Positions 1-64,000 of a stretch of 64,000 nt of DNA are shown piece by piece. The notes beneath the pieces were generated by a model. That model had not been told where the DNA came from. It searched no databases and saw nothing but the letters and a program-made list of their open reading frames with translations. This DNA comes from Methanohalobium evestigatum Z-7303 (GTDB lineage Archaea; Halobacteriota; Methanosarcinia; Methanosarcinales; Methanosarcinaceae). Positions within the stretch are counted from its first letter, which is position 1. Each line of letters opens with the position of its first letter. The stretch is from NCBI RefSeq assembly GCF_000196655.1, contig NC_014253.1, positions 1,753,423 to 1,817,422 of the forward strand, in the 5' to 3' direction. Made by a program: the position numbers and the translations under genes.

Positions 1-2250
1 TCTTACCCTGTTTACTACACTTTTTACATATTCAACTGCTTTATCTACATCACCCTCTTTTAATACAAGTTCAAGAACCCTGTTCAATGTCTTTGATGTA
101 AGTTCACACCAGTCCCTTCGGACTGTCTCCATTCCCTTGACCTTTATACTATCTTCCCATTCATCATTTTCCTGTTCAAAAACCCATAGAGCATATCGCT
201 TTTTTGCAAGGAACAGTCCACGTTTTGCAATAGATTCAAATTCAAGTTCCATAGGGTCAGGAAGGGATTGAGATACTTTTTCTGCTATCCTTGTACCCAC
301 GCATTCAGCGTCTTCAAGAGATATGTCATTATTATATTCCGGTGAACAATGTATAAAAACACTATCAGTATCCCCGTAAACTACAGACAGATTGATAACA
401 TCCTCTGACTCATCCTCAGGTGATATTTCATCTGGGAGGTATGCCTGATTATCTTTAAGAACCACCTTACGGATATTATTATTTATAAGATCACGGGTAT
501 TCTGGATGTTTTCCCTACCATAGCTTGTTACCGCGTTGGCAAGAGTTAGACTATAAAGCCGTGCACGTGCATAACCTGAATAACCATAAAAACTGTTTAA
601 CAGGATTTTTAATGCAAGTTGTGTCGCATCATACATCCTGTAGGTGTCTCCGTCGGAGATGGATTTCATTTTCTTTTTAACTTCAGACCTCTGGTTCAGT
701 AAAGTTTCCAGAATTGAGGGGACGATTCCTTTTAATACATCTGGATTAACAAACTCTCCACCCGATGGAGGATTTATTGTCTCACCATTAGGATGGTCAT
801 TAACAACAACAGTAGTATAACAGAGGTTGTGAGCCATCATTATAGTGGGATACAGGGATTTGTAGTCAAGTATTACAACATTATCCAGCAAGCCTTTTTT
901 CGGCTCAAGAACTTCTCCTCCTTTTATTTCCTCTCCCTGTTCATTATCATCTGGTCTGTTATCGGGTTTTGGTGGAATTACCCTCCCCTGTTTACCAAAT
1001 TCACGAAACAGTAGGTTTTCCACCATAGAACTCTGTCCGCCATCGACTACATCCTGTAAAACAGAACCACTTACCTGAGACAATGCTATATATTTATCAA
1101 GCAGTTGTAATTTGGTAACAAGTTCCAGTGCAAGTTCTGAATCACGTCTGGCATAATCTATAAACTTTTTAGTTTTCTCACCGCCATCGTTCCAGTATTC
1201 CACCATCTGATGGGGTTCAACATCGAGTTTTTCTCTTCCAAGCAGTTCTTTGGATACATTGCGAAGTGTATAGCGTTTTAGACTAAACTGCTGTCTTATG
1301 AGAGGCAATGTATCCATTACTATCCTGCCGGTCATGGATACCATTGTTCTTGTACCCAGCCGTCGATATGTCATCAGCCTGCCATCACGCCCCACTCTGG
1401 GAACTATACTGGCTCCTTTATTATTCAAATAATCTGCTCTGTCCTTGATATAGGGTATATCAAAGTCATTCATGTTGTATCCGACAACAACATCAGGGTC
1501 ATATTCCTGAAAGATATCAAAAAACCGGGTTAACATATCTTCCTCTTCATCAAATATTTCTATATCTGATTCAACATCTTTCAGGTTTTTACATACAAGA
1601 ACCAGTGTATTGTTACCTTTATATTCCGGCTCAAAAGAAAGACTTATCATAATTATGGGCGAACTTTCAGGTTCAGGCATGCCTCCCTCAGGTGGCAGGC
1701 ATTCTATATCAAAAGCCAGATATTTTAATCCAATGTTTGGGATTTTATTTATTTCCTCCACATTGTAGGAGGTTATTATATTGTCACATTTTACATCTCT
1801 ATCATTGATAGATTCTGATGTAGAAGCAGGTTCAGCAGAAACCAGAGCCATTCCATGTAAACCCTTATCTATCATAAAACGGTTTTTAAACAGGATATCG
1901 GTTTCATATACGTCTTCAATACCTTCAAGACCCTGTACATCATCCCTTATTTCTGGAACATTTTTTGGATAAAATGTGGTAATTTTTAACATCGGTTTTT
2001 TTGATTCCTGATAACCAATAGGTTCAAATTTTTGTACAGGTTCTACATCCTTGACGGTATCAAATTTGTTTTTTATAAACTGTGGCAGTGTCTGTAGATA
2101 TGAGTCATCGGCTACATTGGCATAAAAATACGGTTCAAATCCCGGTACAAAACAGCAAACACTGCTACCGTCCTCTCCTCTACCAAAAAGCCGTACCACC
2201 GGTTCATCATTATAAATACTGTAATCTGCATCCAATATCTGAAAGTTCAT
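1..2250 (-). CDS. polB: DNA polymerase family B (polB), C-terminus outside window
   Basis: Replicative or repair DNA polymerase with 3'-5' proofreading. It starts at the ATG at 2250 (MNFQILDADY) and stays open to base 1, so about 750 codons are present and the C-terminus is outside the window. Exonuclease motifs in order: DIEC (Asp about 181), YNMNDFDIPY and YARRDSELAL. Polymerase motifs in order: DYKSLYPTIM (motif A), LKILLNSFYGYSGY (motif B), YGDTDS (motif C, about residue 620) and KKRYAL. All catalytic aspartates are present and no intein interrupts motifs A to C, a common insertion place in archaeal PolB. Family assignment is very secure; its division of labour with PolD cannot be read from the sequence. 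Confidence 0.97.
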   Translation of the reverse strand, partial: MNFQILDADYSIYNDEPVVRLFGRGEDGSSVCCFVPGFEPYFYANVADDSYLQTLPQFIKNKFDTVKDVEPVQKFEPIGYQESKKPMLKITTFYPKNVPEIRDDVQGLEGIEDVYETDILFKNRFMIDKGLHGMALVSAEPASTSESINDRDVKCDNIITSYNVEEINKIPNIGLKYLAFDIECLPPEGGMPEPESSPIIMISLSFEPEYKGNNTLVLVCKNLKDVESDIEIFDEEEDMLTRFFDIFQEYDPDVVVGYNMNDFDIPYIKDRADYLNNKGASIVPRVGRDGRLMTYRRLGTRTMVSMTGRIVMDTLPLIRQQFSLKRYTLRNVSKELLGREKLDVEPHQMVEYWNDGGEKTKKFIDYARRDSELALELVTKLQLLDKYIALSQVSGSVLQDVVDGGQSSMVENLLFREFGKQGRVIPPKPDNRPDDNEQGEEIKGGEVLEPKKGLLDNVVILDYKSLYPTIMMAHNLCYTTVVVNDHPNGETINPPSGGEFVNPDVLKGIVPSILETLLNQRSEVKKKMKSISDGDTYRMYDATQLALKILLNSFYGYSGYARARLYSLTLANAVTSYGRENIQNTRDLINNNIRKVVLKDNQAYLPDEISPEDESEDVINLSVVYGDTDSVFIHCSPEYNNDISLEDAECVGTRIAEKVSQSLPDPMELEFESIAKRGLFLAKKRYALWVFEQENDEWEDSIKVKGMETVRRDWCELTSKTLNRVLELVLKEGDVDKAVEYVKSVVNRVR

Positions 2251-2365
2251 AAGTTCAGGTTAATTTCATACATGATATATATTTTGTTATCTTTTAAATC
2301 AATGAAGAACAGACACAACCCAGAAACTGCGAATTCATTTTTAAAAATTTAAATATCGACCTGAT

Positions 2366-4996
2366 TTATTCAACTGCTTCAAATTTGATTGTAAATTTTG
2401 TCCCATTACAATTTTCAAATTCCATTGTACCGTTAATTTGATCTACAAGTGAATTTACAAGTTGCAGACCAAGTGAATCGGTTTCGTTGATGTCTACGTA
2501 TTCCGGAATACCATCTCCGTTATCATCGACAATTAATGTATAAACAGAATCATCTTCAGTAAAACTCACATTAATTTGTCCCGAAGATTTATCAGAAAAT
2601 GCATGTTTTAACGAATTGGTTACCAGTTCATTGACAATAATGCCAAGCGGTATCGCAACATCCATGTTTAAATATATGTCCTTGATGTTTAGATTCAATT
2701 CAATATTGTTGTTATCATCTAAATATGCTTGAAGCAGATAATCCGTAAGAGTTTGGATATAATTACCAAAATCAATGCTTACCATATCACTGGAATTGTA
2801 CAGTTTCTCATGAGCAAGTGCAATCGATCGGACTCGGTTCTGGCTTTCTTCAAAAGCTTTAATCACACTTTTGTCTTCAAAATTTGTAGACTGCAGATTG
2901 AGCAAACTGCTGATTACCTGAAGGTTGTTTTTTACACGGTGATGGATTTCCCTTAACCGCAGTTCATTGGCTCTTTTCCTTTCTGTTATATCCCTTTCTA
3001 TAGCAAGTATATAATACTGGTTTTCAAGTTCAAAATATTCAGCACTTACTTCCACCCAGAAAACCGTTCCATCCTTTTTTTTGTGGGTAATTTCTTCATC
3101 AAACCATTTCTGATCAAGTACACGCTGTACCAAGTTTGGGAATTTTTGAGCTACATCTTCTGTTTCAATATCCATTATATTGGAACCTATAAGTTCACTA
3201 ACTGTGTAGCCATGCATATTTGCAGCTACCTTATTGGCTTCTATGATATTACCTTCCGTATCTATTATAAAGATTGCATCGCCTGCGTTTTCAAAAAGAA
3301 GCCTGTAACGTTTTTCACTCATTTCCAGCGACTTTTCAGTGTTTTTACGTTCTGTAATATCATTTCCTGAAATCAAAATACAGGTTATCTCATAGTCATC
3401 ATTTTTTACAATTCTACCATTCCAGGCAATGATACGCTTTTCAAGATTCCTATTTACAATTGCGGTCTCAAAATATTCAATTAAACTTACATTTCTCTGA
3501 AACATCAGACCCTTGATAACCTTATCTACTTCCAACGCGTATCTTTTCGGGATAAACTCAAACAATGTTTTACCTTTTAGTTCATTTTTACTGTATCCCA
3601 GTATTTCGCGCCCAGCTCTGTTTACAAGTTTAATACTAAAATCAGGGTTAAGTGCAATAATAATAGAACCTGCTATGTCCAGATAATTTTGTGCTCTATC
3701 TTTCTGAATTTTAAGTTCCTGTGTCCGTTCCTCAACACGTTTTTCAAGCTCATCATGCATCTTCTGGAGCTGCTGTTCATACTGTTTACGTTCGGTTATA
3801 TCAAGGACATAGCATATAGCGCCACTTATATTCCCCTCTCCATCTTTTGATACGGAACAAGACATCAACGCATAGAACTTTTCACCGGATTTTCTCACCA
3901 TTTTTATTTCGAATTTTTGGCTGTTGTTAGCACCATTAAAAGAACTGTTGTTAAGATGGTTTGACAGATTACAGTGTTTGTATGAAGGTATGAACTGAGA
4001 CAAGGGTTCTCCCAATACTTCATCTTTACTATAACCAAAAAGGTGTTCAGCACCTTTATTCCAGCTTAATATTTTCTCATTGGAATCCAGAGTGATTACA
4101 GCCTCATGCAACTGGTCAAGTATCTGAGCATGCTTTTTGAAATCTTCCTCCCTTCTTTTTAATTCTCTAAACAGAATATCGTACGGTCTGTAAAATCCTG
4201 TATCTATGATAGCCAAGAATATAAAATAAAACGAAAACAATTTGAAGTAGTGACCTAAAATGTTTAAAATTCCGTAAACATCAACGTAGAGAGTAAATGT
4301 AAATTCAGCAATAATAGTCAAAAATATGGATAAGGACAGCAGGTTCTGCACATATACACTAAAATACGCTCTGTATCTGTACAAAAGAACTAATGATCCC
4401 AGTAGTATTATTGAGATGATGTATTCACTTATTATTTTAAATGCTGTAAGACCTACACCTTTTATATAACAATCAGGGAATACTCCCCAGTGGAAAATAG
4501 TTAAAAGCAGGATGAATGATACCACTGCAAATAAAAGAAAAACCACTCTATAATCGGTTTTTCTGGACAAATCCAATTTTATACTTTGTTTAAATTTGCT
4601 TACAAAAAAAACCGGCGCCAGCAGTAAAGATATACTTTCAATATATCTTGCAGTTACCCATACTTGTGTAGCCAAATTTGACCCTAACGAGGAGAACACA
4701 CCCATATTTTCATACGAAAGGGTATGAAGAATATCAAAACCGGCTACAAAAAAATATGCTATTCCTATAAAAATAAGGTAATTGTTTTCAAGAAAATGTT
4801 TTGATTTTAAAACCAGTATAAAAACCATCAAAGCTATCAGGATACTAAAAAGTTCCACAAGAACATGAAAAAGCAGGTAATTGGATAGACTTATAAAGTA
4901 CAATGACCCGAGCACCACTATCCAGAGAAAAAGTTTCTCATAACTGATTTTGCCAAAGTCAAGTGTTTTGAGCTTAGTGATTATATCCGGTTTCAT
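2366..4996 (-). CDS. MASE3-PAS-PAS-PAS sensor histidine kinase (HisKA_2 type)
   Basis: Membrane sensor kinase of 876 aa. Residues 1 to about 275 form seven or eight hydrophobic segments resembling the MASE3 sensor. Three PAS/PAC units follow (about 285-405, 430-555 and 560-680), each ending in a DITERK-type motif, with a short coiled coil after the first. The transmitter begins at about 681 with REIHHRVKNNLQ (phospho-acceptor His about 685), the HisKA_2 signature, then an HATPase_c domain with an N box (NELVTNSLKHAF) and G1 box (DDNGDGIP). There is no receiver domain and no response regulator next door, so it is probably an orphan kinase. The signal is unknown. The ATG at 4996 is the only sensible start ahead of the first membrane helix. 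Confidence 0.93.
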   Translation of the reverse strand: MKPDIITKLKTLDFGKISYEKLFLWIVVLGSLYFISLSNYLLFHVLVELFSILIALMVFILVLKSKHFLENNYLIFIGIAYFFVAGFDILHTLSYENMGVFSSLGSNLATQVWVTARYIESISLLLAPVFFVSKFKQSIKLDLSRKTDYRVVFLLFAVVSFILLLTIFHWGVFPDCYIKGVGLTAFKIISEYIISIILLGSLVLLYRYRAYFSVYVQNLLSLSIFLTIIAEFTFTLYVDVYGILNILGHYFKLFSFYFIFLAIIDTGFYRPYDILFRELKRREEDFKKHAQILDQLHEAVITLDSNEKILSWNKGAEHLFGYSKDEVLGEPLSQFIPSYKHCNLSNHLNNSSFNGANNSQKFEIKMVRKSGEKFYALMSCSVSKDGEGNISGAICYVLDITERKQYEQQLQKMHDELEKRVEERTQELKIQKDRAQNYLDIAGSIIIALNPDFSIKLVNRAGREILGYSKNELKGKTLFEFIPKRYALEVDKVIKGLMFQRNVSLIEYFETAIVNRNLEKRIIAWNGRIVKNDDYEITCILISGNDITERKNTEKSLEMSEKRYRLLFENAGDAIFIIDTEGNIIEANKVAANMHGYTVSELIGSNIMDIETEDVAQKFPNLVQRVLDQKWFDEEITHKKKDGTVFWVEVSAEYFELENQYYILAIERDITERKRANELRLREIHHRVKNNLQVISSLLNLQSTNFEDKSVIKAFEESQNRVRSIALAHEKLYNSSDMVSIDFGNYIQTLTDYLLQAYLDDNNNIELNLNIKDIYLNMDVAIPLGIIVNELVTNSLKHAFSDKSSGQINVSFTEDDSVYTLIVDDNGDGIPEYVDINETDSLGLQLVNSLVDQINGTMEFENCNGTKFTIKFEAVE

Positions 4997-5195
4997 AAAA
5001 TAAACTTATAAGTTTTTGATGATTTAACACTACAACAATTCTTCTATTACATTTAACCCCTAATATAGAATTGAAGTGATATATTCCGGTCTATCTTTAT
5101 TATTTTATAAAAGCATTACGTGATAATTTCATCTATTTTTTAAGTTATAAAACTATAAGATAAAATATAATATACAAAAAAACATTTGTTATATT

Positions 5196-5663
5196 ATGTA
5201 CAATGAATTCGAGTTTGCGGGCGTTATACCTGACACTACCATTGATAGAAAAGAAATTAACCTGATAACCGAAAAATCCGATTATGTGGTTGCAGAAACA
5301 AAAAAAATCTACCAGCATCGAAAAAACGGCAGCTATTTTCATTACAGATATTTGATTTCTGTCGAGGATTATGGTGGTGGAAAATGGAAAATGGAATTAT
5401 ATTTAAATCCGATGCCCTCATCTCTGAAGAATCAGTATCAAAACTATCCGGTCAGAATTTCTCACAAATTTATCAACGCTCCCAGATACAGTGATAAAGT
5501 TGATGCTTTTATTTCCTACATAATCCTTGTTGCAAGTTGCATAAAAGATATAGATGCAAATATTGACAATTATCTGGATTCTTACTCTGATACCGAAGGA
5601 AAGACAATGTGGGAACTTTTATATCCTGTTTTAAATATCAAAAATATGCAACCTTTAAAATGA
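5196..5663 (+). CDS. Hypothetical protein, 155 aa
   Basis: I do not recognise this protein. It is soluble, lacks signal peptide or membrane helix, has many Tyr residues, and contains a GGGKWKMELYLNP stretch that looks like an amphipathic beta hairpin. It is transcribed divergently from the histidine kinase across about 200 bp of AT-rich DNA. The ATG at 5196 has no clear Shine-Dalgarno sequence, so it may be leaderless. Low-complexity drift is absent and the frame is open over 155 codons in AT-rich DNA, which favours a real gene. Confidence 0.6.
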   Translation: MYNEFEFAGVIPDTTIDRKEINLITEKSDYVVAETKKIYQHRKNGSYFHYRYLISVEDYGGGKWKMELYLNPMPSSLKNQYQNYPVRISHKFINAPRYSDKVDAFISYIILVASCIKDIDANIDNYLDSYSDTEGKTMWELLYPVLNIKNMQPLK

Positions 5664-5843
5664 AAGGTGTAAGTTTTCTAATAGCACCATTATCACCTAA
5701 TATTTTCCAGTTGGTTTAATTTCCTTTTCTACTGTTTTATATTTTTGTGATTTGAAAAATAAATTTAAGTTCTGGCAAACTAATAGGTAAAGTCAAAGGA
5801 TTGATATCCTACATGTTAATGATTTTCCATCGTGGGGGAGGGA

Positions 5844-6146
5844 ATGGTTAACAATAATAAGTACAACTCAAAAGATTATAAAGCTTTGAGAAAAGCCATA
5901 AAACAATGTCTGAAAAATTCAGACATCACAATCGGAGAATTAGCAAACCGTTTTAATGTAAGTAAAACACTTGTCAGAGAAATCAAACAGGAATTAAGAC
6001 GCGAAAACGATACTAATTACCAACGCATACTCCCAGATAAAAGTGACTGGTTTTACTGCTACAAAAGTGAAACATATACACCTACATGCAACTATAAATC
6101 ATGTGAACATTATCCGTGTAAAGAGATGAAAAATAAAAATAGCTAA
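5844..6146 (+). CDS. Small HTH protein with Cys-rich tail
   Basis: About 100 aa. Residues about 10-55 form a helix-turn-helix (ITIGELANRFNVSKTLVREI), suggesting a DNA-binding regulator. The C-terminus holds Cys and His residues (WFYCYK, CNYKSCEHYPC) that could bind a metal. A GTG at 5832 would add four residues, but the GGGGGAGGG run lies directly before the ATG at 5844 and reads better as its ribosome-binding site, so I place the start there. No homologous family is recognised beyond the HTH. Neighbours give no hint of target genes. Confidence 0.65.
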   Translation: MVNNNKYNSKDYKALRKAIKQCLKNSDITIGELANRFNVSKTLVREIKQELRRENDTNYQRILPDKSDWFYCYKSETYTPTCNYKSCEHYPCKEMKNKNS

Positions 6147-6233
6147 CAAATCAGGGTTTTGGTTTAATAATCCATTTTTGGAATAAATCGAATTATGTTA
6201 TATATTTAAAAATTAAAAATAAAAAAGAAGTGG

Positions 6234-6638
6234 TTAAGCAACCTTTTGTTCAATCAAAAATTTTACAAAATCTGGGCTTAAGTTTGTTTCATATTCCATT
6301 TTTTCAAGGATTTCATTTTCTGAAAATCCCTTGTGCTTAAGGTCTTCTATTTTGTTGTACACGTTTTCAGAAACTTCAGAATATTCATTTATATCCTTTC
6401 TATGACCCCAGACATCGCCTTCAAGCAACTCAATGCCCTGCATATCCAGAAACATTTTTGCAGATTCTGATAGTGTCTGTTTATATGATTTTGATAAATG
6501 TATTGCCTTAAGATTCGGGCAACTGGACACTATCGAAAAAACGTCTTTGTTGGATGGTCTAAAAGCCATATGTATTATTTCATCTTTCTCGTTCAGGTCT
6601 TTTATTTCATCTTTTGTACTAACTACTCGAATTTTCAT
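6234..6638 (-). CDS. DUF1699 family protein
   Basis: 134 aa, soluble, no membrane segment. The N-terminus (MKIRVVSTKDEI), the segment HMAFRPSNKDVFSIV and the central EGDVWGHRKDINEY match the conserved archaeal DUF1699 family as I remember it; function is unknown. The C-terminal third is helical (ENEILEKMEYE). It is separated from its neighbours by AT-rich spacers and is probably monocistronic. Family naming is from memory and should be treated as probable. Confidence 0.75.
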   Translation of the reverse strand: MKIRVVSTKDEIKDLNEKDEIIHMAFRPSNKDVFSIVSSCPNLKAIHLSKSYKQTLSESAKMFLDMQGIELLEGDVWGHRKDINEYSEVSENVYNKIEDLKHKGFSENEILEKMEYETNLSPDFVKFLIEQKVA

Positions 6639-6799
6639 GATATCCCTTACTACTATTTTTTGATATCTTTAATCTTTAATAAAAAAATTTCAGATACCAC
6701 ATACCAATTCCAGTTATACTATCTTAAAAATTTATCTATTTGTTTACAAATAGAAATTATTTGATAATACACACAGTTTTTTGAAAGCTTTAAAAATTA

Positions 6800-6978
6800 G
6801 CGATATGCAGATATGGAGAATGAGGGGAAAACTCCATATCTGTGATAAATACAGCTTTGCTGGAAGTGGGGTTCATCATCCTTAAGGTAGGAGACAAACC
6901 GGTTTTTATGTCTGCCCAATCTGTGAAATAACAACACATACACAGATTAACCGGTATTTGCTAATTAACCTTCTACCG
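6800..6978. other. Nested palindromes, possible structured RNA or decayed element end
   Basis: A stretch without an ORF that carries strong complementary pairs. A perfect 11-bp hairpin joins 6808-6818 (CAGATATGGAG) to 6832-6842. A nested set follows: GGTAG 6886-6890 with CTACC 6973-6977, ACCGGTT 6898-6904 with AACCGGT 6949-6955, and AATCTGTG 6918-6925 with CACAGATT 6941-6948, the last two stacked without a gap. No known ncRNA family is recognised and the strand is undetermined. It abuts an IS605-type end at 6979, so it may be mobile-element debris rather than a functional RNA. Confidence 0.35.
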
Positions 6979-7130
6979 TGAACTACCACTTGGCTAAAGA
7001 CCAACTGGCTCCTTAAATTAAAAATTTAAGGATAACTTTAAATCTATGATTTAAAGTGCTTCCTGTTTCATACTTTTCCCTTATGGAACAAGTCCACAGG
7101 CTCTACCCCTCGTACCGAAGGTGTAAATTG
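6979..7130 (-). mobile_element. Relic of IS200/IS605-type right end (family B)
   Basis: Read on the minus strand, the region ends in a hairpin (CCAGTTGG ... CCAAGTGG, one mismatch) followed by TAGTTCAC, the same terminal arrangement as the right ends of the two TnpB elements at 21839 and 59928. Two further perfect 9-bp hairpins lie inside (7011-7019 with 7023-7031, and 7035-7043 with 7047-7055). No transposase or TnpB coding is left and no left end is found, so this is a degenerate solo end. The upper limit is approximate. Confidence 0.5.
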
Positions 7131-7263
7131 TAATTTTGGTTATCAATTACAATTTATTCAAATATTGTTCTTTATAATATTAAAAATTAATTAATAATAT
7201 TGATATCATAAAAAGTTCAACCTTTGAGAAAAAGGTAAATAAATTTAGAAAAATATAGCTTAA

Positions 7264-7374
7264 TGCCCGGAGCGTGACTCGAACACGCGGTCTCCAGATT
7301 TCTCAGGAGATTTAAGACGCCTGTTATAAACATCCCTATGAGTCTGGCGCCTTGACCTGCTAGGCCATCCGGGC
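7264..7374 (-). tRNA. tRNA-Met(CAT), elongator, with 37-nt intron
   Basis: The reverse complement folds as a class I tRNA: acceptor GCCCGGA/TCCGGGC with discriminator A, D-arm GCC..GGC, anticodon stem CCAGA/TCTGG, five-base variable loop AGACC and T-arm GCGTG-TTCGAGT-CACGC. The anticodon loop is split by an intron at 7300-7336. Its borders form a perfect bulge-helix-bulge: four base pairs CTCA/TGAG, a 3-nt bulge TAG at the 5' site (cut after A37) and AAA at the 3' site. Splicing gives loop CTCATAA, anticodon CAT. CCA is not encoded. Introns at 37/38 of elongator tRNA-Met are known in Euryarchaeota. Confidence 0.95.
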
Positions 7375-7449
7375 ATACAGGTTTTATACTATAAATCCGT
7401 TATAGAACGTTACGACTGAAAGAACTGAAATTATATGAATGTTTGGGTT

Positions 7450-7605
7450 CTGACGTACTCCAACGGATAAATCCGTTGTGTTTTGTGGTCGCCATCCATC
7501 CTGGCGTTGCCACTTGCGGGGCGCCAGTACTCCCGTACGATGCATCACTGTCTGCACCGCATCGTTTGTGCTCGAAACCAAGCAATAATTGGATGGAATT
7601 TGGTA
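7450..7605 (-). mobile_element. Relic of TnpB element (family A): right end plus tnpB 3' scrap
   Basis: On the minus strand this matches the 3' end of the TnpB element at 43938-44732. The coding scrap reads GSTGAPQVAT like the C-terminus of that TnpB, followed by the hairpin ACGGATTTATCCGT and the terminal GTACGTCAG at 7450. The left end and nearly all of tnpB are gone, so this is a dead fragment. It lies just upstream of tRNA-Met. The inner limit near 7605 is approximate. From there to 7868 I see only AT-rich DNA. Confidence 0.7.
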
Positions 7606-7868
7606 ATACACAAACAACCGACTGAACAATGTCTTATATCAGGCAGCTTACTCAAAGCAACTGTACACAGAAGGCATTGTTGTATCTATAGAATTATATA
7701 TGCTATAACACAATTAAAAATTGATGGTTAAAAACAGTAAAAACAAAACGTGAAAATAAAAACGTAATTTTTAAACCAATAATTATTAAACATAATACTA
7801 CATCCAATATAAGAATACAGGAAGTTGTAATAAATAATCTAACTTACACAATATGAAGAGGTAAAAAT

Positions 7869-8249
7869 ATGGTACTGGAAGTAAACCTTATATCAGCAAG
7901 AACTGCTTGGCAGGGTTCTTTTCTTGAACATAAGATGAATAATGCATATTTTAACGAATGTGCCTATTGTGAACTGAATTCAAATGACTTTAGCAAACTC
8001 GGTATCAATGAAGGAGATTACATAAAAGTAAAAACCGACTATGGGGAAGTTGTAGTTTATGCTAAAATAAATGATGACAATCCGGAAAAACTGGGTCACA
8101 TACCAATGGGTCCGTGGTCCAATGCTGTCCTGAATCCCGAAACTCATGGGTGCGGTATGCCGGGTTTTAAAGGTGTAAATGCTACTATTGAACCTACCGA
8201 AGAAAAACCGCTCGATTTAAAATCGTTAATCAGAAGTTACTGTGAATAA
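7869..8249 (+). CDS. fwdD: Formylmethanofuran dehydrogenase subunit D
   Basis: 126 aa, a molybdopterin-dinucleotide-binding beta-barrel subunit that with FwdB corresponds to the split C-terminal part of molybdopterin oxidoreductases. The complex reduces CO2 onto methanofuran, or oxidises formylmethanofuran during methylotrophic growth. Diagnostic segment: LGHIPMGPWSNAVLNPETHGC. The start ATG follows a GAGGT ribosome-binding site. It is first in the operon fwdDBAC, 29 bp ahead of fwdB. The D-B-A-C order resembles tungsten-type fwd operons more than the molybdenum-type fmd order; metal preference remains inference. Confidence 0.95.
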   Translation: MVLEVNLISARTAWQGSFLEHKMNNAYFNECAYCELNSNDFSKLGINEGDYIKVKTDYGEVVVYAKINDDNPEKLGHIPMGPWSNAVLNPETHGCGMPGFKGVNATIEPTEEKPLDLKSLIRSYCE

Positions 8250-8278
8250 TTTAATTATTAAAAAGGAGAAAAGATACA

Positions 8279-9583
8279 ATGGCAGAAGTAATAAAAGATG
8301 CAATTTGTTCTTTCTGCGGAACACTGTGTGATGATATCACAGTTACAGTTGAAAATAATAAAATTACCAATGCAGAACGTGCCTGCATTCTCGGTCAAAA
8401 CAAAATGGTTGGAATGTTTGAGCACGGGAGAATCGAATCCCCGATGATAAGAAAAGATGGTGAACTTGTGGAAGTATCCTATGATGAAGCTATAGAAAAA
8501 GCTGCTGAAACACTGGTAAATTCCAACCGCACTCTTTCTTATGGATGGGCATCAACATCCTGTGAAGCCATACGAGAGGGCATCCAGCTGGCAGAAGAGA
8601 CAAGGTCTGTAATTGATTCAACAGCTAATGTGTGCCATGGTCCTTCTGCTCTGGCAATTCAGGAAAAAGGGCTGCCTGCCGCAACTGTAGGTCAGATGAA
8701 AAACCGTGCTGATGTAATAGTTTTCTGGGGATGTAACCCAGTGCACGCCCACCCGAGACACATGGGCAGATATTCCTCCTATGCCAAAGGTTTCTTCACA
8801 CCAAAAGGAAGGAAAAACAGAAAAATAGTTACCGTCGATGTCAGAAATACCGATACAGCAAAACTTTCTGATAAATTAGTACAGGTCGAGCAAGGCAAAG
8901 ACCTATTATTATTAACTGCTATCAGGTCAGCAATTAACGAAAATGAGGATGTAATTCCTGATTCGGTTGCAGGTGTATCAAAAGATGATATTCTGGAAGT
9001 TGCCGACACACTGAAAAATGCCAATTATAGCTGTATATTCTTCGGTATGGGTACAACCCAGTCCCGTTCAAAATACAAGAACGGTGACGCAGTATCCTCA
9101 CTTGTTGCAGACATCAACCAGCATTCAAAATGTGTCATGCTGAGTATGAGAGGTCATTATAATGTTGCAGGATTCGGACAGACTGCTTTATGGGAAGTTG
9201 GTTTCCCGATGGCTATAGATTTCTCACACGGTTATGCCTACTACAATCCGGGAGAAACCGGTGCCAATGATTTACTTTACAGAGAAGAGGCTGACGCCGC
9301 TCTGATTGCTGCTGCAGACCCAGGTTCCCATTTCCCACAGAAATCTGTCAGACAACTGGCAAATATTCCACTTATCCAGATAGACCCATTCGAAAACCCA
9401 ACCACCCATATTGCAGATGTTGTGATTCCTTCAGCTGTTGTGGGTATTGAAGCTGAAGGTACTGCATACAGAATGGACAACATACCACTGAGGATGAAGA
9501 AACTGGTAGACACCGAATTTAACAGTGACGAACAGATTGTAAGAGACCTCATTCAAAAGGTAAGAGAACTCAAACAGAGGTGA
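8279..9583 (+). CDS. fwdB: Formylmethanofuran dehydrogenase subunit B (W/Mo catalytic)
   Basis: 434 aa catalytic subunit with the metal-bis-pterin site that reduces CO2 to formate before transfer to FwdA. The N-terminal [4Fe-4S] motif uses Cys10, Cys13, Cys17 and Cys36 (ICSFCGTLC...ERAC). Cys119 in STANVCHGPSAL aligns with the known metal-ligand cysteine, so this is the cysteine and not the selenocysteine form. WGCNPVHAHPRHMGRY is another family signature. A GGAG ribosome-binding site precedes the ATG, and only five bases separate it from fwdA. Confidence 0.97.
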   Translation: MAEVIKDAICSFCGTLCDDITVTVENNKITNAERACILGQNKMVGMFEHGRIESPMIRKDGELVEVSYDEAIEKAAETLVNSNRTLSYGWASTSCEAIREGIQLAEETRSVIDSTANVCHGPSALAIQEKGLPAATVGQMKNRADVIVFWGCNPVHAHPRHMGRYSSYAKGFFTPKGRKNRKIVTVDVRNTDTAKLSDKLVQVEQGKDLLLLTAIRSAINENEDVIPDSVAGVSKDDILEVADTLKNANYSCIFFGMGTTQSRSKYKNGDAVSSLVADINQHSKCVMLSMRGHYNVAGFGQTALWEVGFPMAIDFSHGYAYYNPGETGANDLLYREEADAALIAAADPGSHFPQKSVRQLANIPLIQIDPFENPTTHIADVVIPSAVVGIEAEGTAYRMDNIPLRMKKLVDTEFNSDEQIVRDLIQKVRELKQR

Positions 9584-9588
9584 ATTAA

Positions 9589-11316
9589 ATGTCTGAATTA
9601 TTAATCAAAAATGCAGCCGTCTGTGATCCTGTCAACGGTGTTGACTGCGATAAGATGGACCTGGCTGTCAAAGACGGAAAAATAGTAGAATCAACCAGCC
9701 TGTCTTCAAATGCCAAAGAAATCGATGCTGATGGCAGACTTACTATGGCAGGTGCATTCGACGGACATACACACTGGGCTGGAAAAATCAATGTCGGAAG
9801 GATGATGAGTCCCCACGACATGCGCAGAAACCCCATCCCCGGATTATCAGGTAAAGAAGCACCTACAGAGACCACAAGAGCACAAGCAGGATATGCAACA
9901 CCAAACACCTATGCTATTGGTTACCGCTATGCAAAACTGGGATACACCACCGCTACTGAAGCTGCATTACCTCTGCTTAACGCACGTCATGTACACGAAG
10001 AATTTGAATCCATACCTATTCAGGACAAGTTAGGGCTCTCTCTTTTTGGTGACAACTGGATGGTAATGGAATACATAAGGGACAACGAGCCGGAAAAACT
10101 TGCCGCCTATGTTGCATGGGCTCTCAAATCATCCCGCGGATACGGTATCAAAATCGTAAATCCTGGTGGTGGTGAATCATGGAGCTGGGGTAAAAACGTT
10201 ACCGGTCTCTATGATAATGTACCCAATTTTGACGTGACACCTGCTGATATACTTCTTGGCCTTGGTAAAACCAATGAACGATTGAACCTTCCGCACTCGG
10301 TGCATATCCACTGCAACAATCTCGGTAAACCGGGCAATTATGAGACCACCCTTGAGACCATGAAACTCATGGAAGACAACATCAAACCCAAGAGAGACAG
10401 GCAAGCAGCTCATTTCACCCATGTACAGTTCCATTCCTATGCAGGCGATGGATGGAGAGATTTCAAATCGGGCGCACCAATGGTTGCGGATTACCTGAAC
10501 ACAACAGAAAACCTGACTTTTGACCTTGGACAGGTAATATTTGGACCTGCCATGACAATGACTGCCGACGGTCCTCTGGAATACGCCAATTCACGTATGC
10601 TTCATGAAAAATGGAGCAACAAAGATGTAGAGCTTGAAGGGACTTCTGGTGTTGTACCAATCGATTACAAAAAGAAGGTCTTTGTCAATGCTGTACAATG
10701 GGCTATCGGACTTGAACTGGGTCTTCTTGTAGATGATCCATGGAAAGCCATGTTTACAACAGACAATCCAAACGGTGGATCATTTGTAAACTATCCTGAA
10801 GCCTATACGTATCTTATGAGTTCCAAGAAACGGGATGAGATCATGTCACAGTTTACAGACACCACGTTTGACAGAATAAAACTACCAGATATCGACAGGG
10901 AACTCAGCCTGTATGAACTTGCGATAATGACCCGTGGTGTCCCTTCAAAGATATACAGCATGCCTCAAAAGGGCAACCTCGGTGTAGGGGCTGATGCAGA
11001 TATAGCCATATATGACCTGAAACCCGATGAAGTGGATACTACCGTTGAAAATGATAAAGTGGTCGAGGCATTCAGGGGTACAAAATACACCATCAAGGAC
11101 GGAAATGTTGTAGTTAAAGACGGAGACATTGCATCCTCACCTATAGGTAAAACCTACTGGGTTAACGCCACCAATATACCAAACGGTGAAACCGAGAATA
11201 TGCATGCAGAACTTGCACAGAAATTCAAGAGATACTATACAGTACAGCAATCCAACTATATGGTAGAAGACGAATACATACCAAGACCTGTAGAACTGGA
11301 AATGGAGGAAGCCTGA
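9589..11316 (+). CDS. fwdA: Formylmethanofuran dehydrogenase subunit A (amidohydrolase)
   Basis: 575 aa zinc-dependent amidohydrolase that condenses formate, delivered through an internal tunnel from FwdB, with methanofuran. The HxH metal motif is at His60/His62 (AFDGHTHWAG), and Lys188 in GYGIKIVNPGG is the likely carbamylated bridging lysine. VHIHCNNLG and TADGPLEY are further conserved family segments. The length is usual. The stop codon is immediately followed by the fwdC ATG, indicating translational coupling. Confidence 0.97.
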   Translation: MSELLIKNAAVCDPVNGVDCDKMDLAVKDGKIVESTSLSSNAKEIDADGRLTMAGAFDGHTHWAGKINVGRMMSPHDMRRNPIPGLSGKEAPTETTRAQAGYATPNTYAIGYRYAKLGYTTATEAALPLLNARHVHEEFESIPIQDKLGLSLFGDNWMVMEYIRDNEPEKLAAYVAWALKSSRGYGIKIVNPGGGESWSWGKNVTGLYDNVPNFDVTPADILLGLGKTNERLNLPHSVHIHCNNLGKPGNYETTLETMKLMEDNIKPKRDRQAAHFTHVQFHSYAGDGWRDFKSGAPMVADYLNTTENLTFDLGQVIFGPAMTMTADGPLEYANSRMLHEKWSNKDVELEGTSGVVPIDYKKKVFVNAVQWAIGLELGLLVDDPWKAMFTTDNPNGGSFVNYPEAYTYLMSSKKRDEIMSQFTDTTFDRIKLPDIDRELSLYELAIMTRGVPSKIYSMPQKGNLGVGADADIAIYDLKPDEVDTTVENDKVVEAFRGTKYTIKDGNVVVKDGDIASSPIGKTYWVNATNIPNGETENMHAELAQKFKRYYTVQQSNYMVEDEYIPRPVELEMEEA

Positions 11317-12075
11317 ATGCAGACCGTAAATCTGGAACTTAAGGAGAAAAACAGTATACCTGTAGAAGCTGAAAACATCAAGCCTGATGTTTTTGCTTCA
11401 AAATCGAAGGAAGAAATTGAAGACATTGAATTGTGGCACGGTAAAAAACCTGTCAAAATCAGTGAACTCTTTGATGTAGAGGTAGACGGTTCTGATAGTG
11501 CTGAAAACGTTAAAATCATAATGAGTGGTGATTTCTCCCGGATGAAGCGTATCGGACAGGGTATGAACACCGGTGAAATGGAAATCAACGGCAATGTTGA
11601 CATGCACTGCGGATGCCACATGAGCGGCGGAAAAATTACTGTCAACGGTGATGCGGATAACTGGCTCGGTAGAGAGATGACCGGTGGAGAAATCGTTGTC
11701 AATGGTAATGCCGGTTATTATGTAGGCAGTGGATACCGTGGAGAAGGCTGCGGTATGGGCGGCGGAAAAATCACCATCAATGGTGATGTCCGCGACTATC
11801 TCGGTGAACACATGTGCGGTGGAGAGATACTGGTTAATGGAAATGCAGGGCTTTTACCTGCGATTTCAAACAACGGCGGCACGATAATCATCGAAGGCAA
11901 CTCCACTATGGCTGCTGTCGAGATGAAAAAAGGTACTGTTGTTGTCAAGGGTCAACTTGCCGAACTGATGCCCTCATATAGAGAAGAAGGTACTGAAGAA
12001 TATGAAGGAGAAACCTACCGCAAATTCACCGGTGACGTGAACGTCAACGGCAAAGGTGTTCTTCTGGTAAAATAA
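11317..12075 (+). CDS. fwdC: Formylmethanofuran dehydrogenase subunit C
   Basis: 252 aa structural subunit related to the C-terminal domain of glutamate synthase. From about residue 75 to 215 it has repeated beta-helix turns of the pattern GGEIxVNGNAG/GGKITINGDV, forming the right-handed helix that packs against FwdA. It is the last gene of fwdDBAC; a hairpin plus T-rich tract follows within 50 bp. The iron-sulfur subunits FwdF/G are not in this window and must be elsewhere. Confidence 0.96.
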   Translation: MQTVNLELKEKNSIPVEAENIKPDVFASKSKEEIEDIELWHGKKPVKISELFDVEVDGSDSAENVKIIMSGDFSRMKRIGQGMNTGEMEINGNVDMHCGCHMSGGKITVNGDADNWLGREMTGGEIVVNGNAGYYVGSGYRGEGCGMGGGKITINGDVRDYLGEHMCGGEILVNGNAGLLPAISNNGGTIIIEGNSTMAAVEMKKGTVVVKGQLAELMPSYREEGTEEYEGETYRKFTGDVNVNGKGVLLVK

Positions 12076-12079
12076 TCAT

Positions 12080-12125
12080 GGGCTTTGTTATTTGAGCCCT
12101 CCAATTTTTATTTTATTTTAATTTA
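12080..12125 (+). terminator. Hairpin and T-tract after fwdC
   Basis: GGGCT (12080-12084) pairs with AGCCC (12095-12099), followed by a T-rich run to about 12125. This would end the fwd transcript. Archaeal termination depends mostly on the T-rich run, which is present. Confidence 0.55.
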
Positions 12126-12236
12126 AAATTTTTCGATACTCTGTGTAATCCTAAAACAAGGACTGCTAATTACATGTTGCAGACTTAGGATAAGAAATTT
12201 TTAATCTCTAAATTATTAAAATAAAAAAGGAAAGTT

Positions 12237-12809
12237 TTAGTAACCTGTAGCTTCTGAGAACTGACGGGTTACTGTATAGTCATCGGTGTTGCCTTCAACT
12301 ATAAACACAATGCTTTTGTTGTTCCATGTGTATGTATATCTTGGAACCTGATTGCCACCTTCTATAATGTATTTTGTGATCTGTGTTGCAGTATGGTTGT
12401 TGAAGGATTTCTCCAGAAACCTGTTGCTGTTATTCAGCGGTTTAAATCCGGATTTGTACTCCTTGATAAAGTTTTGTGCTGATGATGAATCTTCAAGTTC
12501 TACTGCTGTGATGTGTACTTCTGTTCCACCTAAGTTTTTGTAAATACTCTCTGCCGCATCTACGATTCCCGATACATCTGCATAATCTTCTCTGATTTCA
12601 CCGGCATCTTTTGACGGTGAACCGAGATAGGTAAATCCTGACGGGATGTTTTTGTCAGCAATCTGTACCATCTGGCTGATATTTGACTGCATACCATCGG
12701 TCTGTCCGTTATCACTGTTTCCTGTATCCATGCAACCTGATACAGATACTGCAAACAATACAACTGCGGTGATTAAAATAAGGCTTAATTTGGTTTTTAT
12801 CGTTTTCAT
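12237..12809 (-). CDS. Secreted lipoprotein of unknown function
   Basis: 190 aa. The open frame extends upstream to 12890, but the start at 12809 (MKTIKTKLSL) is preceded by GAGGGTG at good spacing and opens directly into a signal peptide. The lipobox VSGC around residue 26 predicts lipid anchoring outside the membrane. The mature part is Asn/Asp/Ser-rich and soluble, with no recognised domain. It lies downstream of the S-layer gene on the same strand, but a strong terminator lies between the two, so it is probably transcribed separately. Confidence 0.75.
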   Translation of the reverse strand: MKTIKTKLSLILITAVVLFAVSVSGCMDTGNSDNGQTDGMQSNISQMVQIADKNIPSGFTYLGSPSKDAGEIREDYADVSGIVDAAESIYKNLGGTEVHITAVELEDSSSAQNFIKEYKSGFKPLNNSNRFLEKSFNNHTATQITKYIIEGGNQVPRYTYTWNNKSIVFIVEGNTDDYTVTRQFSEATGY

Positions 12810-12924
12810 GTATAAACACCCTCTTTTTTTATTTTTGAGGATGAATGCACATGTAGATATTTTAATATATCGATTTTCAAAAACAAGCAATCGGACAAAT
12901 TTAGCAAAATGAGTTTTATTTATA

Positions 12925-12963
12925 ACTGGAAAAAAGAAAAATCAGGAAGGAATGATTCCTTCC
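12925..12963 (-). terminator. Terminator of the S-layer gene
   Basis: On the minus strand, a perfect 8-bp hairpin GGAAGGAA-TCA-TTCCTTCC (12945-12963) starts 15 bases after the S-layer stop codon and is followed by TGATTTTTCTTTTTT. This looks like a strong intrinsic-type terminator, fitting for a very abundant mRNA. Confidence 0.7.
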
Positions 12964-12978
12964 TTACTTATTTTTTAT

Positions 12979-15741
12979 TTAGTTTCTGTTCCTTCTGACA
13001 AGGAATGCTATTGCAAGGAGACCGGCAATTGCGAAGACTGCTTCAAAGCCTGGTACGCCATTGCCTTCACCATCTCCTGGTTCTTCAGCAGCATCGACTG
13101 TAATTGTGGTCTCTGCGGTGTCCTCACCTGCGTCATTGCTGACGGTCAGGGTTACAGTGTACTCATCTGCTTCTTCGTAGGTGACTGTTGGGTTTGCCTC
13201 AGTTGAGGTTTCACCGTTTCCGAAGTCCCATTCATAGTTCTCTGCATTTTCGGAGTTGTCAGTGAATTCAACTGTCAGTGGTGCAGTACCGGATGTGGTG
13301 TTTGCACTGAAGTCTGCTGTCGGCATTTCTGGTTCTTCAGGTGTGCCTTCTGGGTTGACAGTGATTGTCTCTTCAGCAGTGTCTTCACCGGCATCGTTGG
13401 ATACTGTCAGTGTGACAGTGTATTCACCTGCTTCTTCGTAGGTGGTTGTTGGGTTTGCATCGGTTGAGGTTTCACCGTTTCCGAAGTCCCACTCGTATTC
13501 ATCTGCGTTTTCAGACTCATCGGTGAATGTTACCTCGAGAGGTGCATTACCAGACATTGGACTTGCAGAGAATGCTGCTGTTGGCATGTCCTCTTCTGGT
13601 TCTTCACCGGCGATGGTTTTTTCTACATATGGGTAGAATCTTACATCATCGCTGTCAGCTACCTTGAAGTAGATATCTTCCATAAGGTGCTGTTCACTGT
13701 CATCTGACAGTGTTATTGAACTGCTGAGTATCATATCGATGGTGTTACCGTCAACAGTATCAATTTCCATGTTGCCATAGCTGTCTTCGGATTCAAGTTC
13801 AATTCCATCATCAGCGATCTGCCAGACACCTTCAATGACTGCAAGGCTGTCTACCTGACCCTGGAATACTTCATCGATGTTGACTTTGAGTGTTACAATG
13901 TCATCTTCACCCATTACGTCCTGGTCATAGGTCCAAGTGTTGGTTCCTTCTGTTACTGTAATGACCTTGTCATCTACGAATTCACCATCTTTGGTGAGTT
14001 CGAGCCAGACCTTGTCACCTTCTACATCTATCTGCTGTGGTGTAATTGCGTAGCCATCAGCAAGTTCGAGTGATTCTCCTGTCCTTATGGTGTGACTGGT
14101 GTCATCGTCCATAACGAGTTTGGAGAGTTTGTCGGCTTCATCCTCAACGATTGGTACATATTCCTCTGCAAGGAAACCTATCTTCTGGTAGGTCCATGGG
14201 TTGCTCTCGTTATTGTTGAAATCAAATTCTGACTCTATACCACTTACTATGGTACTCTTATATCTTACATCGGATGGGTCGTCACTAAGTTGTCTATCAG
14301 TATCACTTAAGTGGCCTACATCAACCATAAGTTTTTCAGAGTCCCTATTATCAGCGAGATCATACCAGAATCCTGCGAATGAATAACCAGTTTCACCTTT
14401 TGGTGTCCAAGTTATTGTACCCAAATCATTAAACTCAGATTCATTGGCTACTGTACCTCTTACTTCATAAGTACCTGGTTCTGTAATAGACCTTGTCAGA
14501 TGGAATCTGAGTTCATCTGCGTCAGCAGTTGTGAAGTGTATATCTTCCATCACATTATAGGTATCGTCTTTATTCAATGTTATTGAACTGCTAAGTATCA
14601 TATCGATGGTATTGCCGTCAACAGTGTCAATTTCCATGTTGCCATAGCTGTCTTCGGATTCAAGTTCGATTCCATCATCAGCTATCTGCCAGACACCTTC
14701 AATGACTGCAAGGCTGTCTACCTGACCCTGGAATACTTCATCGATGTTGACTTTGAGTGTTACAATGTCATCTTCACCCATTACGTCCTGGTCATAGGTC
14801 CAAGTGTTGGTTCCTTCTGTTACTGTAATGACCTTGTCATCTACGAATTCACCATCTTTGGTGAGTTCGAGCCAGACCTTATCACCTTCTACATCTATCT
14901 GCTGTGGTGTAATTGCGTAGCCATCAGCAAGTTCGAGTGATTCTCCTGTCCTTATGGTGTGACTGGTGTCATCGTCCATAACGAGTTTGGAGAGTTTGTC
15001 GGCTTCATCCTCAACGATTGGTACATATTCCTCTGCAAGGAAACCTATCTTCTGGTAGGTCCATGGGTTGCTCTCGTTATTGTTGAAATCAAATTCTGAC
15101 TCTATACCACTTACTATGGTACTCTTATAGAGAAGTGCTTCTGTATCATCTTCAAGCTTTTTGTCACTAGTTGATTCAGATACATTGACAATTATATTTT
15201 CACTTGACTCATCGTCAGCAAGGTCATACCAAAATGCTGCGAAGTTGTCAGAGTTTGCTTCAAGGGTTACAAGACTGTCTGCGATGCCACTTCCTAATGG
15301 ACCATTACCATCTCCAACAGTTTTACTTAATCCGTCTATGGTTTTAAATACTACCTGTGCATCTTCATTGTACAATCCTGTTATAGTAACGTTGTTTATT
15401 TCTGCAGTGGTTGATGTATTAATATTTGCTAGAACATTGTTCTTGAAATCTCTCCAGTCACTGAAATCACTCAGTTCACCATAAGTTGTAGTATCGTCAA
15501 GATCCCAAACAGTGTTATCAGTTATACCCCAGCTTCCTGCATCTTTACCTAATGTAAAGGTTTCAGTTGTAGTACCATCATGTCCAATGGTAACATTTAC
15601 TTCATCTGCTTGCATGTTCCACACTGGACCTCTAACGTCAATCTGGTCCACTGTGTGTTCTTCGGCACTTGCTGGGCTGACCATTGCGAACAATGCCAGT
15701 ACCATCAGGGCTGACAGTGCCATTGTTAATATTTTATTCAT
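12979..15741 (-). CDS. Major S-layer protein with duplicated Methanosarcina-type domains, two PKD domains and PGF-CTERM
   Basis: 920 aa surface-layer protein. Signal peptide 1 to about 26 (ending SPASA), then two S-layer duplicated domains of the Methanosarcina type, each with AGFWYDLAD or AAFWYDLAD, then two PKD domains (ADFSANTTSGTAPLTVEFTD type, EYEWDFGNGETS), a Gly/Glu linker and a PGF-CTERM sorting signal (VPGFEAVFAIAGLLAIAF then RRNRN) for archaeosortase processing and lipid attachment. It is strongly acidic, fitting a halophile. The start has a strong AGGAGGATT site. Two internal segments are nearly identical at DNA level, offset by 867 bp. PKD domains on the same polypeptide as S-layer domains may give extra cell-cell or matrix contact. 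Confidence 0.95.
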   Translation of the reverse strand: MNKILTMALSALMVLALFAMVSPASAEEHTVDQIDVRGPVWNMQADEVNVTIGHDGTTTETFTLGKDAGSWGITDNTVWDLDDTTTYGELSDFSDWRDFKNNVLANINTSTTAEINNVTITGLYNEDAQVVFKTIDGLSKTVGDGNGPLGSGIADSLVTLEANSDNFAAFWYDLADDESSENIIVNVSESTSDKKLEDDTEALLYKSTIVSGIESEFDFNNNESNPWTYQKIGFLAEEYVPIVEDEADKLSKLVMDDDTSHTIRTGESLELADGYAITPQQIDVEGDKVWLELTKDGEFVDDKVITVTEGTNTWTYDQDVMGEDDIVTLKVNIDEVFQGQVDSLAVIEGVWQIADDGIELESEDSYGNMEIDTVDGNTIDMILSSSITLNKDDTYNVMEDIHFTTADADELRFHLTRSITEPGTYEVRGTVANESEFNDLGTITWTPKGETGYSFAGFWYDLADNRDSEKLMVDVGHLSDTDRQLSDDPSDVRYKSTIVSGIESEFDFNNNESNPWTYQKIGFLAEEYVPIVEDEADKLSKLVMDDDTSHTIRTGESLELADGYAITPQQIDVEGDKVWLELTKDGEFVDDKVITVTEGTNTWTYDQDVMGEDDIVTLKVNIDEVFQGQVDSLAVIEGVWQIADDGIELESEDSYGNMEIDTVDGNTIDMILSSSITLSDDSEQHLMEDIYFKVADSDDVRFYPYVEKTIAGEEPEEDMPTAAFSASPMSGNAPLEVTFTDESENADEYEWDFGNGETSTDANPTTTYEEAGEYTVTLTVSNDAGEDTAEETITVNPEGTPEEPEMPTADFSANTTSGTAPLTVEFTDNSENAENYEWDFGNGETSTEANPTVTYEEADEYTVTLTVSNDAGEDTAETTITVDAAEEPGDGEGNGVPGFEAVFAIAGLLAIAFLVRRNRN
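13714..14262 (-). repeat. Near-identical internal S-layer repeat, copy 1
   Basis: 549 bp matching 14581-15129 with about seven substitutions by eye, offset 867 bp (289 codons, in frame). The flanks of the two S-layer domains are much more diverged, so the identity has sharp borders and suggests recent duplication or gene conversion. Confidence 0.9.
14581..15129 (-). repeat. Near-identical internal S-layer repeat, copy 2
   Basis: Partner of 13714-14262. It encodes the same protein stretch from KSTIVSGIESEF through GNTIDMILSSSITL. The nucleotide differences seen are silent, so the protein segment is identical in both domains. Confidence 0.9.
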
Positions 15742-15754
15742 TTTAATCCTCCTT

Positions 15755-15847
15755 TCAAAGTTTTATTAGTTTGTTAGTTGTATATAGGATAGCTGTACAC
15801 AAGAGTCTTCTGTATTTTGAAAATTTGAAATGCCAGAAGTTCTCCAT
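15755..15847 (-). CDS. Putative 30-aa leader ORF of the S-layer gene
   Basis: A short frame beginning MENFWHFKFSKYRRLLC and ending KLIKL with TGA, just 13 bases upstream of the S-layer ATG. It has its own AGGAGG site five bases before the ATG, better than many annotated genes here. The peptide is basic and hydrophobic. It lies inside the presumed S-layer leader, so it could be a translated upstream ORF that tunes S-layer expression. Coding is not proven; the strong ribosome-binding site is the main evidence. Confidence 0.4.
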   Translation of the reverse strand: MENFWHFKFSKYRRLLCTAILYTTNKLIKL

Positions 15848-16263
15848 TCAACCCTCCTATATTTCATCTATTAGGAATACACTATGTAATAAAAGGGTGC
15901 ATTATTAAATCTTTTGTGGTCTCTTTGGACTAAATTTTCGCAACGCACAGACAAAAATCGATTTGTTTTACGGCTAATGTCGAAATTGTAATACCCTTGT
16001 GATATAAAACATGGTGAAACTGTGTTGATGTTGTTTATATATTGTCGAACTGCTGATGTTTAGCGGTCTAAACTACATATTACCTTATGTAACTTATCCT
16101 ATAAATCCAAATCGGATATACAAAATGTATTCAATACATTTATATTCACGGTTATTATATATTTAAACATAAACCAATATTCCAGAGACTATCAGATTAA
16201 CAGAACCAATTTTATATAATAAAACCACTTACATTATAAAACAGAAAGGAGATTGTATCAAAA
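15848..16263. promoter_or_regulatory. Divergent promoter region, S-layer versus kaiC-like gene
   Basis: 416 bp without an ORF. A TATA-like TTTATATATT at 16034-16043, read on the minus strand as AATATATAAAC, could drive the S-layer gene and would give a leader of roughly 270 nt. On the plus strand TTTTATATAAT at 16210-16220 lies suitably ahead of the kaiC-like ATG at 16264. No clear operator palindrome is seen. Confidence 0.4.
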
Positions 16264-17043
16264 ATGTTTAACGGTGCAGATTCTGAAGAAATTTCAATGG
16301 ATGATGCAGAAAACAGGGTCAAAACAGGGATACCGGGTTTTGACGAACTGTGCGGTGGAGGGCTTATAAGAGACCGCACCTATCTTATATCAGGAACTTC
16401 CGGTGCAGGTAAAACTAATTTTGGAATCCAGTTCATCTACAACGGTATCACAAAATACGGTGAAAACGGCATCATAATAGCAACCGAAGAAAGACCCGAA
16501 CAGATCAGGAAAAACGTTTCCAAATTCGGATGGGATCTTAAAAAACTCGAAGACGAGGGGAAACTCGCCATTATCGACGCCTGTTCAACCAAAATCGGAG
16601 TACCTTCACAGGAAAAATACGTTGATGTCAGACCCTTCGACATACGTTCAATGCTTGACCAGATAATCACAACCCAGGAGCAGATAAACGCCAAACGTGC
16701 CATCGTAGACTCCACAACATCCATCAGTTTCTTCCTGCAGGAGCCTGCAAAAATCAGGATCGAGTTGCTCAAACTCAGCACAACACTGGAAATACTCGGT
16801 CTCACATCCATGATGACCTGTGAGATAATCGACGAAACCAATCCCTCAAGGTTTGGGGTAGAAAATTTCGTTACCGACGGCACCATCATGCTGTATTACG
16901 ACAGACATGAAAACGTCCGCCTGCATAGCATGGAAATCTACAAAATGCGCGGAACCGATCACAGCAAAAAAATACATCCCTATGACATAACTCCAGACGG
17001 ATTTGTAATCCATCCGCACAGAGACCTATACACAATGGCTTAA
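16264..17043 (+). CDS. KaiC-like RecA-superfamily ATPase, single domain
   Basis: 259 aa. One KaiC/RadA-type P-loop domain with Walker A GTSGAGKTN at about 44-52 and the paired acidic motif ATEERPEQ at about 77-84, typical of KaiC. It starts with TGIPGFDELCGGGL, the usual entry of KaiC domains. A GGAG site precedes the ATG. KaiC-like proteins in methanogens are signalling ATPases of mostly unknown role, not proven clocks. xseA starts 22 bp after its stop, so the two may be one transcript. Confidence 0.9.
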   Translation: MFNGADSEEISMDDAENRVKTGIPGFDELCGGGLIRDRTYLISGTSGAGKTNFGIQFIYNGITKYGENGIIIATEERPEQIRKNVSKFGWDLKKLEDEGKLAIIDACSTKIGVPSQEKYVDVRPFDIRSMLDQIITTQEQINAKRAIVDSTTSISFFLQEPAKIRIELLKLSTTLEILGLTSMMTCEIIDETNPSRFGVENFVTDGTIMLYYDRHENVRLHSMEIYKMRGTDHSKKIHPYDITPDGFVIHPHRDLYTMA

Positions 17044-17065
17044 ACAACACCATATTAATAAATCT

Positions 17066-18286
17066 ATGATATACACCGTATCAGAACTCAACACCCATAT
17101 CAAACAGCTACTAAAAAATGAACTGTCAATAAATCAAATATGGGTCAGAGGAGAAATATCCAACTTCAAAAAACACACATCAGGGCACTACTATTTTACA
17201 TTAAAGGACAGAAACAACCAGATTAGCTGTGTGAGTTTCAGGTCAACTAACAGAAACATCAAATTCGAACCTGAAGACTCGATGCAGGTACTTATTTTTG
17301 GTTCGATTGACGTCTATAAAGTTCGCGGACAATACCAATTAAATGTGTTTGATATACGACCCGACGGAATCGGAGAATTATACAAAGCCTACGAACAGCT
17401 CAAAAATCAACTGGATTCTGAAGGGTTTTTCAAGGACACAAATAAAAAATCCATCCCGGAATTTCCCCACCGAATAGGAGTGGCAACATCCACAAAAGGA
17501 GCCGCCATTCATGACATAATGAACGTAGTAAAACGCAGGTTTCCTGTTGACATACTGATATCTCCTACCATAGTACAGGGTGAACAGTCAGCATCAAGTA
17601 TAGTAGATTCCATCGAAAAACTGAACCAGTGTAGTGTCGATGTTATTATACTGGGAAGAGGAGGGGGTTCGTTAGAAGACCTGTGGTCGTTTAATGAAGA
17701 AATCGTAGCAAGAGCCATCTACAGTTCACAGAAACCCGTAATATCTGCTGTTGGTCATGAAACCGATTATACAATCGCGGATTTTACAGCAGACATGCGT
17801 GCTCCCACCCCTTCGGCAGCCGCTGAACTGGTCGTCCCCGATTATATGGACATAATCCGGCGTATCAATAATCTGTCATCACGTATGGAAAACGCCATCA
17901 CAAACAAAATAACTGAAAAATCCACACAATTATACTATGTACAAAAACGGATGCATCCGGAACGGTTATATGATAACATAAGACAGAATCAGCAGCAGGT
18001 AGATGAACTGTTATCACGTATGGAATACAGCATAAAAAACGTCTTAAAATCAAAAAAATCATCATTACAAATACATGCAAACCATCTGCAGGCTGTAAGC
18101 CCATTAAAGACATTGGAGAGGGGATACTCTATAACCACAGATTCTAAAAATGGGTCTGTGATAAAAAGTATAGATAATGTGAGCAATGGCGACAGTCTTG
18201 ATATAATAGTTAAAGATGGTATTATAAAATGCAGTGTCAAAAACACCAGCAAAAAATCATTGAAACACAACAGTGCTAAAGATTAA
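17066..18286 (+). CDS. xseA: Exodeoxyribonuclease VII large subunit
   Basis: 406 aa catalytic subunit of the single-strand-specific exonuclease VII. An N-terminal OB fold (IWVRGEISNFKKHTSGHYYFTLKD) is followed by the catalytic domain with GVATSTKGAAIHDI, ILGRGGGSLEDLWSFNEE and SAVGHETDYTIADF, then a coiled-coil region and a short C-terminal segment. This is a bacterial-type enzyme that occurs in Methanosarcinales, probably by old transfer. The partner xseB follows 14 bases downstream. Codon use is not visibly different from neighbours. Confidence 0.96.
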   Translation: MIYTVSELNTHIKQLLKNELSINQIWVRGEISNFKKHTSGHYYFTLKDRNNQISCVSFRSTNRNIKFEPEDSMQVLIFGSIDVYKVRGQYQLNVFDIRPDGIGELYKAYEQLKNQLDSEGFFKDTNKKSIPEFPHRIGVATSTKGAAIHDIMNVVKRRFPVDILISPTIVQGEQSASSIVDSIEKLNQCSVDVIILGRGGGSLEDLWSFNEEIVARAIYSSQKPVISAVGHETDYTIADFTADMRAPTPSAAAELVVPDYMDIIRRINNLSSRMENAITNKITEKSTQLYYVQKRMHPERLYDNIRQNQQQVDELLSRMEYSIKNVLKSKKSSLQIHANHLQAVSPLKTLERGYSITTDSKNGSVIKSIDNVSNGDSLDIIVKDGIIKCSVKNTSKKSLKHNSAKD

Positions 18287-18300
18287 AGATTGGAGATAAT

Positions 18301-18543
18301 ATGCCGGAAGAAGATAACGATGACACACGTTTTGAGGATTCACTTGAAGAACTTGAACAAATCGTAAAACAACTCGAAAATGGAGACCTTACACTTGATG
18401 AAAGTCTTGAAACCTTTGAATATGGAATCAAACTTGTTCAAAAATGCAACTCCAAAATCAACATGGCTGAGAAAAAAATTGAAGAACTAATAGAAGAAAA
18501 CTCTGAACTAAAAACAAAACAATTCACAGAATTCGATGATTGA
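18301..18543 (+). CDS. xseB: Exodeoxyribonuclease VII small subunit
   Basis: 80 aa, the usual size. FEDSLEELEQIVKQLENGDLTLDESLETFE is the family pattern in sequence, here spanning about residues 11-40; the protein forms a helical hairpin that binds the XseA coiled coil. A TTGGAGATAAT site precedes the ATG. It ends the xse pair; a 144-bp spacer separates it from the next gene. Confidence 0.94.
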   Translation: MPEEDNDDTRFEDSLEELEQIVKQLENGDLTLDESLETFEYGIKLVQKCNSKINMAEKKIEELIEENSELKTKQFTEFDD

Positions 18544-18687
18544 AAAAGTCTAAAGCACTACCCAAATCCATATTAAACAGTTGTCCATCATTACATTACA
18601 TGGTGAATAATATCTTCAAGTGCCATCAGATATTATTTCACAAAACTATATATAAATGCCAAGTAGCCCCTATAAAGAGGACAATAA

Positions 18688-20064
18688 ATGACAGAATTCC
18701 AGAAGTTATCATGTGGTATTCCAGGTTTGGATGAAATTCTGGGTGGTTTCGTCACTCCTTCTACAGTTCTTGTTGCTGGTACCGCCGGTGTTGGAAAAAC
18801 CACCATGTCGCTCCACATCCTTTCAAATGCCACAAAAAACGGTGAAAAAACATTATATGTCCCAATAACCACAGAATCTTCTGATAAATTCCAAGATTAT
18901 GTATCAACCTTAGAATTTTATGATGATTCAATAGAAATACATGAGATAAACCGGCAAAACGCTGAAAAAGATCCATTGAGCACGCTGATTGACATTGGCA
19001 ATGTCGTTTCATCAGCAAACCCTGATAGAATTGTAATCGACCCTATAACACCACTTGGTTTCGGTTTTGTGGAGCAGGAAAAAAGGCGATTTTTCTACAC
19101 CCTGGATTCAATGATTCAGGAATGGAACGCTCTGGTAATACTTACAGGTGAATTATTCGAAGATGAAATTCACACAACTGTCATCAGTCATCTCGCAGAT
19201 GGTATCATCTATCTTTTCAGAGAGGAAGTCGGATTCCGCACCGATAAGTACCTAAAAATCATCAAAATGCGGGGCATCGATCCCCAGATTAAATCCAATT
19301 ACAGCTCCCAGAAAATCCATTATGATGTTAGCTCAGAAGGGTTTAAAATATATCCCCGCCTTAAACCCGATGAAAATACCGAATTCGAAGATACAAAGAT
19401 AGAATCTGGTATTAAGGGATTTGACCCATTGCTCGGCGATGGAATACCGAAAGCATCCAGCATACTTATTGAAGGAGAACCAGGGACGGGAAAAACCATT
19501 TTCAGCCTGCAATACATCATGAATGGTCTTATTAATGGAGAACCCTGTATAATCGTAACCTATGAAGAAATACCACAGCAGATAATACTTGAAGCAAGTA
19601 AGTTTGGATGGAATCTGCAGTCTTATATTGATGAAGGGGTGTTAAAATTCATATATACAAACCCTGTTGATGTACATCCTGCAAAACACGAATCCTTTAT
19701 CAAAAGTAACGTGGAAGAGATGGGTGCAAAAAGGATTGTGTTTGATGGTATTGTTAATATGGAAATGACTATTCAAGACCCAATAAAATTACGCGGTCAT
19801 TTTCAGGCTGTCATTAATTATCTAAAAAGTAAAAATGTAACATCCCTTTTTACAACTGAAATACTTCCCGGTAAAGAAGAAATAACCACAAGCCATGATG
19901 CATCGTTTATAATGGATATAGTCGTGGTTATGGAATATACCAAATCCTCCGAACAGATTAAAAATAATCTGCACATCATGAAATCACGAAGAACCAGCCA
20001 TGACCCACAGTTGAAAGAATATCAAATAACCGATAGTGGCATAGAAATACTAAATGATTCTTAA
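18688..20064 (+). CDS. Double-domain KaiC-like ATPase
   Basis: 458 aa with two RecA/KaiC domains. Domain 1 (about 1-228) has Walker A GTAGVGKTT; domain 2 (about 230-458) starts SGIKGFDPLLGDGIP and has Walker A GEPGTGKTI and the acidic pair TYEEIPQQ. Domain 1 has TTESSDK where KaiC domains carry paired glutamates, so it may be catalytically weaker. It has the double-domain layout of cyanobacterial KaiC but no KaiA/KaiB nearby. A GAGG site precedes the ATG. With the single-domain paralogue upstream it brackets xseAB. It is convergent with the broken HTH gene at 20085. Confidence 0.9.
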   Translation: MTEFQKLSCGIPGLDEILGGFVTPSTVLVAGTAGVGKTTMSLHILSNATKNGEKTLYVPITTESSDKFQDYVSTLEFYDDSIEIHEINRQNAEKDPLSTLIDIGNVVSSANPDRIVIDPITPLGFGFVEQEKRRFFYTLDSMIQEWNALVILTGELFEDEIHTTVISHLADGIIYLFREEVGFRTDKYLKIIKMRGIDPQIKSNYSSQKIHYDVSSEGFKIYPRLKPDENTEFEDTKIESGIKGFDPLLGDGIPKASSILIEGEPGTGKTIFSLQYIMNGLINGEPCIIVTYEEIPQQIILEASKFGWNLQSYIDEGVLKFIYTNPVDVHPAKHESFIKSNVEEMGAKRIVFDGIVNMEMTIQDPIKLRGHFQAVINYLKSKNVTSLFTTEILPGKEEITTSHDASFIMDIVVVMEYTKSSEQIKNNLHIMKSRRTSHDPQLKEYQITDSGIEILNDS

Positions 20065-20272
20065 AAATAACTAAAAAATAAAAATTAGAAGTTGTGAAGC
20101 TCTCTTTCTACAAAGGTTCCGGTTTCTGTTAACTGTTACGATTCACCCTGTTTTTCTACCAAACCCTTCTCCTGCAGTTCTTCCAGTGTTTTATCAACCG
20201 AAGTTCGCACCACATGCATCAATTTACCTATACGTTCAGCATCCATACTGCCTTTGGAACCAAGTAATTGCA

Positions 20273-20832
20273 CTGACTGCTCTCCCACGAGTAAACTCGT
20301 GAGGTTCTCTTGAACCTTGAGAGCCTCAACCTTTGACGAGGTTGAGCGTTTGCTGGTTCATGGACGGTACTTGCGAACTGATGTCGAAACCAGTCGTAGA
20401 GGTCCCATCTCCACAGCCGCTGATTCCCGCGAGCCCCACGGTATGCCTTAATACAGAGTATACGTTTTAAAACTATATAATTTTTACCTAATTCTAGCGA
20501 TTATAATGTTTATCATAAACTTATCAAACATCAACGGGGTTGTTTCATCCAACGGTTAGAACAGGCTGTCCGACAATTAATATTAAAGTGGATATCTTAT
20601 ACAAAAGGACATACCAAGTAACTATAAATTATCAGTCCTGATTGATTCTCTTTTATCAAGTGACAGCATCTGTGACTGGTTTTTGGATTATTGGATAAAT
20701 GCTATTGATACATAAATTAATCTTTAACCTACATTTATTTAAATAGGAAATAAAAATAGATTGACAGTATCGAATTGTCGGACAGGCTCTATAAACCGTT
20801 GGCTTTCACGTACCCCCTGTTGCCCCATCCTC
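20273..20832 (-). mobile_element. TnpB-less IS200/IS605-type element (family A), itself interrupted by a MITE
   Basis: The left end at 20832 starts GAGGATGGGG directly after target TTAC, as in the copy at 44732. It contains the AACGGTT/AACCGTT stem and the ATCAACGGGGTTGTTTCATC segment shared with that copy. The right end has hairpin CACGAG-TTTA-CTCGTG and finishes GCAGTCAG at 20273. Between about 20290 and 20460 the minus strand can be read as a degenerate TnpB tail, but no tnpB or tnpA frame remains. It needs a transposase in trans. There is no target duplication, as expected for this family. Confidence 0.8.
20559..20789. mobile_element. MITE-1, 231 bp, TA target duplication
   Basis: Imperfect terminal inverted repeats: left GAACAGGCTGTCCGACAATT, right (reversed) GAGCCTGTCCGACAATT. 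A TA dinucleotide flanks both sides (20557-20558 and 20790-20791). Removing the insert restores AACGGTT-ATA-AACCGTT, the perfect stem found in the uninterrupted family A copy near 44690-44706. TA duplication points to an IS630/Tc1-mariner-like mobiliser; no transposase gene is inside. Confidence 0.8.
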
Positions 20833-20918
20833 GTAATTTTTGTCGGTTGTTGTTCCCTGTTACAAACCTCAGTAATTCATCAAGATTATCAGTTTTCAAT
20901 TATACCACCTTTAAAACT

Positions 20919-21030
20919 GGCACTGTTCAGTTAAGACACTCTTTCACCTGATTTATAGCTCTAAACCGTTGTGCTAAGAAGTACTGAAAATCCAAAATAG
21001 TTTAATATGTTCCATTAACTGAACAGTACC
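20919..21030. mobile_element. MITE-2, 112 bp, 9-bp target duplication
   Basis: Terminal inverted repeats of 16 bp with one mismatch: GGCACTGTTCAGTTAA at 20919-20934 and TTAACTGAACAGTACC at 21015-21030. The 9-bp direct repeat TTTAAAACT flanks it exactly (20910-20918 and 21031-21039). It has no coding capacity. It sits about 20 bp upstream of the start of the broken HTH gene and would separate that gene from its promoter. Confidence 0.85.
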
Positions 21031-21126
21031 TTTAAAACTTCCCGGTAAATTTATTAATTATTTTATTATATGTGGTATTAGTTTAAATAATTTATAGTTA
21101 AACTTACAGGTTGATTAAGGGATAAT

Positions 21127-21133
21127 TTTATAA
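21127..21133 (+). promoter_or_regulatory. TATA box of the SRP RNA
   Basis: TTTATAA centred 27 bases before the inferred 5' end of the SRP RNA, the canonical archaeal spacing. Confidence 0.6.
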
Positions 21134-21156
21134 ATCGTGATGCATTATGTATAGTT

Positions 21157-21473
21157 CGGCGGGCTAGCCCGGGTGGTTCGGCGTCACCTGTAACCTGAAA
21201 TACGTCGATATGCAGGGGGCGAAGCCGATGGAAGGTGTCCTTCTCGTTTTCAAACCTGGGGTTTCAACTAAGAAGCTCCGTCCTGCTTGGACGATGTTAA
21301 TACGGAGGCTTCCCGGAAGGTAGGTTTCCGTATTTTAACCGCGAGAACCGGTCTAGGCCCGGAAGGGAGCAGACTAACCGCGGACATCCGTCGCTTGCAG
21401 GGTTGCGGGGTGGAGAAGAAACCACAGATAATTTGGAAACGAGAAGGGCATCAACCTGAGGCGTGTCCGCCAT
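21157..21473 (+). ncRNA. ffs: Archaeal SRP RNA (7S RNA)
   Basis: RNA scaffold of the signal recognition particle for co-translational membrane targeting. The 5' end CGGCGGGCTAGCCCGGG pairs terminally with the 3' GTCCGCC. The Alu-like 5' domain has GGTGGTTCGGCGTCACC and CCTGTAACC. The S domain carries the SRP54-binding helix 8 region around CTAGGCCCGGAAGGGAGCAG, the signature of SRP RNA. Length about 317 nt is normal for archaea. Ends are inferred from pairing. tRNA-Ser follows 18 bases later, so the two may be one precursor. Confidence 0.95.
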
Positions 21474-21491
21474 CTAAACCAGTTTGTAAAT

Positions 21492-21576
21492 GACGAGATA
21501 GCCGAGCCCGGCAAGGCGCAGGATTGCTAATCCTGTGGCGCTCTGCGCCTCGGGGGTTCGAATCCCCCTCTCGTCG
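21492..21576 (+). tRNA. tRNA-Ser(GCT)
   Basis: Class II tRNA of 85 nt. Acceptor GACGAGA pairs with TCTCGTC, discriminator G. The anticodon arm CAGGA-TTGCTAA-TCCTG gives anticodon GCT for AGC/AGT codons. A long variable arm (GGCGC...GCGCC) and T-arm GGGGG-TTCGAAT-CCCCC complete it. No intron; CCA is not encoded at the end. Confidence 0.97.
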
Positions 21577-21592
21577 TCCATTTTAAAAAGAG

Positions 21593-21841
21593 ATGAATAA
21601 CATGTCCTATGACACACATACAGTTCCGCTAAAGACTCGTAAAAAATCCGAGGAAAGCTGTAATACTGAAAACAGTTGCAGTTCCTGTGGATCTGGATGT
21701 AGCGGTGGTCTGGTTGAAGCGGGTTCTGAAAAAGATGTTGTGTACCGAAACGTATTAATTTTCACTCTTGTGGCTCTGGTATTTGTAACAGTTACCTACA
21801 GCATTATGCAGCTTTTAAGAACAATAGCCGGTGTAAAGTGA
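21593..21841 (+). CDS. Small Cys-rich single-span membrane protein
   Basis: 82 aa or 79 aa, as the first ATG (21593) and the second (21602) both lack a clear ribosome-binding site. The N-terminal part is hydrophilic with a cluster CNTENSCSSCGSGC that might bind a metal. One membrane helix follows (VLIFTLVALVFVTVTYSIM). I do not recognise the family. The TGA stop coincides with the right end of the neighbouring TnpB element (GTGAACTAC), so the native C-terminus may have been cut by that insertion. Confidence 0.6.
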   Translation: MNNMSYDTHTVPLKTRKKSEESCNTENSCSSCGSGCSGGLVEAGSEKDVVYRNVLIFTLVALVFVTVTYSIMQLLRTIAGVK

Positions 21842-23349
21842 ACTACTCCACCTTTTCAGGCGGAGCTTCCTGCGAATACCCGTATCATCCCGGTAATGAT
21901 TGAGTAATCATCCCGATCAACAGGCCTGTCTGTCGCAGATTATCAGTGAAATGCTGATAGCCCGTCCACAGGGCATTCTGGCGTAAGTACCTCTCCATTA
22001 TCACTATAGCACTGTTTTTATCCCTATCCATTGATTGCCTACAATAGGGACAGTTGTAGTTCCTTTCATACAGAGGCATCTTTTGTCGGTAACCACAATT
22101 ACAGCAGTCCTGAGAGGTATATGATTCATCAATTTCTATTATTCTTTTGCCTACTCTTAAAGATTTATAGGCCAGAAATTGAGCGAACCGTCCTATGTAA
22201 CCTGAATTGTGGGTACCGCGGTGTGTGCTTTTATCGGACTTCTTGTCTCCTTTCTTGCTCGATGCCATCTGTTTGGCTGACAAATCACCGATGATTATAA
22301 CACTTGCATCTGTATTGTCAACGATGTTCCTCGTTTTCTTGTGCTGGAAATCCTTCAACTGGTTGGAAGATTTCTGTTTCATCCTGTTCAGGTTGCGCTT
22401 CAACCTGTACCACTTTTTACTATATCTCTTGCAGTGATCCAATCTGGACTGTATCTGCTGGATTTTAGGCTCCCTGTATTTATCCGGTCTCTTATTAATC
22501 ATCTCTCTAAGATTTCCGTCAGAATCGACCATGGTATGTTTGTTGACACCAATATCCATTGCCAGGTATTTGTCATTGTGTTTGAAATCCAGACAGGGTA
22601 CATTATATGTGATACTGAGATAATATCCTCCATCTTTCTTCTGATATATCCCGACCTGTGCAATCTCATCAGCTACTCTCAGTATCCTGTCATAAAGGAT
22701 TTTAGCAGGCAAACCGAATTTCAACTCCAATCCAGATGGATGATTGTGTGAAAAACTGATAAAAACTTCATCATCTTCAGTATATTCAGGCTTATCTGCA
22801 CCGTATAGATAATTAGTAGTATCGGTACTGTTATAGGCTATCTTATTACTTTTAGAATCAGTAATTTCAAATCCAGACTGATTGTAGGTCATGGTGAAGA
22901 AATAATCCACTCCGCGATATTTGGGTGGTCTTGCGTTTTCATCACAGTTTCTCTTCAATGAGAAGAACGATTTGTAGTTAGCATCAAGTCGTTTCAGTAC
23001 AGACTGCAATACCTTGGAATACACCCACTTATATTCAGGATACTGTTTCTTGGTATTTGGTAAATCGTTCTGCTGTTTAATGTAGCTGATTTTCATACCA
23101 TTACTATAAGCATCTTTGCGTTCAGCAAGAGCAAAATTGTACAGCAACCTGCATTTCTCAGACAGTATCCACAATAATTCTTCCTGTTGTGATGTAGGTA
23201 TAATCCGTACCGGTAAAGTCTGATACATAATTTACTATTTGATATGAAAATAATTATAAGTTATTATCCGTTAGCTTTTTTATAATAACAAATATATTCA
23301 TAAGACGCTCTTATCTACCAGCTGTTGCGAGGAGATTTCTCGCTTCAAA
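21839..23349 (-). mobile_element. IS1341-type element (family B) carrying only tnpB
   Basis: The left end lies at 23349, after target TTTTAAC, starting TTTGAAGCGAG with stem GCGAG/CTCGC. The right end is hairpin CTCCGCCT-GAAA-AGGTGGAG followed by TAGTTCA at 21839. No tnpA is present; the related complete element at 59928-61749 could supply it. There is no target duplication. The tnpB frame is intact. Confidence 0.75.
21885..23228 (-). CDS. tnpB: TnpB RNA-guided nuclease, family B element 1
   Basis: 447 aa, full length. An N-terminal helical domain (YQTLPVRIIPTSQQEELL) precedes the RuvC-like nuclease: motif I AMDIGVNKHT, motif II region VIIIGDLSAKQM, zinc ribbon CCNCG...CPYC and motif III DRDKNSAIVIMERYL. 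The usual Glu of motif II is replaced by Asp in IGDL. TnpB proteins use an RNA from the element's right end to cut matching DNA and promote element retention. It is about 38% of residues by eye like the TnpB at 59943, but the exact figure needs alignment. Confidence 0.92.
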   Translation of the reverse strand: MYQTLPVRIIPTSQQEELLWILSEKCRLLYNFALAERKDAYSNGMKISYIKQQNDLPNTKKQYPEYKWVYSKVLQSVLKRLDANYKSFFSLKRNCDENARPPKYRGVDYFFTMTYNQSGFEITDSKSNKIAYNSTDTTNYLYGADKPEYTEDDEVFISFSHNHPSGLELKFGLPAKILYDRILRVADEIAQVGIYQKKDGGYYLSITYNVPCLDFKHNDKYLAMDIGVNKHTMVDSDGNLREMINKRPDKYREPKIQQIQSRLDHCKRYSKKWYRLKRNLNRMKQKSSNQLKDFQHKKTRNIVDNTDASVIIIGDLSAKQMASSKKGDKKSDKSTHRGTHNSGYIGRFAQFLAYKSLRVGKRIIEIDESYTSQDCCNCGYRQKMPLYERNYNCPYCRQSMDRDKNSAIVIMERYLRQNALWTGYQHFTDNLRQTGLLIGMITQSLPG

Positions 23350-23358
23350 GTTAAAAAA

Positions 23359-23676
23359 TCAATTTTTGTAAGGATACCTCTTTTGATTTCCACAGTTAAG
23401 ACAGGTAACCGTTACATTGTTATTTTTTAACCTGACTCTTGATGTTTTTCCCGGCAAAAGATAAGAGTTACATTGTTTGCATATTCTGCGTTTTAATTCA
23501 GGTGGAAGTCTGATACGGTATTTCATACCTATTTTTCTGGCAAGATATGCATACCTGTTGCTCCACTCCAGATTGGACTGTCTGGCTTCATTTTCTGCAA
23601 AACTGAAAAGTAATTGTATGCGCTGATATGCAATATCCTTAATCAGAACCTTTTTTTTCTTTCGTGCACGCCCCAT
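23359..23676 (-). CDS. rnp4: RNase P protein component 4 (Rpr2/Rpp21)
   Basis: 105 aa. Zinc-ribbon subunit of archaeal RNase P that removes tRNA 5' leaders. N-terminal helices (IAYQRIQLLFSFAENEARQ, IGMKYRIRLPPELKRRICK) are followed by zinc ligands CKQCNSYLLPGKTSRVR ... CLNCGNQKRYP. The basic start MGRARKKKKV is typical. The stop is only nine bases from the left end of the TnpB element, so the insertion just missed the gene. Confidence 0.95.
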   Translation of the reverse strand: MGRARKKKKVLIKDIAYQRIQLLFSFAENEARQSNLEWSNRYAYLARKIGMKYRIRLPPELKRRICKQCNSYLLPGKTSRVRLKNNNVTVTCLNCGNQKRYPYKN

Positions 23677-23692
23677 TTGAGTAGCCTTTTAT

Positions 23693-24445
23693 TTATTGTT
23701 CAAAATTTAATATAACTACATCAACATCTGGATTATTTTCATTGACCAGCTGTTTGAATTTTTCAGTGTCTCCTTCTGTTCCTTCTACATAATTGTAATG
23801 CATCGGTATCGCTATTTTTGGAGACATGGATGCCACAGCATCTGCAGCCTCGGATTCATCCATTGTGTATGTACCTCCGATGGGAACCAGAACAACATCT
23901 GCTGACACATCATTCATTTCCGGTATAAAATCAGTATCACCGGTATGATAGATTCTCAAACCTCCCAACTCTATAAGATATCCTACACCCATACCTTTTG
24001 GATGATACTGCTTATCAATGTTATAAGCAGGCAATACCTCAATATTGACATCTTTTATAGAAAGGTGGTCACGCAGCATATCACCATCCCTTACACGCCG
24101 AGCATCCCCTTTAAAATCCAGTGTTACACTTTCAGGTATAAGGGTAGTGGCATAACTTTTCCTCACTTTTCTGATGGATTCGGGATTGCAGTGATCAAAA
24201 TGTTCATGAGTTATCAGTAGTACATCTGCCTGGTCTTCAAAATTGATTATACTCGTTGGTAATACATAAGGATCAATATATACATTAATTTCTGCTTCTT
24301 TTATCATAAACCCTGCATGACCAAGCCATTTTATGGTCACATTATCAATAGTTGTGCTTGTATCGTCCAATATAAATACCTCATTTAATCCAGTCATCTG
24401 ATAATTTCCAGAGAATAATATATAATTTTGGAATATTAATTTCAT
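23693..24445 (-). CDS. Metallo-beta-lactamase-fold metal-dependent hydrolase (UPF0173-like)
   Basis: 250 aa from the first ATG, which overlaps the stop of the upstream regulator (ATGA). Family members usually begin close to the beta strand TIKWLGHAGFMI, so the ATG at 24397 (MTGLNEV) is a plausible alternative. Metal ligands are visible in THEHFDHCN, YHTGDTDFI and PMHYNYVEG. The substrate is unknown; members act as broad metal-dependent hydrolases. The coupling with the TrmB-like regulator suggests one transcript. Confidence 0.85.
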   Translation of the reverse strand: MKLIFQNYILFSGNYQMTGLNEVFILDDTSTTIDNVTIKWLGHAGFMIKEAEINVYIDPYVLPTSIINFEDQADVLLITHEHFDHCNPESIRKVRKSYATTLIPESVTLDFKGDARRVRDGDMLRDHLSIKDVNIEVLPAYNIDKQYHPKGMGVGYLIELGGLRIYHTGDTDFIPEMNDVSADVVLVPIGGTYTMDESEAADAVASMSPKIAIPMHYNYVEGTEGDTEKFKQLVNENNPDVDVVILNFEQ

Positions 24446-25278
24446 ACAGACAGAGTAAAATCATCCGCTCTATCCCAAAGCTTTCTAAATTTGGTTTTTA
24501 GTTTCTGGGAAAAATTTGTATCATAAATTTTTATCAATCCCAGTGTTTTATTAGGATTTAGTGGATTATCCACATTAAGTATTATCATGTAATTATCAAT
24601 CAGCGTAAATCCGTTTCTGGTCTCCAGTATTTTTACATTTAAGAATCTATCAATTCGACCCTGTACTTCATCTGAAACCGAGTTATATTTTTGTTTAAGA
24701 AGCGTTAAAAAGTAGGATTCAGGTGTTATTATATTAACCCGAACACCCCTATTTATCAGAGGCATCATGTTGTCAAAAATAGGAGGGAAAAATTCTGTAA
24801 ATTCAGATGGTTCAAGCGATTTTAAGGATTCCTGATGAACAATACAAATCTCATTTTCTATCTCTTCTGAAACCTGTTTGATAAAACTTAAATGGTCGTC
24901 ATCACCCATAATCGTTGACCAGAACGTATTTTCATGGTAATCAGGATAATTGTATTGAGATAATTTCTCTTCAGCTTTAGAAATGGTTTCTTTAAGCCTG
25001 TTAAGCTCTTTTTCAGTATCTTTTTCCCTTTTAGAATAATAATTGTTGAGTGCAAGTTTGGGTTCTACAGGACGGTATTTTTTGGGTCTTGATTCCTGGA
25101 TATCAACCAGTCCATGATTTTTGAGCGATTCAAGAACTTCATAAACCTTGCCCATTGGTATATCGGACTTCTTGGACACTGTGTTGGCTTCAGATATACC
25201 TTCTTCTAACAGTGTTAGATAGGCTAAAGCCTCGTATTTGTTTAAACCCATGTCTTTTAACAGGTTTTCATCATCCAT
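24442..25278 (-). CDS. TrmB-family transcriptional regulator
   Basis: 278 aa. Winged HTH at about 5-75 (LGLNKYEALAYLTLLEEG-like, MGKVYEVLESLKNHGLV), a coiled-coil linker (KREKDTEKELNRLKETI) and a C-terminal effector-binding region typical of TrmB proteins. It is divergent from the RND exporter operon across a 150-bp region, so that operon is a likely target; this is inference from arrangement. Ligand unknown. The last four bases overlap the start of the hydrolase gene. Confidence 0.88.
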   Translation of the reverse strand: MDDENLLKDMGLNKYEALAYLTLLEEGISEANTVSKKSDIPMGKVYEVLESLKNHGLVDIQESRPKKYRPVEPKLALNNYYSKREKDTEKELNRLKETISKAEEKLSQYNYPDYHENTFWSTIMGDDDHLSFIKQVSEEIENEICIVHQESLKSLEPSEFTEFFPPIFDNMMPLINRGVRVNIITPESYFLTLLKQKYNSVSDEVQGRIDRFLNVKILETRNGFTLIDNYMIILNVDNPLNPNKTLGLIKIYDTNFSQKLKTKFRKLWDRADDFTLSV

Positions 25279-25428
25279 GATTACACTTCTTTTAGGTTTA
25301 ATATCGAGTGAAACGTATAAATAAGGTTTATCCCATTTAAAACAACCGTATAGTTGAGTTTAATCTACTGTTTGTAATTTAGAATTAATGATTATCATTT
25401 TAAAAAACATTCCAAAGGGTGAATCACT

Positions 25429-27780
25429 ATCAAAAGCATATTTGAGAAACTGGGTACTTTTATAGAAGACCATTCAGTAGTTATTCTTATCATTGCATTC
25501 CTATTTATCTTTGTTTCATTCCAGGGTGCACAGAATATAGAAATGATTTCAGGAACTGAAACATTTGTGGAAAAAGACTCCAAATTGTACCAGAATTATG
25601 ACCATCTCTATTTGAACCTTTTCAGCACCCAGTCTATAGTAGTACTTGTTGAGGGAGATGATGTCAAAACTCCTGAAGTTATGAAATCAATGAACAGGCT
25701 GGAAAAACAGGTAGACCCCCTATCAGGAGTGGTACAGGTTACAAGTGCAGCCTCTATTGTTGAAGAAATGAATTATCAAAAAATAGGCAAACGTGAAATA
25801 CCAGATACCAAAGAAGAAATTAATTCATTATTATCCAATACAAACACAGGTAAAACTTTACCTGATGATACTCATGCATTAGTTTTTGTGGAGGTTGAAG
25901 GAGATATCAGCAATGATGAATTAAGGGATATACTCCATGAAACCGAAAAATCCGTATCAATGACTGGATTTCCACCCGGTTATTCAGTTACAGTTACCGG
26001 TGAACCCGCTTTTAGTCTTGCCATGGAAGAACTCATGAATGAAAGCATGCCACCACTGATGGCTATTGCTGCTGTATTGATGATTATTGCCCTTTATCTG
26101 GTTTTCAGACATGTCAGATGGAGACTATTGCCCCTTATCATCGTATTTCTTGGAATAATTTATACATTCGGTGCTATGGGTTATTTAGAAATCCCCATGA
26201 GCATGGTTTCAATGTCTGCATTTCCGATACTGATAGGTCTTGGAATTGATTATGCGATTCAGTTCCACAGTAGGATTGAAGAAGAGCTTGAACGTCTGCA
26301 TGATGAAAAGGAAGCTGTCATTGAGACTGTTAAACATACCGGACCTGCTGTTTTAATCGCACTGATTATAACATCTCTTGGATTTGTTTCATTATATACA
26401 TCAACCGTTCCGATGGTTCAAGATTTTGCAAAATTACTGCTCATCGGAGTGATTATGTGTTTCCTTTCATCATTATTCGTCGGAGTTTCTGTAATTTATG
26501 GTCTTGACAGTATTTTCAAGAAAAATAATAAATTGATCAATGCCATAAATTCAAAAATAAAATATGATTCAAACAGTAATTCCGGTAAAAATACCGAGGA
26601 ACAAAAAAACGATATCATAGAACGCTATATTGATAAAGTTACATCATTTACAATAAAACATCCTGTTACGATTTTACTTATTGCTGGACTATTGTGTGTC
26701 TCAGGACTATATGTGGATCAGGATGTACCATTAGAAACCGATACTGAGACATTTGTTCCCCAGGACATGAAAGCACTTGTTGAGATGCAACATCTTTTTG
26801 ATATTATCAGCGGAAATGACCAGCTCAACCTTATTATTAAAGTCGATGACAATACTGACCCACAAATTCTAAAATGGATGGATTACTTCAGCAACCATGA
26901 AATAGAAACAAGGGATAACATATACGATTCCAGTAGCATTGTCCCCATAATCAAATCAATGAACTCCGGTACAATTCCTGATAGCAGCGATAAAATCCAG
27001 GAATTATACAATCAAATGCCTGATGGCCAGAAAGAGCGATATATCCACGGTAATACCATGCTTTTAATGAATCTGGACATGGGCGATGCAATGTCTAATC
27101 TGGGCCTTGAAGGTATTGATGAACTTGTAAAAGTTGTCAGAAAAGATATTTCATGGACTCAGCCTCCCGCAGATGCTGATGTAACAATTACTGGTAATTC
27201 GGTTGTATTTACCACTGTAATTACAGCACTTACATCAGGTAGAATTGCAATGACCCTTCTGGGACTGAGTCTTATTTTTGCAGGTCTTCTCTTCATATAC
27301 CGAGACTGGTTAAAAGCTATTACACCTGTAATTACAATGTTCATGGTTGTCGGATGGGCAGGAGGAGTTATGTATTATTCAGGTATTAAATACACACCTA
27401 TGACTGCAACACTCGGAGCACTGATTTTAGGTATCGGTTCAGAATATGCAGTCCTAATGATGGAGAGGTATTTTGAAGAGAAAAGTAAAGGAGAAAATCC
27501 GATTGAAGCAATGCGTGAATCCAGCAGGAAAATCGGGAAGGCAATTGTAACTTCCGGATTTACGACTGTTTTTGGTTTTTCGGCTTTGCTGGCATCTCCT
27601 TTCTCCATGAACAGAAATTTTGGATTGGTCACTGTTATAGATGTTGGACTTGCACTGCTTGCCACATTTATCGTGTTCCCGGCTGTTATAATTTTACTTG
27701 ATGGACATCGTGAAAAAAAGAAACAAAAGAAACAAAACATATCATCATCAACCGATAATTCAAAAGAGGCGGATGCTTAA
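25429..27780 (+). CDS. RND/MMPL-family exporter, apparently with an ATC start
   Basis: About 783 aa. The first ATG (25543) would remove the first membrane helix. Upstream the frame stays open as KSIFEKLGTFIEDHSVVILI back to a TGA at 25420, with no ATG, GTG or TTG. An ATC at 25429 lies six bases after GGGTGA, where the family start should be. Two MMPL halves, each with one helix, a large outer domain and five helices; conserved GLGIDYAIQFHSRI and GIGSEYAVLMMERY. Probably exports lipids or hydrophobic compounds. Its stop overlaps the next ATG. Confidence 0.85.
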   Translation: MKSIFEKLGTFIEDHSVVILIIAFLFIFVSFQGAQNIEMISGTETFVEKDSKLYQNYDHLYLNLFSTQSIVVLVEGDDVKTPEVMKSMNRLEKQVDPLSGVVQVTSAASIVEEMNYQKIGKREIPDTKEEINSLLSNTNTGKTLPDDTHALVFVEVEGDISNDELRDILHETEKSVSMTGFPPGYSVTVTGEPAFSLAMEELMNESMPPLMAIAAVLMIIALYLVFRHVRWRLLPLIIVFLGIIYTFGAMGYLEIPMSMVSMSAFPILIGLGIDYAIQFHSRIEEELERLHDEKEAVIETVKHTGPAVLIALIITSLGFVSLYTSTVPMVQDFAKLLLIGVIMCFLSSLFVGVSVIYGLDSIFKKNNKLINAINSKIKYDSNSNSGKNTEEQKNDIIERYIDKVTSFTIKHPVTILLIAGLLCVSGLYVDQDVPLETDTETFVPQDMKALVEMQHLFDIISGNDQLNLIIKVDDNTDPQILKWMDYFSNHEIETRDNIYDSSSIVPIIKSMNSGTIPDSSDKIQELYNQMPDGQKERYIHGNTMLLMNLDMGDAMSNLGLEGIDELVKVVRKDISWTQPPADADVTITGNSVVFTTVITALTSGRIAMTLLGLSLIFAGLLFIYRDWLKAITPVITMFMVVGWAGGVMYYSGIKYTPMTATLGALILGIGSEYAVLMMERYFEEKSKGENPIEAMRESSRKIGKAIVTSGFTTVFGFSALLASPFSMNRNFGLVTVIDVGLALLATFIVFPAVIILLDGHREKKKQKKQNISSSTDNSKEADA

Positions 27781-28889
27781 TGAATATTGATGACAAAGAC
27801 CACAGAAGTATCAGGATTTTCTTCAATGCAGTGATAATATTTGTTATTCTATCGTTATTATTCACTTGCCTATTAACTCCTACTGTACAATCTAAAGAGT
27901 TCCTCCCGCCGAATCATCATTACTCAGTAAATTATTACGAAAGTTTTGGTAAACCTGACCTATATGCATCTGTCCTCGGAGATCCAGAATTTGAACGTGG
28001 TGAAACCGCACAAATTGAAATAAATTTAGCTAACAAGGGTATCCTTTACGGGTTCAAATCTGTTACCAATGTTGATGCTGACGACAAAACCGAGGCTGAA
28101 CTTGCTCAGAAAGAATTTGAATACGAAAAGCAGCGTACAGTAGCACTCGGTATAAAAACTAACCTTACATCCACTACTCAATACATAGATGTCGATTCTG
28201 AAAGCAGTGGACAAATTATTGACAAACTGGCCCCGGGTGATATACTTAAAAAACCCCTGAGATTTACAATAGATATTTCCGATAATACACCCGCTGGTGA
28301 ATACATACTAAAACTTCCACTCACCTATGAATATCAGAATGAGGTCAGAATGACCAGGGGTGAACAAGTCAACCTTGGAATCCGTGACCTGGACCATACC
28401 ACACATTACAAAACCGTGGACAATACCATTGATATTCCAATAACTATCAAAGAATCAGCAGATTTCCAGATAACAAATATTAACGGTAACCTTTCACCGG
28501 GAAGTAGCGGTGATATAGAGGTTACGTACAAAAACACAGGAGAAAAAACTGCAAATGATGCTATTGCGAGAATCGTTGCAATGCGTCCATTGAGTATGCA
28601 AGATTCTGAAGTAAATCTCGGTGACCTAAATCCTGATGAAAGCAAAACTGCAAATTTTAAAATTTCCGCAAGTTCTGATGCTGTTAAAAAAAGCTACGTG
28701 TTAAACAGTGAAATCAGATATTATGATGATAACGGGGATGTTTCATTTTCAGATAACCTTGAGACAAGTGTAAATGTGGAACCGGATGAAGGTGGACTCA
28801 GTTTTAACATTTTGATAATAATGGTAATTTTTGCTCTTGTTACCTATTTGATAGTTGATACTGTAAGAACCAGAAACAGAAAAGATTGA
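27780..28889 (+). CDS. COG1361-like surface protein 1 (RND partner)
   Basis: 369 aa. An N-terminal hydrophobic signal (about 15-36), an extracellular part with CARDB-like beta-sandwich repeats (TNINGNLSPGSSGDIEVTYKN), and a C-terminal helix (LIIMVIFALVTYLIVDTV) with basic tail. The ATG overlaps the exporter stop by one base, so they are translationally coupled. COG1361 proteins are often encoded beside archaeal MMPL exporters and may act like periplasmic adaptors; that role is inference. It is a paralogue of the next gene. Confidence 0.82.
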   Translation: MNIDDKDHRSIRIFFNAVIIFVILSLLFTCLLTPTVQSKEFLPPNHHYSVNYYESFGKPDLYASVLGDPEFERGETAQIEINLANKGILYGFKSVTNVDADDKTEAELAQKEFEYEKQRTVALGIKTNLTSTTQYIDVDSESSGQIIDKLAPGDILKKPLRFTIDISDNTPAGEYILKLPLTYEYQNEVRMTRGEQVNLGIRDLDHTTHYKTVDNTIDIPITIKESADFQITNINGNLSPGSSGDIEVTYKNTGEKTANDAIARIVAMRPLSMQDSEVNLGDLNPDESKTANFKISASSDAVKKSYVLNSEIRYYDDNGDVSFSDNLETSVNVEPDEGGLSFNILIIMVIFALVTYLIVDTVRTRNRKD

Positions 28890-28918
28890 TTTATGTTTAT
28901 AAATTATGAGGTGCTACA

Positions 28919-30082
28919 ATGAATGACATAAAATATACAAAATCCATATTAATTGCAATATCTTTATTGATGATTTTAATCGTACCTGTACAGGCAGAAA
29001 CCGAATACAACTTACCATCTGATGCTAATATCAAAGCGTTTCTTGACAGCCAGTCCATATCAATACCCGGCACCAGAACAATTACCCCTCAGATGCCTGA
29101 GAATTTTAATTTTGATGATAATTATTATACAACCTACGGCAGTCCGGATTTGACCGCAAATATTGTCGGAAATAATGAATTTTCAAAAGGAGACACCGTG
29201 ACACTTAAAATTAATCTTGTCAACAAAGGTGTCATTACTGGATTCAAATCAGAAAAAGATGATGATTTAAGCAAACTGGAAAAAGCACTTCAGAAAACCG
29301 AAATGGGTTATGAAACCCAGAGAACAACCGCAATAGGCATTGTTTCAACCCTTGTATCACCCTATCCCTTTATAGATGTAAAATCAACTCCACAGGAAGC
29401 AGGGTCTCTACCCTCTGGTGAGGAAACTAATGCTCCTCCAAAATTTACAATAGAAATTGCTGAAAATGCTAAACCAGGGACCTATCCCCTTGCATTAAAC
29501 ACCCTTTATGGTTATCAGAAAAATGTCCAGGTAAGCGGTGACAATGTGACCAATGGTCAAATAACAAATCTTGAAGTTGGTATATGGTATGATTCAAAAT
29601 CCCAGAACCATACAATACCTATAAGAATTGAGGATGAGGCAGAATTTGAAATTACCAATATCAGTGCAAACCTTAGAACAGGTGAAAAAGGATTACTCAG
29701 AGTTACCTATAAGAACGTAGGCAATCAGCCCGTCAAAGATGCAACCGTCAGAATAACTGCATCAGACCCGTTTAGTACCACCGATGACCAAGCGTATTTA
29801 GGATCAATTGCACCAGGTGAGACTTCTGAGGGGGTTTTTAGTATAAATGTTGACCAGGCAGCCACATCAAAACTGTATGGAATAAACAGCGAAATCAAAT
29901 ATGAAGATGTAGATGGCAATGAAAGAGTATCAGATACCCAGAAAATACAGGTCAGAACTGTTCCTGACACATCCCTTGGTGACCAGATAAACAACAATAT
30001 GGGTATTGTGTATGTTATGATACTGCTTGTAATCGCCGGTCTGAGTATATTCGGATATATGAAATTAATCAGAAATAAATAA
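28919..30082 (+). CDS. COG1361-like surface protein 2 (RND partner)
   Basis: 387 aa, same plan as the preceding gene: signal peptide ending near VQAETEYN, paired beta-sandwich domains (YYTTYGSPDLTANIVG, TNISANLRTGEKGLLRVTYK) and a C-terminal helix (GIVYVMILLVIAGLSIFGYM). GAGGTG precedes the ATG. The segments around YGSPDL and the phrase YETQRTTAIGI/YEKQRTVALGI show common descent of the pair. Likely last gene of the exporter operon; a hairpin shared with modE follows. Confidence 0.82.
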   Translation: MNDIKYTKSILIAISLLMILIVPVQAETEYNLPSDANIKAFLDSQSISIPGTRTITPQMPENFNFDDNYYTTYGSPDLTANIVGNNEFSKGDTVTLKINLVNKGVITGFKSEKDDDLSKLEKALQKTEMGYETQRTTAIGIVSTLVSPYPFIDVKSTPQEAGSLPSGEETNAPPKFTIEIAENAKPGTYPLALNTLYGYQKNVQVSGDNVTNGQITNLEVGIWYDSKSQNHTIPIRIEDEAEFEITNISANLRTGEKGLLRVTYKNVGNQPVKDATVRITASDPFSTTDDQAYLGSIAPGETSEGVFSINVDQAATSKLYGINSEIKYEDVDGNERVSDTQKIQVRTVPDTSLGDQINNNMGIVYVMILLVIAGLSIFGYMKLIRNK

Positions 30083-30091
30083 AGAAAAATT

Positions 30092-30115
30092 GGTGGTGAA
30101 AAACATCACCTTTTT
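30092..30115. terminator. Convergent terminator hairpin
   Basis: GGTGGTG (30092-30098) pairs with CATCACC (30104-30110) with one G-T pair, followed by TTTTT on the plus strand and preceded by an A-rich run that gives T's on the minus strand. It overlaps the last codons of the ModE-like gene and serves both converging units. Confidence 0.5.
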
Positions 30116-30639
30116 GCTATCATTACTTCAGTTGATTTAACAATAGCATATACTTCATCCCCTTCTTTGATATCCAGTTTTTCAACCGCTTCTCTGGTTA
30201 TCAGGGATTTTATTGTTGACGGTTCTATAGAAATACTCAATTTGGATATAACATCACCGTTTTCCACTGAAACCACTTTTCCGGATATCTGGTTTCTGGC
30301 ACTGATTTTAAGGCCTACACTTTCCCAGAAAGTTTCATCTTCTACTGTCTCATGGATGATGTTCATCTGATTATCATATTCCTGAAGCAGTTCCTTGGCA
30401 AATTCTGTAAGAAATGTCCCCTGATTTTTCCCACCTTTAACTGATTCAACCACCTTGTTATCCGCTCTTTCCTCTATTTTTTTCAACATTTTCCAGGCAT
30501 GCCTGTAGGATATATCGAGTTTTTTGCATGCCTTGTTCAGGGATTTTTCTTTATCAATAGCTCGTAATAACTGGGCTTTACCCTTACCGATTAATGGTTT
30601 ACCATCTTCGGTTAACCACAACTTTGTGTTGGCTTCCAT
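30106..30639 (-). CDS. modE: ModE-like molybdate/tungstate-responsive regulator
   Basis: 177 aa. N-terminal winged HTH of ModE type (RAIDKEKSLNKACKKLDISYRHAWKMLKKIEE spans about 25-55) and a C-terminal TOBE/Mop domain (about 112-175: SARNQISGKVVSVENGDV ... DEVYAIVKSTEVMIA) that binds molybdate or tungstate. One Mop unit where E. coli ModE has two. It is 18 bases after the transporter ATPase gene on the same strand, so it probably regulates its own uptake operon and possibly molybdoenzyme genes such as fwd. Confidence 0.9.
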   Translation of the reverse strand: MEANTKLWLTEDGKPLIGKGKAQLLRAIDKEKSLNKACKKLDISYRHAWKMLKKIEERADNKVVESVKGGKNQGTFLTEFAKELLQEYDNQMNIIHETVEDETFWESVGLKISARNQISGKVVSVENGDVISKLSISIEPSTIKSLITREAVEKLDIKEGDEVYAIVKSTEVMIAKR

Positions 30640-30657
30640 ATTTTCACTCTACTACAT

Positions 30658-31704
30658 TCAAATTATGTGTATAGCAGCAGCCTTGAATGACACTACAACC
30701 CTGTCACCGGGTTTAAGATCAAGTTCTGTTGCTGATTGTCTTGTAATCAATGAATTAATGTTAAAATCTTTACCCATGTTCAATTTTACCCTTAATAAAA
30801 CCCCCATAAGTTCCATTTCCACAACAGTTGCATAAAACGTATTTCTGGCACTACTTTCAAACTCTGTTTTGCTGATTGTCACATTTTCAGGTCGAAGACA
30901 GCCATATACAGTTTCACCCTTTTCATAATTGGATATGGCACATATATTGTTACCATATACATCCAAGTTTATCATACCGTTATTGCTCCGGGTAACAATT
31001 CCCTTGAATACATTTTCAACGCCTACAAAATCTGCAACTTTATTATTAACTGGTTTGTTAAAAATTTCACCGGGTGTTCCTACCTGCATCAATCCCCCAT
31101 CCATCATAACTCCTATCCTGTCAGCCAATACCCTTGCTTCAGTCTGGTCATGGGTTACATGAACTACTGTCACACCTGTATCTTCATGGACTTTTTTCAG
31201 GATTTTTCGGGTATCTTCCTGTGTTCTGGGGTCAAGTGCACTTAAAGGTTCATCCAGCAACAGAATATCCGGATTAATAATCAGGGCTCTTGCAAGCGCC
31301 ACTCTTTGCTGTTCTCCACCTGACAATGTTATGGGGTTTCTGTGAAGAATATGAGATATGTTTAGATATTCTGCCATATCCCTGATTTTTGGATTCTTAA
31401 TACCCCTCATACGTGCACCAAATCCGATATTCTGTTCAACATTCATATGAGGGAATAACGAATAATTCTGATATACAAATCCTATATTGCGTTTTTCAGG
31501 TGGGAGACTATCGATATTATTTCCATTAAATGATATATATCCTTTTTCTGGCTGGTGAAAACCCGCTATAAGTTCCAGTACAAGTGTCTTCCCTGCTCCT
31601 GTGGGTCCAAGCAGTACAAAATATTCTCCATTCTGGATTGTTAGGTCGAGATTTTTTATTGAAAAATCGCCCCAATCTCTATTCAGATTTTTAATCTCTA
31701 TCAT
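30658..31704 (-). CDS. wtpC: Tungstate/molybdate ABC transporter ATP-binding protein
   Basis: 348 aa. Walker A GPTGAGKT, Q-loop VYQNYSLFPHMN, signature LSGGEQQR, Walker B ILLLDEPLSALD and switch histidine THDQTE are all intact. A C-terminal TOBE region (about 285-348) may give oxyanion-dependent trans-inhibition as in ModC. The start overlaps the permease stop by 14 bp. Wtp versus Mod is chosen on the substrate-binding protein; the distinction is probable. Confidence 0.9.
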   Translation of the reverse strand: MIEIKNLNRDWGDFSIKNLDLTIQNGEYFVLLGPTGAGKTLVLELIAGFHQPEKGYISFNGNNIDSLPPEKRNIGFVYQNYSLFPHMNVEQNIGFGARMRGIKNPKIRDMAEYLNISHILHRNPITLSGGEQQRVALARALIINPDILLLDEPLSALDPRTQEDTRKILKKVHEDTGVTVVHVTHDQTEARVLADRIGVMMDGGLMQVGTPGEIFNKPVNNKVADFVGVENVFKGIVTRSNNGMINLDVYGNNICAISNYEKGETVYGCLRPENVTISKTEFESSARNTFYATVVEMELMGVLLRVKLNMGKDFNINSLITRQSATELDLKPGDRVVVSFKAAAIHII

Positions 31705-32518
31705 ATCTACGCCAGCCTGACGATATCATTCTAAGTATTACAAATATAGTTAATGTTACCAGAATCAGTAGAACTGCAATTGGTCTGGATTCAGAAAGCC
31801 CCATGGATGTGAAACGTTCATAAATCAGGGTTGGTCCCACCATCGGATAATAGGCAAGCATGATAACAGCTCCGAATTCACTAATTGCACGTGCCCAGCA
31901 CATTATAGAGCCAGTAAGGAGATGGCGTGATGCAAGTGGGAATGTAACAAATAAAAACGCTTTCCATAGCGGAGCTCCCAGAGACCTTGCAGCATTTTCC
32001 AGTCGAGGGTCTACACTCTGGAATCCTTCACGGGCAGAATTCGTCAGGTAGGGTGCTGAAACAAACAGCATGGCTACCACTGTTCCTGCCATTGCATCTC
32101 TAAAACGAACAATTGATTCCAGAGGGTCACCGATTAGACCATTTGCTCCAAAGATTGTAAGAAGTGCTATACCTGCTACTGTATGGGGAACCACCACTGG
32201 TATATCAAGTATACTTTCAATAATTCGTTTCCCAGCAAAATCTTTTCTTGCAAGAAGATAAGCTGTAGGAACACCAAGTATAAAGGAAAGCAGTGTAGCA
32301 AGAAATCCAGAATACAATGAGAGGAATATCGCTTCCAGAACAGAACTATCCCTTACGGCTTCTATTAGACCCGAAAAATCCGTAACTATTTGCTGTAAAA
32401 TCATATTCGAAAGTGTAATAAAAACAAAAAACAGCAAAATAGAAAGAGAAAGGAAAAATATTACCAGCATGGGATTTGTCTGTCCTAAACCGTTAAGTCT
32501 TGATTTTATTTCTGGCAT
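31691..32518 (-). CDS. wtpB: Tungstate/molybdate ABC transporter permease
   Basis: 275 aa with about six membrane helices and the binding-protein-dependent transport loop (ENAARSLGAPLWKAFLFVTF) that docks on the ATPase. SILDIPVVVPHTVAGIALL is typical of ModB/WtpB/CysT permeases. Encoded between the binding protein and ATPase. The complete three-gene set without other genes indicates a functional transporter. Confidence 0.92.
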   Translation of the reverse strand: MPEIKSRLNGLGQTNPMLVIFFLSLSILLFFVFITLSNMILQQIVTDFSGLIEAVRDSSVLEAIFLSLYSGFLATLLSFILGVPTAYLLARKDFAGKRIIESILDIPVVVPHTVAGIALLTIFGANGLIGDPLESIVRFRDAMAGTVVAMLFVSAPYLTNSAREGFQSVDPRLENAARSLGAPLWKAFLFVTFPLASRHLLTGSIMCWARAISEFGAVIMLAYYPMVGPTLIYERFTSMGLSESRPIAVLLILVTLTIFVILRMISSGWRRYDRD

Positions 32519-32537
32519 ATTTTCCCTTTTAAAAGAT

Positions 32538-33662
<1,125 letters not shown>

Positions 33663-33770
33663 TTATTAAAAATTGTGTTATCGGCAAATTATAAATATCC
33701 TTAAGACAGCATAGATTGCTATATATAAAATACAAATCTATATATCCATAATTCAAACAGAGGGATTATC

Positions 33771-34781
33771 ATAGAATCACGGAAAGTCCAGCAAACAGGT
33801 GGTTCCACCTATATAATTTCACTTCCCAAAAAATGGGCTGAAAAAGTAAGAATAAAATCTGGCTCACAGGTTTTCCTCCAACAGCATCCAGACGGAACTC
33901 TTGTAATTGACCCTGTTTCGGAAAGCTCACCTGTCCAGAAAAAAGAACGGGATATTACTGGTAAAATGGGAGAAGTACTTACCAGAGATATTATTGCCGC
34001 ATATCTTGCTGGTTTTGATATAATTGAACTCAAATCAAAACGTATATTAGCAGAACAAAAAAATGTTATTAGAGATGTATGCTACAAACTTATTGGACCA
34101 GAGATAATTGAGGAAACTTCTAAAAGTGTTATTATACAGGACCTTCTAAATCCGAATGAGGTATCAATTAAAAAAAGTGTCAAAAGAATGTTTTTAATTT
34201 CAAATTCCATGCATAAAGATGCCATACGCGCGCTCAAAACAAAAGATTCTGATCTGGCTATGGATGTGATTCACAGAGATGACGAAGTTGACCGTCTGTT
34301 TTTATTGATATCCAAACAATTCAGAGCAGTATTACGCGGAGCACAATTACCGGATACTGCAGAAACATCCATCGATGAATACCATGACTTTAGGATGACC
34401 GCATCACCACTGGAGCGTATTGCAGACCATGCACGTAAAATCGCCAAAGTTGCATATAACATGGATTTTTCAATAACACAGGATTCAATGGATTTGATAG
34501 AAAATGCAAGTGATACATCAAGAAAAATAGTTGAAAACAGCATCAATGCACTTTATGATTCAAATGTAGAACTTGCCAATCAGGTAATTGACCAAGGTGA
34601 CCAGATGAGAGAACAGGTTACAAAAATCAATGAAACGCTTCTTAAACTCGATTCTCATGAAGCAATTGTTGCTCTTGGTACTGTAGCAGACAGTATCGAC
34701 AGGATAGGTGATTACGGAGCCAACATCGCAGAAATATCCATAAACTCGGCAATGTCTAACGCTTTAAAAGAACAGGATTAA
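33771..34781 (+). CDS. PhoU-domain regulator with N-terminal AbrB/SpoVT domain, apparently with an ATA start
   Basis: 336 aa if the family start is used. Codons upstream of the first ATG (33966) read ESRKVQQTGGSTYIISLPKKW, the standard start of this archaeal family, without any ATG, GTG or TTG back to a TAA at 33726. An ATA stands where the initiator Met is expected, with GAGGGAT a few bases before it. The SpoVT/AbrB-like DNA-binding segment (1-50) is followed by two PhoU helical domains (HKDAIRALKTKDSDLAMDVI; PLERIADHARKIA; VADSIDRIGDYGANIAE). Probable regulator of phosphate uptake; no pst genes are next door. Confidence 0.85.
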   Translation: MESRKVQQTGGSTYIISLPKKWAEKVRIKSGSQVFLQQHPDGTLVIDPVSESSPVQKKERDITGKMGEVLTRDIIAAYLAGFDIIELKSKRILAEQKNVIRDVCYKLIGPEIIEETSKSVIIQDLLNPNEVSIKKSVKRMFLISNSMHKDAIRALKTKDSDLAMDVIHRDDEVDRLFLLISKQFRAVLRGAQLPDTAETSIDEYHDFRMTASPLERIADHARKIAKVAYNMDFSITQDSMDLIENASDTSRKIVENSINALYDSNVELANQVIDQGDQMREQVTKINETLLKLDSHEAIVALGTVADSIDRIGDYGANIAEISINSAMSNALKEQD

Positions 34782-34926
34782 TTCAAAGGTTTTTTAATAA
34801 CCTACTAAACATTATATATTATAACACCATTATAATAAAAATAAAATATTATCTGGAAGTAAATAAGAAAATTAAAACAATTAATAATACTTGTTTATAA
34901 ACCCCTACTGCTATTGGAGGATATAT

Positions 34927-35565
34927 ATGAGTCCAATAAAGTTATTCAAAAACAATTTTAGAGACTTTTTTAAGAAACTATTCAAGAAAAAAAAGAATGC
35001 ACGTATAGGTATCTATGGTCCTCCGAATGCGGGTAAAACTACACTTGCCAACCGCATTTTAAGAGACTGGACTGGAGACGCTATGGGTCCAGTGTCACAT
35101 ATAGAACACGAAACCCGAAGTGCAAGACGTAGAGAAGGAGTTACAATAAAAACAAACGGGCATTCGATAGGTCTTGATGTAATTGATACACCGGGTCTTG
35201 CTACAAAAATCGATTTCCACAACTTTATGGATTATGAAATGGAAGAAGATGAAGCAAAAAGAAGGGCTAAAGAAGCAACAGAAGGCGTTATTGAAGCTGT
35301 GAAATGGCTGGATGATCTGGATGGCATTATCCTTGTTATGGATGCAACACAGGACCCTTTTACACAGGTAAATGTTACTGTTGTTGGTAATATGGAAGCC
35401 CGCAAGTTGCCATTGTTAATAGTATCAAATAAAGTCGATATGCCAGAAGCCTCACCAAATACCATAATGAATGCTTTCCCCCAGCACCCTATGGTATCAA
35501 TATCGGCTCTTGAAGGTAATAACATCGATACACTGTACCAGGAAATCGCAAAAACGTTCGGGTGA
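34927..35565 (+). CDS. Era-like GTP-binding protein (DUF2073-associated)
   Basis: 212 aa from the ATG at 34927, which follows GGAGGATAT; the longer frame to 34891 lacks a site. A basic amphipathic N-terminus (FRDFFKKLFKKKKNAR) may bind RNA or membrane. G motifs: G1 GPPNAGKTT, G3 DTPG, G4 SNKVD, G5-like SALEG. The family is conserved in Euryarchaeota and regularly followed by a DUF2073 gene, as here. The cellular role is unknown. Confidence 0.88.
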   Translation: MSPIKLFKNNFRDFFKKLFKKKKNARIGIYGPPNAGKTTLANRILRDWTGDAMGPVSHIEHETRSARRREGVTIKTNGHSIGLDVIDTPGLATKIDFHNFMDYEMEEDEAKRRAKEATEGVIEAVKWLDDLDGIILVMDATQDPFTQVNVTVVGNMEARKLPLLIVSNKVDMPEASPNTIMNAFPQHPMVSISALEGNNIDTLYQEIAKTFG

Positions 35566-35570
35566 TTAGT

Positions 35571-35933
35571 ATGCAAGGTATTCAAATGGATTTGATTTCG
35601 GAAGAGAGATTATCAGGGATGAACCCTGTAGAAAAAGTCAGGTTTATTATTGATGAAGTCAAAAAAGACAAAGTACTGGTACTTGAGAAGGGATTAACCC
35701 CTGATGAGGAAGCTAACCTTATCGAAATGACAATGACTAAAATCCAGCCCGATGGGTTTTCAGGTATAGAAATGGAAAGCTATCCAGCCCAATCTGGCAA
35801 TTCCATAATCAATAAGCTGTTTAATAAAGGAGGTCACCGTACCCGTCTGACAATTATTGGTCCTGCCAATCAATTAAAGACATTGAAAAAAGACCGCGAC
35901 CTTATAACTACATTACTGTCATCAAAAGAATAA
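35571..35933 (+). CDS. DUF2073 protein
   Basis: 120 aa from the ATG at 35571, placed behind GGGTGAT that overlaps the end of the GTPase gene. MDLISEERLSGMNPVEKVRFIIDEV and the end RTRLTIIGPANQLKTLKKD are typical of the DUF2073 family. It is nearly always linked with the Era-like GTPase, so it is probably a partner in the same process. Function unknown. No membrane segment. Confidence 0.88.
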   Translation: MQGIQMDLISEERLSGMNPVEKVRFIIDEVKKDKVLVLEKGLTPDEEANLIEMTMTKIQPDGFSGIEMESYPAQSGNSIINKLFNKGGHRTRLTIIGPANQLKTLKKDRDLITTLLSSKE

Positions 35934-35945
35934 AAGTGGATGTTA

Positions 35946-36455
35946 ATGAAGGATGATTCAAATAATGATATACCTATCCCAACGACACATTCATTAAATT
36001 TTTTTGAAATGGGAAGAACGGACGTCGATATTTTATGTACTTATGGTAAAATTTCAATATGGTTTGGACGTCCTGTACCTGATGATATAATCAAAGATAT
36101 ATTGATAATTATATCCAATGTAGACAAATCAACTGTTCATGAATGCGAGTTTTTCTGTGAATACGAAGAAATAACAGAATACGAAAACAATGGATATATT
36201 CTTGTATCCTATGCCAGGTCAGGGGATAAGTATAGAGCAACCTTTAATGTACCATTTTCAAATGACAAAGCTTTACACTATCTTACAAGTTCTATAAAAA
36301 CACAACTTAATAATAAAGACGTAAATATTAACCTGTACTGGACAGGAGATAATGCAGGAATAATACAGCTTTATGAAAAACTCAAAACTATACAGGATTG
36401 GAAAATCAAACAAATTAATTATAAAGATGATGGAAAAGATTACAATTTAATGTGA
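35946..36455 (+). CDS. Hypothetical protein after DUF2073
   Basis: 169 aa from the second ATG at 35946, preferred because GTGGATG lies just upstream; the first ATG at 35940 adds two residues. Alternating beta and alpha segments (VDILCTYGKISIWFGRPVP, LVSYARSGDKYRATFNVP) suggest a compact soluble domain. I do not recognise it. In the same transcription direction and 12 bp behind DUF2073, so probably in the GTPase operon. Confidence 0.6.
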   Translation: MKDDSNNDIPIPTTHSLNFFEMGRTDVDILCTYGKISIWFGRPVPDDIIKDILIIISNVDKSTVHECEFFCEYEEITEYENNGYILVSYARSGDKYRATFNVPFSNDKALHYLTSSIKTQLNNKDVNINLYWTGDNAGIIQLYEKLKTIQDWKIKQINYKDDGKDYNLM

Positions 36456-36594
36456 TTAACGCTGTAAATAACAACTTCTAAATAATAAAAAATACCGTTT
36501 CCACCTAAACCTGACTGAATGTTTACTATCATTATCAGTATTTAATTTATCACCTATATATCCAACAATAGTATGTTGAAGAGGTTTTAAAACA

Positions 36595-37203
36595 ATGGAT
36601 GCAACACAGGATATCGAATGTAAAAATCTAACCTTATCAATGAAACTTATGGGCGAACATATAATCAATATGTCCCATGAACTTGATGTAACCGGTCCAA
36701 AAAAGATGATTGAAGATATAATGGGTGCAGATAACATCTTTTTAATGGGTGCTGGTCGTTCAGGTCTTGTCGGTAAAGCTTTTGCCATGAGACTAATGCA
36801 CCTTGGTTACAGTGTATATGTCGTAGGGGAATCAACCACGCCTGCCGTCAAAGAAAACGATGTTGTAATTGCTATTTCCGGTTCCGGTGAAACCCGTTCA
36901 GTTGCCGACCTTGGCAAGATCGCCAAGGACATTGGTTCAACGCTTGTAACTGTCACATCGAATGAGGATTCAACACTTGGAAACCTATCCGATACTGTCG
37001 TTGAAGTCCCGGGTCGAACCAAAACTCAATCCGGAGAATACCTTGAACGCCATATGCGAGGTGAATACGACTATCTCACGCCTCTTGGAACTTCTTTTGA
37101 AATCTCAACAATGGTGTTCATGGATGCAGTTATCGCAGAACTGATACATATAACTGGAACATCTGAAGCAGAATTAAAATCCAGACATACCACCCTTGAA
37201 TAA
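36595..37203 (+). CDS. hxlB: 6-phospho-3-hexuloisomerase
   Basis: 202 aa SIS-domain isomerase that converts hexulose-6-phosphate and fructose-6-phosphate. In archaea this is the reverse ribulose monophosphate route making pentose phosphates. Motifs: FLMGAGRSGLVGKAFAMRL, VVGESTTPAV, AISGSGETRSV and SGEYLERHMRGEYDYLTPLG, the latter a family signature. GAGG precedes the ATG. The partner synthase, often fused to Fae in methanogens, is not in the window. Prs at 47199 uses the pentose phosphate it helps to make. Confidence 0.93.
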   Translation: MDATQDIECKNLTLSMKLMGEHIINMSHELDVTGPKKMIEDIMGADNIFLMGAGRSGLVGKAFAMRLMHLGYSVYVVGESTTPAVKENDVVIAISGSGETRSVADLGKIAKDIGSTLVTVTSNEDSTLGNLSDTVVEVPGRTKTQSGEYLERHMRGEYDYLTPLGTSFEISTMVFMDAVIAELIHITGTSEAELKSRHTTLE

Positions 37204-37214
37204 GGTGTATTTAA

Positions 37215-38342
37215 ATGAAGAGCACAGACAACAAAAACACAAAATTTGCTCAGAGAGTTCAAAATATCGATATTTCAGGTATCAGAAAAATATTTGAAGC
37301 GGCCGGCGAACAATCTATAAACTTAGGATTGGGACAGCCTGATTTTGATACTCCAGACCATATAAAACAGGCTGCTATCGATGCCATAAATGAAGGATTT
37401 ACAAGCTATACTGTTGGTGCAGGGATACCTGAACTGAGAAACGCATTAAGTCTTAAATTTAAGAAAGAAAATAACTTTGATGTTTCTTCTGACGAGATTA
37501 TCGTTACATCAGGAGCTTCAGAAGCTTTAGAAATCGCTCTTGCTTCACTGGTAAATCCGGGCGATGAAGTCCTTATACCCAATCCGGGTTTTGTTTCATA
37601 TAGTGCACTGACCGAAATCATGGGTGGTAAATCTGTCAGTATACCTCTTGGTAAGGATTTGAATGTACAGCCAGACGATGTCCTTGATAATATAACTCCA
37701 AAAACCAAGGCACTTGTTCTAAATTCCCCATCCAATCCTACTGGAGCTGTTCAGTCCAGAGATAATATAAAAGCATTTGCAGAAATTGCGGAAGACCATG
37801 ATATTACAATAATTTCTGATGAAGTGTATGAACATTTTGTTTACGAAGGTGAGCATGTAAGCCCTGCACAGTACACTGACAATGTGATAACAGTAAACGC
37901 TGTGTCCAAAACTTATTCCATGACCGGCTGGAGACTGGGATATGTCGCTGCAAAAGGCGAATATATAGAGCAGATGCTCAAAGCCCACCAGTACGTTCAG
38001 GCATGTGCAAGCTCAATATCACAAAAAGCTGCGCTTGCAGCAGTTACAGGACCCATGGAACCGGTTCATAAAATGCATGATGAATTCAAAGAACGTCGGG
38101 ATTTATTACTGGATGGACTTGAATCCCTTGGAATAAAATGTGAAAAACCCAGTGGAGCCTTTTATGCATTCCCGGAAATCCCCGATTCTTTAAAAACTAC
38201 TGAAAAGCTTGTCTCAAATGGTGTTATAGTTGTTCCGGGTATCGCATTTGGAGAAAATGGAGAAGGTCACATCCGGCTGTCGTATGCAACATCAAGTTCC
38301 CAAATCCAGAAAGCATTGGATATAATGGAGAATGTAATATAA
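37215..38342 (+). CDS. PLP-dependent aminotransferase, aspartate aminotransferase-like
   Basis: 375 aa, fold type I class I/II aminotransferase. NLGLGQPDFDTPDHI at the start, SPSNPTGAV for cofactor contacts, SDEVYEHF and the Schiff-base lysine in NAVSKTYSMTGWRLGY. The arginine that binds the substrate carboxylate is in HIRLSYATS. It starts 11 bases after hxlB, so both are probably co-transcribed. The substrate could be aspartate, or alanine or an aromatic amino acid; sequence alone does not decide. Confidence 0.9.
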   Translation: MKSTDNKNTKFAQRVQNIDISGIRKIFEAAGEQSINLGLGQPDFDTPDHIKQAAIDAINEGFTSYTVGAGIPELRNALSLKFKKENNFDVSSDEIIVTSGASEALEIALASLVNPGDEVLIPNPGFVSYSALTEIMGGKSVSIPLGKDLNVQPDDVLDNITPKTKALVLNSPSNPTGAVQSRDNIKAFAEIAEDHDITIISDEVYEHFVYEGEHVSPAQYTDNVITVNAVSKTYSMTGWRLGYVAAKGEYIEQMLKAHQYVQACASSISQKAALAAVTGPMEPVHKMHDEFKERRDLLLDGLESLGIKCEKPSGAFYAFPEIPDSLKTTEKLVSNGVIVVPGIAFGENGEGHIRLSYATSSSQIQKALDIMENVI

Positions 38343-38350
38343 AAAACAAG

Positions 38351-38385
38351 AGGAGGATCAAACCATCCTCCTTCCTGTTATAAGA
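38351..38385 (+). terminator. Terminator hairpin after the aminotransferase
   Basis: Perfect 8-bp stem AGGAGGAT (38351-38358) with ATCCTCCT (38365-38372), eight bases after the stop, followed by a weak T-containing stretch. It separates two converging genes. Confidence 0.5.
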
Positions 38386-38442
38386 TTTTCAACATTTGTA
38401 TACTACATCAATAATTTTTTCTGATATCCATATTTACTTATC

Positions 38443-39429
38443 TTAATGTGGAATATCTTTGAAAAATTCCTGTTTTGCTCCTATCATATCAACCAAATTG
38501 TTAACAACCTCTTCCACTCCCTCTGAGGTTACTGTTGACATTTCCATATCCACAAAATCAAGTTCCTGGAATTCAGGAAGGTCTGATTTATTGGACACTG
38601 CAAACATTGGCAGGTCAAATTGTTGTTTGATTTCTTCATACAGACGTTTTTGGTCATCTACCGTGTATCCGCAAGTTTCACTTGCATCTACCAGATAGAG
38701 CAAAACTGACCCAAGGTGTTTTAATGCGGTGATTGCCTGTAGTTCTATATCATTCCTATCTGACATTGGTCTATCAAGTAAACCCGGTGTATCTATTACC
38801 TGATACCTTATATTATCTCTTGTAAAATGTCCAATAGATATTCCCTTTGTCGTGAATGGATAGATAGCTACCTCTGGACGTGCCTTGGTAGCGAGTGCCA
38901 CAAAACTGGACTTTCCTGTATTTGGATACCCTGCAACTACTATCGTAGGAGCATCAACATCCACATCCGGTAATTTGCGTAAAGTATTCCTTGCCTCGTT
39001 TAAAAATTTTAAATCCTTATCAATAGATTTCATTATAGAAGACATTCGCCCATAGACTTCTTTTTGTATCGATTGCGGGTTATTGCTACTGCGGATTTTA
39101 CCAATCTGCTCCCTCCCCATATCATGTATTTTTTCACTCGCCCAGTTAACTGAGCCCAATGATTTTTTAAGTTTATCCACTCCTACTATTACATCTGCCA
39201 AATCATAATAAAAATCCGATAATTCATCAAAATCAGGAAAACGTCTTACAATATTGGCAAGATTATCAGAAAGGATGTTTGCAGACGTCAATATCATGGA
39301 TTCATAGGCTTCCCTGTTACTTTTCATATTTTTAATTACTTTTCCGCGTCTGGCTCTGGATGCTCTTCTGAATGCCTTGTCTAACAATTCATCAGAAGTG
39401 GGAACAGAATGGATTTTTTCAAATATCAT
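38443..39429 (-). CDS. NOG1-family GTPase
   Basis: 328 aa. N-terminal helical domain (about 1-160) then an OBG-HflX-type G domain: G1 GYPNTGKSS, G3 DTPGLLDRP, G4 SNKSDL. The archaeal NOG1 homologue acts in large ribosomal subunit assembly. The C-terminal extension of eukaryotic Nog1 is absent, as usual in archaea. It is divergent from the CBS regulator across a promoter region with a repeated motif. Confidence 0.92.
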   Translation of the reverse strand: MIFEKIHSVPTSDELLDKAFRRASRARRGKVIKNMKSNREAYESMILTSANILSDNLANIVRRFPDFDELSDFYYDLADVIVGVDKLKKSLGSVNWASEKIHDMGREQIGKIRSSNNPQSIQKEVYGRMSSIMKSIDKDLKFLNEARNTLRKLPDVDVDAPTIVVAGYPNTGKSSFVALATKARPEVAIYPFTTKGISIGHFTRDNIRYQVIDTPGLLDRPMSDRNDIELQAITALKHLGSVLLYLVDASETCGYTVDDQKRLYEEIKQQFDLPMFAVSNKSDLPEFQELDFVDMEMSTVTSEGVEEVVNNLVDMIGAKQEFFKDIPH

Positions 39430-39470
39430 ATTTTATTTTCCTTTGTTACTGATTTTTTATACTATCATCC

Positions 39471-39516
39471 ATGATAATACTGCAATATATATTTATACAG
39501 CTTTTAAGTATTTATA
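39471..39516. repeat. Promoter-region direct repeat, copy 1
   Basis: ATGATAATACTGCAATATAT then ATTTATACAGCTTTTAAGTA and TTTATA. It matches 39600-39646 imperfectly; the core ACTGCAATATAT...TTTATAC is shared. It lies near the NOG1-like gene start. Confidence 0.5.
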
Positions 39517-39599
39517 AATGTATAGAAACTGATATTATAATCAAAATAAAAACAGCCTATATATTCTTATTCCCTGCAGAACATTCCTAATTATTATAA

Positions 39600-39646
39600 A
39601 TGATAGATACTGCAATATATTTATACTACTTTCAATTATTTATATA
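39600..39646. repeat. Promoter-region direct repeat, copy 2
   Basis: ATGATAGATACTGCAATATA then TTTATACTACTTTCAATTAT. It is 129 bp from copy 1 and ends about 20 bp before the CBS regulator start, so it likely includes that gene's TATA box (ATATATTTATA). Confidence 0.5.
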
Positions 39647-39666
39647 TAGGTTTAAATGGTGATTGA

Positions 39667-40542
39667 ATGGAACTTACCCCCATCCAGAAAGACATAATTA
39701 TCGCGTTAATTAATCTCCAACGACAGAAGAATCATGCCATCAAAGGTGAAGACATTGCGGAAGTTATCCAGAGGAACCCGGGTACTGTGCGCAATCAGAT
39801 GCAGTCTCTGAAAGTTCTTGGACTTGTAGAAGGTGTACCCGGTCCAAAAGGTGGTTACAAAGCCACCGGTAAAGCATATGAAGCATTAAATATACCATCA
39901 TTGGAAAAAGAAGCCATTGTTAAAATATATAGAAACAACAAACTTGTTGAAGGGAGCACTGCCGCTGAAATCAGTTTTACAACAGTGCGCCATCCGGAAC
40001 TCTGCAACGGTATGATAAAAGTTCTTGGAGATATAAGAGAATTCAAAGAAGGAGACAAACTTCAGGTCGGTCCCACTCCTGTTAACCAGCTTATTGTCAG
40101 AGGAGAAGTTGTAGGACGTGACGATACTAACAATTCTCTGCTTTTTACAATTACAGAAATGGTTTCAATACCAAAAATACCTGTTAAAAACTATGTCACC
40201 AAAGATTCAGTAATGGTCAATGTAAACGCTACATTACAGGAAGCAGCACGCATATTTGTTAAAAACAATATTCACGGGTCACCTGTTGAAGATAAAAGCT
40301 CTATCGTGGGAGTGGTTACATTCACGGATATTGGAGACGCCATTGCAAGCGGAAAAATGTCGCTAAAAGTAAGAGATATTATGACAAAAGAACTGATTAC
40401 AGTAGATGGTGATACCCCCCTTAACGAAGCAGTTAAGATTTTCAACAAACATAACATAGGAGGACTTGTTGTCACAATAAATGGAGTGCCTGAAGGTTTT
40501 GTATCAAAGACGGATGTACTTCACGAACTTGCTGTATACTAA
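39667..40542 (+). CDS. HTH regulator with tandem CBS domains
   Basis: 291 aa. N-terminal winged HTH (about 1-70: EVIQRNPGTVRNQMQSLKVL), a middle beta domain (about 80-165) and two CBS domains (about 175-291: VMVNVNATLQEAARIFVKNN; LITVDGDTPLNEAVKIFNKH) that bind adenine nucleotides. So it probably couples DNA binding to energy state. GGTGATTG precedes the ATG. The stop is two bases from the converging hisE stop. Confidence 0.88.
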   Translation: MELTPIQKDIIIALINLQRQKNHAIKGEDIAEVIQRNPGTVRNQMQSLKVLGLVEGVPGPKGGYKATGKAYEALNIPSLEKEAIVKIYRNNKLVEGSTAAEISFTTVRHPELCNGMIKVLGDIREFKEGDKLQVGPTPVNQLIVRGEVVGRDDTNNSLLFTITEMVSIPKIPVKNYVTKDSVMVNVNATLQEAARIFVKNNIHGSPVEDKSSIVGVVTFTDIGDAIASGKMSLKVRDIMTKELITVDGDTPLNEAVKIFNKHNIGGLVVTINGVPEGFVSKTDVLHELAVY

Positions 40543-40543
40543 A

Positions 40544-40849
40544 TTAGCTGCGGCGTTTTTCAAGCTCATCAGCTATTTCTGATAACTGTATATCATTCGC
40601 TGCAAGCATTACAAGTAAATGGAATATTAAATCAGAGGATTCATAAACAATATCCTCACGGTTTTTATTTTTAACAGCAAGGACAGTTTCTACTGATTCC
40701 TCTCCTATCTTCTCAAGGATTTTATCTATCCCTTTATTATGGTTAAGGAGTGAACATACATAGGATTTTTCAACTGGGTTGTGTTTTCGGTCCTGAATTA
40801 CATCATAGATTTCATTCAATACCGATAGGTCAGCATCTGATTGAGACAT
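40544..40849 (-). CDS. hisE: Phosphoribosyl-ATP pyrophosphatase
   Basis: 101 aa all-alpha NTP-pyrophosphohydrolase for the second step of histidine synthesis. The metal-binding [16 protein letters not shown] and the acidic [13 protein letters not shown] are present. A strong GGAGGAT precedes the ATG. It stands alone, without hisI. hisF is elsewhere in this window (57822), showing that his genes are scattered. Confidence 0.95.
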
Positions 40850-40889
40850 ATTTATCCTCCAATAAAAAATAAGTTTTTGAGTTTATAAC

Positions 40890-42173
40890 TCAAATTTTTC
40901 TGGGATCTGTAATTTTTCCGGTAAGAGCTGATGCAGCTGCTGTAGCCGGTGAACTCAGGTAAACAAATGATTCTGGACTACCTTCCCGTCCTTTGAAATT
41001 GCGGTTAGATGTGGCAAGTCCTACTTCTCCATCACCAAGAAGACCGAATGAACCTCCCATACATGGACCGCAGCAGGGTGATTCTACAATTGCTCCTGCC
41101 TCCATAAATTGTTCAATATATCCGGCTTTTAAAAGTTTCATATATTCAGTTCTTGAAGCAGGGATTATCAACAAACGAACGTTGTCTGCAACCTTTTTCC
41201 CATCCATTATTTTTGCAGCAATTTCAAGGTCTTCATAACGCCCGTTTGTACATGACCCGATAAATACCTGATCAAGCTCTGTACCTTCTACTTCAGTTAC
41301 GGGTTTTACATTATCAACATTGTGTGGACATGCCACCTGTGGTTCAAGATTGGATACATCATATTTTCGAATTTCTGAATAATTTGCCCCATCATCTGAT
41401 TTCCATTCAGAATCGAGTTTATAACCAGGAACCCGTTCCTTGATGTAATCCTCGGTCACTTTATCAGATTCTATAATTCCTGCTTTTCCCCCCATTTCAA
41501 TTGCCATATTTGACATAGTCATACGTTCTGAGACCGACATGTTTCGCACTGCCGACCCACCGAATTCAGCGGTCTTGTACATGGCACAGTCAGCACCCAC
41601 ATCTCCTATCACATGAAGGATGACATCCTTTGAGTATACATTATCAGGTAATTCTCCATCAATTTCAAATCGTATTGTTTCAGGCACCTTGAACCACAGT
41701 TTTCCTGAAGCAAATACTGCCGCCATATCAGTAGAACCTACACCTGTAGAAAATGCGCCAATTGCACCATAAGCACATGTATGAGAATCCGAACCCACTA
41801 CCAAATCACCGGGTTTAATATGTCCTTTTTCAGGCATTACCTGATGACATATACCTTCATAGACATCATAATTAAGGATTGCCTGTTCTTTTGCAAACTC
41901 CCTGAGCATTATATGATTGGATGCTGCATTTAATGAGTCTGCAGGAACCTGATGATCAAAGATAATTACAATTTTATTCGGGTCCCATACCTTTGGATTT
42001 TCTTTATTTTCCATTATTTCGTAGAAACCTTTTACTGCAAGGGGACCTGTGATATCATGAGTCATTGCACGGTCTATATCAGCAAATACAAAATCTCCTG
42101 CTCTTACATTCGTTCCTGAAGCTTTAGACATTATTTTTTCAGAAATTGTCATTGGTTGGTTATTGTCCGACAT
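40890..42173 (-). CDS. leuC: Aconitase-family large subunit: isopropylmalate/homoaconitate dehydratase
   Basis: 427 aa. The three [4Fe-4S] cysteines are in GSCTNGR and [31 protein letters not shown] is the LeuC/HacA signature. It isomerises 2-isopropylmalate in leucine synthesis or homocitrate in coenzyme B synthesis; methanogens hold paralogues of both and the active-site specificity loop is in the small subunit, which is not here. The symbol is therefore provisional (hacA is possible). hisE follows on the same strand after a 40-bp gap. Confidence 0.85.
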
Positions 42174-42301
42174 GATAATCAGTACTGAATTTTATAATCA
42201 ATATAGGATAAATTAAAAGTCAAAGTGAACCATCATATAAACTAATATAATTTATAATTAGCTATAGGATGGTTAATTTAACTGGGTAAAGCGTATAACA
42301 A

Positions 42302-43801
42302 TCAATCTTCTGCTTCTTCCACACCTACTGCACTCAATATCTTTTTCACAACCGCTTCATTGACCAGACGTAGAAGTGTCTGTCTATCTTTTGCTGCACT
42401 AAACACTCCAAGCGGAACCTGTGCTGCGGCTGCTGTTGCATGTCCTCCTGCTGATTGTTCCCCAAATGCCCTTTTCATGACATCTCCAAGATTGATTTTT
42501 ATATCATTGCTTCGTCCTGAAAGGTAGATTTTATCCTTGGATACCCCAAAAACTATTGATGTGGATATGCCTTCAAGATTCAACAGATAATCAGCTGCCT
42601 GTGGCAGTGTATCACGGTCTCGGACTGTTCCCACATTTGACAAAAGATAACTTCCAAAAACCTGTCTGTTTTTAATTGCTTCTCCAAAGACTTCCAATGT
42701 TTCTGTTGCTATAGAGGGACGTTCAAGCTGTTCAAGGATTTCATGGTCTGCCAAGGGATAAAGGAAAGAAGCTGCAGAAAGGTCGGCAGGGTCTGTATTT
42801 CTTTTGAAATCCTGTGTATCTGTCCTTATACCATATAACAGCGCTGTTGCAAGATTACTGGTTATATCAATATTTAATTCCTGTAGATATTTTGTAAGAA
42901 TTGTTGCTGTTGCTCCTATATTGGGTCTAATATCAATATAATCAGCATCAATTTCTGCATCTTCTACAGGATGATGGTCGAGTACAATACCTACATGGGT
43001 ATCTCGGTCAAGCATATTGTTGGATCCGGGTACTGCACAATCCACCAGTGCTATATTCTGGAAATCTGAAATATCTGTTTCTTCCATCCTATTTAAATCA
43101 ATATCCAGAAGATTTACAAAGGCTTTATTTTCCTGGTGTCCTATTTCACCATGATAAAATATAGTGCTTTCAATACCATAGGTTTTTGCTATTTCTTTAA
43201 GAGCCATCGCACTGGCAATAGCATCTGGGTCAGGATTATCATGAACCACTACACCAAGTTTTTTGTCGGCAATATCTTTCAGCCATCGTGTTAACTTGGT
43301 ACCTCTACGCATGGATTCGGCACGTTCAAGTGTTCTTGCAAGTGATGTAGCCACCACCCTCGAGGGTATTATAACATAATCAGCACCTTTGGATTCCATC
43401 TCTTTTTTATTGATAACATCTGATGCACGTGCCACACAGTAAACATCAGGAGAAACCAACTTTTTAATATTTTCTATGGCTGATTTGTTGGATTCATTAT
43501 CAGAACTTAATACAAGCACAGCTGTTAAATTTCTTACATTGATTTGGTTAAGAGTTTCAGGATTGCTTATGTCACCCTGTATTGCTTCATACTCTTCTTC
43601 TCTTAGAGTTTCGATTTTGGCAGGGTCTTTATCGATGATGACCAAATCTTTATCAAGTTCTCTAAGTTCCTTAGCTACGGCAAAACCAATACTCCCACTA
43701 CCAAGGACGAGATAAGTAGGTTTTATTTTTGATTTGGCGGGTAAATATGAGGGTTTAGTTTTAGTTTTGGTGGACGGGTTTGTAGCCTTTACGCTGGCCA
43801 T
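42302..43801 (-). CDS. TrkA-N/DHH-DHHA1 phosphoesterase
   Basis: 499 aa. N-terminal Rossmann domain (about 28-150, VLGSGSIGFAVAKELRELDK) that binds a nucleotide, then a DHH domain with HDNPDPDAIASAMALKEIA and VLDHHPVEDAE, then DHHA1 with GRSNDIKINLG and AGGHATAAAA. The fusion is common in methanogens; related DHH enzymes cleave cyclic di-AMP or nanoRNA. The substrate is not known. A Thr/Lys-rich N-terminal tail is probably disordered. A single Met start at 43801. Confidence 0.9.
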   Translation of the reverse strand: MASVKATNPSTKTKTKPSYLPAKSKIKPTYLVLGSGSIGFAVAKELRELDKDLVIIDKDPAKIETLREEEYEAIQGDISNPETLNQINVRNLTAVLVLSSDNESNKSAIENIKKLVSPDVYCVARASDVINKKEMESKGADYVIIPSRVVATSLARTLERAESMRRGTKLTRWLKDIADKKLGVVVHDNPDPDAIASAMALKEIAKTYGIESTIFYHGEIGHQENKAFVNLLDIDLNRMEETDISDFQNIALVDCAVPGSNNMLDRDTHVGIVLDHHPVEDAEIDADYIDIRPNIGATATILTKYLQELNIDITSNLATALLYGIRTDTQDFKRNTDPADLSAASFLYPLADHEILEQLERPSIATETLEVFGEAIKNRQVFGSYLLSNVGTVRDRDTLPQAADYLLNLEGISTSIVFGVSKDKIYLSGRSNDIKINLGDVMKRAFGEQSAGGHATAAAAQVPLGVFSAAKDRQTLLRLVNEAVVKKILSAVGVEEAED

Positions 43802-43937
43802 AGTGCAGTACCTCCTTCGTAATATCAGGACACAATTGTTTATTAAGGAACTTTCGGTTAATACCTATTAAACCTTCCACTATTCACTATTCTTAGATGT
43901 TAATCTGTAAAGTTGAGTATCCCCTATATTAATAAAA

Positions 43938-44732
43938 CTGACATACTCCAACGGATAAATCCGTTTGGGTTCTGTGGTCGGTGGGCGTTACACCGTTGCC
44001 ACTTGTGGGGCGCCAGTACTCCCATCTGATACATCTCTGTCTGTACCAGATTGACCACCTGGACGCATAGCTATATTGAACGCCGCGTTTGCGTCCGCAT
44101 GATCAACGTGCCCACAATGAGGACACTTGAACGATTCACCGTTTCTAATACCCAAATAACCACATCTACTGCAATTCTGAGAAGTATATTCAGGATCTAC
44201 AAATTCAATTTTAACTCCGAGCAGCCTAGCTTTGTATTCCAACATAAATTGCAGTTGATAGAACGACCAGCTGTGCAGGGAGTATTTGAATGATTTTCGT
44301 TGTTTAGCAGTTTTACGGATTCCTTTGATGTTTTCAAGTTTTATACCACAATTTTTTTCAGCTGCTACTTCCACAATTTTCTTGCTGATTTTGTGGTTTA
44401 AATCCCTGACTATCCTGTTTTCTTTGTTTTTAATCTGTTTGACTTTTTTGTATTTGCCCTTTACCTGTAGTTTCCTGCGGGTGTTCTTGTATTTTTTATG
44501 TATATGTTCTGCTTTTTTACCGAATTTCCAGACTTTGCCAGTTTTAGGATTTGACGCCACTGCTATATGTCCCGTGGTATTGACATATATATAATATTTT
44601 GGGTTTAAAAACAGTAATCAACGGGGTTGTTTCATCACTCTTTAAACTTCATTTAAAGATATCCTTGAACCTTGTTTTAAAGAGAACGGTTAGAAACCGT
44701 TGGCTTTCACGTACCCCTGTTACCCCATCTTC
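43938..44732 (-). mobile_element. IS1341-type element (family A), internally deleted
   Basis: 795 bp. The left end starts GAAGATGGGG at 44732 after target TTAC and has the stem AACGGTT-AGA-AACCGTT. The right end has hairpin AACGGATTTATCCGTT and ends GTATGTCAG at 43938. These ends agree with the copies at 20273 and 7450. The tnpB gene has lost its N-terminal half, so the element is not autonomous but could be moved in trans because both ends are kept. Confidence 0.8.
43988..44560 (-). pseudogene. tnpB: tnpB, 5'-truncated (family A)
   Basis: 190 codons from an internal GTG. The frame upstream reads NTTGHIAVASNPKTGKV, the residues just after the RuvC motif I Asp in this TnpB family, so an internal deletion removed roughly the first half, including that Asp. 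Still present: motif II CGIKLENIKG with Glu, zinc ribbon CSRCGYLG...CPHCGH and motif III DADANAAFNIA. Without motif I it cannot be a nuclease. The C-terminal tail GSTGAPQVATV overlaps the right-end RNA region. Confidence 0.88.
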
Positions 44733-44962
44733 GTAAAATTAACATAAGATGGATTTAAACTTTATGTATAAATATATAATATTTAAATAATAACGCGTTA
44801 AAAGCTGATTATTTTAGTACCAATTAATTTTTCCACATTGAATTTTTTAATCAAAAACCTCATTCACTTTTTTAAGAATCATTAAATACATACACTACAC
44901 AACAGAATTAGAAAATAACATAAACATAGGGTAATATATGAATAAATAAAATACGTGTTACC

Positions 44963-46447
44963 ATGTACACAATAACAACATCACAGATGAATGCAATCGA
45001 CAAAAATTGTGAATACTTTGGTTTAAGCACACTTCAACTTATGGAAAATGCAGGAGCTGGGATAGCAAAAGAAGTTAAAAACTTTATTGAAAGTGGTACA
45101 ATAGTTGTTATTGCAGGTAGAGGAAACAATGGAGGAGATGCTTTTGTTGCAGCAAGGCATCTGGCACAATATAGCAATTATAAAGTTAAAATCATACTTC
45201 TGGGTCGCAGTAGTCAGATAAAAACCGATGATGCAATTAAAAATTACCAGATTTTAAAACACTGTGATATCACAGATATCCTCGAAGTTTCAGATTCTAC
45301 CCAGATTTTAAATCTAGATTGGATTGATAGTGCCGATGTAATAATAGACGCCATACTTGGTACAGGTGTTAAAAGCAAAATACGGGAACCTGAATCCACT
45401 GCCATTGACATGATTAATAACTCTAAGGCAAAAACGATCTCAGTCGATGTTCCATCAGGTTTTGACCCTGACGGTGGTGATTTTGAAAAATCAGTGTTCT
45501 CAGACGTTACACTAACATTTCACAGAATGAAGCCCGGTCTTGAGTCAAAAGATATTAACAGATACGCAAAATCTGTCAAGGTCGTGAATATTGGGGTTTG
45601 TTCAGATGCTGAAAAAATTGTAGGAAGAGGGAATTTAGAAATGTTGAAAAAGCGTTCTGAAAGCAGCCACAAAGGTAATTCAGGCAGGATACTGATTATA
45701 GGTGGTGGAGCATATTCAGGCGCTCCCGGGCTTACTTCACTGGCTGCATTAAGAACAGGTGCTGACCTTGTTACAATTGCCACACCAAAAAATGTTGCAG
45801 ATATTATAGCATCATTTTCTCCAAATCTTATAGTAGATTCACTCTCCAGTGAGGTGCTTTGTTCTGAAGACATCCCCAAAATCAAAGATTTGGTTAAATC
45901 CCATGACGTAGTTATTATAGGGATGGGGATAGGACGGGATGACAGAAGCAAATCAGCAATTGAGAAGATAATCCCCTGTTGCCAAAAAGTTGTTGTAGAT
46001 GCTGACGGATTATACGGACTTAATTATAACAGCATCAGTGAATCCGGTTGTGAAGTTATTATCACACCACATGCAGGCGAATTTTCATATCTCCAGAACA
46101 AAAACACACCCAAGGATAGGGACTCACGTGCCTGTGACGTCATGGATTTTTCAAAAAATAATCATCTGATAACAATATTAAAAGGCAAAGAAGACATCAT
46201 ATCTGATGGTGAAAGGATATTATACAATCAGACCGGAAATCCGGGTATGACTGTTGGAGGGACGGGAGATGTACTTGCAGGAATTACAGGAGCGCTTTTT
46301 GCAGTAAATTCTGCAATTGATGCTGCATCCTGTGGTGCATTCATAAACGGCGCCGCCGGTGACTTAGCATTCGAGGAAAAAGGTTACGGTTTACTTGCAA
46401 CTGATATCATTGACAGAATTACAGACGTTATAAATATAGATAAATAA
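44963..46447 (+). CDS. nnr: Bifunctional NAD(P)H-hydrate epimerase / ADP-dependent dehydratase
   Basis: 494 aa nicotinamide nucleotide repair enzyme. The N-terminal YjeF-N/epimerase domain (1 to about 215: AGRGNNGGDAFVAARHL; SVDVPSGFDPDGG) is joined to a C-terminal ribokinase-like dehydratase (about 220-494: GKEDIISDGERILYNQTGNP and GGTGDVLAGITGAL). Both active sites look intact. It opens a run of same-strand genes to 50076. Upstream 230 bp to the IS element holds only AT-rich promoter-like DNA. Confidence 0.95.
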   Translation: MYTITTSQMNAIDKNCEYFGLSTLQLMENAGAGIAKEVKNFIESGTIVVIAGRGNNGGDAFVAARHLAQYSNYKVKIILLGRSSQIKTDDAIKNYQILKHCDITDILEVSDSTQILNLDWIDSADVIIDAILGTGVKSKIREPESTAIDMINNSKAKTISVDVPSGFDPDGGDFEKSVFSDVTLTFHRMKPGLESKDINRYAKSVKVVNIGVCSDAEKIVGRGNLEMLKKRSESSHKGNSGRILIIGGGAYSGAPGLTSLAALRTGADLVTIATPKNVADIIASFSPNLIVDSLSSEVLCSEDIPKIKDLVKSHDVVIIGMGIGRDDRSKSAIEKIIPCCQKVVVDADGLYGLNYNSISESGCEVIITPHAGEFSYLQNKNTPKDRDSRACDVMDFSKNNHLITILKGKEDIISDGERILYNQTGNPGMTVGGTGDVLAGITGALFAVNSAIDAASCGAFINGAAGDLAFEEKGYGLLATDIIDRITDVINIDK

Positions 46448-46459
46448 AGGAGAGATTTG

Positions 46460-46642
46460 ATGGTAAAAGATGAACGGAACATATATGTAGACATCGAAAG
46501 AAACAGAATACGCCTGGTAATCAGCCACGGAGAAGACGAACAGATTACTAAATTAAATCTTCATGAAGCAAGAGACCTGCTGGGAAAACTTGACGAAACC
46601 CTTGAAGATTATGAACAGCGGAAAAATGTACGGATTGACTAA
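46460..46642 (+). CDS. Small conserved acidic protein, unknown
   Basis: 60 aa from the ATG at 46460, behind GGAGAGATT; a TTG one codon earlier is less likely. It has beta strand NIYVDIERNRIRLVIS and helix LHEARDLLGKLDETLEDYEQRK. No family name recalled. It lies between nnr and moaC with short gaps, so it is probably in the same operon. Confidence 0.7.
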   Translation: MVKDERNIYVDIERNRIRLVISHGEDEQITKLNLHEARDLLGKLDETLEDYEQRKNVRID

Positions 46643-46659
46643 CACCTAATGGTGGTTGT

Positions 46660-47136
46660 TTGGCAAAAGAATTTACACATACTGTTGATGACAGAGTTCA
46701 GATGGTAGACACCAGTAAAAAGGATAGTGTATCACGCCAGGCTGTTGCTTCAGGAAAAATTATACTCACAGAAGATACAATCAATAATATACAATCCAGT
46801 TCCATAGAAAAAGGAAATGTACTGGCAACAGCACGAGTAGCAGCCATCATGGCTGCAAAAAAAACATCTGACACAATCCCTATGTGCCATCCCATTCCGA
46901 TTACGGGTATAGACACCAATTTTGATATTAACAATAATTATATTACAGCAAGTGTCAAGGTTAAATCGGTCGGAAAAACCGGTGTTGAAATGGAGGCACT
47001 TAACGGTGTTTCAACCGCTTTACTTACCATATGGGATATGGTAAAATCTGCTGAAAAGGATGAAACCGGTAATTACCCTCATACAAAAATCCAGGATATA
47101 GAAGTTGTTGAAAAAACCAAATCAGAATCTATATAA
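46660..47136 (+). CDS. moaC: Cyclic pyranopterin monophosphate synthase MoaC
   Basis: 158 aa. It acts with MoaA in the first step of molybdopterin synthesis, needed for Fwd. Signature residues are in MCHPIPITG and KTGVEMEALNGVSTALLTIWDM, with catalytic Lys and Asp retained. The start is TTG (GCAAAAG next) behind GGTGGT; no ATG is possible near the family start. TTG is also used by prs next door. Confidence 0.94.
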   Translation: MAKEFTHTVDDRVQMVDTSKKDSVSRQAVASGKIILTEDTINNIQSSSIEKGNVLATARVAAIMAAKKTSDTIPMCHPIPITGIDTNFDINNNYITASVKVKSVGKTGVEMEALNGVSTALLTIWDMVKSAEKDETGNYPHTKIQDIEVVEKTKSESI

Positions 47137-47198
47137 AAATTAAAAATAAGTATTAAAAATAGTTACTATTCTAATTAAAGGAAGAAGAGGTACAAAAT

Positions 47199-48056
47199 TT
47201 GAAGATAATAGGAGGACCAGCATCCCAGCTACTTGCATCCCGGGTTGCAAGAGAACTAAACGATAAACCTATACTTTGTGAATTTGATAAATTCCCTGAC
47301 GGAGAACAATATATACGAATACTGGATGAAGATATTGAAAATGAAAGAGTTGCTATAATACAGTGTACATATAGTGATTCTGATTTAATATCATTATTAC
47401 AATTAATTGATGCCTGCGAAGATGCAAAACAAATCAATGTGATTATACCCTATTTAGGATACAGCAGACAGGATAAAAAGTTCAAAAATGGAGAAGCAAT
47501 CAGTGCACGTGCAATCACCAGAACACTTACCGCAGACAATGTGTTTACTGTTAATGTTCATGAAAAAAGCATACTTGAATATATCAATGCAAACAGTGCC
47601 AATGACCTTGAAGCATCATACCTGCTGGGCAATCACATCGAGTCCCTTGATTTAAAAAACCCATTAATAGTAGCTCCTGATTCTGGTGCAATCTATCTTG
47701 CAGAAAATGCATCATCTAAAACCGGTATAGAATATGATTACCTTGAAAAAGAAAGGATATCAGGTGATGAAGTATCCATCAAAACAAAAAACATGGACAT
47801 CACCGGAAGAGATGTGGTTTTAATTGACGATATGATTGCCACTGGAGGTACAATGGCTGAATCCATTAAAATACTGAAATCACAGGGTGCAAATGATGTA
47901 TATCTTGCCTGTGTACATCCTGTACTGGCTAAAAACGCAGTTTTGCGTTTATTCAATGCTGGGGTCCGAGATATAATATCTACCGACACTATTGAAAAAG
48001 CTGAGAGTGCTGTCAGTGTCGCACCATTGATAGCGGATTCATTAAATAAAATATAA
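47199..48056 (+). CDS. prs: Ribose-phosphate pyrophosphokinase
   Basis: 285 aa, makes PRPP for nucleotide, histidine and tetrahydromethanopterin-type synthesis. ATP loop near CEFDKFPDGEQYIRI, the flexible catalytic region YLEKERISGDEVS, and the PRPP loop VVLIDDMIATGGTMAE. Archaeal class length. The start is TTG (AAG ATA ATA) at family position; GAAGAGG is upstream. Confidence 0.96.
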   Translation: MKIIGGPASQLLASRVARELNDKPILCEFDKFPDGEQYIRILDEDIENERVAIIQCTYSDSDLISLLQLIDACEDAKQINVIIPYLGYSRQDKKFKNGEAISARAITRTLTADNVFTVNVHEKSILEYINANSANDLEASYLLGNHIESLDLKNPLIVAPDSGAIYLAENASSKTGIEYDYLEKERISGDEVSIKTKNMDITGRDVVLIDDMIATGGTMAESIKILKSQGANDVYLACVHPVLAKNAVLRLFNAGVRDIISTDTIEKAESAVSVAPLIADSLNKI

Positions 48057-48103
48057 TTAAGACATAATTTTATATATTTGTCCAAAATAAAAAGGAGAAC
48101 AGA

Positions 48104-48628
48104 TTGACCATGACATTGCCTGAAGTATGCCCAATGGACAAAAATTCCAAATGCAAAAAAGAAGACTGCCATCTGTACCACATAGACTGGCGTACCGGTG
48201 ATGAGAATTGCACAATCGGTTACCGCTATACACATAGAGAAGGAAAAAGTTCCCAGTCTGTACAGGATAATTATGCTGACAATGTTCGTATGAAACTGGG
48301 CAAAAAAATAGATGAAACACCAGAAATCAGAGACCCAAGAGAAGAAGAAAATCGTTTTTTTAAATCAGACTTTAATATCGGTGAAAATGTCGGACAGGTG
48401 GAAAATGAAACTCATGAATCCAATAAAGCCGAGGCATCTAAGGTAAATGAAGTTGAAGAAATAAACGAAAGAGTTGTAACATCCGACAAAAATACAACTG
48501 TAATCCATTCCTACAACAGTAATGAAGAAGATGATTCAGAACCTGAAGACAAAAAGTCCAGAAAAAATATAGACAAAGCAATGGAACTTGATTTACCTGA
48601 AAACTACGAAAAAGAGTTCTGGAAATAA
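48104..48628 (+). CDS. Acidic protein with N-terminal Cys motif, unknown
   Basis: 174 aa from TTG behind GGAG, or 172 aa from the ATG at 48110. The N-terminal 45 residues hold Cys10, Cys18, Cys23 and Cys37 (CPMDKNSKCKKEDCHLYHIDW ... ENC), a possible zinc or iron-sulfur site. The rest is highly charged and likely disordered (REEENRFFKSDF, SNEEDDSEPEDKKSRK). No family recognised. The endonuclease III-like gene starts six bases after it. Confidence 0.65.
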   Translation: MTMTLPEVCPMDKNSKCKKEDCHLYHIDWRTGDENCTIGYRYTHREGKSSQSVQDNYADNVRMKLGKKIDETPEIRDPREEENRFFKSDFNIGENVGQVENETHESNKAEASKVNEVEEINERVVTSDKNTTVIHSYNSNEEDDSEPEDKKSRKNIDKAMELDLPENYEKEFWK

Positions 48629-48634
48629 TAAACT

Positions 48635-49282
48635 ATGAATATTTCAAGTCAGGACTTGATGCAGATATACCAGCACCTGATGGATGAATTCGGACCTCAA
48701 TACTGGTGGCCTGCAGACACTTCTTTTGAAGTTATAGTGGGTGCTATACTTACCCAGCAAACAAAATGGATAAATGTTGAAAAAGCAATATCAAATCTTA
48801 AAAACAACTACCTTTTAGATAAGAAAGCACTTGCATATGCAGACATTGAAAAGATTGAAGAACTTATTTACTGCTGTGGATTTTATCGACAAAAAGCTAC
48901 AAGGCTGAAAAATGTAGCCAATTACTTTTTTGAAAATGGGTTGGATTCTGTTTTCAATCAGGACATTAATAAATTAAGGTCAACACTTCTTTCGTTAAAA
49001 GGAATAGGTGAAGAAACAGCCGACAGTATAATTCTCTATTCGGCAGAAAAACCCAAATTTGTAATCGATGCTTATACAAAACGTATAATGGGATGTCTTG
49101 GAATAGATGGTAACTATAAACAACTTCAATCACATTTTGAAAGTAAATTACCGGTCGATGTTAACCTTTATCAGGAATACCATGCATTGATTGTAGAGTA
49201 TGCAAAAAACTATTGTGTCAAAAAACAATGTGATAATTGTCTACTTCTTAAAACCAATATAAACATTCACAAGAATAAATAA
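48635..49282 (+). CDS. Endonuclease III-superfamily DNA glycosylase, MagIII-like
   Basis: 215 aa HhH-GPD protein. Helix-hairpin-helix at LSLKGIGEETADSIILYS and the catalytic Asp in FVIDAYTKRI. The bifunctional Lys of endonuclease III, found in GVGRKTA, is Glu here (GIGEETA), so a monofunctional glycosylase without lyase activity is expected. The C-terminal Cys motif is reduced to C-x4-C-x2-C, so the usual [4Fe-4S] cluster is probably absent. Likely removes alkylated bases; the substrate is inference. Confidence 0.85.
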   Translation: MNISSQDLMQIYQHLMDEFGPQYWWPADTSFEVIVGAILTQQTKWINVEKAISNLKNNYLLDKKALAYADIEKIEELIYCCGFYRQKATRLKNVANYFFENGLDSVFNQDINKLRSTLLSLKGIGEETADSIILYSAEKPKFVIDAYTKRIMGCLGIDGNYKQLQSHFESKLPVDVNLYQEYHALIVEYAKNYCVKKQCDNCLLLKTNINIHKNK

Positions 49283-49290
49283 CGATAATT

Positions 49291-50076
49291 ATGGAGAAAG
49301 AACGCTATAGATGGATATATGAATCCATTGACATTTTTGATGATGTCGAAGAACTGGCAGAAAAATTCATGGAACCTGTCGGTGTGATATCATCTATACT
49401 GTCCCAAAAAACAGTGTCAAAAGTTAAAAAGACACAACCAAAAGTTCAAAAATACAGCCATAGACACCTGAAAAAATGGGAAAAAGGCCAGTCCATACAG
49501 GATATTGCAAAAGAAAACAAACTCCCTGAATCACTTATGGCCACCATTTTACTCAAAGAAATGGGTTATTCAAAAAAACAGGTATTCAACAACCCAGATA
49601 TTCTTTCTGATGAGCGTTTAAAAAAAGAAACTAAGGAAGTAATAGAATCTGATTTTCATTATTCACCCAAAGCCCACAAATTGCAGAGTATTCGAGGACA
49701 GATGGGTGAAGACATCATTGAAAAATGGCTAATACAAAACAATATTGATTATTATACAGAATATGACCTGCGTGAATACGGGCATACCAAAACACCGGAT
49801 TTTGTGTTAAATGATACTCTGATTATTGAAGGAACAGATATTCAATGGATTGAAAGCAAAGCCATATTCGGTGATGAAAAAGAACACAGCCATTATTTTA
49901 AGAAACAATTCAAACAATACGAAGAAAAATTTGGTCAGGGTATGATAGTTTACTGGTACGGTTATCTGGACAACATAGACCTTAATAACCATATTATAAA
50001 AGATTACCAGTTTTTTTACAGCTATAAACTTGTGGATGATGTTGAAAGCCTTTTAAGTTTTTCAATTCAGTGGTAA
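49291..50076 (+). CDS. TPD-motif protein (CDIN1/C15orf41-like, putative nuclease)
   Basis: 261 aa. Two N-terminal helical HTH-like regions (VEELAEKFMEPVGVISSIL; GQSIQDIAKENKLPESLM) and a C-terminal PD-(D/E)xK-like domain: RGQMGEDIIEKWL, the name-giving KTPDFVL, and IQWIESKA as the catalytic strand. The family is archaeal-eukaryotic and its human member is linked to dyserythropoietic anaemia; activity is unproven. It follows the glycosylase by nine bases, suggesting a DNA repair context. Confidence 0.85.
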   Translation: MEKERYRWIYESIDIFDDVEELAEKFMEPVGVISSILSQKTVSKVKKTQPKVQKYSHRHLKKWEKGQSIQDIAKENKLPESLMATILLKEMGYSKKQVFNNPDILSDERLKKETKEVIESDFHYSPKAHKLQSIRGQMGEDIIEKWLIQNNIDYYTEYDLREYGHTKTPDFVLNDTLIIEGTDIQWIESKAIFGDEKEHSHYFKKQFKQYEEKFGQGMIVYWYGYLDNIDLNNHIIKDYQFFYSYKLVDDVESLLSFSIQW

Positions 50077-50382
50077 TCAAACCTTATTTTTTACCTTCCC
50101 AGTGATACTTTGTTCTTCATGTATTAAATGATTAAGTGATTTCCCTGATGCATATGAAAAATTTACAGGTTTACTTTTAACTTCCTTTTTTTTCAGAACT
50201 GTTCCAAAATTACCTGCAACCTTGTTACTAAAACCCAGATGCACATGGCACTCATCAAGAGTTACTATCTGATTATCTATCTGGGACTTTAATTTTACAA
50301 GGTCAAGGTGCAACTGCCAGATCTTCTGACCGATTTCATCAAATTTTTCTCTGTTTGTGTCTGGTTTATCGAAGTTAAACAA
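50077..50382 (-). CDS. Hypothetical protein, about 101 aa
   Basis: Helical, soluble, unknown. The frame is open to a TTG at 50403; I prefer the TTG at 50382 (FNFDKPDTNRE) because GGGGGT lies just ahead. LHLDLVKLKSQIDNQIVTLDE suggests a short coiled coil. It converges with the TPD gene with no gap. Confidence 0.5.
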   Translation of the reverse strand: MFNFDKPDTNREKFDEIGQKIWQLHLDLVKLKSQIDNQIVTLDECHVHLGFSNKVAGNFGTVLKKKEVKSKPVNFSYASGKSLNHLIHEEQSITGKVKNKV

Positions 50383-50586
50383 TACTATACCCCCACTTCT
50401 CAATCCGACTTGCTAACAGAGGGAGAACGGTATAATTATTATCCAACCCCTGTCTCCCTCTATACTGGTATCTACCAGCAATATAAGTTAAGCAGGTTAA
50501 TCATAAATAATCTTAAGAAAGTGAGTTACAAAACTAAAATCTGTATTAAAATTACAGGATAAAAAAATTAAAAGTAAAGAAAAAGA

Positions 50587-50814
50587 TTAATTTGATGAAA
50601 GTATTCTGGACATTGAATCAAAGTTTTCTGACTGGAAATTAATGAGTTCATTGTTTCCTGTTTCTCTGTCCTTGTATAATGATCCCTGATTCCCCATGAG
50701 CATAAGCATGGTATTTACTTCTTCTTCAACAGGTTCCCTGTATTTGTAAAGTTCGAATATGTCTATCAAAGCACTTAATGAGTTACCCTGAATTTCATTA
50801 CTGATTCGAGTCAT
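50587..50814 (-). CDS. Small acidic hypothetical protein
   Basis: 75 aa, MTRISNEIQGNSLSALIDIF at the start. Mainly helical and acidic. I do not recognise it. It stands alone between two AT-rich spacers; the 220 bp to lysS contains probable promoter elements only. Confidence 0.5.
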   Translation of the reverse strand: MTRISNEIQGNSLSALIDIFELYKYREPVEEEVNTMLMLMGNQGSLYKDRETGNNELINFQSENFDSMSRILSSN

Positions 50815-51035
50815 TGATAATTAATTATGTCAAATAATTATTAAATACTTTCGGTTCGGAACTATACGAACAATTGGACTTGTTGCTATCATTAGATTTT
50901 TATTTAATAATAGTTAGGATAGAGATTAATATTACAGTTTGAGTATCAGATTAAAGTTAATATATTATTGCTGTTTAGTACAGCCGGAACTTAATTTCTA
51001 TTCATTTATATAAAAGTGTAAATCGGTGAAACAAT

Positions 51036-52628
51036 ATGGCAGATATCAAACACTGGGCAGATGTTGCAGCAGATAAAGCAATGGAACATGGACAAAAACA
51101 TCTTGTTGCAACTGGTATAACTCCTTCCGGTCACATACATATAGGCAACATGAGAGAAGTAGTAACCGCCGATGCAGTCTACAGAGCACTACTTGATAAA
51201 GATCAAAATGCTGAACTTATCTATATCGCAGATACCTATGACCCATTAAGGAAAGTATACCCCTTCCTCCCTGACAGCTATTCAGAACACATAGGCAAAC
51301 CTCTATCAGAAATACCCTGTCCATGTGGAAACTGTGAAAATTATGCACAGCACTTTTTAACCCCCTTCCTTGAATCTCTCAGCAAGATGGGTATTCATCC
51401 AAAAGTGTACAAAGGGGATGAACTATATAAAAGTGGTGCATATACTGATGCAATAAAAACTGCTCTTTTAAACAGGGATAAAATATCAAGAATCATAGAA
51501 GAAGAAACCGGAAAAGATCCTGATCCGGAATGGAGTCCATTCAACCCTATATGCAATGTTTGTGGCAGGATAAACACCACCAAAGTAGTCGATTACGATA
51601 TTGAAAACGAAACCGTTGATTTTGTCTGTTCCAATGGTCACTCTGGAACTGTTTCAATGACCGGAGGAGGTAAACTTAGCTGGCGCGTGGACTGGCCTGC
51701 AAGATGGCAAATACTTGGTGTCACAGTTGAACCCTTTGGAAAAGACCATGCTTCAAGAGGAGGGTCATATGATACCGGTGAGAGGATAGCAAAAGAAATC
51801 TATGGATATGAACCACCCTATCCTGTAGTTTATGAATGGATTATGCTCGGTAAACAGGGCGCCATGTCTTCATCAAGTGGTGTAGTAGTCACAATTTCAG
51901 ATATGCTTAAAGTTGTGCCTCCTGAAGTATTGAGATACCTGATAATCAAAACTAAACCGGAAAAACATATTTCATTCGAACCAGGCATGCCTTTGCTAAC
52001 ACTTGTTGATGAATTTGAACGTTTAAAATCCAGTGATGACATTGATGATGCTAACAAAAGAGTACTTGAACTTTCACATGCTTCTGGTATCTGCCATACA
52101 GACATCCCGTTCAAACACATGGTAACAGTATATCAAGTTGCAAGAGGCGATTTTGACCAGATAATTCAGATTTTAAAAAGAGCCGGGTATGATACAGAGA
52201 ATGAAAAATGTATACGTGGGCTTGTTAGCAATGTAGAAAACTGGCTTGAGATGTATGCACCGGATTTTGTTAAATTCAGTGTTAAAGAAAAATTGCCCGA
52301 GAAGGCGGCAAACCTTTCAGATGAACAGAAGGCGTTTCTTGGTGCTCTTTCTGAAGTTATCGAAGAAAGCGGCCACCTAAGCGGTGAAGAATATCATAAT
52401 ATAGTTTATCAGGCAAAAGAGAAAGATTCAAAAATACATAAAAAAATGGCTGATATTCTCGGCATTAATCCAGATGAGCTGGAACCTAACCCCAAAAACC
52501 TGTTCAAAGCCATCTACATTACAATACTTGGGCAAAAGTCAGGTCCAAAAGCTGGTTGGTTCCTTTCTTCATTCGATAAGGATTTCCTTATTGAAAGATT
52601 CAAAGAAGCTTCAACATACAGTCCCTAA
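51036..52628 (+). CDS. lysS: Lysyl-tRNA synthetase, class I
   Basis: 530 aa class I LysRS, an archaeal and spirochaete type unrelated to the class II enzyme. HIGH-like motif [16 protein letters not shown]-like motif [10 protein letters not shown], a zinc site CPCGNCENY with CNVCG further on, and an alpha-helix cage C-terminal domain (about 390-530). Charges tRNA-Lys. Methanosarcina species also have class II LysRS; none is seen here. GGTG precedes the ATG. Confidence 0.97.
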
Positions 52629-52631
52629 TTT

Positions 52632-53294
52632 ATGATTACCGAAAATGAGAAGAGAAACTTAAAATCCCAGTATCTGGCATGGGAACAGGAATATTTCCAT
52701 GTCAAATGGGGTGGTTCAAGGTCTATAGAGATGGTGAGTTCCAGAATTTCACCGGGACATAAGATACTGGATGCAGGGTGTGGAAACGGTCGACATCTTC
52801 TCCCTCTATCAAAAGTTTATCATGTTACAGGGGTTGATATCTCTCCATCCGCACTCAAAAACTCAAAACTCCACCTTGAAAAAAACAATTGTTTTGCATA
52901 TCAAAGTGTTTCTACTGTAACCCATCTACCCTTTTCTGATAACATATTTGATTGTGTAGTATCACTGGGAGTATTGCAGCATTTTTATGAACATGAAAGG
53001 GAATTGACCATATATGAATTTTCCAGAGTCTTGGCTTCTGGTGGTATTTTGGTTCTGGAAGTTTTCGGTGTGGATGATATGAGGTACGGTAAGGGTGATA
53101 ATGTAGGAGAGGAAAATACATTCCTTCGAAACGGTGGAATCATCTATCACTATTTTACAGATAAAGAAATAAAATCACTTCTGGAAAAGTACAAATTCCA
53201 GATAACCGATATAACGAATATAAAAACCGAAAAAAGGTTTAATGGTGACACCTACACCAGACATCACATACGTGCAGTTGCACAAATATTTTAA
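52632..53294 (+). CDS. Class I SAM-dependent methyltransferase
   Basis: 220 aa. SAM motif I LDAGCGNGRHLLPL, motif II acidic VDISPS, and VSLGVLQHFYEHERE as in UbiE-like or tellurite-resistance-like methyltransferases. The substrate is unknown. It starts three bases after lysS, so it is translationally coupled or at least co-transcribed; a tRNA or amino-acid-linked role is only a guess. Its end overlaps the converging BofA-like gene by four bases. Confidence 0.85.
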   Translation: MITENEKRNLKSQYLAWEQEYFHVKWGGSRSIEMVSSRISPGHKILDAGCGNGRHLLPLSKVYHVTGVDISPSALKNSKLHLEKNNCFAYQSVSTVTHLPFSDNIFDCVVSLGVLQHFYEHERELTIYEFSRVLASGGILVLEVFGVDDMRYGKGDNVGEENTFLRNGGIIYHYFTDKEIKSLLEKYKFQITDITNIKTEKRFNGDTYTRHHIRAVAQIF

Positions 53295-53548
53295 AACGCT
53301 ATTCCAAGATAATTCAACAGGATAATTAGCAACGCTCCAAAGATACCACCTATTGCACATATAAGGAATACAATCCAGGAATAGGCAATCCCCAAACCAA
53401 AGACGATATTAGCTCCAATAAGAACAACAAGTCCCATTACAGTATTTATGATGAGCTTTTTCACAGATTTTAGTAATATATACAATACTACTGCTGCTAT
53501 TATTGCTATTACTATAACCGATAATTCTGGTGTTGGTATTATAGGCAT
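53291..53548 (-). CDS. BofA-like small membrane protein
   Basis: 85 aa from the ATG at 53548 (MPIIPTPELS), behind AAGGGAT. Two to three membrane helices: VIVIAIIAAVVLYILLK and IINTVMGLVVLIGANIVF with a further C-terminal one. The middle part KKLIINTVMGLVVLI is typical of the BofA family, which inhibits sigma-K processing in Bacillus. Archaea lack that system, so its role must differ and is unknown. Confidence 0.8.
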   Translation of the reverse strand: MPIIPTPELSVIVIAIIAAVVLYILLKSVKKLIINTVMGLVVLIGANIVFGLGIAYSWIVFLICAIGGIFGALLIILLNYLGIAF

Positions 53549-53588
53549 ACTTATCCCTTTCAAAAGAGGTATTAGATTTATATAAAAA

Positions 53589-54032
53589 TTACTGAGATGA
53601 CAAATTTTCCTCTGATGTTATCGATGTAATTGAATTTTGTATTATTTTGTTCAGTTCATCAGTATTTAAATATTGAGCAACTATCAGTTTATCGTAGGTG
53701 TTTCCAAGAACCATAGAAGACACATTTGATCCTGATTTATGCAGACAGATAACGGGCACATTTTTAGATATTGCATGACAAATTTCATAACCAACTCCTA
53801 TAGAAGGCACACTGACTTCAGCTATAAGAAGGTCACTCATATCGATTAAACCAGCATCCCTTTTAAAAATTTCCTGTTCACTCATTTCGGACTCGGTATC
53901 TTCCAGATTGGAATCCACTACATGCCAGCTCATAACCCTGAATCCATGATTGTACAATAAATTGCAAATATGATTGTAGACAGGAAGCATATCCCGTCCT
54001 CCACGTATAGAACCTGAGAAGAATACCTTCAT
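53589..54032 (-). CDS. Rcl/DNPH1-like nucleotide N-hydrolase or deoxyribosyltransferase
   Basis: 147 aa, Rossmann-like nucleoside 2-deoxyribosyltransferase superfamily. FSGSIRGGRDM at the N-terminus, DMSDLLIAEVSVPSIGVGYEI with the catalytic Asp/Glu region. The GSIRGGR loop is as in Rcl, which hydrolyses 2'-deoxynucleoside monophosphates. The ATG overlaps the U32 gene stop by four bases. A nucleotide-pool sanitising role is plausible. Confidence 0.85.
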   Translation of the reverse strand: MKVFFSGSIRGGRDMLPVYNHICNLLYNHGFRVMSWHVVDSNLEDTESEMSEQEIFKRDAGLIDMSDLLIAEVSVPSIGVGYEICHAISKNVPVICLHKSGSNVSSMVLGNTYDKLIVAQYLNTDELNKIIQNSITSITSEENLSSQ

Positions 54033-56482
54033 AATACACCTCTATAATAATGACCTGTTGTATGTCCTTTTAAAATATCTGTACATCCTGTATCAGGTGT
54101 TGTGCTACCATTTACTGCTTTTTTGTACGTTTTTGTCAGTTTTTCAACATAAAAGGGTTCATACGTCCCTGCATTAATCCTTATACTGGCAACGTCCGAT
54201 TTTAGGATGTCATCAATATTGTCAAGCATACATAAATTCCTTGAGTTGTAAATATGTGTCCTGCAGTTTTCATCCATCTCCAATGGGAAACTGTATCCCT
54301 TTTCATCAACAATCTCATATTCTGAGTTCCTGCAGGGATATCCACAGGATTTTTTGCTGCCAAATATATCACCAACAAAACAGTATTCAGACACCATTAC
54401 TTCCAGAGGTCCGTGGACAATACATTCTGCCTGCCCTTTTGATGAAACTGATTTTATCTGGTCAATTGTAAGTTCAGGAGAGAGCACAACTTTTTCAGCA
54501 CCGCATTTGAGCATGAAATCAAAGGATATTTTATTGAAAATATTCAGCGAAGCATTCACTATTACAGGCAAATTCATACTTTTTGCTACCTTTAAAACAC
54601 CAAGATTTGATACCATGACTCCATCAAAATTATTACTTTTTGCACGGGCAAGTGATTTTTTTATATCATCCATCTCATTATCAGTTGTTATTCTGGGCGT
54701 ATTAAGATAAATCCTGCATTCAGAATTATGAGCAGTTTCCACCAGTTTTTCAAAATCATTGTTTATAATCTCAGAATTTTGGTATTTTAAATACTCAAAA
54801 TAGATTAAATCAGCTCCACCTGAAACAGCAGATTCCAACTGTTTTGTTGATACCACATTCACTGCAATTTGTGGAGAGGAACTTCTGGAGGTTATTGAAT
54901 CCGAGTTCAGATACATCCTGTAGGATTCATTTCCCTTTTTTTGAGGACGTTTCCATTTTTCTGTTCGCTTTTTTTCAAGTCGAGTTATAGCCTTGTTTTT
55001 AATACTGTTTAGCTGACTGATTGGTATGAATATTTTATTGTCTGTATGGATGGTTATTTCTGAAGGATCAAACACGGTATTTCCCATCTTTGCAATCTGT
55101 TTTTCAATCTGTTTTTTTGAGGTTGGTTTACTTAACGCGTTTTCAACCACATAATCAGAAACTACTGAAACATTATTTGTTCCGTCACTTATCTGGAGTT
55201 CCAGATTTGAACCAGAGAAAGCTTTTACAATTATGGAAACCGGTATCTTTCGAGCCGGAACAGAAGAAGTAAAGGTCTTCTCAAGGGATTCATTGAGATG
55301 TTTATCAAAGGTTTTGTAAACCCTGCTTCCTGATTTTACTCTGTATTTAAAGGGTATTTCAACTATAGAACCTGAATCTGCACTATTGATATTATTTCCT
55401 TTTTTATACATACTGGTTACAGTGTCTCCTGTATCTTCTTCTCCTTCTATCCCTATTCCATCACCGATGTTTAATGTGTCTGAAAGTTTTATCTGTAAGG
55501 TTTTACGTTTGCGATTATATACAATCACTTCGCCAACCGGAAGTCCCCGATTGTACGGACGAACAGGGTTGATGAGATTTACAGGTTTGTTAAGAAGATA
55601 AGCGGTTGTAAAATCCCTGTTAAAAAGCTGTCCAAGTTGTTTTAATTCATTATCGGAAATGTAATAATCTGATGGGTTTTCTACATATCTGTCTATCAGT
55701 TTTCTGTATATAGACACCACACCTGCCACATATTCAGGACGTTTCATACGTCCTTCTATCTTGAACGCATCTACTTCGGTGTTGATAAGTTCAGGCAGTA
55801 TTTTTGCGGTGTTTAAATCCTTAGGGCTTAGAAGATATTTTCCACTTGTTTCAACTTTTTTCCCATCTTTATACAGATTGTACTTTTTACGGCACGGCTG
55901 GGCACAAAATCCCCGGTTACCACTGCGCCCACCTATCATACTGCTAAAAAGACACTGTCCAGAATAGGATATACATAAAGCTCCGTGAACAAAAGTTTCT
56001 ATACCTACAGCTGTGTTTTTTGTAATGTATTCTAATTCTTCAAGACTGAGTTCTCTTGCCAGTATAACTCTTCCCACACCCATATCTTCAAGAAAACGAA
56101 CTGATTCAAGGTTGTGTACTGTCATCTGGGTGCTTGCATGCACTGGAAGTTCAGGGACAAGTTTTCTTGCAAGTGTGATTAAACCCAAATCCTGCAATAT
56201 CACTGCATCTGCTCCTATATCATGAAGATAATACAAAAGGTTGACAGCATCTTCAAGTTCACTATCTTTTACAAGCACATTGAGTGTAACATATACCCTT
56301 ACACCTTTTAAATGGGCGTAATCAACCGCTTCTACAAGTTCATCCAGTGAGAAATTATTCGCATAACCTCTGGCACTGAAGTTTTTCATCCCCAGATATA
56401 CTGCATCTGCTCCATTTTCCACTGCTGCTGTAAGGGAGGTCATATCGCCTGCTGGTGCCATCAATTCAGGTTTTTTCAACAT
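54029..56482 (-). CDS. Peptidase U32 family protein, long form
   Basis: 817 aa. An N-terminal U32 domain (LMAPAGDMTSLTAAVENGAD; family motif ETFVHGALCISYSGQC at about 170) followed by the long C-terminal region of the YhbU/DUF3656 type, with a second U32-like half (VHGPLEVMVSEYC). Cysteines in CQP-like FCAQPCRKKY and CGYPCRNSEY may hold an iron-sulfur cluster. Members include tRNA and ubiquinone hydroxylation factors, so the peptidase label is only a family name. Confidence 0.9.
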   Translation of the reverse strand: MLKKPELMAPAGDMTSLTAAVENGADAVYLGMKNFSARGYANNFSLDELVEAVDYAHLKGVRVYVTLNVLVKDSELEDAVNLLYYLHDIGADAVILQDLGLITLARKLVPELPVHASTQMTVHNLESVRFLEDMGVGRVILARELSLEELEYITKNTAVGIETFVHGALCISYSGQCLFSSMIGGRSGNRGFCAQPCRKKYNLYKDGKKVETSGKYLLSPKDLNTAKILPELINTEVDAFKIEGRMKRPEYVAGVVSIYRKLIDRYVENPSDYYISDNELKQLGQLFNRDFTTAYLLNKPVNLINPVRPYNRGLPVGEVIVYNRKRKTLQIKLSDTLNIGDGIGIEGEEDTGDTVTSMYKKGNNINSADSGSIVEIPFKYRVKSGSRVYKTFDKHLNESLEKTFTSSVPARKIPVSIIVKAFSGSNLELQISDGTNNVSVVSDYVVENALSKPTSKKQIEKQIAKMGNTVFDPSEITIHTDNKIFIPISQLNSIKNKAITRLEKKRTEKWKRPQKKGNESYRMYLNSDSITSRSSSPQIAVNVVSTKQLESAVSGGADLIYFEYLKYQNSEIINNDFEKLVETAHNSECRIYLNTPRITTDNEMDDIKKSLARAKSNNFDGVMVSNLGVLKVAKSMNLPVIVNASLNIFNKISFDFMLKCGAEKVVLSPELTIDQIKSVSSKGQAECIVHGPLEVMVSEYCFVGDIFGSKKSCGYPCRNSEYEIVDEKGYSFPLEMDENCRTHIYNSRNLCMLDNIDDILKSDVASIRINAGTYEPFYVEKLTKTYKKAVNGSTTPDTGCTDILKGHTTGHYYRGVL

Positions 56483-56542
56483 ATTAACACCAATAAAACA
56501 GGAGGTTTTTATATAAAATATCGGTTGTCTGGTTAAACTCTA

Positions 56543-56794
56543 TTATCGTTTTATCAGATAAAGCCTTATTATATACAGACTGATTCCAAAAACAACCAGA
56601 TTAAAAAGAGCCTTAAACACCGGAATATATCGGTTTATAAACCACATACCGATTATATCATCTATTAAAAAATAAATCTGGAAGAGTGCCAGAACCATAA
56701 ATCCTATTGCAAGGGCAAATACACCTTTTTTAAAGTAGTCTTCCATTACTATGGTTCTGGACTGCGAATTATCAGTTGTGTCTGAATTGTTCAA
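56543..56794 (-). CDS. Small membrane protein, two helices
   Basis: 83 aa from a TTG that overlaps the upstream stop (TTGA). Helices: GVFALAIGFMVLALFQIYFL and FKALFNLVVFGISLYIIRL. No recognised family. Translational coupling with the PGF-CTERM lipoprotein suggests they act together in the envelope. Confidence 0.7.
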   Translation of the reverse strand: MNNSDTTDNSQSRTIVMEDYFKKGVFALAIGFMVLALFQIYFLIDDIIGMWFINRYIPVFKALFNLVVFGISLYIIRLYLIKR

Positions 56795-57744
56795 TTCAAC
56801 TTCCTCTTTAGGATTAATACCATTGCAAATATAGCACCTATAGCCGGAAGGATTTTAAATCCCGGTGCCGCTTCTTCTCCCGATGATTCCGGTCTTGGTC
56901 GAGTATCACTTACAAAGTCACTAGTCTCAATATCTTTTGTTTCTGTACGGGTATCTTCATCTATTTCCTTTTCGGGTTCAAGCTGTAGATAATCCACACC
57001 CCTGTTGACTATGGTATTATTGCTCCATAGCAGTATTTCAACACGGTAGTTGTAATTATCCGGTATTTCAAGGTCGATGCTTTTTATTACTGTATTTTCA
57101 GGTTGGATGAAAGCTGTACTTGCCCATTCTTTATCGGCTATCAAACCGGAATCAATCTGTCGCGCCTTTACAAGTATACGATAATTACTGCTTTTACTGC
57201 GGCCTTCATTTGTAAGGTAGATATCATTCTGGATTAATGCTCTACCGTCTTCAACTCTTTTAACTATGAAATCAATTTCACCGATTTCGATTCCGGTTTT
57301 TAAAACGTCAGCCTTTAAATTTTCCAGATTATGTATTTTTATTTGACCGGTGCTTTCCTGTTTATTATTTTCAAAAATAGTGGCTGTTATTCTGTAATCT
57401 CCTTTTTTTGGAAGCTCCATCGACTGTATTACACGATGAGTCTTCCCACTTTCCACAACACCAATATCATTTAGCTTTTCTGTTTCCAGTAATCCAGTAT
57501 TTTCATTATATGCTTTCAACAGTAGTGATGTATTATTATCAGAATTTGCACCGTGATTTTCGATATAGGTAGTCACATTGATATCAACATAGGATATCTG
57601 CACTTCATCTGCAGAAATATCCATGTTCGTCACTCTCAAACGGCTCGGTTCTGCTGTTTCCTCAACACAACCACTAAATGCTATAAAAAAAACTACAGCC
57701 GCAATTGCTGCGGTTATCCTGTAAGAATTTAAAGTTCCCCCCAT
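56791..57744 (-). CDS. Surface lipoprotein with PGF-CTERM anchor
   Basis: 317 aa. Signal peptide with lipobox FSGC (about residue 26), two beta-sandwich repeats (VDINVTTYIENHGANSDNNT; VKRVEDGRALIQNDIYLTNE), an acidic linker and a C-terminal PGF-CTERM signal (APGFKILPAIGAIFAM then KRKLN). Both a lipobox and a PGF-CTERM are present, which would anchor both ends, an unusual layout that methanogens sometimes show. Function unknown; probably exposed beneath the S-layer. Confidence 0.82.
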   Translation of the reverse strand: MGGTLNSYRITAAIAAVVFFIAFSGCVEETAEPSRLRVTNMDISADEVQISYVDINVTTYIENHGANSDNNTSLLLKAYNENTGLLETEKLNDIGVVESGKTHRVIQSMELPKKGDYRITATIFENNKQESTGQIKIHNLENLKADVLKTGIEIGEIDFIVKRVEDGRALIQNDIYLTNEGRSKSSNYRILVKARQIDSGLIADKEWASTAFIQPENTVIKSIDLEIPDNYNYRVEILLWSNNTIVNRGVDYLQLEPEKEIDEDTRTETKDIETSDFVSDTRPRPESSGEEAAPGFKILPAIGAIFAMVLILKRKLN

Positions 57745-57821
57745 AAATTGCTACCCTTAAAAAATAAATTCTCAGGGTATTTATAAGTTTTTAAATCAAT
57801 TCCTGATAGTAAAAAAGGGTT

Positions 57822-58643
57822 TTAAATACGGATGGGAAGCTCATGGTTTTTTAAATATTCTTTTACACCTGGTACTGTATACTCACCGAAATGGAATATA
57901 CTTGCAGCAAGTGCCGCATCCGCTTTTCCACTGGTGAACCCTTCATACATATGTTGAGGGTTACCTGCACCCCCTGAAGCTATTATAGGTACTTCAACAG
58001 ATTCAGAAACCGCCCTTGTCACAGGTACATCGAATCCATCATATGTTCCGTCTCTGTCCATACTTGTGAGCATTATTTCACCTGAACCAAGTTCTACAAC
58101 CTTCTTTGCCCATTGAACAGCATCTACACCTGTGGGTTTACGACCTCCATATATAACTACTTCATACCATGCAGGTGTTCCGTCCTCAAGGGTCAGGATT
58201 GTTTTGTCAGAATTATCTGCTACATTGGTATTACGTTTACAATCGATTGCAGTTACTATACACTGTGAACCGAAAATGTCAGACGTTTCTTTAATAAGAT
58301 TTGGATTCTTTACAGCCGATGTATTTATTGATACTTTGTCCGCCCCTGCACGAAGAATCTGTCGTACATCTTCTACTGAACCGACACCACCACCTACTGT
58401 AAGAGGTATGAAGACTTCATCTGCTGTCCTTTCAATGACATCTATCATGGTAGCTCTTCCTTCATGGGACGCTGTGATATCCAGAAATACTATTTCATCC
58501 GCACCCTGTTCATTATAAAGTTTTGCAAATTCTACAGGGTCACCTGCATGTCGGAGGTTAAAAAATTCTACCCCTTTTACAACAGTTCCACCTTCGCTAT
58601 CAAGGGTTACGTCAAGACAAGGAATTATTCTTTTTGTAAGCAT
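57822..58643 (-). CDS. hisF: Imidazole glycerol phosphate synthase subunit HisF
   Basis: 273 aa TIM barrel cyclase that with HisH makes imidazole glycerol phosphate and AICAR in histidine synthesis. Catalytic Asp in [11 protein letters not shown] and in [11 protein letters not shown], phosphate loops [11 protein letters not shown] and [11 protein letters not shown]. The length is slightly above bacterial HisF, as in other methanogens. No hisH adjacent. Confidence 0.97.
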
Positions 58644-58696
58644 GGATAGATGTTAATGAATATATCCCTATATTAATAGGTAATGCTGGACAATAT

Positions 58697-59404
58697 TCAG
58701 ACAAGGAGTACTGCAATAACTCCTGCAAGAAAAATACCGTCAAATGTTCCTGCACCCCCAATACTGGCTACAGGTGCTCCAATGTCTCTTATTTTATCCA
58801 GATTGAATATATCCGCCCCTATAAGAGTACCCAGTGTTCCTCCTGTGTAGGCTATAACAAAGATAAGGTCAGGAGGTACTGAAAATACTGATACGATTAG
58901 TATAGCGCTAAGAGCAGCGGCAATCGGTGAAACCAGAACTGGTGTCACAATTCCAACCCCTTTGACAGGTTTTGATATTGAATAAGTCACAACCGAAACG
59001 AGTAAAATTCCAGCAATCGAATAAAAAAATGCCTCAGGGAATATTAACAGTAAATACAGAGATACAAGTCCGGGTATAACTGCACCACCCAGATTGACTG
59101 CAAGGGTTGTCTGTTTTTGAACTGCTTTTTTGAAAGGAAGTTTATAAACCATACCCATAAAACGTACAGATTCTCTTTCTACAACTGGCTTACTGGATTT
59201 GAGTTTTGTAACCGGTATGTTAACATGACTGCCAAAAAGGGATAAAATCAGTAACAAAAAAGCATCATACCAAGCAAAACCAATTTTTGTAAAGGCGGTA
59301 CTTACAAGGCTGAAAAAAAGAATCCCTACAATAACTGATAAAATAATTAGCAGTAAAAACATAAAAACAATACTGAAAGGATTGTAAAATACACGTGAAA
59401 CCAT
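58697..59404 (-). CDS. DUF1614 membrane protein
   Basis: 235 aa with about six to seven membrane helices. SLFGSHVNIPVTKL and the ending IGAPVASIGGAGTFDGIFLAG are the DUF1614 conserved segments. The C-terminal GGAGTFDG motif between helices may be a functional site. Function unknown. It is followed on the same strand by hisF after 53 bp. Confidence 0.88.
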   Translation of the reverse strand: MVSRVFYNPFSIVFMFLLLIILSVIVGILFFSLVSTAFTKIGFAWYDAFLLLILSLFGSHVNIPVTKLKSSKPVVERESVRFMGMVYKLPFKKAVQKQTTLAVNLGGAVIPGLVSLYLLLIFPEAFFYSIAGILLVSVVTYSISKPVKGVGIVTPVLVSPIAAALSAILIVSVFSVPPDLIFVIAYTGGTLGTLIGADIFNLDKIRDIGAPVASIGGAGTFDGIFLAGVIAVLLV

Positions 59405-59434
59405 TGTTAACTCCTTTCAGATTAGAGTATAATT

Positions 59435-59890
59435 TTAAAATGTGTCAAGGGATTCTATATCCTGCAGACTATCTTTGTCTATAGCAACCGATTCAAATAT
59501 ATCTTCTTTAACATATATTGGTGCCTCGGACCTGAGAGCAAGTGCGATACAATCGCTGGGTCTTGCATCTATGTCCATTGAAAGCCCGTCTCGGTTAATC
59601 ACCAGTCTGGCATAATAGGTGTTTTCAATTTTATCATCAATAAATATGTTTACAACATCCGTTTCAAGCCTGTCGAGGATAGATATCATAAGGTCATGAG
59701 TCATCGGTCTTGGCATAGTTTCCTGATTTAATACCATGTTAATTGATAACGCTTCGGGATGACCTATATAAATAGGCATGATGCGTCCTGTGCTGTCTTC
59801 AAGCAAAACTGTTGGTGCTCCAAACCCCTCTCTGACCCTGACAACATACACTCCCTTTACACTGACTTCTAACATACCATCCTCAGTCAT
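59435..59890 (-). CDS. Bifunctional nuclease domain protein (DUF151)
   Basis: 151 aa. IMPIYIGHPEALSINMVL and IDARPSDCIALALRSEAPIY are the hallmark segments. Plant and bacterial relatives show RNase/DNase activity. In archaea the role is unknown. It starts upstream of DUF1614 on the same strand (30-bp gap), so they may be co-transcribed. The gene lies 38 bp from the right end of an IS element. Confidence 0.92.
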   Translation of the reverse strand: MTEDGMLEVSVKGVYVVRVREGFGAPTVLLEDSTGRIMPIYIGHPEALSINMVLNQETMPRPMTHDLMISILDRLETDVVNIFIDDKIENTYYARLVINRDGLSMDIDARPSDCIALALRSEAPIYVKEDIFESVAIDKDSLQDIESLDTF

Positions 59891-59942
59891 ACATAAATAA
59901 TTATCATGCCTGTTATTAATATCTTATTGAACTACACCACGC

Positions 59943-61223
59943 TTACGCATGGAGATTCCTACGAGTGTTCATATCATCCATTGGATGTATTTTATAAACA
60001 TCGAATGTTAATAAACCTGTTTGTCGTAGATTACAGGCGAATTGCCTGTAGCCTGTCCAAATAGCATTCTGTGATAGGTAACGGATCATGATATTTATCG
60101 CACTGTTTTTATCTCTATCGATCTCATTACCACAATCACATGATAGGTTACGTTTGTAGAGAGGCATATCGTGTACCTTACCGCAAACGTAACAGATTTT
60201 TGAAGTGTAACTTTCATCAATTTTTGTTAATTGTTTACCTGCAAATTCTGATTTGTAGGTCAAAAATTCGATGAAACGTGATATGTATCCGTTGTTCTGA
60301 GTGGAACGGTTCAAGGATTTCTGTCGGGATTTTGGTAGCTTTTTTGAGTTTGTCATGTCCTTGACATCTAGATCTCCCACAATTATAGTGTTTAATCTGG
60401 TATTATCGACCATTTTCCTGGATAATTTGTGCTGCCAATCTTTAATCTGATTATTTTTCTTTTTAGTCATCACTCGTATCGCATCATTTATCCTGAACCA
60501 TCTATGGCTGTATTTTTTGCAGTGGTCTCTCCTTGATTTTGCCTGATTTATCTTTTTGTCCCAGTATTTGTCAAACCTTGGGTTTGTGATTTCAAGGATT
60601 TTTCCATCAGTGTTTACAGCAGTGATGGTTTTTGTAATACCTAGATCAATTGCTTGATTTTTTTCGTTGTCTTTGTAATTCGTTTGCGGAAATGTTTCAT
60701 AAACTACTGATACGAAGAAGTCACCTTTGCCTTTATATGGCTCGGAATTGAAAATTTCGGTGTGTTTTACGTCATAATTTTCGAGTTCTTGTGGAATATT
60801 AAAAGAAATAGGTCTATTATTATATTTATGGCTGAATATTATTTTTCCATTTTCTATTTTGAATCCACTCTGGTTATATGGAATAGTGAAAAAATACACA
60901 CTTTTCTTGAATCTGGGTGGTTTTGCATTTTTATCACCGTTTTTTCTTAATCCAAAAAACGATTTGTAGTTTGCATCCAATTTTTGCAGTACACCCTGAC
61001 AGGTCTTTGAATAAAGTGAATAAATAGATGGATATTGGTCTTTTAATGATGGGAGATTGTCCTGTTGATGGCTATATTTTATACTCTTACGTTCATGCTT
61101 CCATGCTTCTTTCCTTTCAGACAACGATAAATTGTAAAGTAAGGTGCATCGTTTTGATAGTTTCCAGAGTACATCCAATTGTTCACTGGTCGGTTTTATC
61201 TTATATTTCTTTGTCAGAAGCAC
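59943..61223 (-). CDS. tnpB: TnpB RNA-guided nuclease, family B element 2
   Basis: 426 aa, full length. The N-terminal domain starts LLTKKYKIKPTSEQLDVLWK; RuvC motif I QAIDLGITKTI; motif II region IIVGDLDVKDM, again Asp where Glu is usual; zinc ribbon CYVCG...CDCGNE; motif III DRDKNSAINIMIRYL. The C-terminal part overlaps the right-end RNA that should act as guide RNA scaffold. Closely related to the TnpB at 21885. Confidence 0.93.
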   Translation of the reverse strand: MLLTKKYKIKPTSEQLDVLWKLSKRCTLLYNLSLSERKEAWKHERKSIKYSHQQDNLPSLKDQYPSIYSLYSKTCQGVLQKLDANYKSFFGLRKNGDKNAKPPRFKKSVYFFTIPYNQSGFKIENGKIIFSHKYNNRPISFNIPQELENYDVKHTEIFNSEPYKGKGDFFVSVVYETFPQTNYKDNEKNQAIDLGITKTITAVNTDGKILEITNPRFDKYWDKKINQAKSRRDHCKKYSHRWFRINDAIRVMTKKKNNQIKDWQHKLSRKMVDNTRLNTIIVGDLDVKDMTNSKKLPKSRQKSLNRSTQNNGYISRFIEFLTYKSEFAGKQLTKIDESYTSKICYVCGKVHDMPLYKRNLSCDCGNEIDRDKNSAINIMIRYLSQNAIWTGYRQFACNLRQTGLLTFDVYKIHPMDDMNTRRNLHA

Positions 61224-61629
61224 TTTTTACACCTTGATTATCTATATATCTTTTCAAAACATCTAATGTAACCTGACCTGTAGTTGCCAGGAAGTAAGAC
61301 CTTGACCAGAAAGCATCTTTACCTAACATCTCTTTTACTTCTGGGTAGTTCCTGCGTATTTCTCTTGATGTTATGCTTTTTACCGAATTGATATACTTTG
61401 GAATATCGAGTGATGGGTTAGATTTGAAAATCATGTGGAAATGGTCTTCATCGCATTCGATATTCAAAACATCAACATCAAAAGTTTGGCTGATTTCATA
61501 TATTTTTCTTTTCAACAAGTCTACAACATCCGGATTTTTCAAAGCATTTCTTCTGTATTTTACACATTGTACAAAATGATAATTTAGTGAATATACAGAA
61601 TGACTACTTTTATCTAAGTTATAGTTCAT
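61201..61629 (-). CDS. tnpA: IS200-type TnpA (Y1 transposase)
   Basis: 142 aa HUH single-strand transposase that excises and inserts the element as a circle at replication forks. HUH motif His63-Phe-His65 in DEDHFHMIF and the nucleophile Tyr128 in VLKRYIDNQ. Length and motif spacing are usual, so it is probably active. It overlaps the start of tnpB. Confidence 0.95.
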   Translation of the reverse strand: MNYNLDKSSHSVYSLNYHFVQCVKYRRNALKNPDVVDLLKRKIYEISQTFDVDVLNIECDEDHFHMIFKSNPSLDIPKYINSVKSITSREIRRNYPEVKEMLGKDAFWSRSYFLATTGQVTLDVLKRYIDNQGVKSASDKEI

Positions 61630-61737
61630 AGTTACATAATATTTAATATAACTGTAACTACAAAAGATTTTTTGGTAATTAATTATGTGACAATATCTAT
61701 AGACGTCTTTTAATCCCCTACCTTTTGGGAGTGGACT

Positions 61738-62388
61738 TCACGACTTCATGTTAAAACCGTATTTCCCGATGAGTGGAACAAACATTACACCACCCTTTTC
61801 ATTTTTACTGATAGACCCGTCCAGTTCCTTTTTTATCTGATAGAGGTCCTGGAAATAGAAACCCACCGGTATAACCAGTATCCCTTCAGGCTTTAAGTGG
61901 TTCAATAAACTGTCAGGAACATCTGGTGCTCCTGCTGTTACAAGTATCCGGTCATAGGGTGCATATTCCGGATATCCTTCAGAACCATCACCATGGATTA
62001 CCGTCACATTACTGTATCCGGCATTTTTAAGATTGTTTCTGGAAAAATTAACCAGTTCCTCGATGCATTCTATCGAATATACATGTCCTGATTCACCTAC
62101 AAGTTCTGATATTACAGCTGCATGGTAACCAGAACCAGCTCCCACTTCAAGGACAACCTGACCCTCACTTAAATCAAGTAAATCACACATCATTGCTACC
62201 ATATGAGGAGCAGAAATCGTTTGATTTTGCCCTATCATTATAGGGGCATCCACATAAGCATCTATTTGGGATTCCGATGGAACAAAAAGGTGTCTCGGGA
62301 CACGATACATAGCATCCAGTATTTCCTGGCTCAGACCCTGATATTTAAGAGAATTTATAAGCCTTAACCTCTCCTCTTTATACTCCAT
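61738..62388 (-). CDS. pcm: Protein-L-isoaspartate O-methyltransferase
   Basis: 216 aa repair enzyme that methylates isoaspartyl residues in damaged proteins. [30 protein letters not shown] motif [13 protein letters not shown] and [11 protein letters not shown] are all present. The start overlaps the zinc-finger gene by 25 bp. The last codons (MKS and stop) come from the left end of the IS element, inserted after GFN; the enzyme core is untouched, so activity is probably kept. Confidence 0.95.
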
Positions 62389-63005
62389 GCAGTTCTACCC
62401 CGATGCTTTTCTCTGAAAATTTCCTGTGCGAAAAGACGTTTAATGTATTTTGCTTCTACAACATCCCCCTCTTTAATCCTGAAACCATTGTTTCTGATTT
62501 TTATTCTTGTTATTACAAAGGAAATATTATCGAAATTGTATTTTTCACCCACAACAAATTCATAACCTCCTGATACTCTTTTGGTTATAGAATACGTTTT
62601 CTGGTCGGAATGAAGTGCAATTTTTACATCGACTTCATCTATAGCCCTCCCCCAAACAGAGTCAATATAATCTACTTCTGCTGAATCTACACGTTTTCCT
62701 TGTGACTCAATAGAAGTTACAATTATAGGATACACTTCATCTGATACCCCATCATCAACCACTATTTCATCATCTACTTCTACCAGTTCACCTTTATACA
62801 TCAGGTTTGTATGGGTAAAAGTTTTTCCGCCTTTACTGATTACCGTTTTTATATAAACGGATTTATCCTTTTCGATTCTTGGTGAATGTATCTCTTCGCA
62901 TTCCTTGCATTTTACAAGGACGTTCTGACCGGATTTTAACACTTCATGTAAAACAGGTATATCTGGTGAACATGACGGACATTCAACTTCAATTTCATCA
63001 TTCAT
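62364..63005 (-). CDS. HVO_0476-family zinc-finger protein
   Basis: 213 aa. The N-terminal zinc ribbon [19 protein letters not shown]...CKECEEIH and a beta-rich C-terminal domain with [13 protein letters not shown]-like and [14 protein letters not shown] segments. It is an archaeal family of unknown function, commonly next to pcm as here. GGAG precedes the ATG. Confidence 0.87.
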
Positions 63006-63136
63006 AATATAACTCTCCTTTATCCAGACCTAAATTATAATTAAAACTACAGCAATCCATTATTTAATGTGGTAATTGTTTATAAAAATAAATAACCAGA
63101 ACGGTTATAAAAGGTTGTTTAAACAAATAGCAAATG

Positions 63137-64000
63137 TTATTTTTTACCTGATGCATGAGAAGCTATAAATTCACGCATCAATTTTGCACCAAGTATAGCG
63201 GTTTGACCTGTATCATAGCCCGGAACTATTTCCATCAAATCAAACCCGATTGATATTGGTGCCAGTGCATGTATAATATGCCTGACATCAAAAGGGTCTA
63301 AGCCGAATGGTTCAGGAGTTCCGGTTGCAGGTGCATGGGTAGAATCGAATGCATCCATATCCAGTGACAGATATATGGAATCACTATTTAGATATTCTAC
63401 AACTTCAGATATTACAGTGTTTATTCCCTGTTTTCTTATATCTTCAGGAGTGTAGAATTTTATATTGTTATCCCTTGCAAATTCCCACTCTTCTCTGGTG
63501 CCACTGCGTACCCCCAACAATACATAATTACTGCTGATATCGTCTGTAATATGTCTGGAAACCGAGGCATGGCTGTGTTTTACACCATCAAACTCATCAC
63601 GAAGGTCAAAATGTGCATCCAGTACAACAACACCGAAATCATCACCTACATTTTCTTTACACGCTTTGACACACGGATAAGTCAGAGAATGCTCTCCACC
63701 GACCATCAACGGTACTTTATTATTCCTTAACAATGAATCCGTTTCATTATAAAGTTCTCTGAGTGTATCATCAACTGATGCAAAGGTTTCAAGGTTTCCA
63801 GCATCATAGATATTTAAATCCACAAAATCAATATCAAAATAAGAATTATAGCTTTCAAAATTTGATGATGCTGTGCGAACGGAATCAGGTGCCCAGCGGC
63901 TACCTACACGATAAGATGAAGTTCCATCAAATGGAACTCCAAATATTACATATCTGGCAGATTCATAATCCGCCATTGCATCCATTATACCCGGCTGGTA
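63137..64000 (-). CDS. speB: Agmatinase, N-terminus outside window
   Basis: Ureohydrolase converting agmatine to putrescine and urea. The frame continues past the ATG at 63985 to the window edge (YQPGI precedes it), and the family has about 10 more residues upstream, so the true start is outside. Binuclear manganese ligands are in GGEHSLTYP, LDAHFDLRDE, HSHASV and SLDMDAFDST. PATGTPEPFG is a further signature. Putrescine may feed polyamine or agmatine-derived pathways in archaea. Confidence 0.95.
   Translation of the reverse strand, partial: YQPGIMDAMADYESARYVIFGVPFDGTSSYRVGSRWAPDSVRTASSNFESYNSYFDIDFVDLNIYDAGNLETFASVDDTLRELYNETDSLLRNNKVPLMVGGEHSLTYPCVKACKENVGDDFGVVVLDAHFDLRDEFDGVKHSHASVSRHITDDISSNYVLLGVRSGTREEWEFARDNNIKFYTPEDIRKQGINTVISEVVEYLNSDSIYLSLDMDAFDSTHAPATGTPEPFGLDPFDVRHIIHALAPISIGFDLMEIVPGYDTGQTAILGAKLMREFIASHASGKK

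Follow-up and report, generated by a model that had tools for sequence, protein, structure and literature searches.

Where does translation begin in a conserved archaeal gene whose frame opens without a standard initiation codon, and why would such a start be kept? The question is raised by a regulator gene, here called phoU, with an AbrB/MazE domain and a PhoU domain, which lies in a 64-kb window (the whole stretch of DNA that was analysed) of a 2.24-Mb contig in the archaeal genome of Methanohalobium, 2.41 Mb in total. The phoU frame is open on the forward strand from an in-frame TAA at 33726..33728 to the stop at 34779-34781, and its first in-frame ATG lies at 33966..33968, 65 codons downstream of an ATA at 33771..33773. 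An earlier note had claimed that no ATG, GTG or TTG occurs between the stop at 33726 and codon 66, and that an ATA stands at the expected initiator position behind GAGGGAT. Both claims agree with the frame as read here: there are no standard starts between the TAA and the ATG at 33966, and the Shine-Dalgarno (SD) sequence GAGGGAT occupies 33760..33766, with 7 nt between the end of its GAGG and the ATA. Counted from the ATA, the gene (33771..34781, forward strand) has 336 codons, and ESRKVQQTGGSTYIISLPKKW follows the ATA directly. A possible TATA box in the letters of the sequence (tatatataaa, 33720..33729, forward strand) could, judging from the usual kind of spacing, place the transcript start near 33752, 3' of the in-frame stop; TATA-like positions upstream of phoU differ among orthologs.

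The product of phoU is an archaeal PhoU-like regulator, not the PhoU of a pst operon. Pfam identifies a PhoU domain (E=4.5e-30) and, at residues 6-50 of the query translated from 33774, a MazE_antitoxin domain (PF04014, E=4.2e-12), the AbrB/MazE-like predicted DNA-binding domain encoded at 33789..33923 on the forward strand. The protein resembles bacterial PhoU (TIGR02135) in its PhoU repeats, and PhoU structures are its nearest solved relatives, but it differs in scoring 89 bits against TIGR02135, below the NCBIfam cut-off of 130, and in carrying the extra N-terminal AbrB/MazE domain. Its neighbourhood is not that of pst. Downstream on the forward strand (34927..35933) are genes for an Era-like GTPase and a DUF2073-type protein, names assigned from the sequences, which follow phoU in most of the family genomes checked, with phoU heading the run. 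Tungstate/molybdate-type ABC transporter genes lie upstream and divergent (30658-33632, minus strand), and among the genomes checked they stand beside phoU only in Methanohalobium.

The whole of the AbrB/MazE domain is encoded 5' of the ATG at 33966. Translation from this ATG, the first standard start in the frame, with upstream conservation due to something else, was rejected as the main route because the AbrB domain and the best-conserved N-terminal residues are encoded upstream of it and would be removed. Codons 2-65 form a recognisable AbrB/MazE domain and show coding-type evolution in every ortholog, and this reading is extremely improbable.

The codon aligned with the ATA was compared in 87 phoU orthologs, a set that contains repeats (one contig region very probably appears twice, as L035 and L112) and some close relatives. 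It is ATA in 59, ATC in 14 and ATG in 14, and a near-cognate start is thus conserved in 73 of the 87. The ATG starts are confined to the order-level family f2 (outgroups), the genera g9 and g10, and two g3 species; in the group L021/L022 the start has reverted to ATG. The ATA position is read as the initiator because the outgroups and two early genera carry ATG there. The A and T of codon 1 are 100% conserved across the orthologs, and a three-base coding pattern runs from +3. The SD is conserved at -11 to -5, with GAGG 7 nt 5' of the start in most orthologs, and -4 to -1 are unconserved. Of the 73 near-cognate orthologs, 55 have no ATG, GTG or TTG anywhere from the in-frame stop upstream to codon 2. 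Just three codons separate an in-frame stop from the ATA in 27 orthologs, the stop usually being a TGA that overlaps the SD (TGAGGG); the ATA of L112/L035 has TAA as the codon immediately 5' of it. From the lack of a standard start upstream, the ortholog alignment and the periodic conservation beginning at the ATA, we conclude that ATA or ATC is the initiator codon of phoU, the ATA being the start that the earlier note had proposed. The position of this start, its conservation and its SD are well established in so far as aligned sequences can establish them. Sequencing error as the source of the ATA is ruled out because a separate Methanohalobium genome (Methanohalobium sp. MAG, L003/L037; 99.4% protein identity) has the identical ATA and SD, and the correction to ATG for which the earlier note had allowed is contradicted by it.

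Initiation at some other upstream codon, such as the ATN two codons before the ATA, is very unlikely. That codon is often ATT, ATA or ATG, an in-frame ATG being present in some genomes of g8 and g3, and its first two letters, AT at -6/-5, are conserved. It lies only about 1 nt past the SD core, however, which is too close; other phoU orthologs have GTA, GTT, GAT or TCA at the same place, most orthologs of the transporter described below have no ATN there, and its AT may belong to an extended SD. This candidate was discarded on SD spacing and lack of conservation.

Given initiation at ATA or ATC, the earlier note had suggested either relaxed initiation in the organism or recent decay of the start codon. 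Recent decay is rejected because ATA/ATC is family-wide, kept in about ten genera, the SD is conserved and ATG has been gained only once. The gain was counted on a quick protein tree of the 87 orthologs, with start-codon changes assigned by parsimony and few sites compared: ATG arose once among the 75 core orthologs, in a total of five start-codon changes, whereas at five neighbouring silent A/G sites, where the codon is for an invariant Glu, Lys or Gln, there were 12, 8, 4, 12 and 12 changes. ATG therefore seems to be selected against in phoU, with one gain set against 4-12 flips at adjacent silent sites; the one-step mutation to ATG, although an easy one, seems to be avoided, and the direction of the comparison is clear. 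The rarity of changes to ATG could have causes besides dosage.

Near-cognate starts are not restricted to phoU. The second such gene in the window, for which the earlier note had given an ATC, encodes an HAE3/MMPL (RND) transporter (TIGR00921; 25429..27780, forward strand). Its ATC at 25429 is preceded by the SD GGGTGA at 25417-25422 and by an in-frame TGA at 25420. Among 30 relatives, including members of another family of the order, the transporter starts with ATA in 13, ATT in 11, ATC in 4 and CTG in 2, and never with ATG; nine changes occurred among the near-cognates and none to ATG. The exosome gene csl4 (L243:11681-12448; G000 1351681-1352448; minus strand) starts with ATT behind the SD GAGGGAT. 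ATT, behind GAGGGAT or AAGGGAT, is found in 50/50 of the orthologs registered at that codon, from several families of the order, whereas the Ile codon after it changes freely; the csl4 of Methanosarcina (L315, L322) has an ATG directly 5' of the ATT. A gene for an MgtC/DUF4010 membrane protein (L147:9023-10357, minus strand) has an apparent ACG start in several genera (L326-L332, L335, L339-L342, L347) and ATG in others, and in two genomes an in-frame TGA lies one or two codons 5' of the ACG. Finally, a paralogous AbrB-PhoU group (rows L066, L068, L069, L073-L075, L078-L088, L090, L091, L093, L095 and L096), mostly from Methanosarcina and related genera, has ATT, ATC or ATA starts with an SD in most members. 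Elsewhere in the window, the gene for a TrkA_N-DHH protein (42305-43864) begins with ATG, and its ortholog in the relative G006 apparently begins with ATT, after AAGGAGGT.

The genome scan for conserved genes without a standard start that the earlier note had proposed was run on 855 kb of the Methanohalobium genome (G000), compared reciprocally with 1.2 Mb of one relative, G006. A pair was flagged only if its first standard start lay at least 6 codons inside the alignment; near-cognate calls were made by eye, and shadow ORFs, rRNA ORFs and one amber-interrupted gene were removed by hand. Of 273 strong gene pairs, 7 were rRNA shadows, leaving 266 genes, of which about 6-8 (about 2-3%, for this one genome pair) have near-cognate starts. 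Those recognised in G000 are phoU, the HAE3 transporter, csl4, the MgtC/DUF4010 gene and two further candidates, manC (L236 18281-19723; ATT in G000, ATG in G006) and a Cache histidine kinase gene (G000 1539668-1542295, L142/L143; ATT). Weaker candidates are a GH15 enzyme gene (L139 5993-7957; ATC) and one unnamed gene (L154 10668-12248; ACG). A frame at G000 1023729-1024496 lies 3' of an in-frame TAG in both genomes and is probably a pyrrolysine methyltransferase gene with amber readthrough.

These counts bear on the other suggestion of the earlier note, relaxed initiation, according to which near-cognate codons are weakly discriminated and starts drift without function. Several observations fit it: near-cognate starts recur at the frequency just given; AUA, AUC, AUU, ACG and CUG all occur and interchange in the HAE3 transporter; and some cases, such as manC, are confined to a single species. 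As a sufficient explanation it is nevertheless unlikely. The avoidance of ATG is gene-specific (none of 30 transporter genes and none of 50 csl4 genes have it at the registered codon, and phoU gained it once in 75), csl4 keeps ATT alone, and most genes of the same genomes keep ATG, which makes up 328/408 of the standard starts in the genomes compared. Relaxed initiation would thus explain why near-cognate starts are tolerated, but not the gene-by-gene avoidance of ATG next to silent sites that change freely.

How such codons might be read is suggested by the initiation apparatus. The initiator tRNA is ordinary, with a CAU anticodon and a GGG/CCC anticodon stem, and no second initiator tRNA was seen among the tRNAs read, a part of the 44. 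An SD match of at least 4 nt is present in 75-86% of near-cognate genes (75% for phoU orthologs), against 55% of ATG genes. Since the starts are one mismatch from AUG, the SDs strong and the tRNA ordinary, the simplest mechanism would be an ordinary initiator tRNA acting on a weak codon with the help of an SD. For phoU, the ordinary initiator tRNA-Met would initiate at the AUA at 33771 by mispairing at the third base, and the strong SD 7 nt upstream would hold the tRNA in place. That AUA is made a full start codon by a special initiator tRNA or by editing of the RNA is hardly credible by comparison. Editing of adenosine to inosine could give AUA the character of AUG, but it would not repair starts at AUC, AUU, ACG or CUG, and the tRNAs read argue against a special initiator.

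The weak start may have been conserved because little of the regulator is then translated; it would act as a translational throttle, one that factors governing start-codon fidelity, aIF1 for example, could possibly tune. Low output of phoU, selection for it and any regulation are inferred. Initiation of phoU at AUA by the ordinary tRNA and the SD, conserved as a low-gain throttle, is the probable explanation of the locus. It would make phoU one of a set in Methanosarcinales, together with the HAE3 transporter (AUH/CUG), csl4 (AUU), MgtC/DUF4010 (ACG) and the PhoU paralog (AUU/AUC/AUA). More tentatively, and with doubt prevailing, this set might be extended to a start-codon regulon of a few dozen genes in Methanosarcinales, each with its own near-cognate codon (AUU in csl4, AUA/AUC in phoU, AUH/CUG in the transporter, ACG in the MgtC-like gene), which would be raised or lowered together by initiation fidelity.

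Starts of this kind are known in bacteria. In S. aureus, conserved non-canonical starts are found in ccpN (AUA), cvfC1 (AUU) and infC (AUA); AUU and AUA starts with an extended SD give roughly 10% of the output of AUG, and one non-canonical start is medium-dependent (PMC13009471). By analogy, output from the phoU AUA would be low. The S. aureus genes resemble the archaeal ones in their conserved AUA/AUU codons and strong extended SDs, and one of them encodes a transcriptional regulator; they differ in being bacterial, three or four in number, of other families and experimentally demonstrated. The archaeal set has more genes, spans genera and families and also includes ACG and CUG, and its attenuation is deduced from the sequences. 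In E. coli, infC and pcnB have AUU starts that limit expression, as cited in PMC1780047 and PMC13009471. Of these, pcnB resembles csl4 in that both act in RNA tailing and decay, and infC differs in being autoregulated by IF3. Autoregulation by a fidelity factor does not describe the present case: the phoU product is an AbrB-PhoU protein, and a loop of aIF1 through a weak start of its own was dismissed, since the aIF1 gene in G006 begins with an ordinary ATG. To judge from its sequence, phoU appears to share the sequence features of infC, pcnB and ccpN starts, namely no usable AUG, GUG or UUG, a conserved near-cognate codon and a strong, well-spaced SD.

For archaea, a review of initiation names AUG, GUG and UUG alone (PMC7531240), and ribosome profiling of small ORFs in M. 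mazei reported nothing beyond CTG (PMC11456600). In the literature searched, no report of conserved starts other than AUG, GUG and UUG in archaeal protein genes was found, and nothing direct on AUA or AUU starts in Methanosarcina or archaea. On the sequences compared, the start of phoU seems to be no error but a brake on the output of protein that has long been conserved. If this is true, a consistent group of genes in a major order of methanogens would be cut short or given wrong starts by gene callers limited to ATG, GTG and TTG. Weak starts would also be a heritable setting of expression in archaea, as they are in bacteria, and these genes would provide natural targets for the study of archaeal start-codon fidelity (aIF1) in the tractable Methanosarcina.
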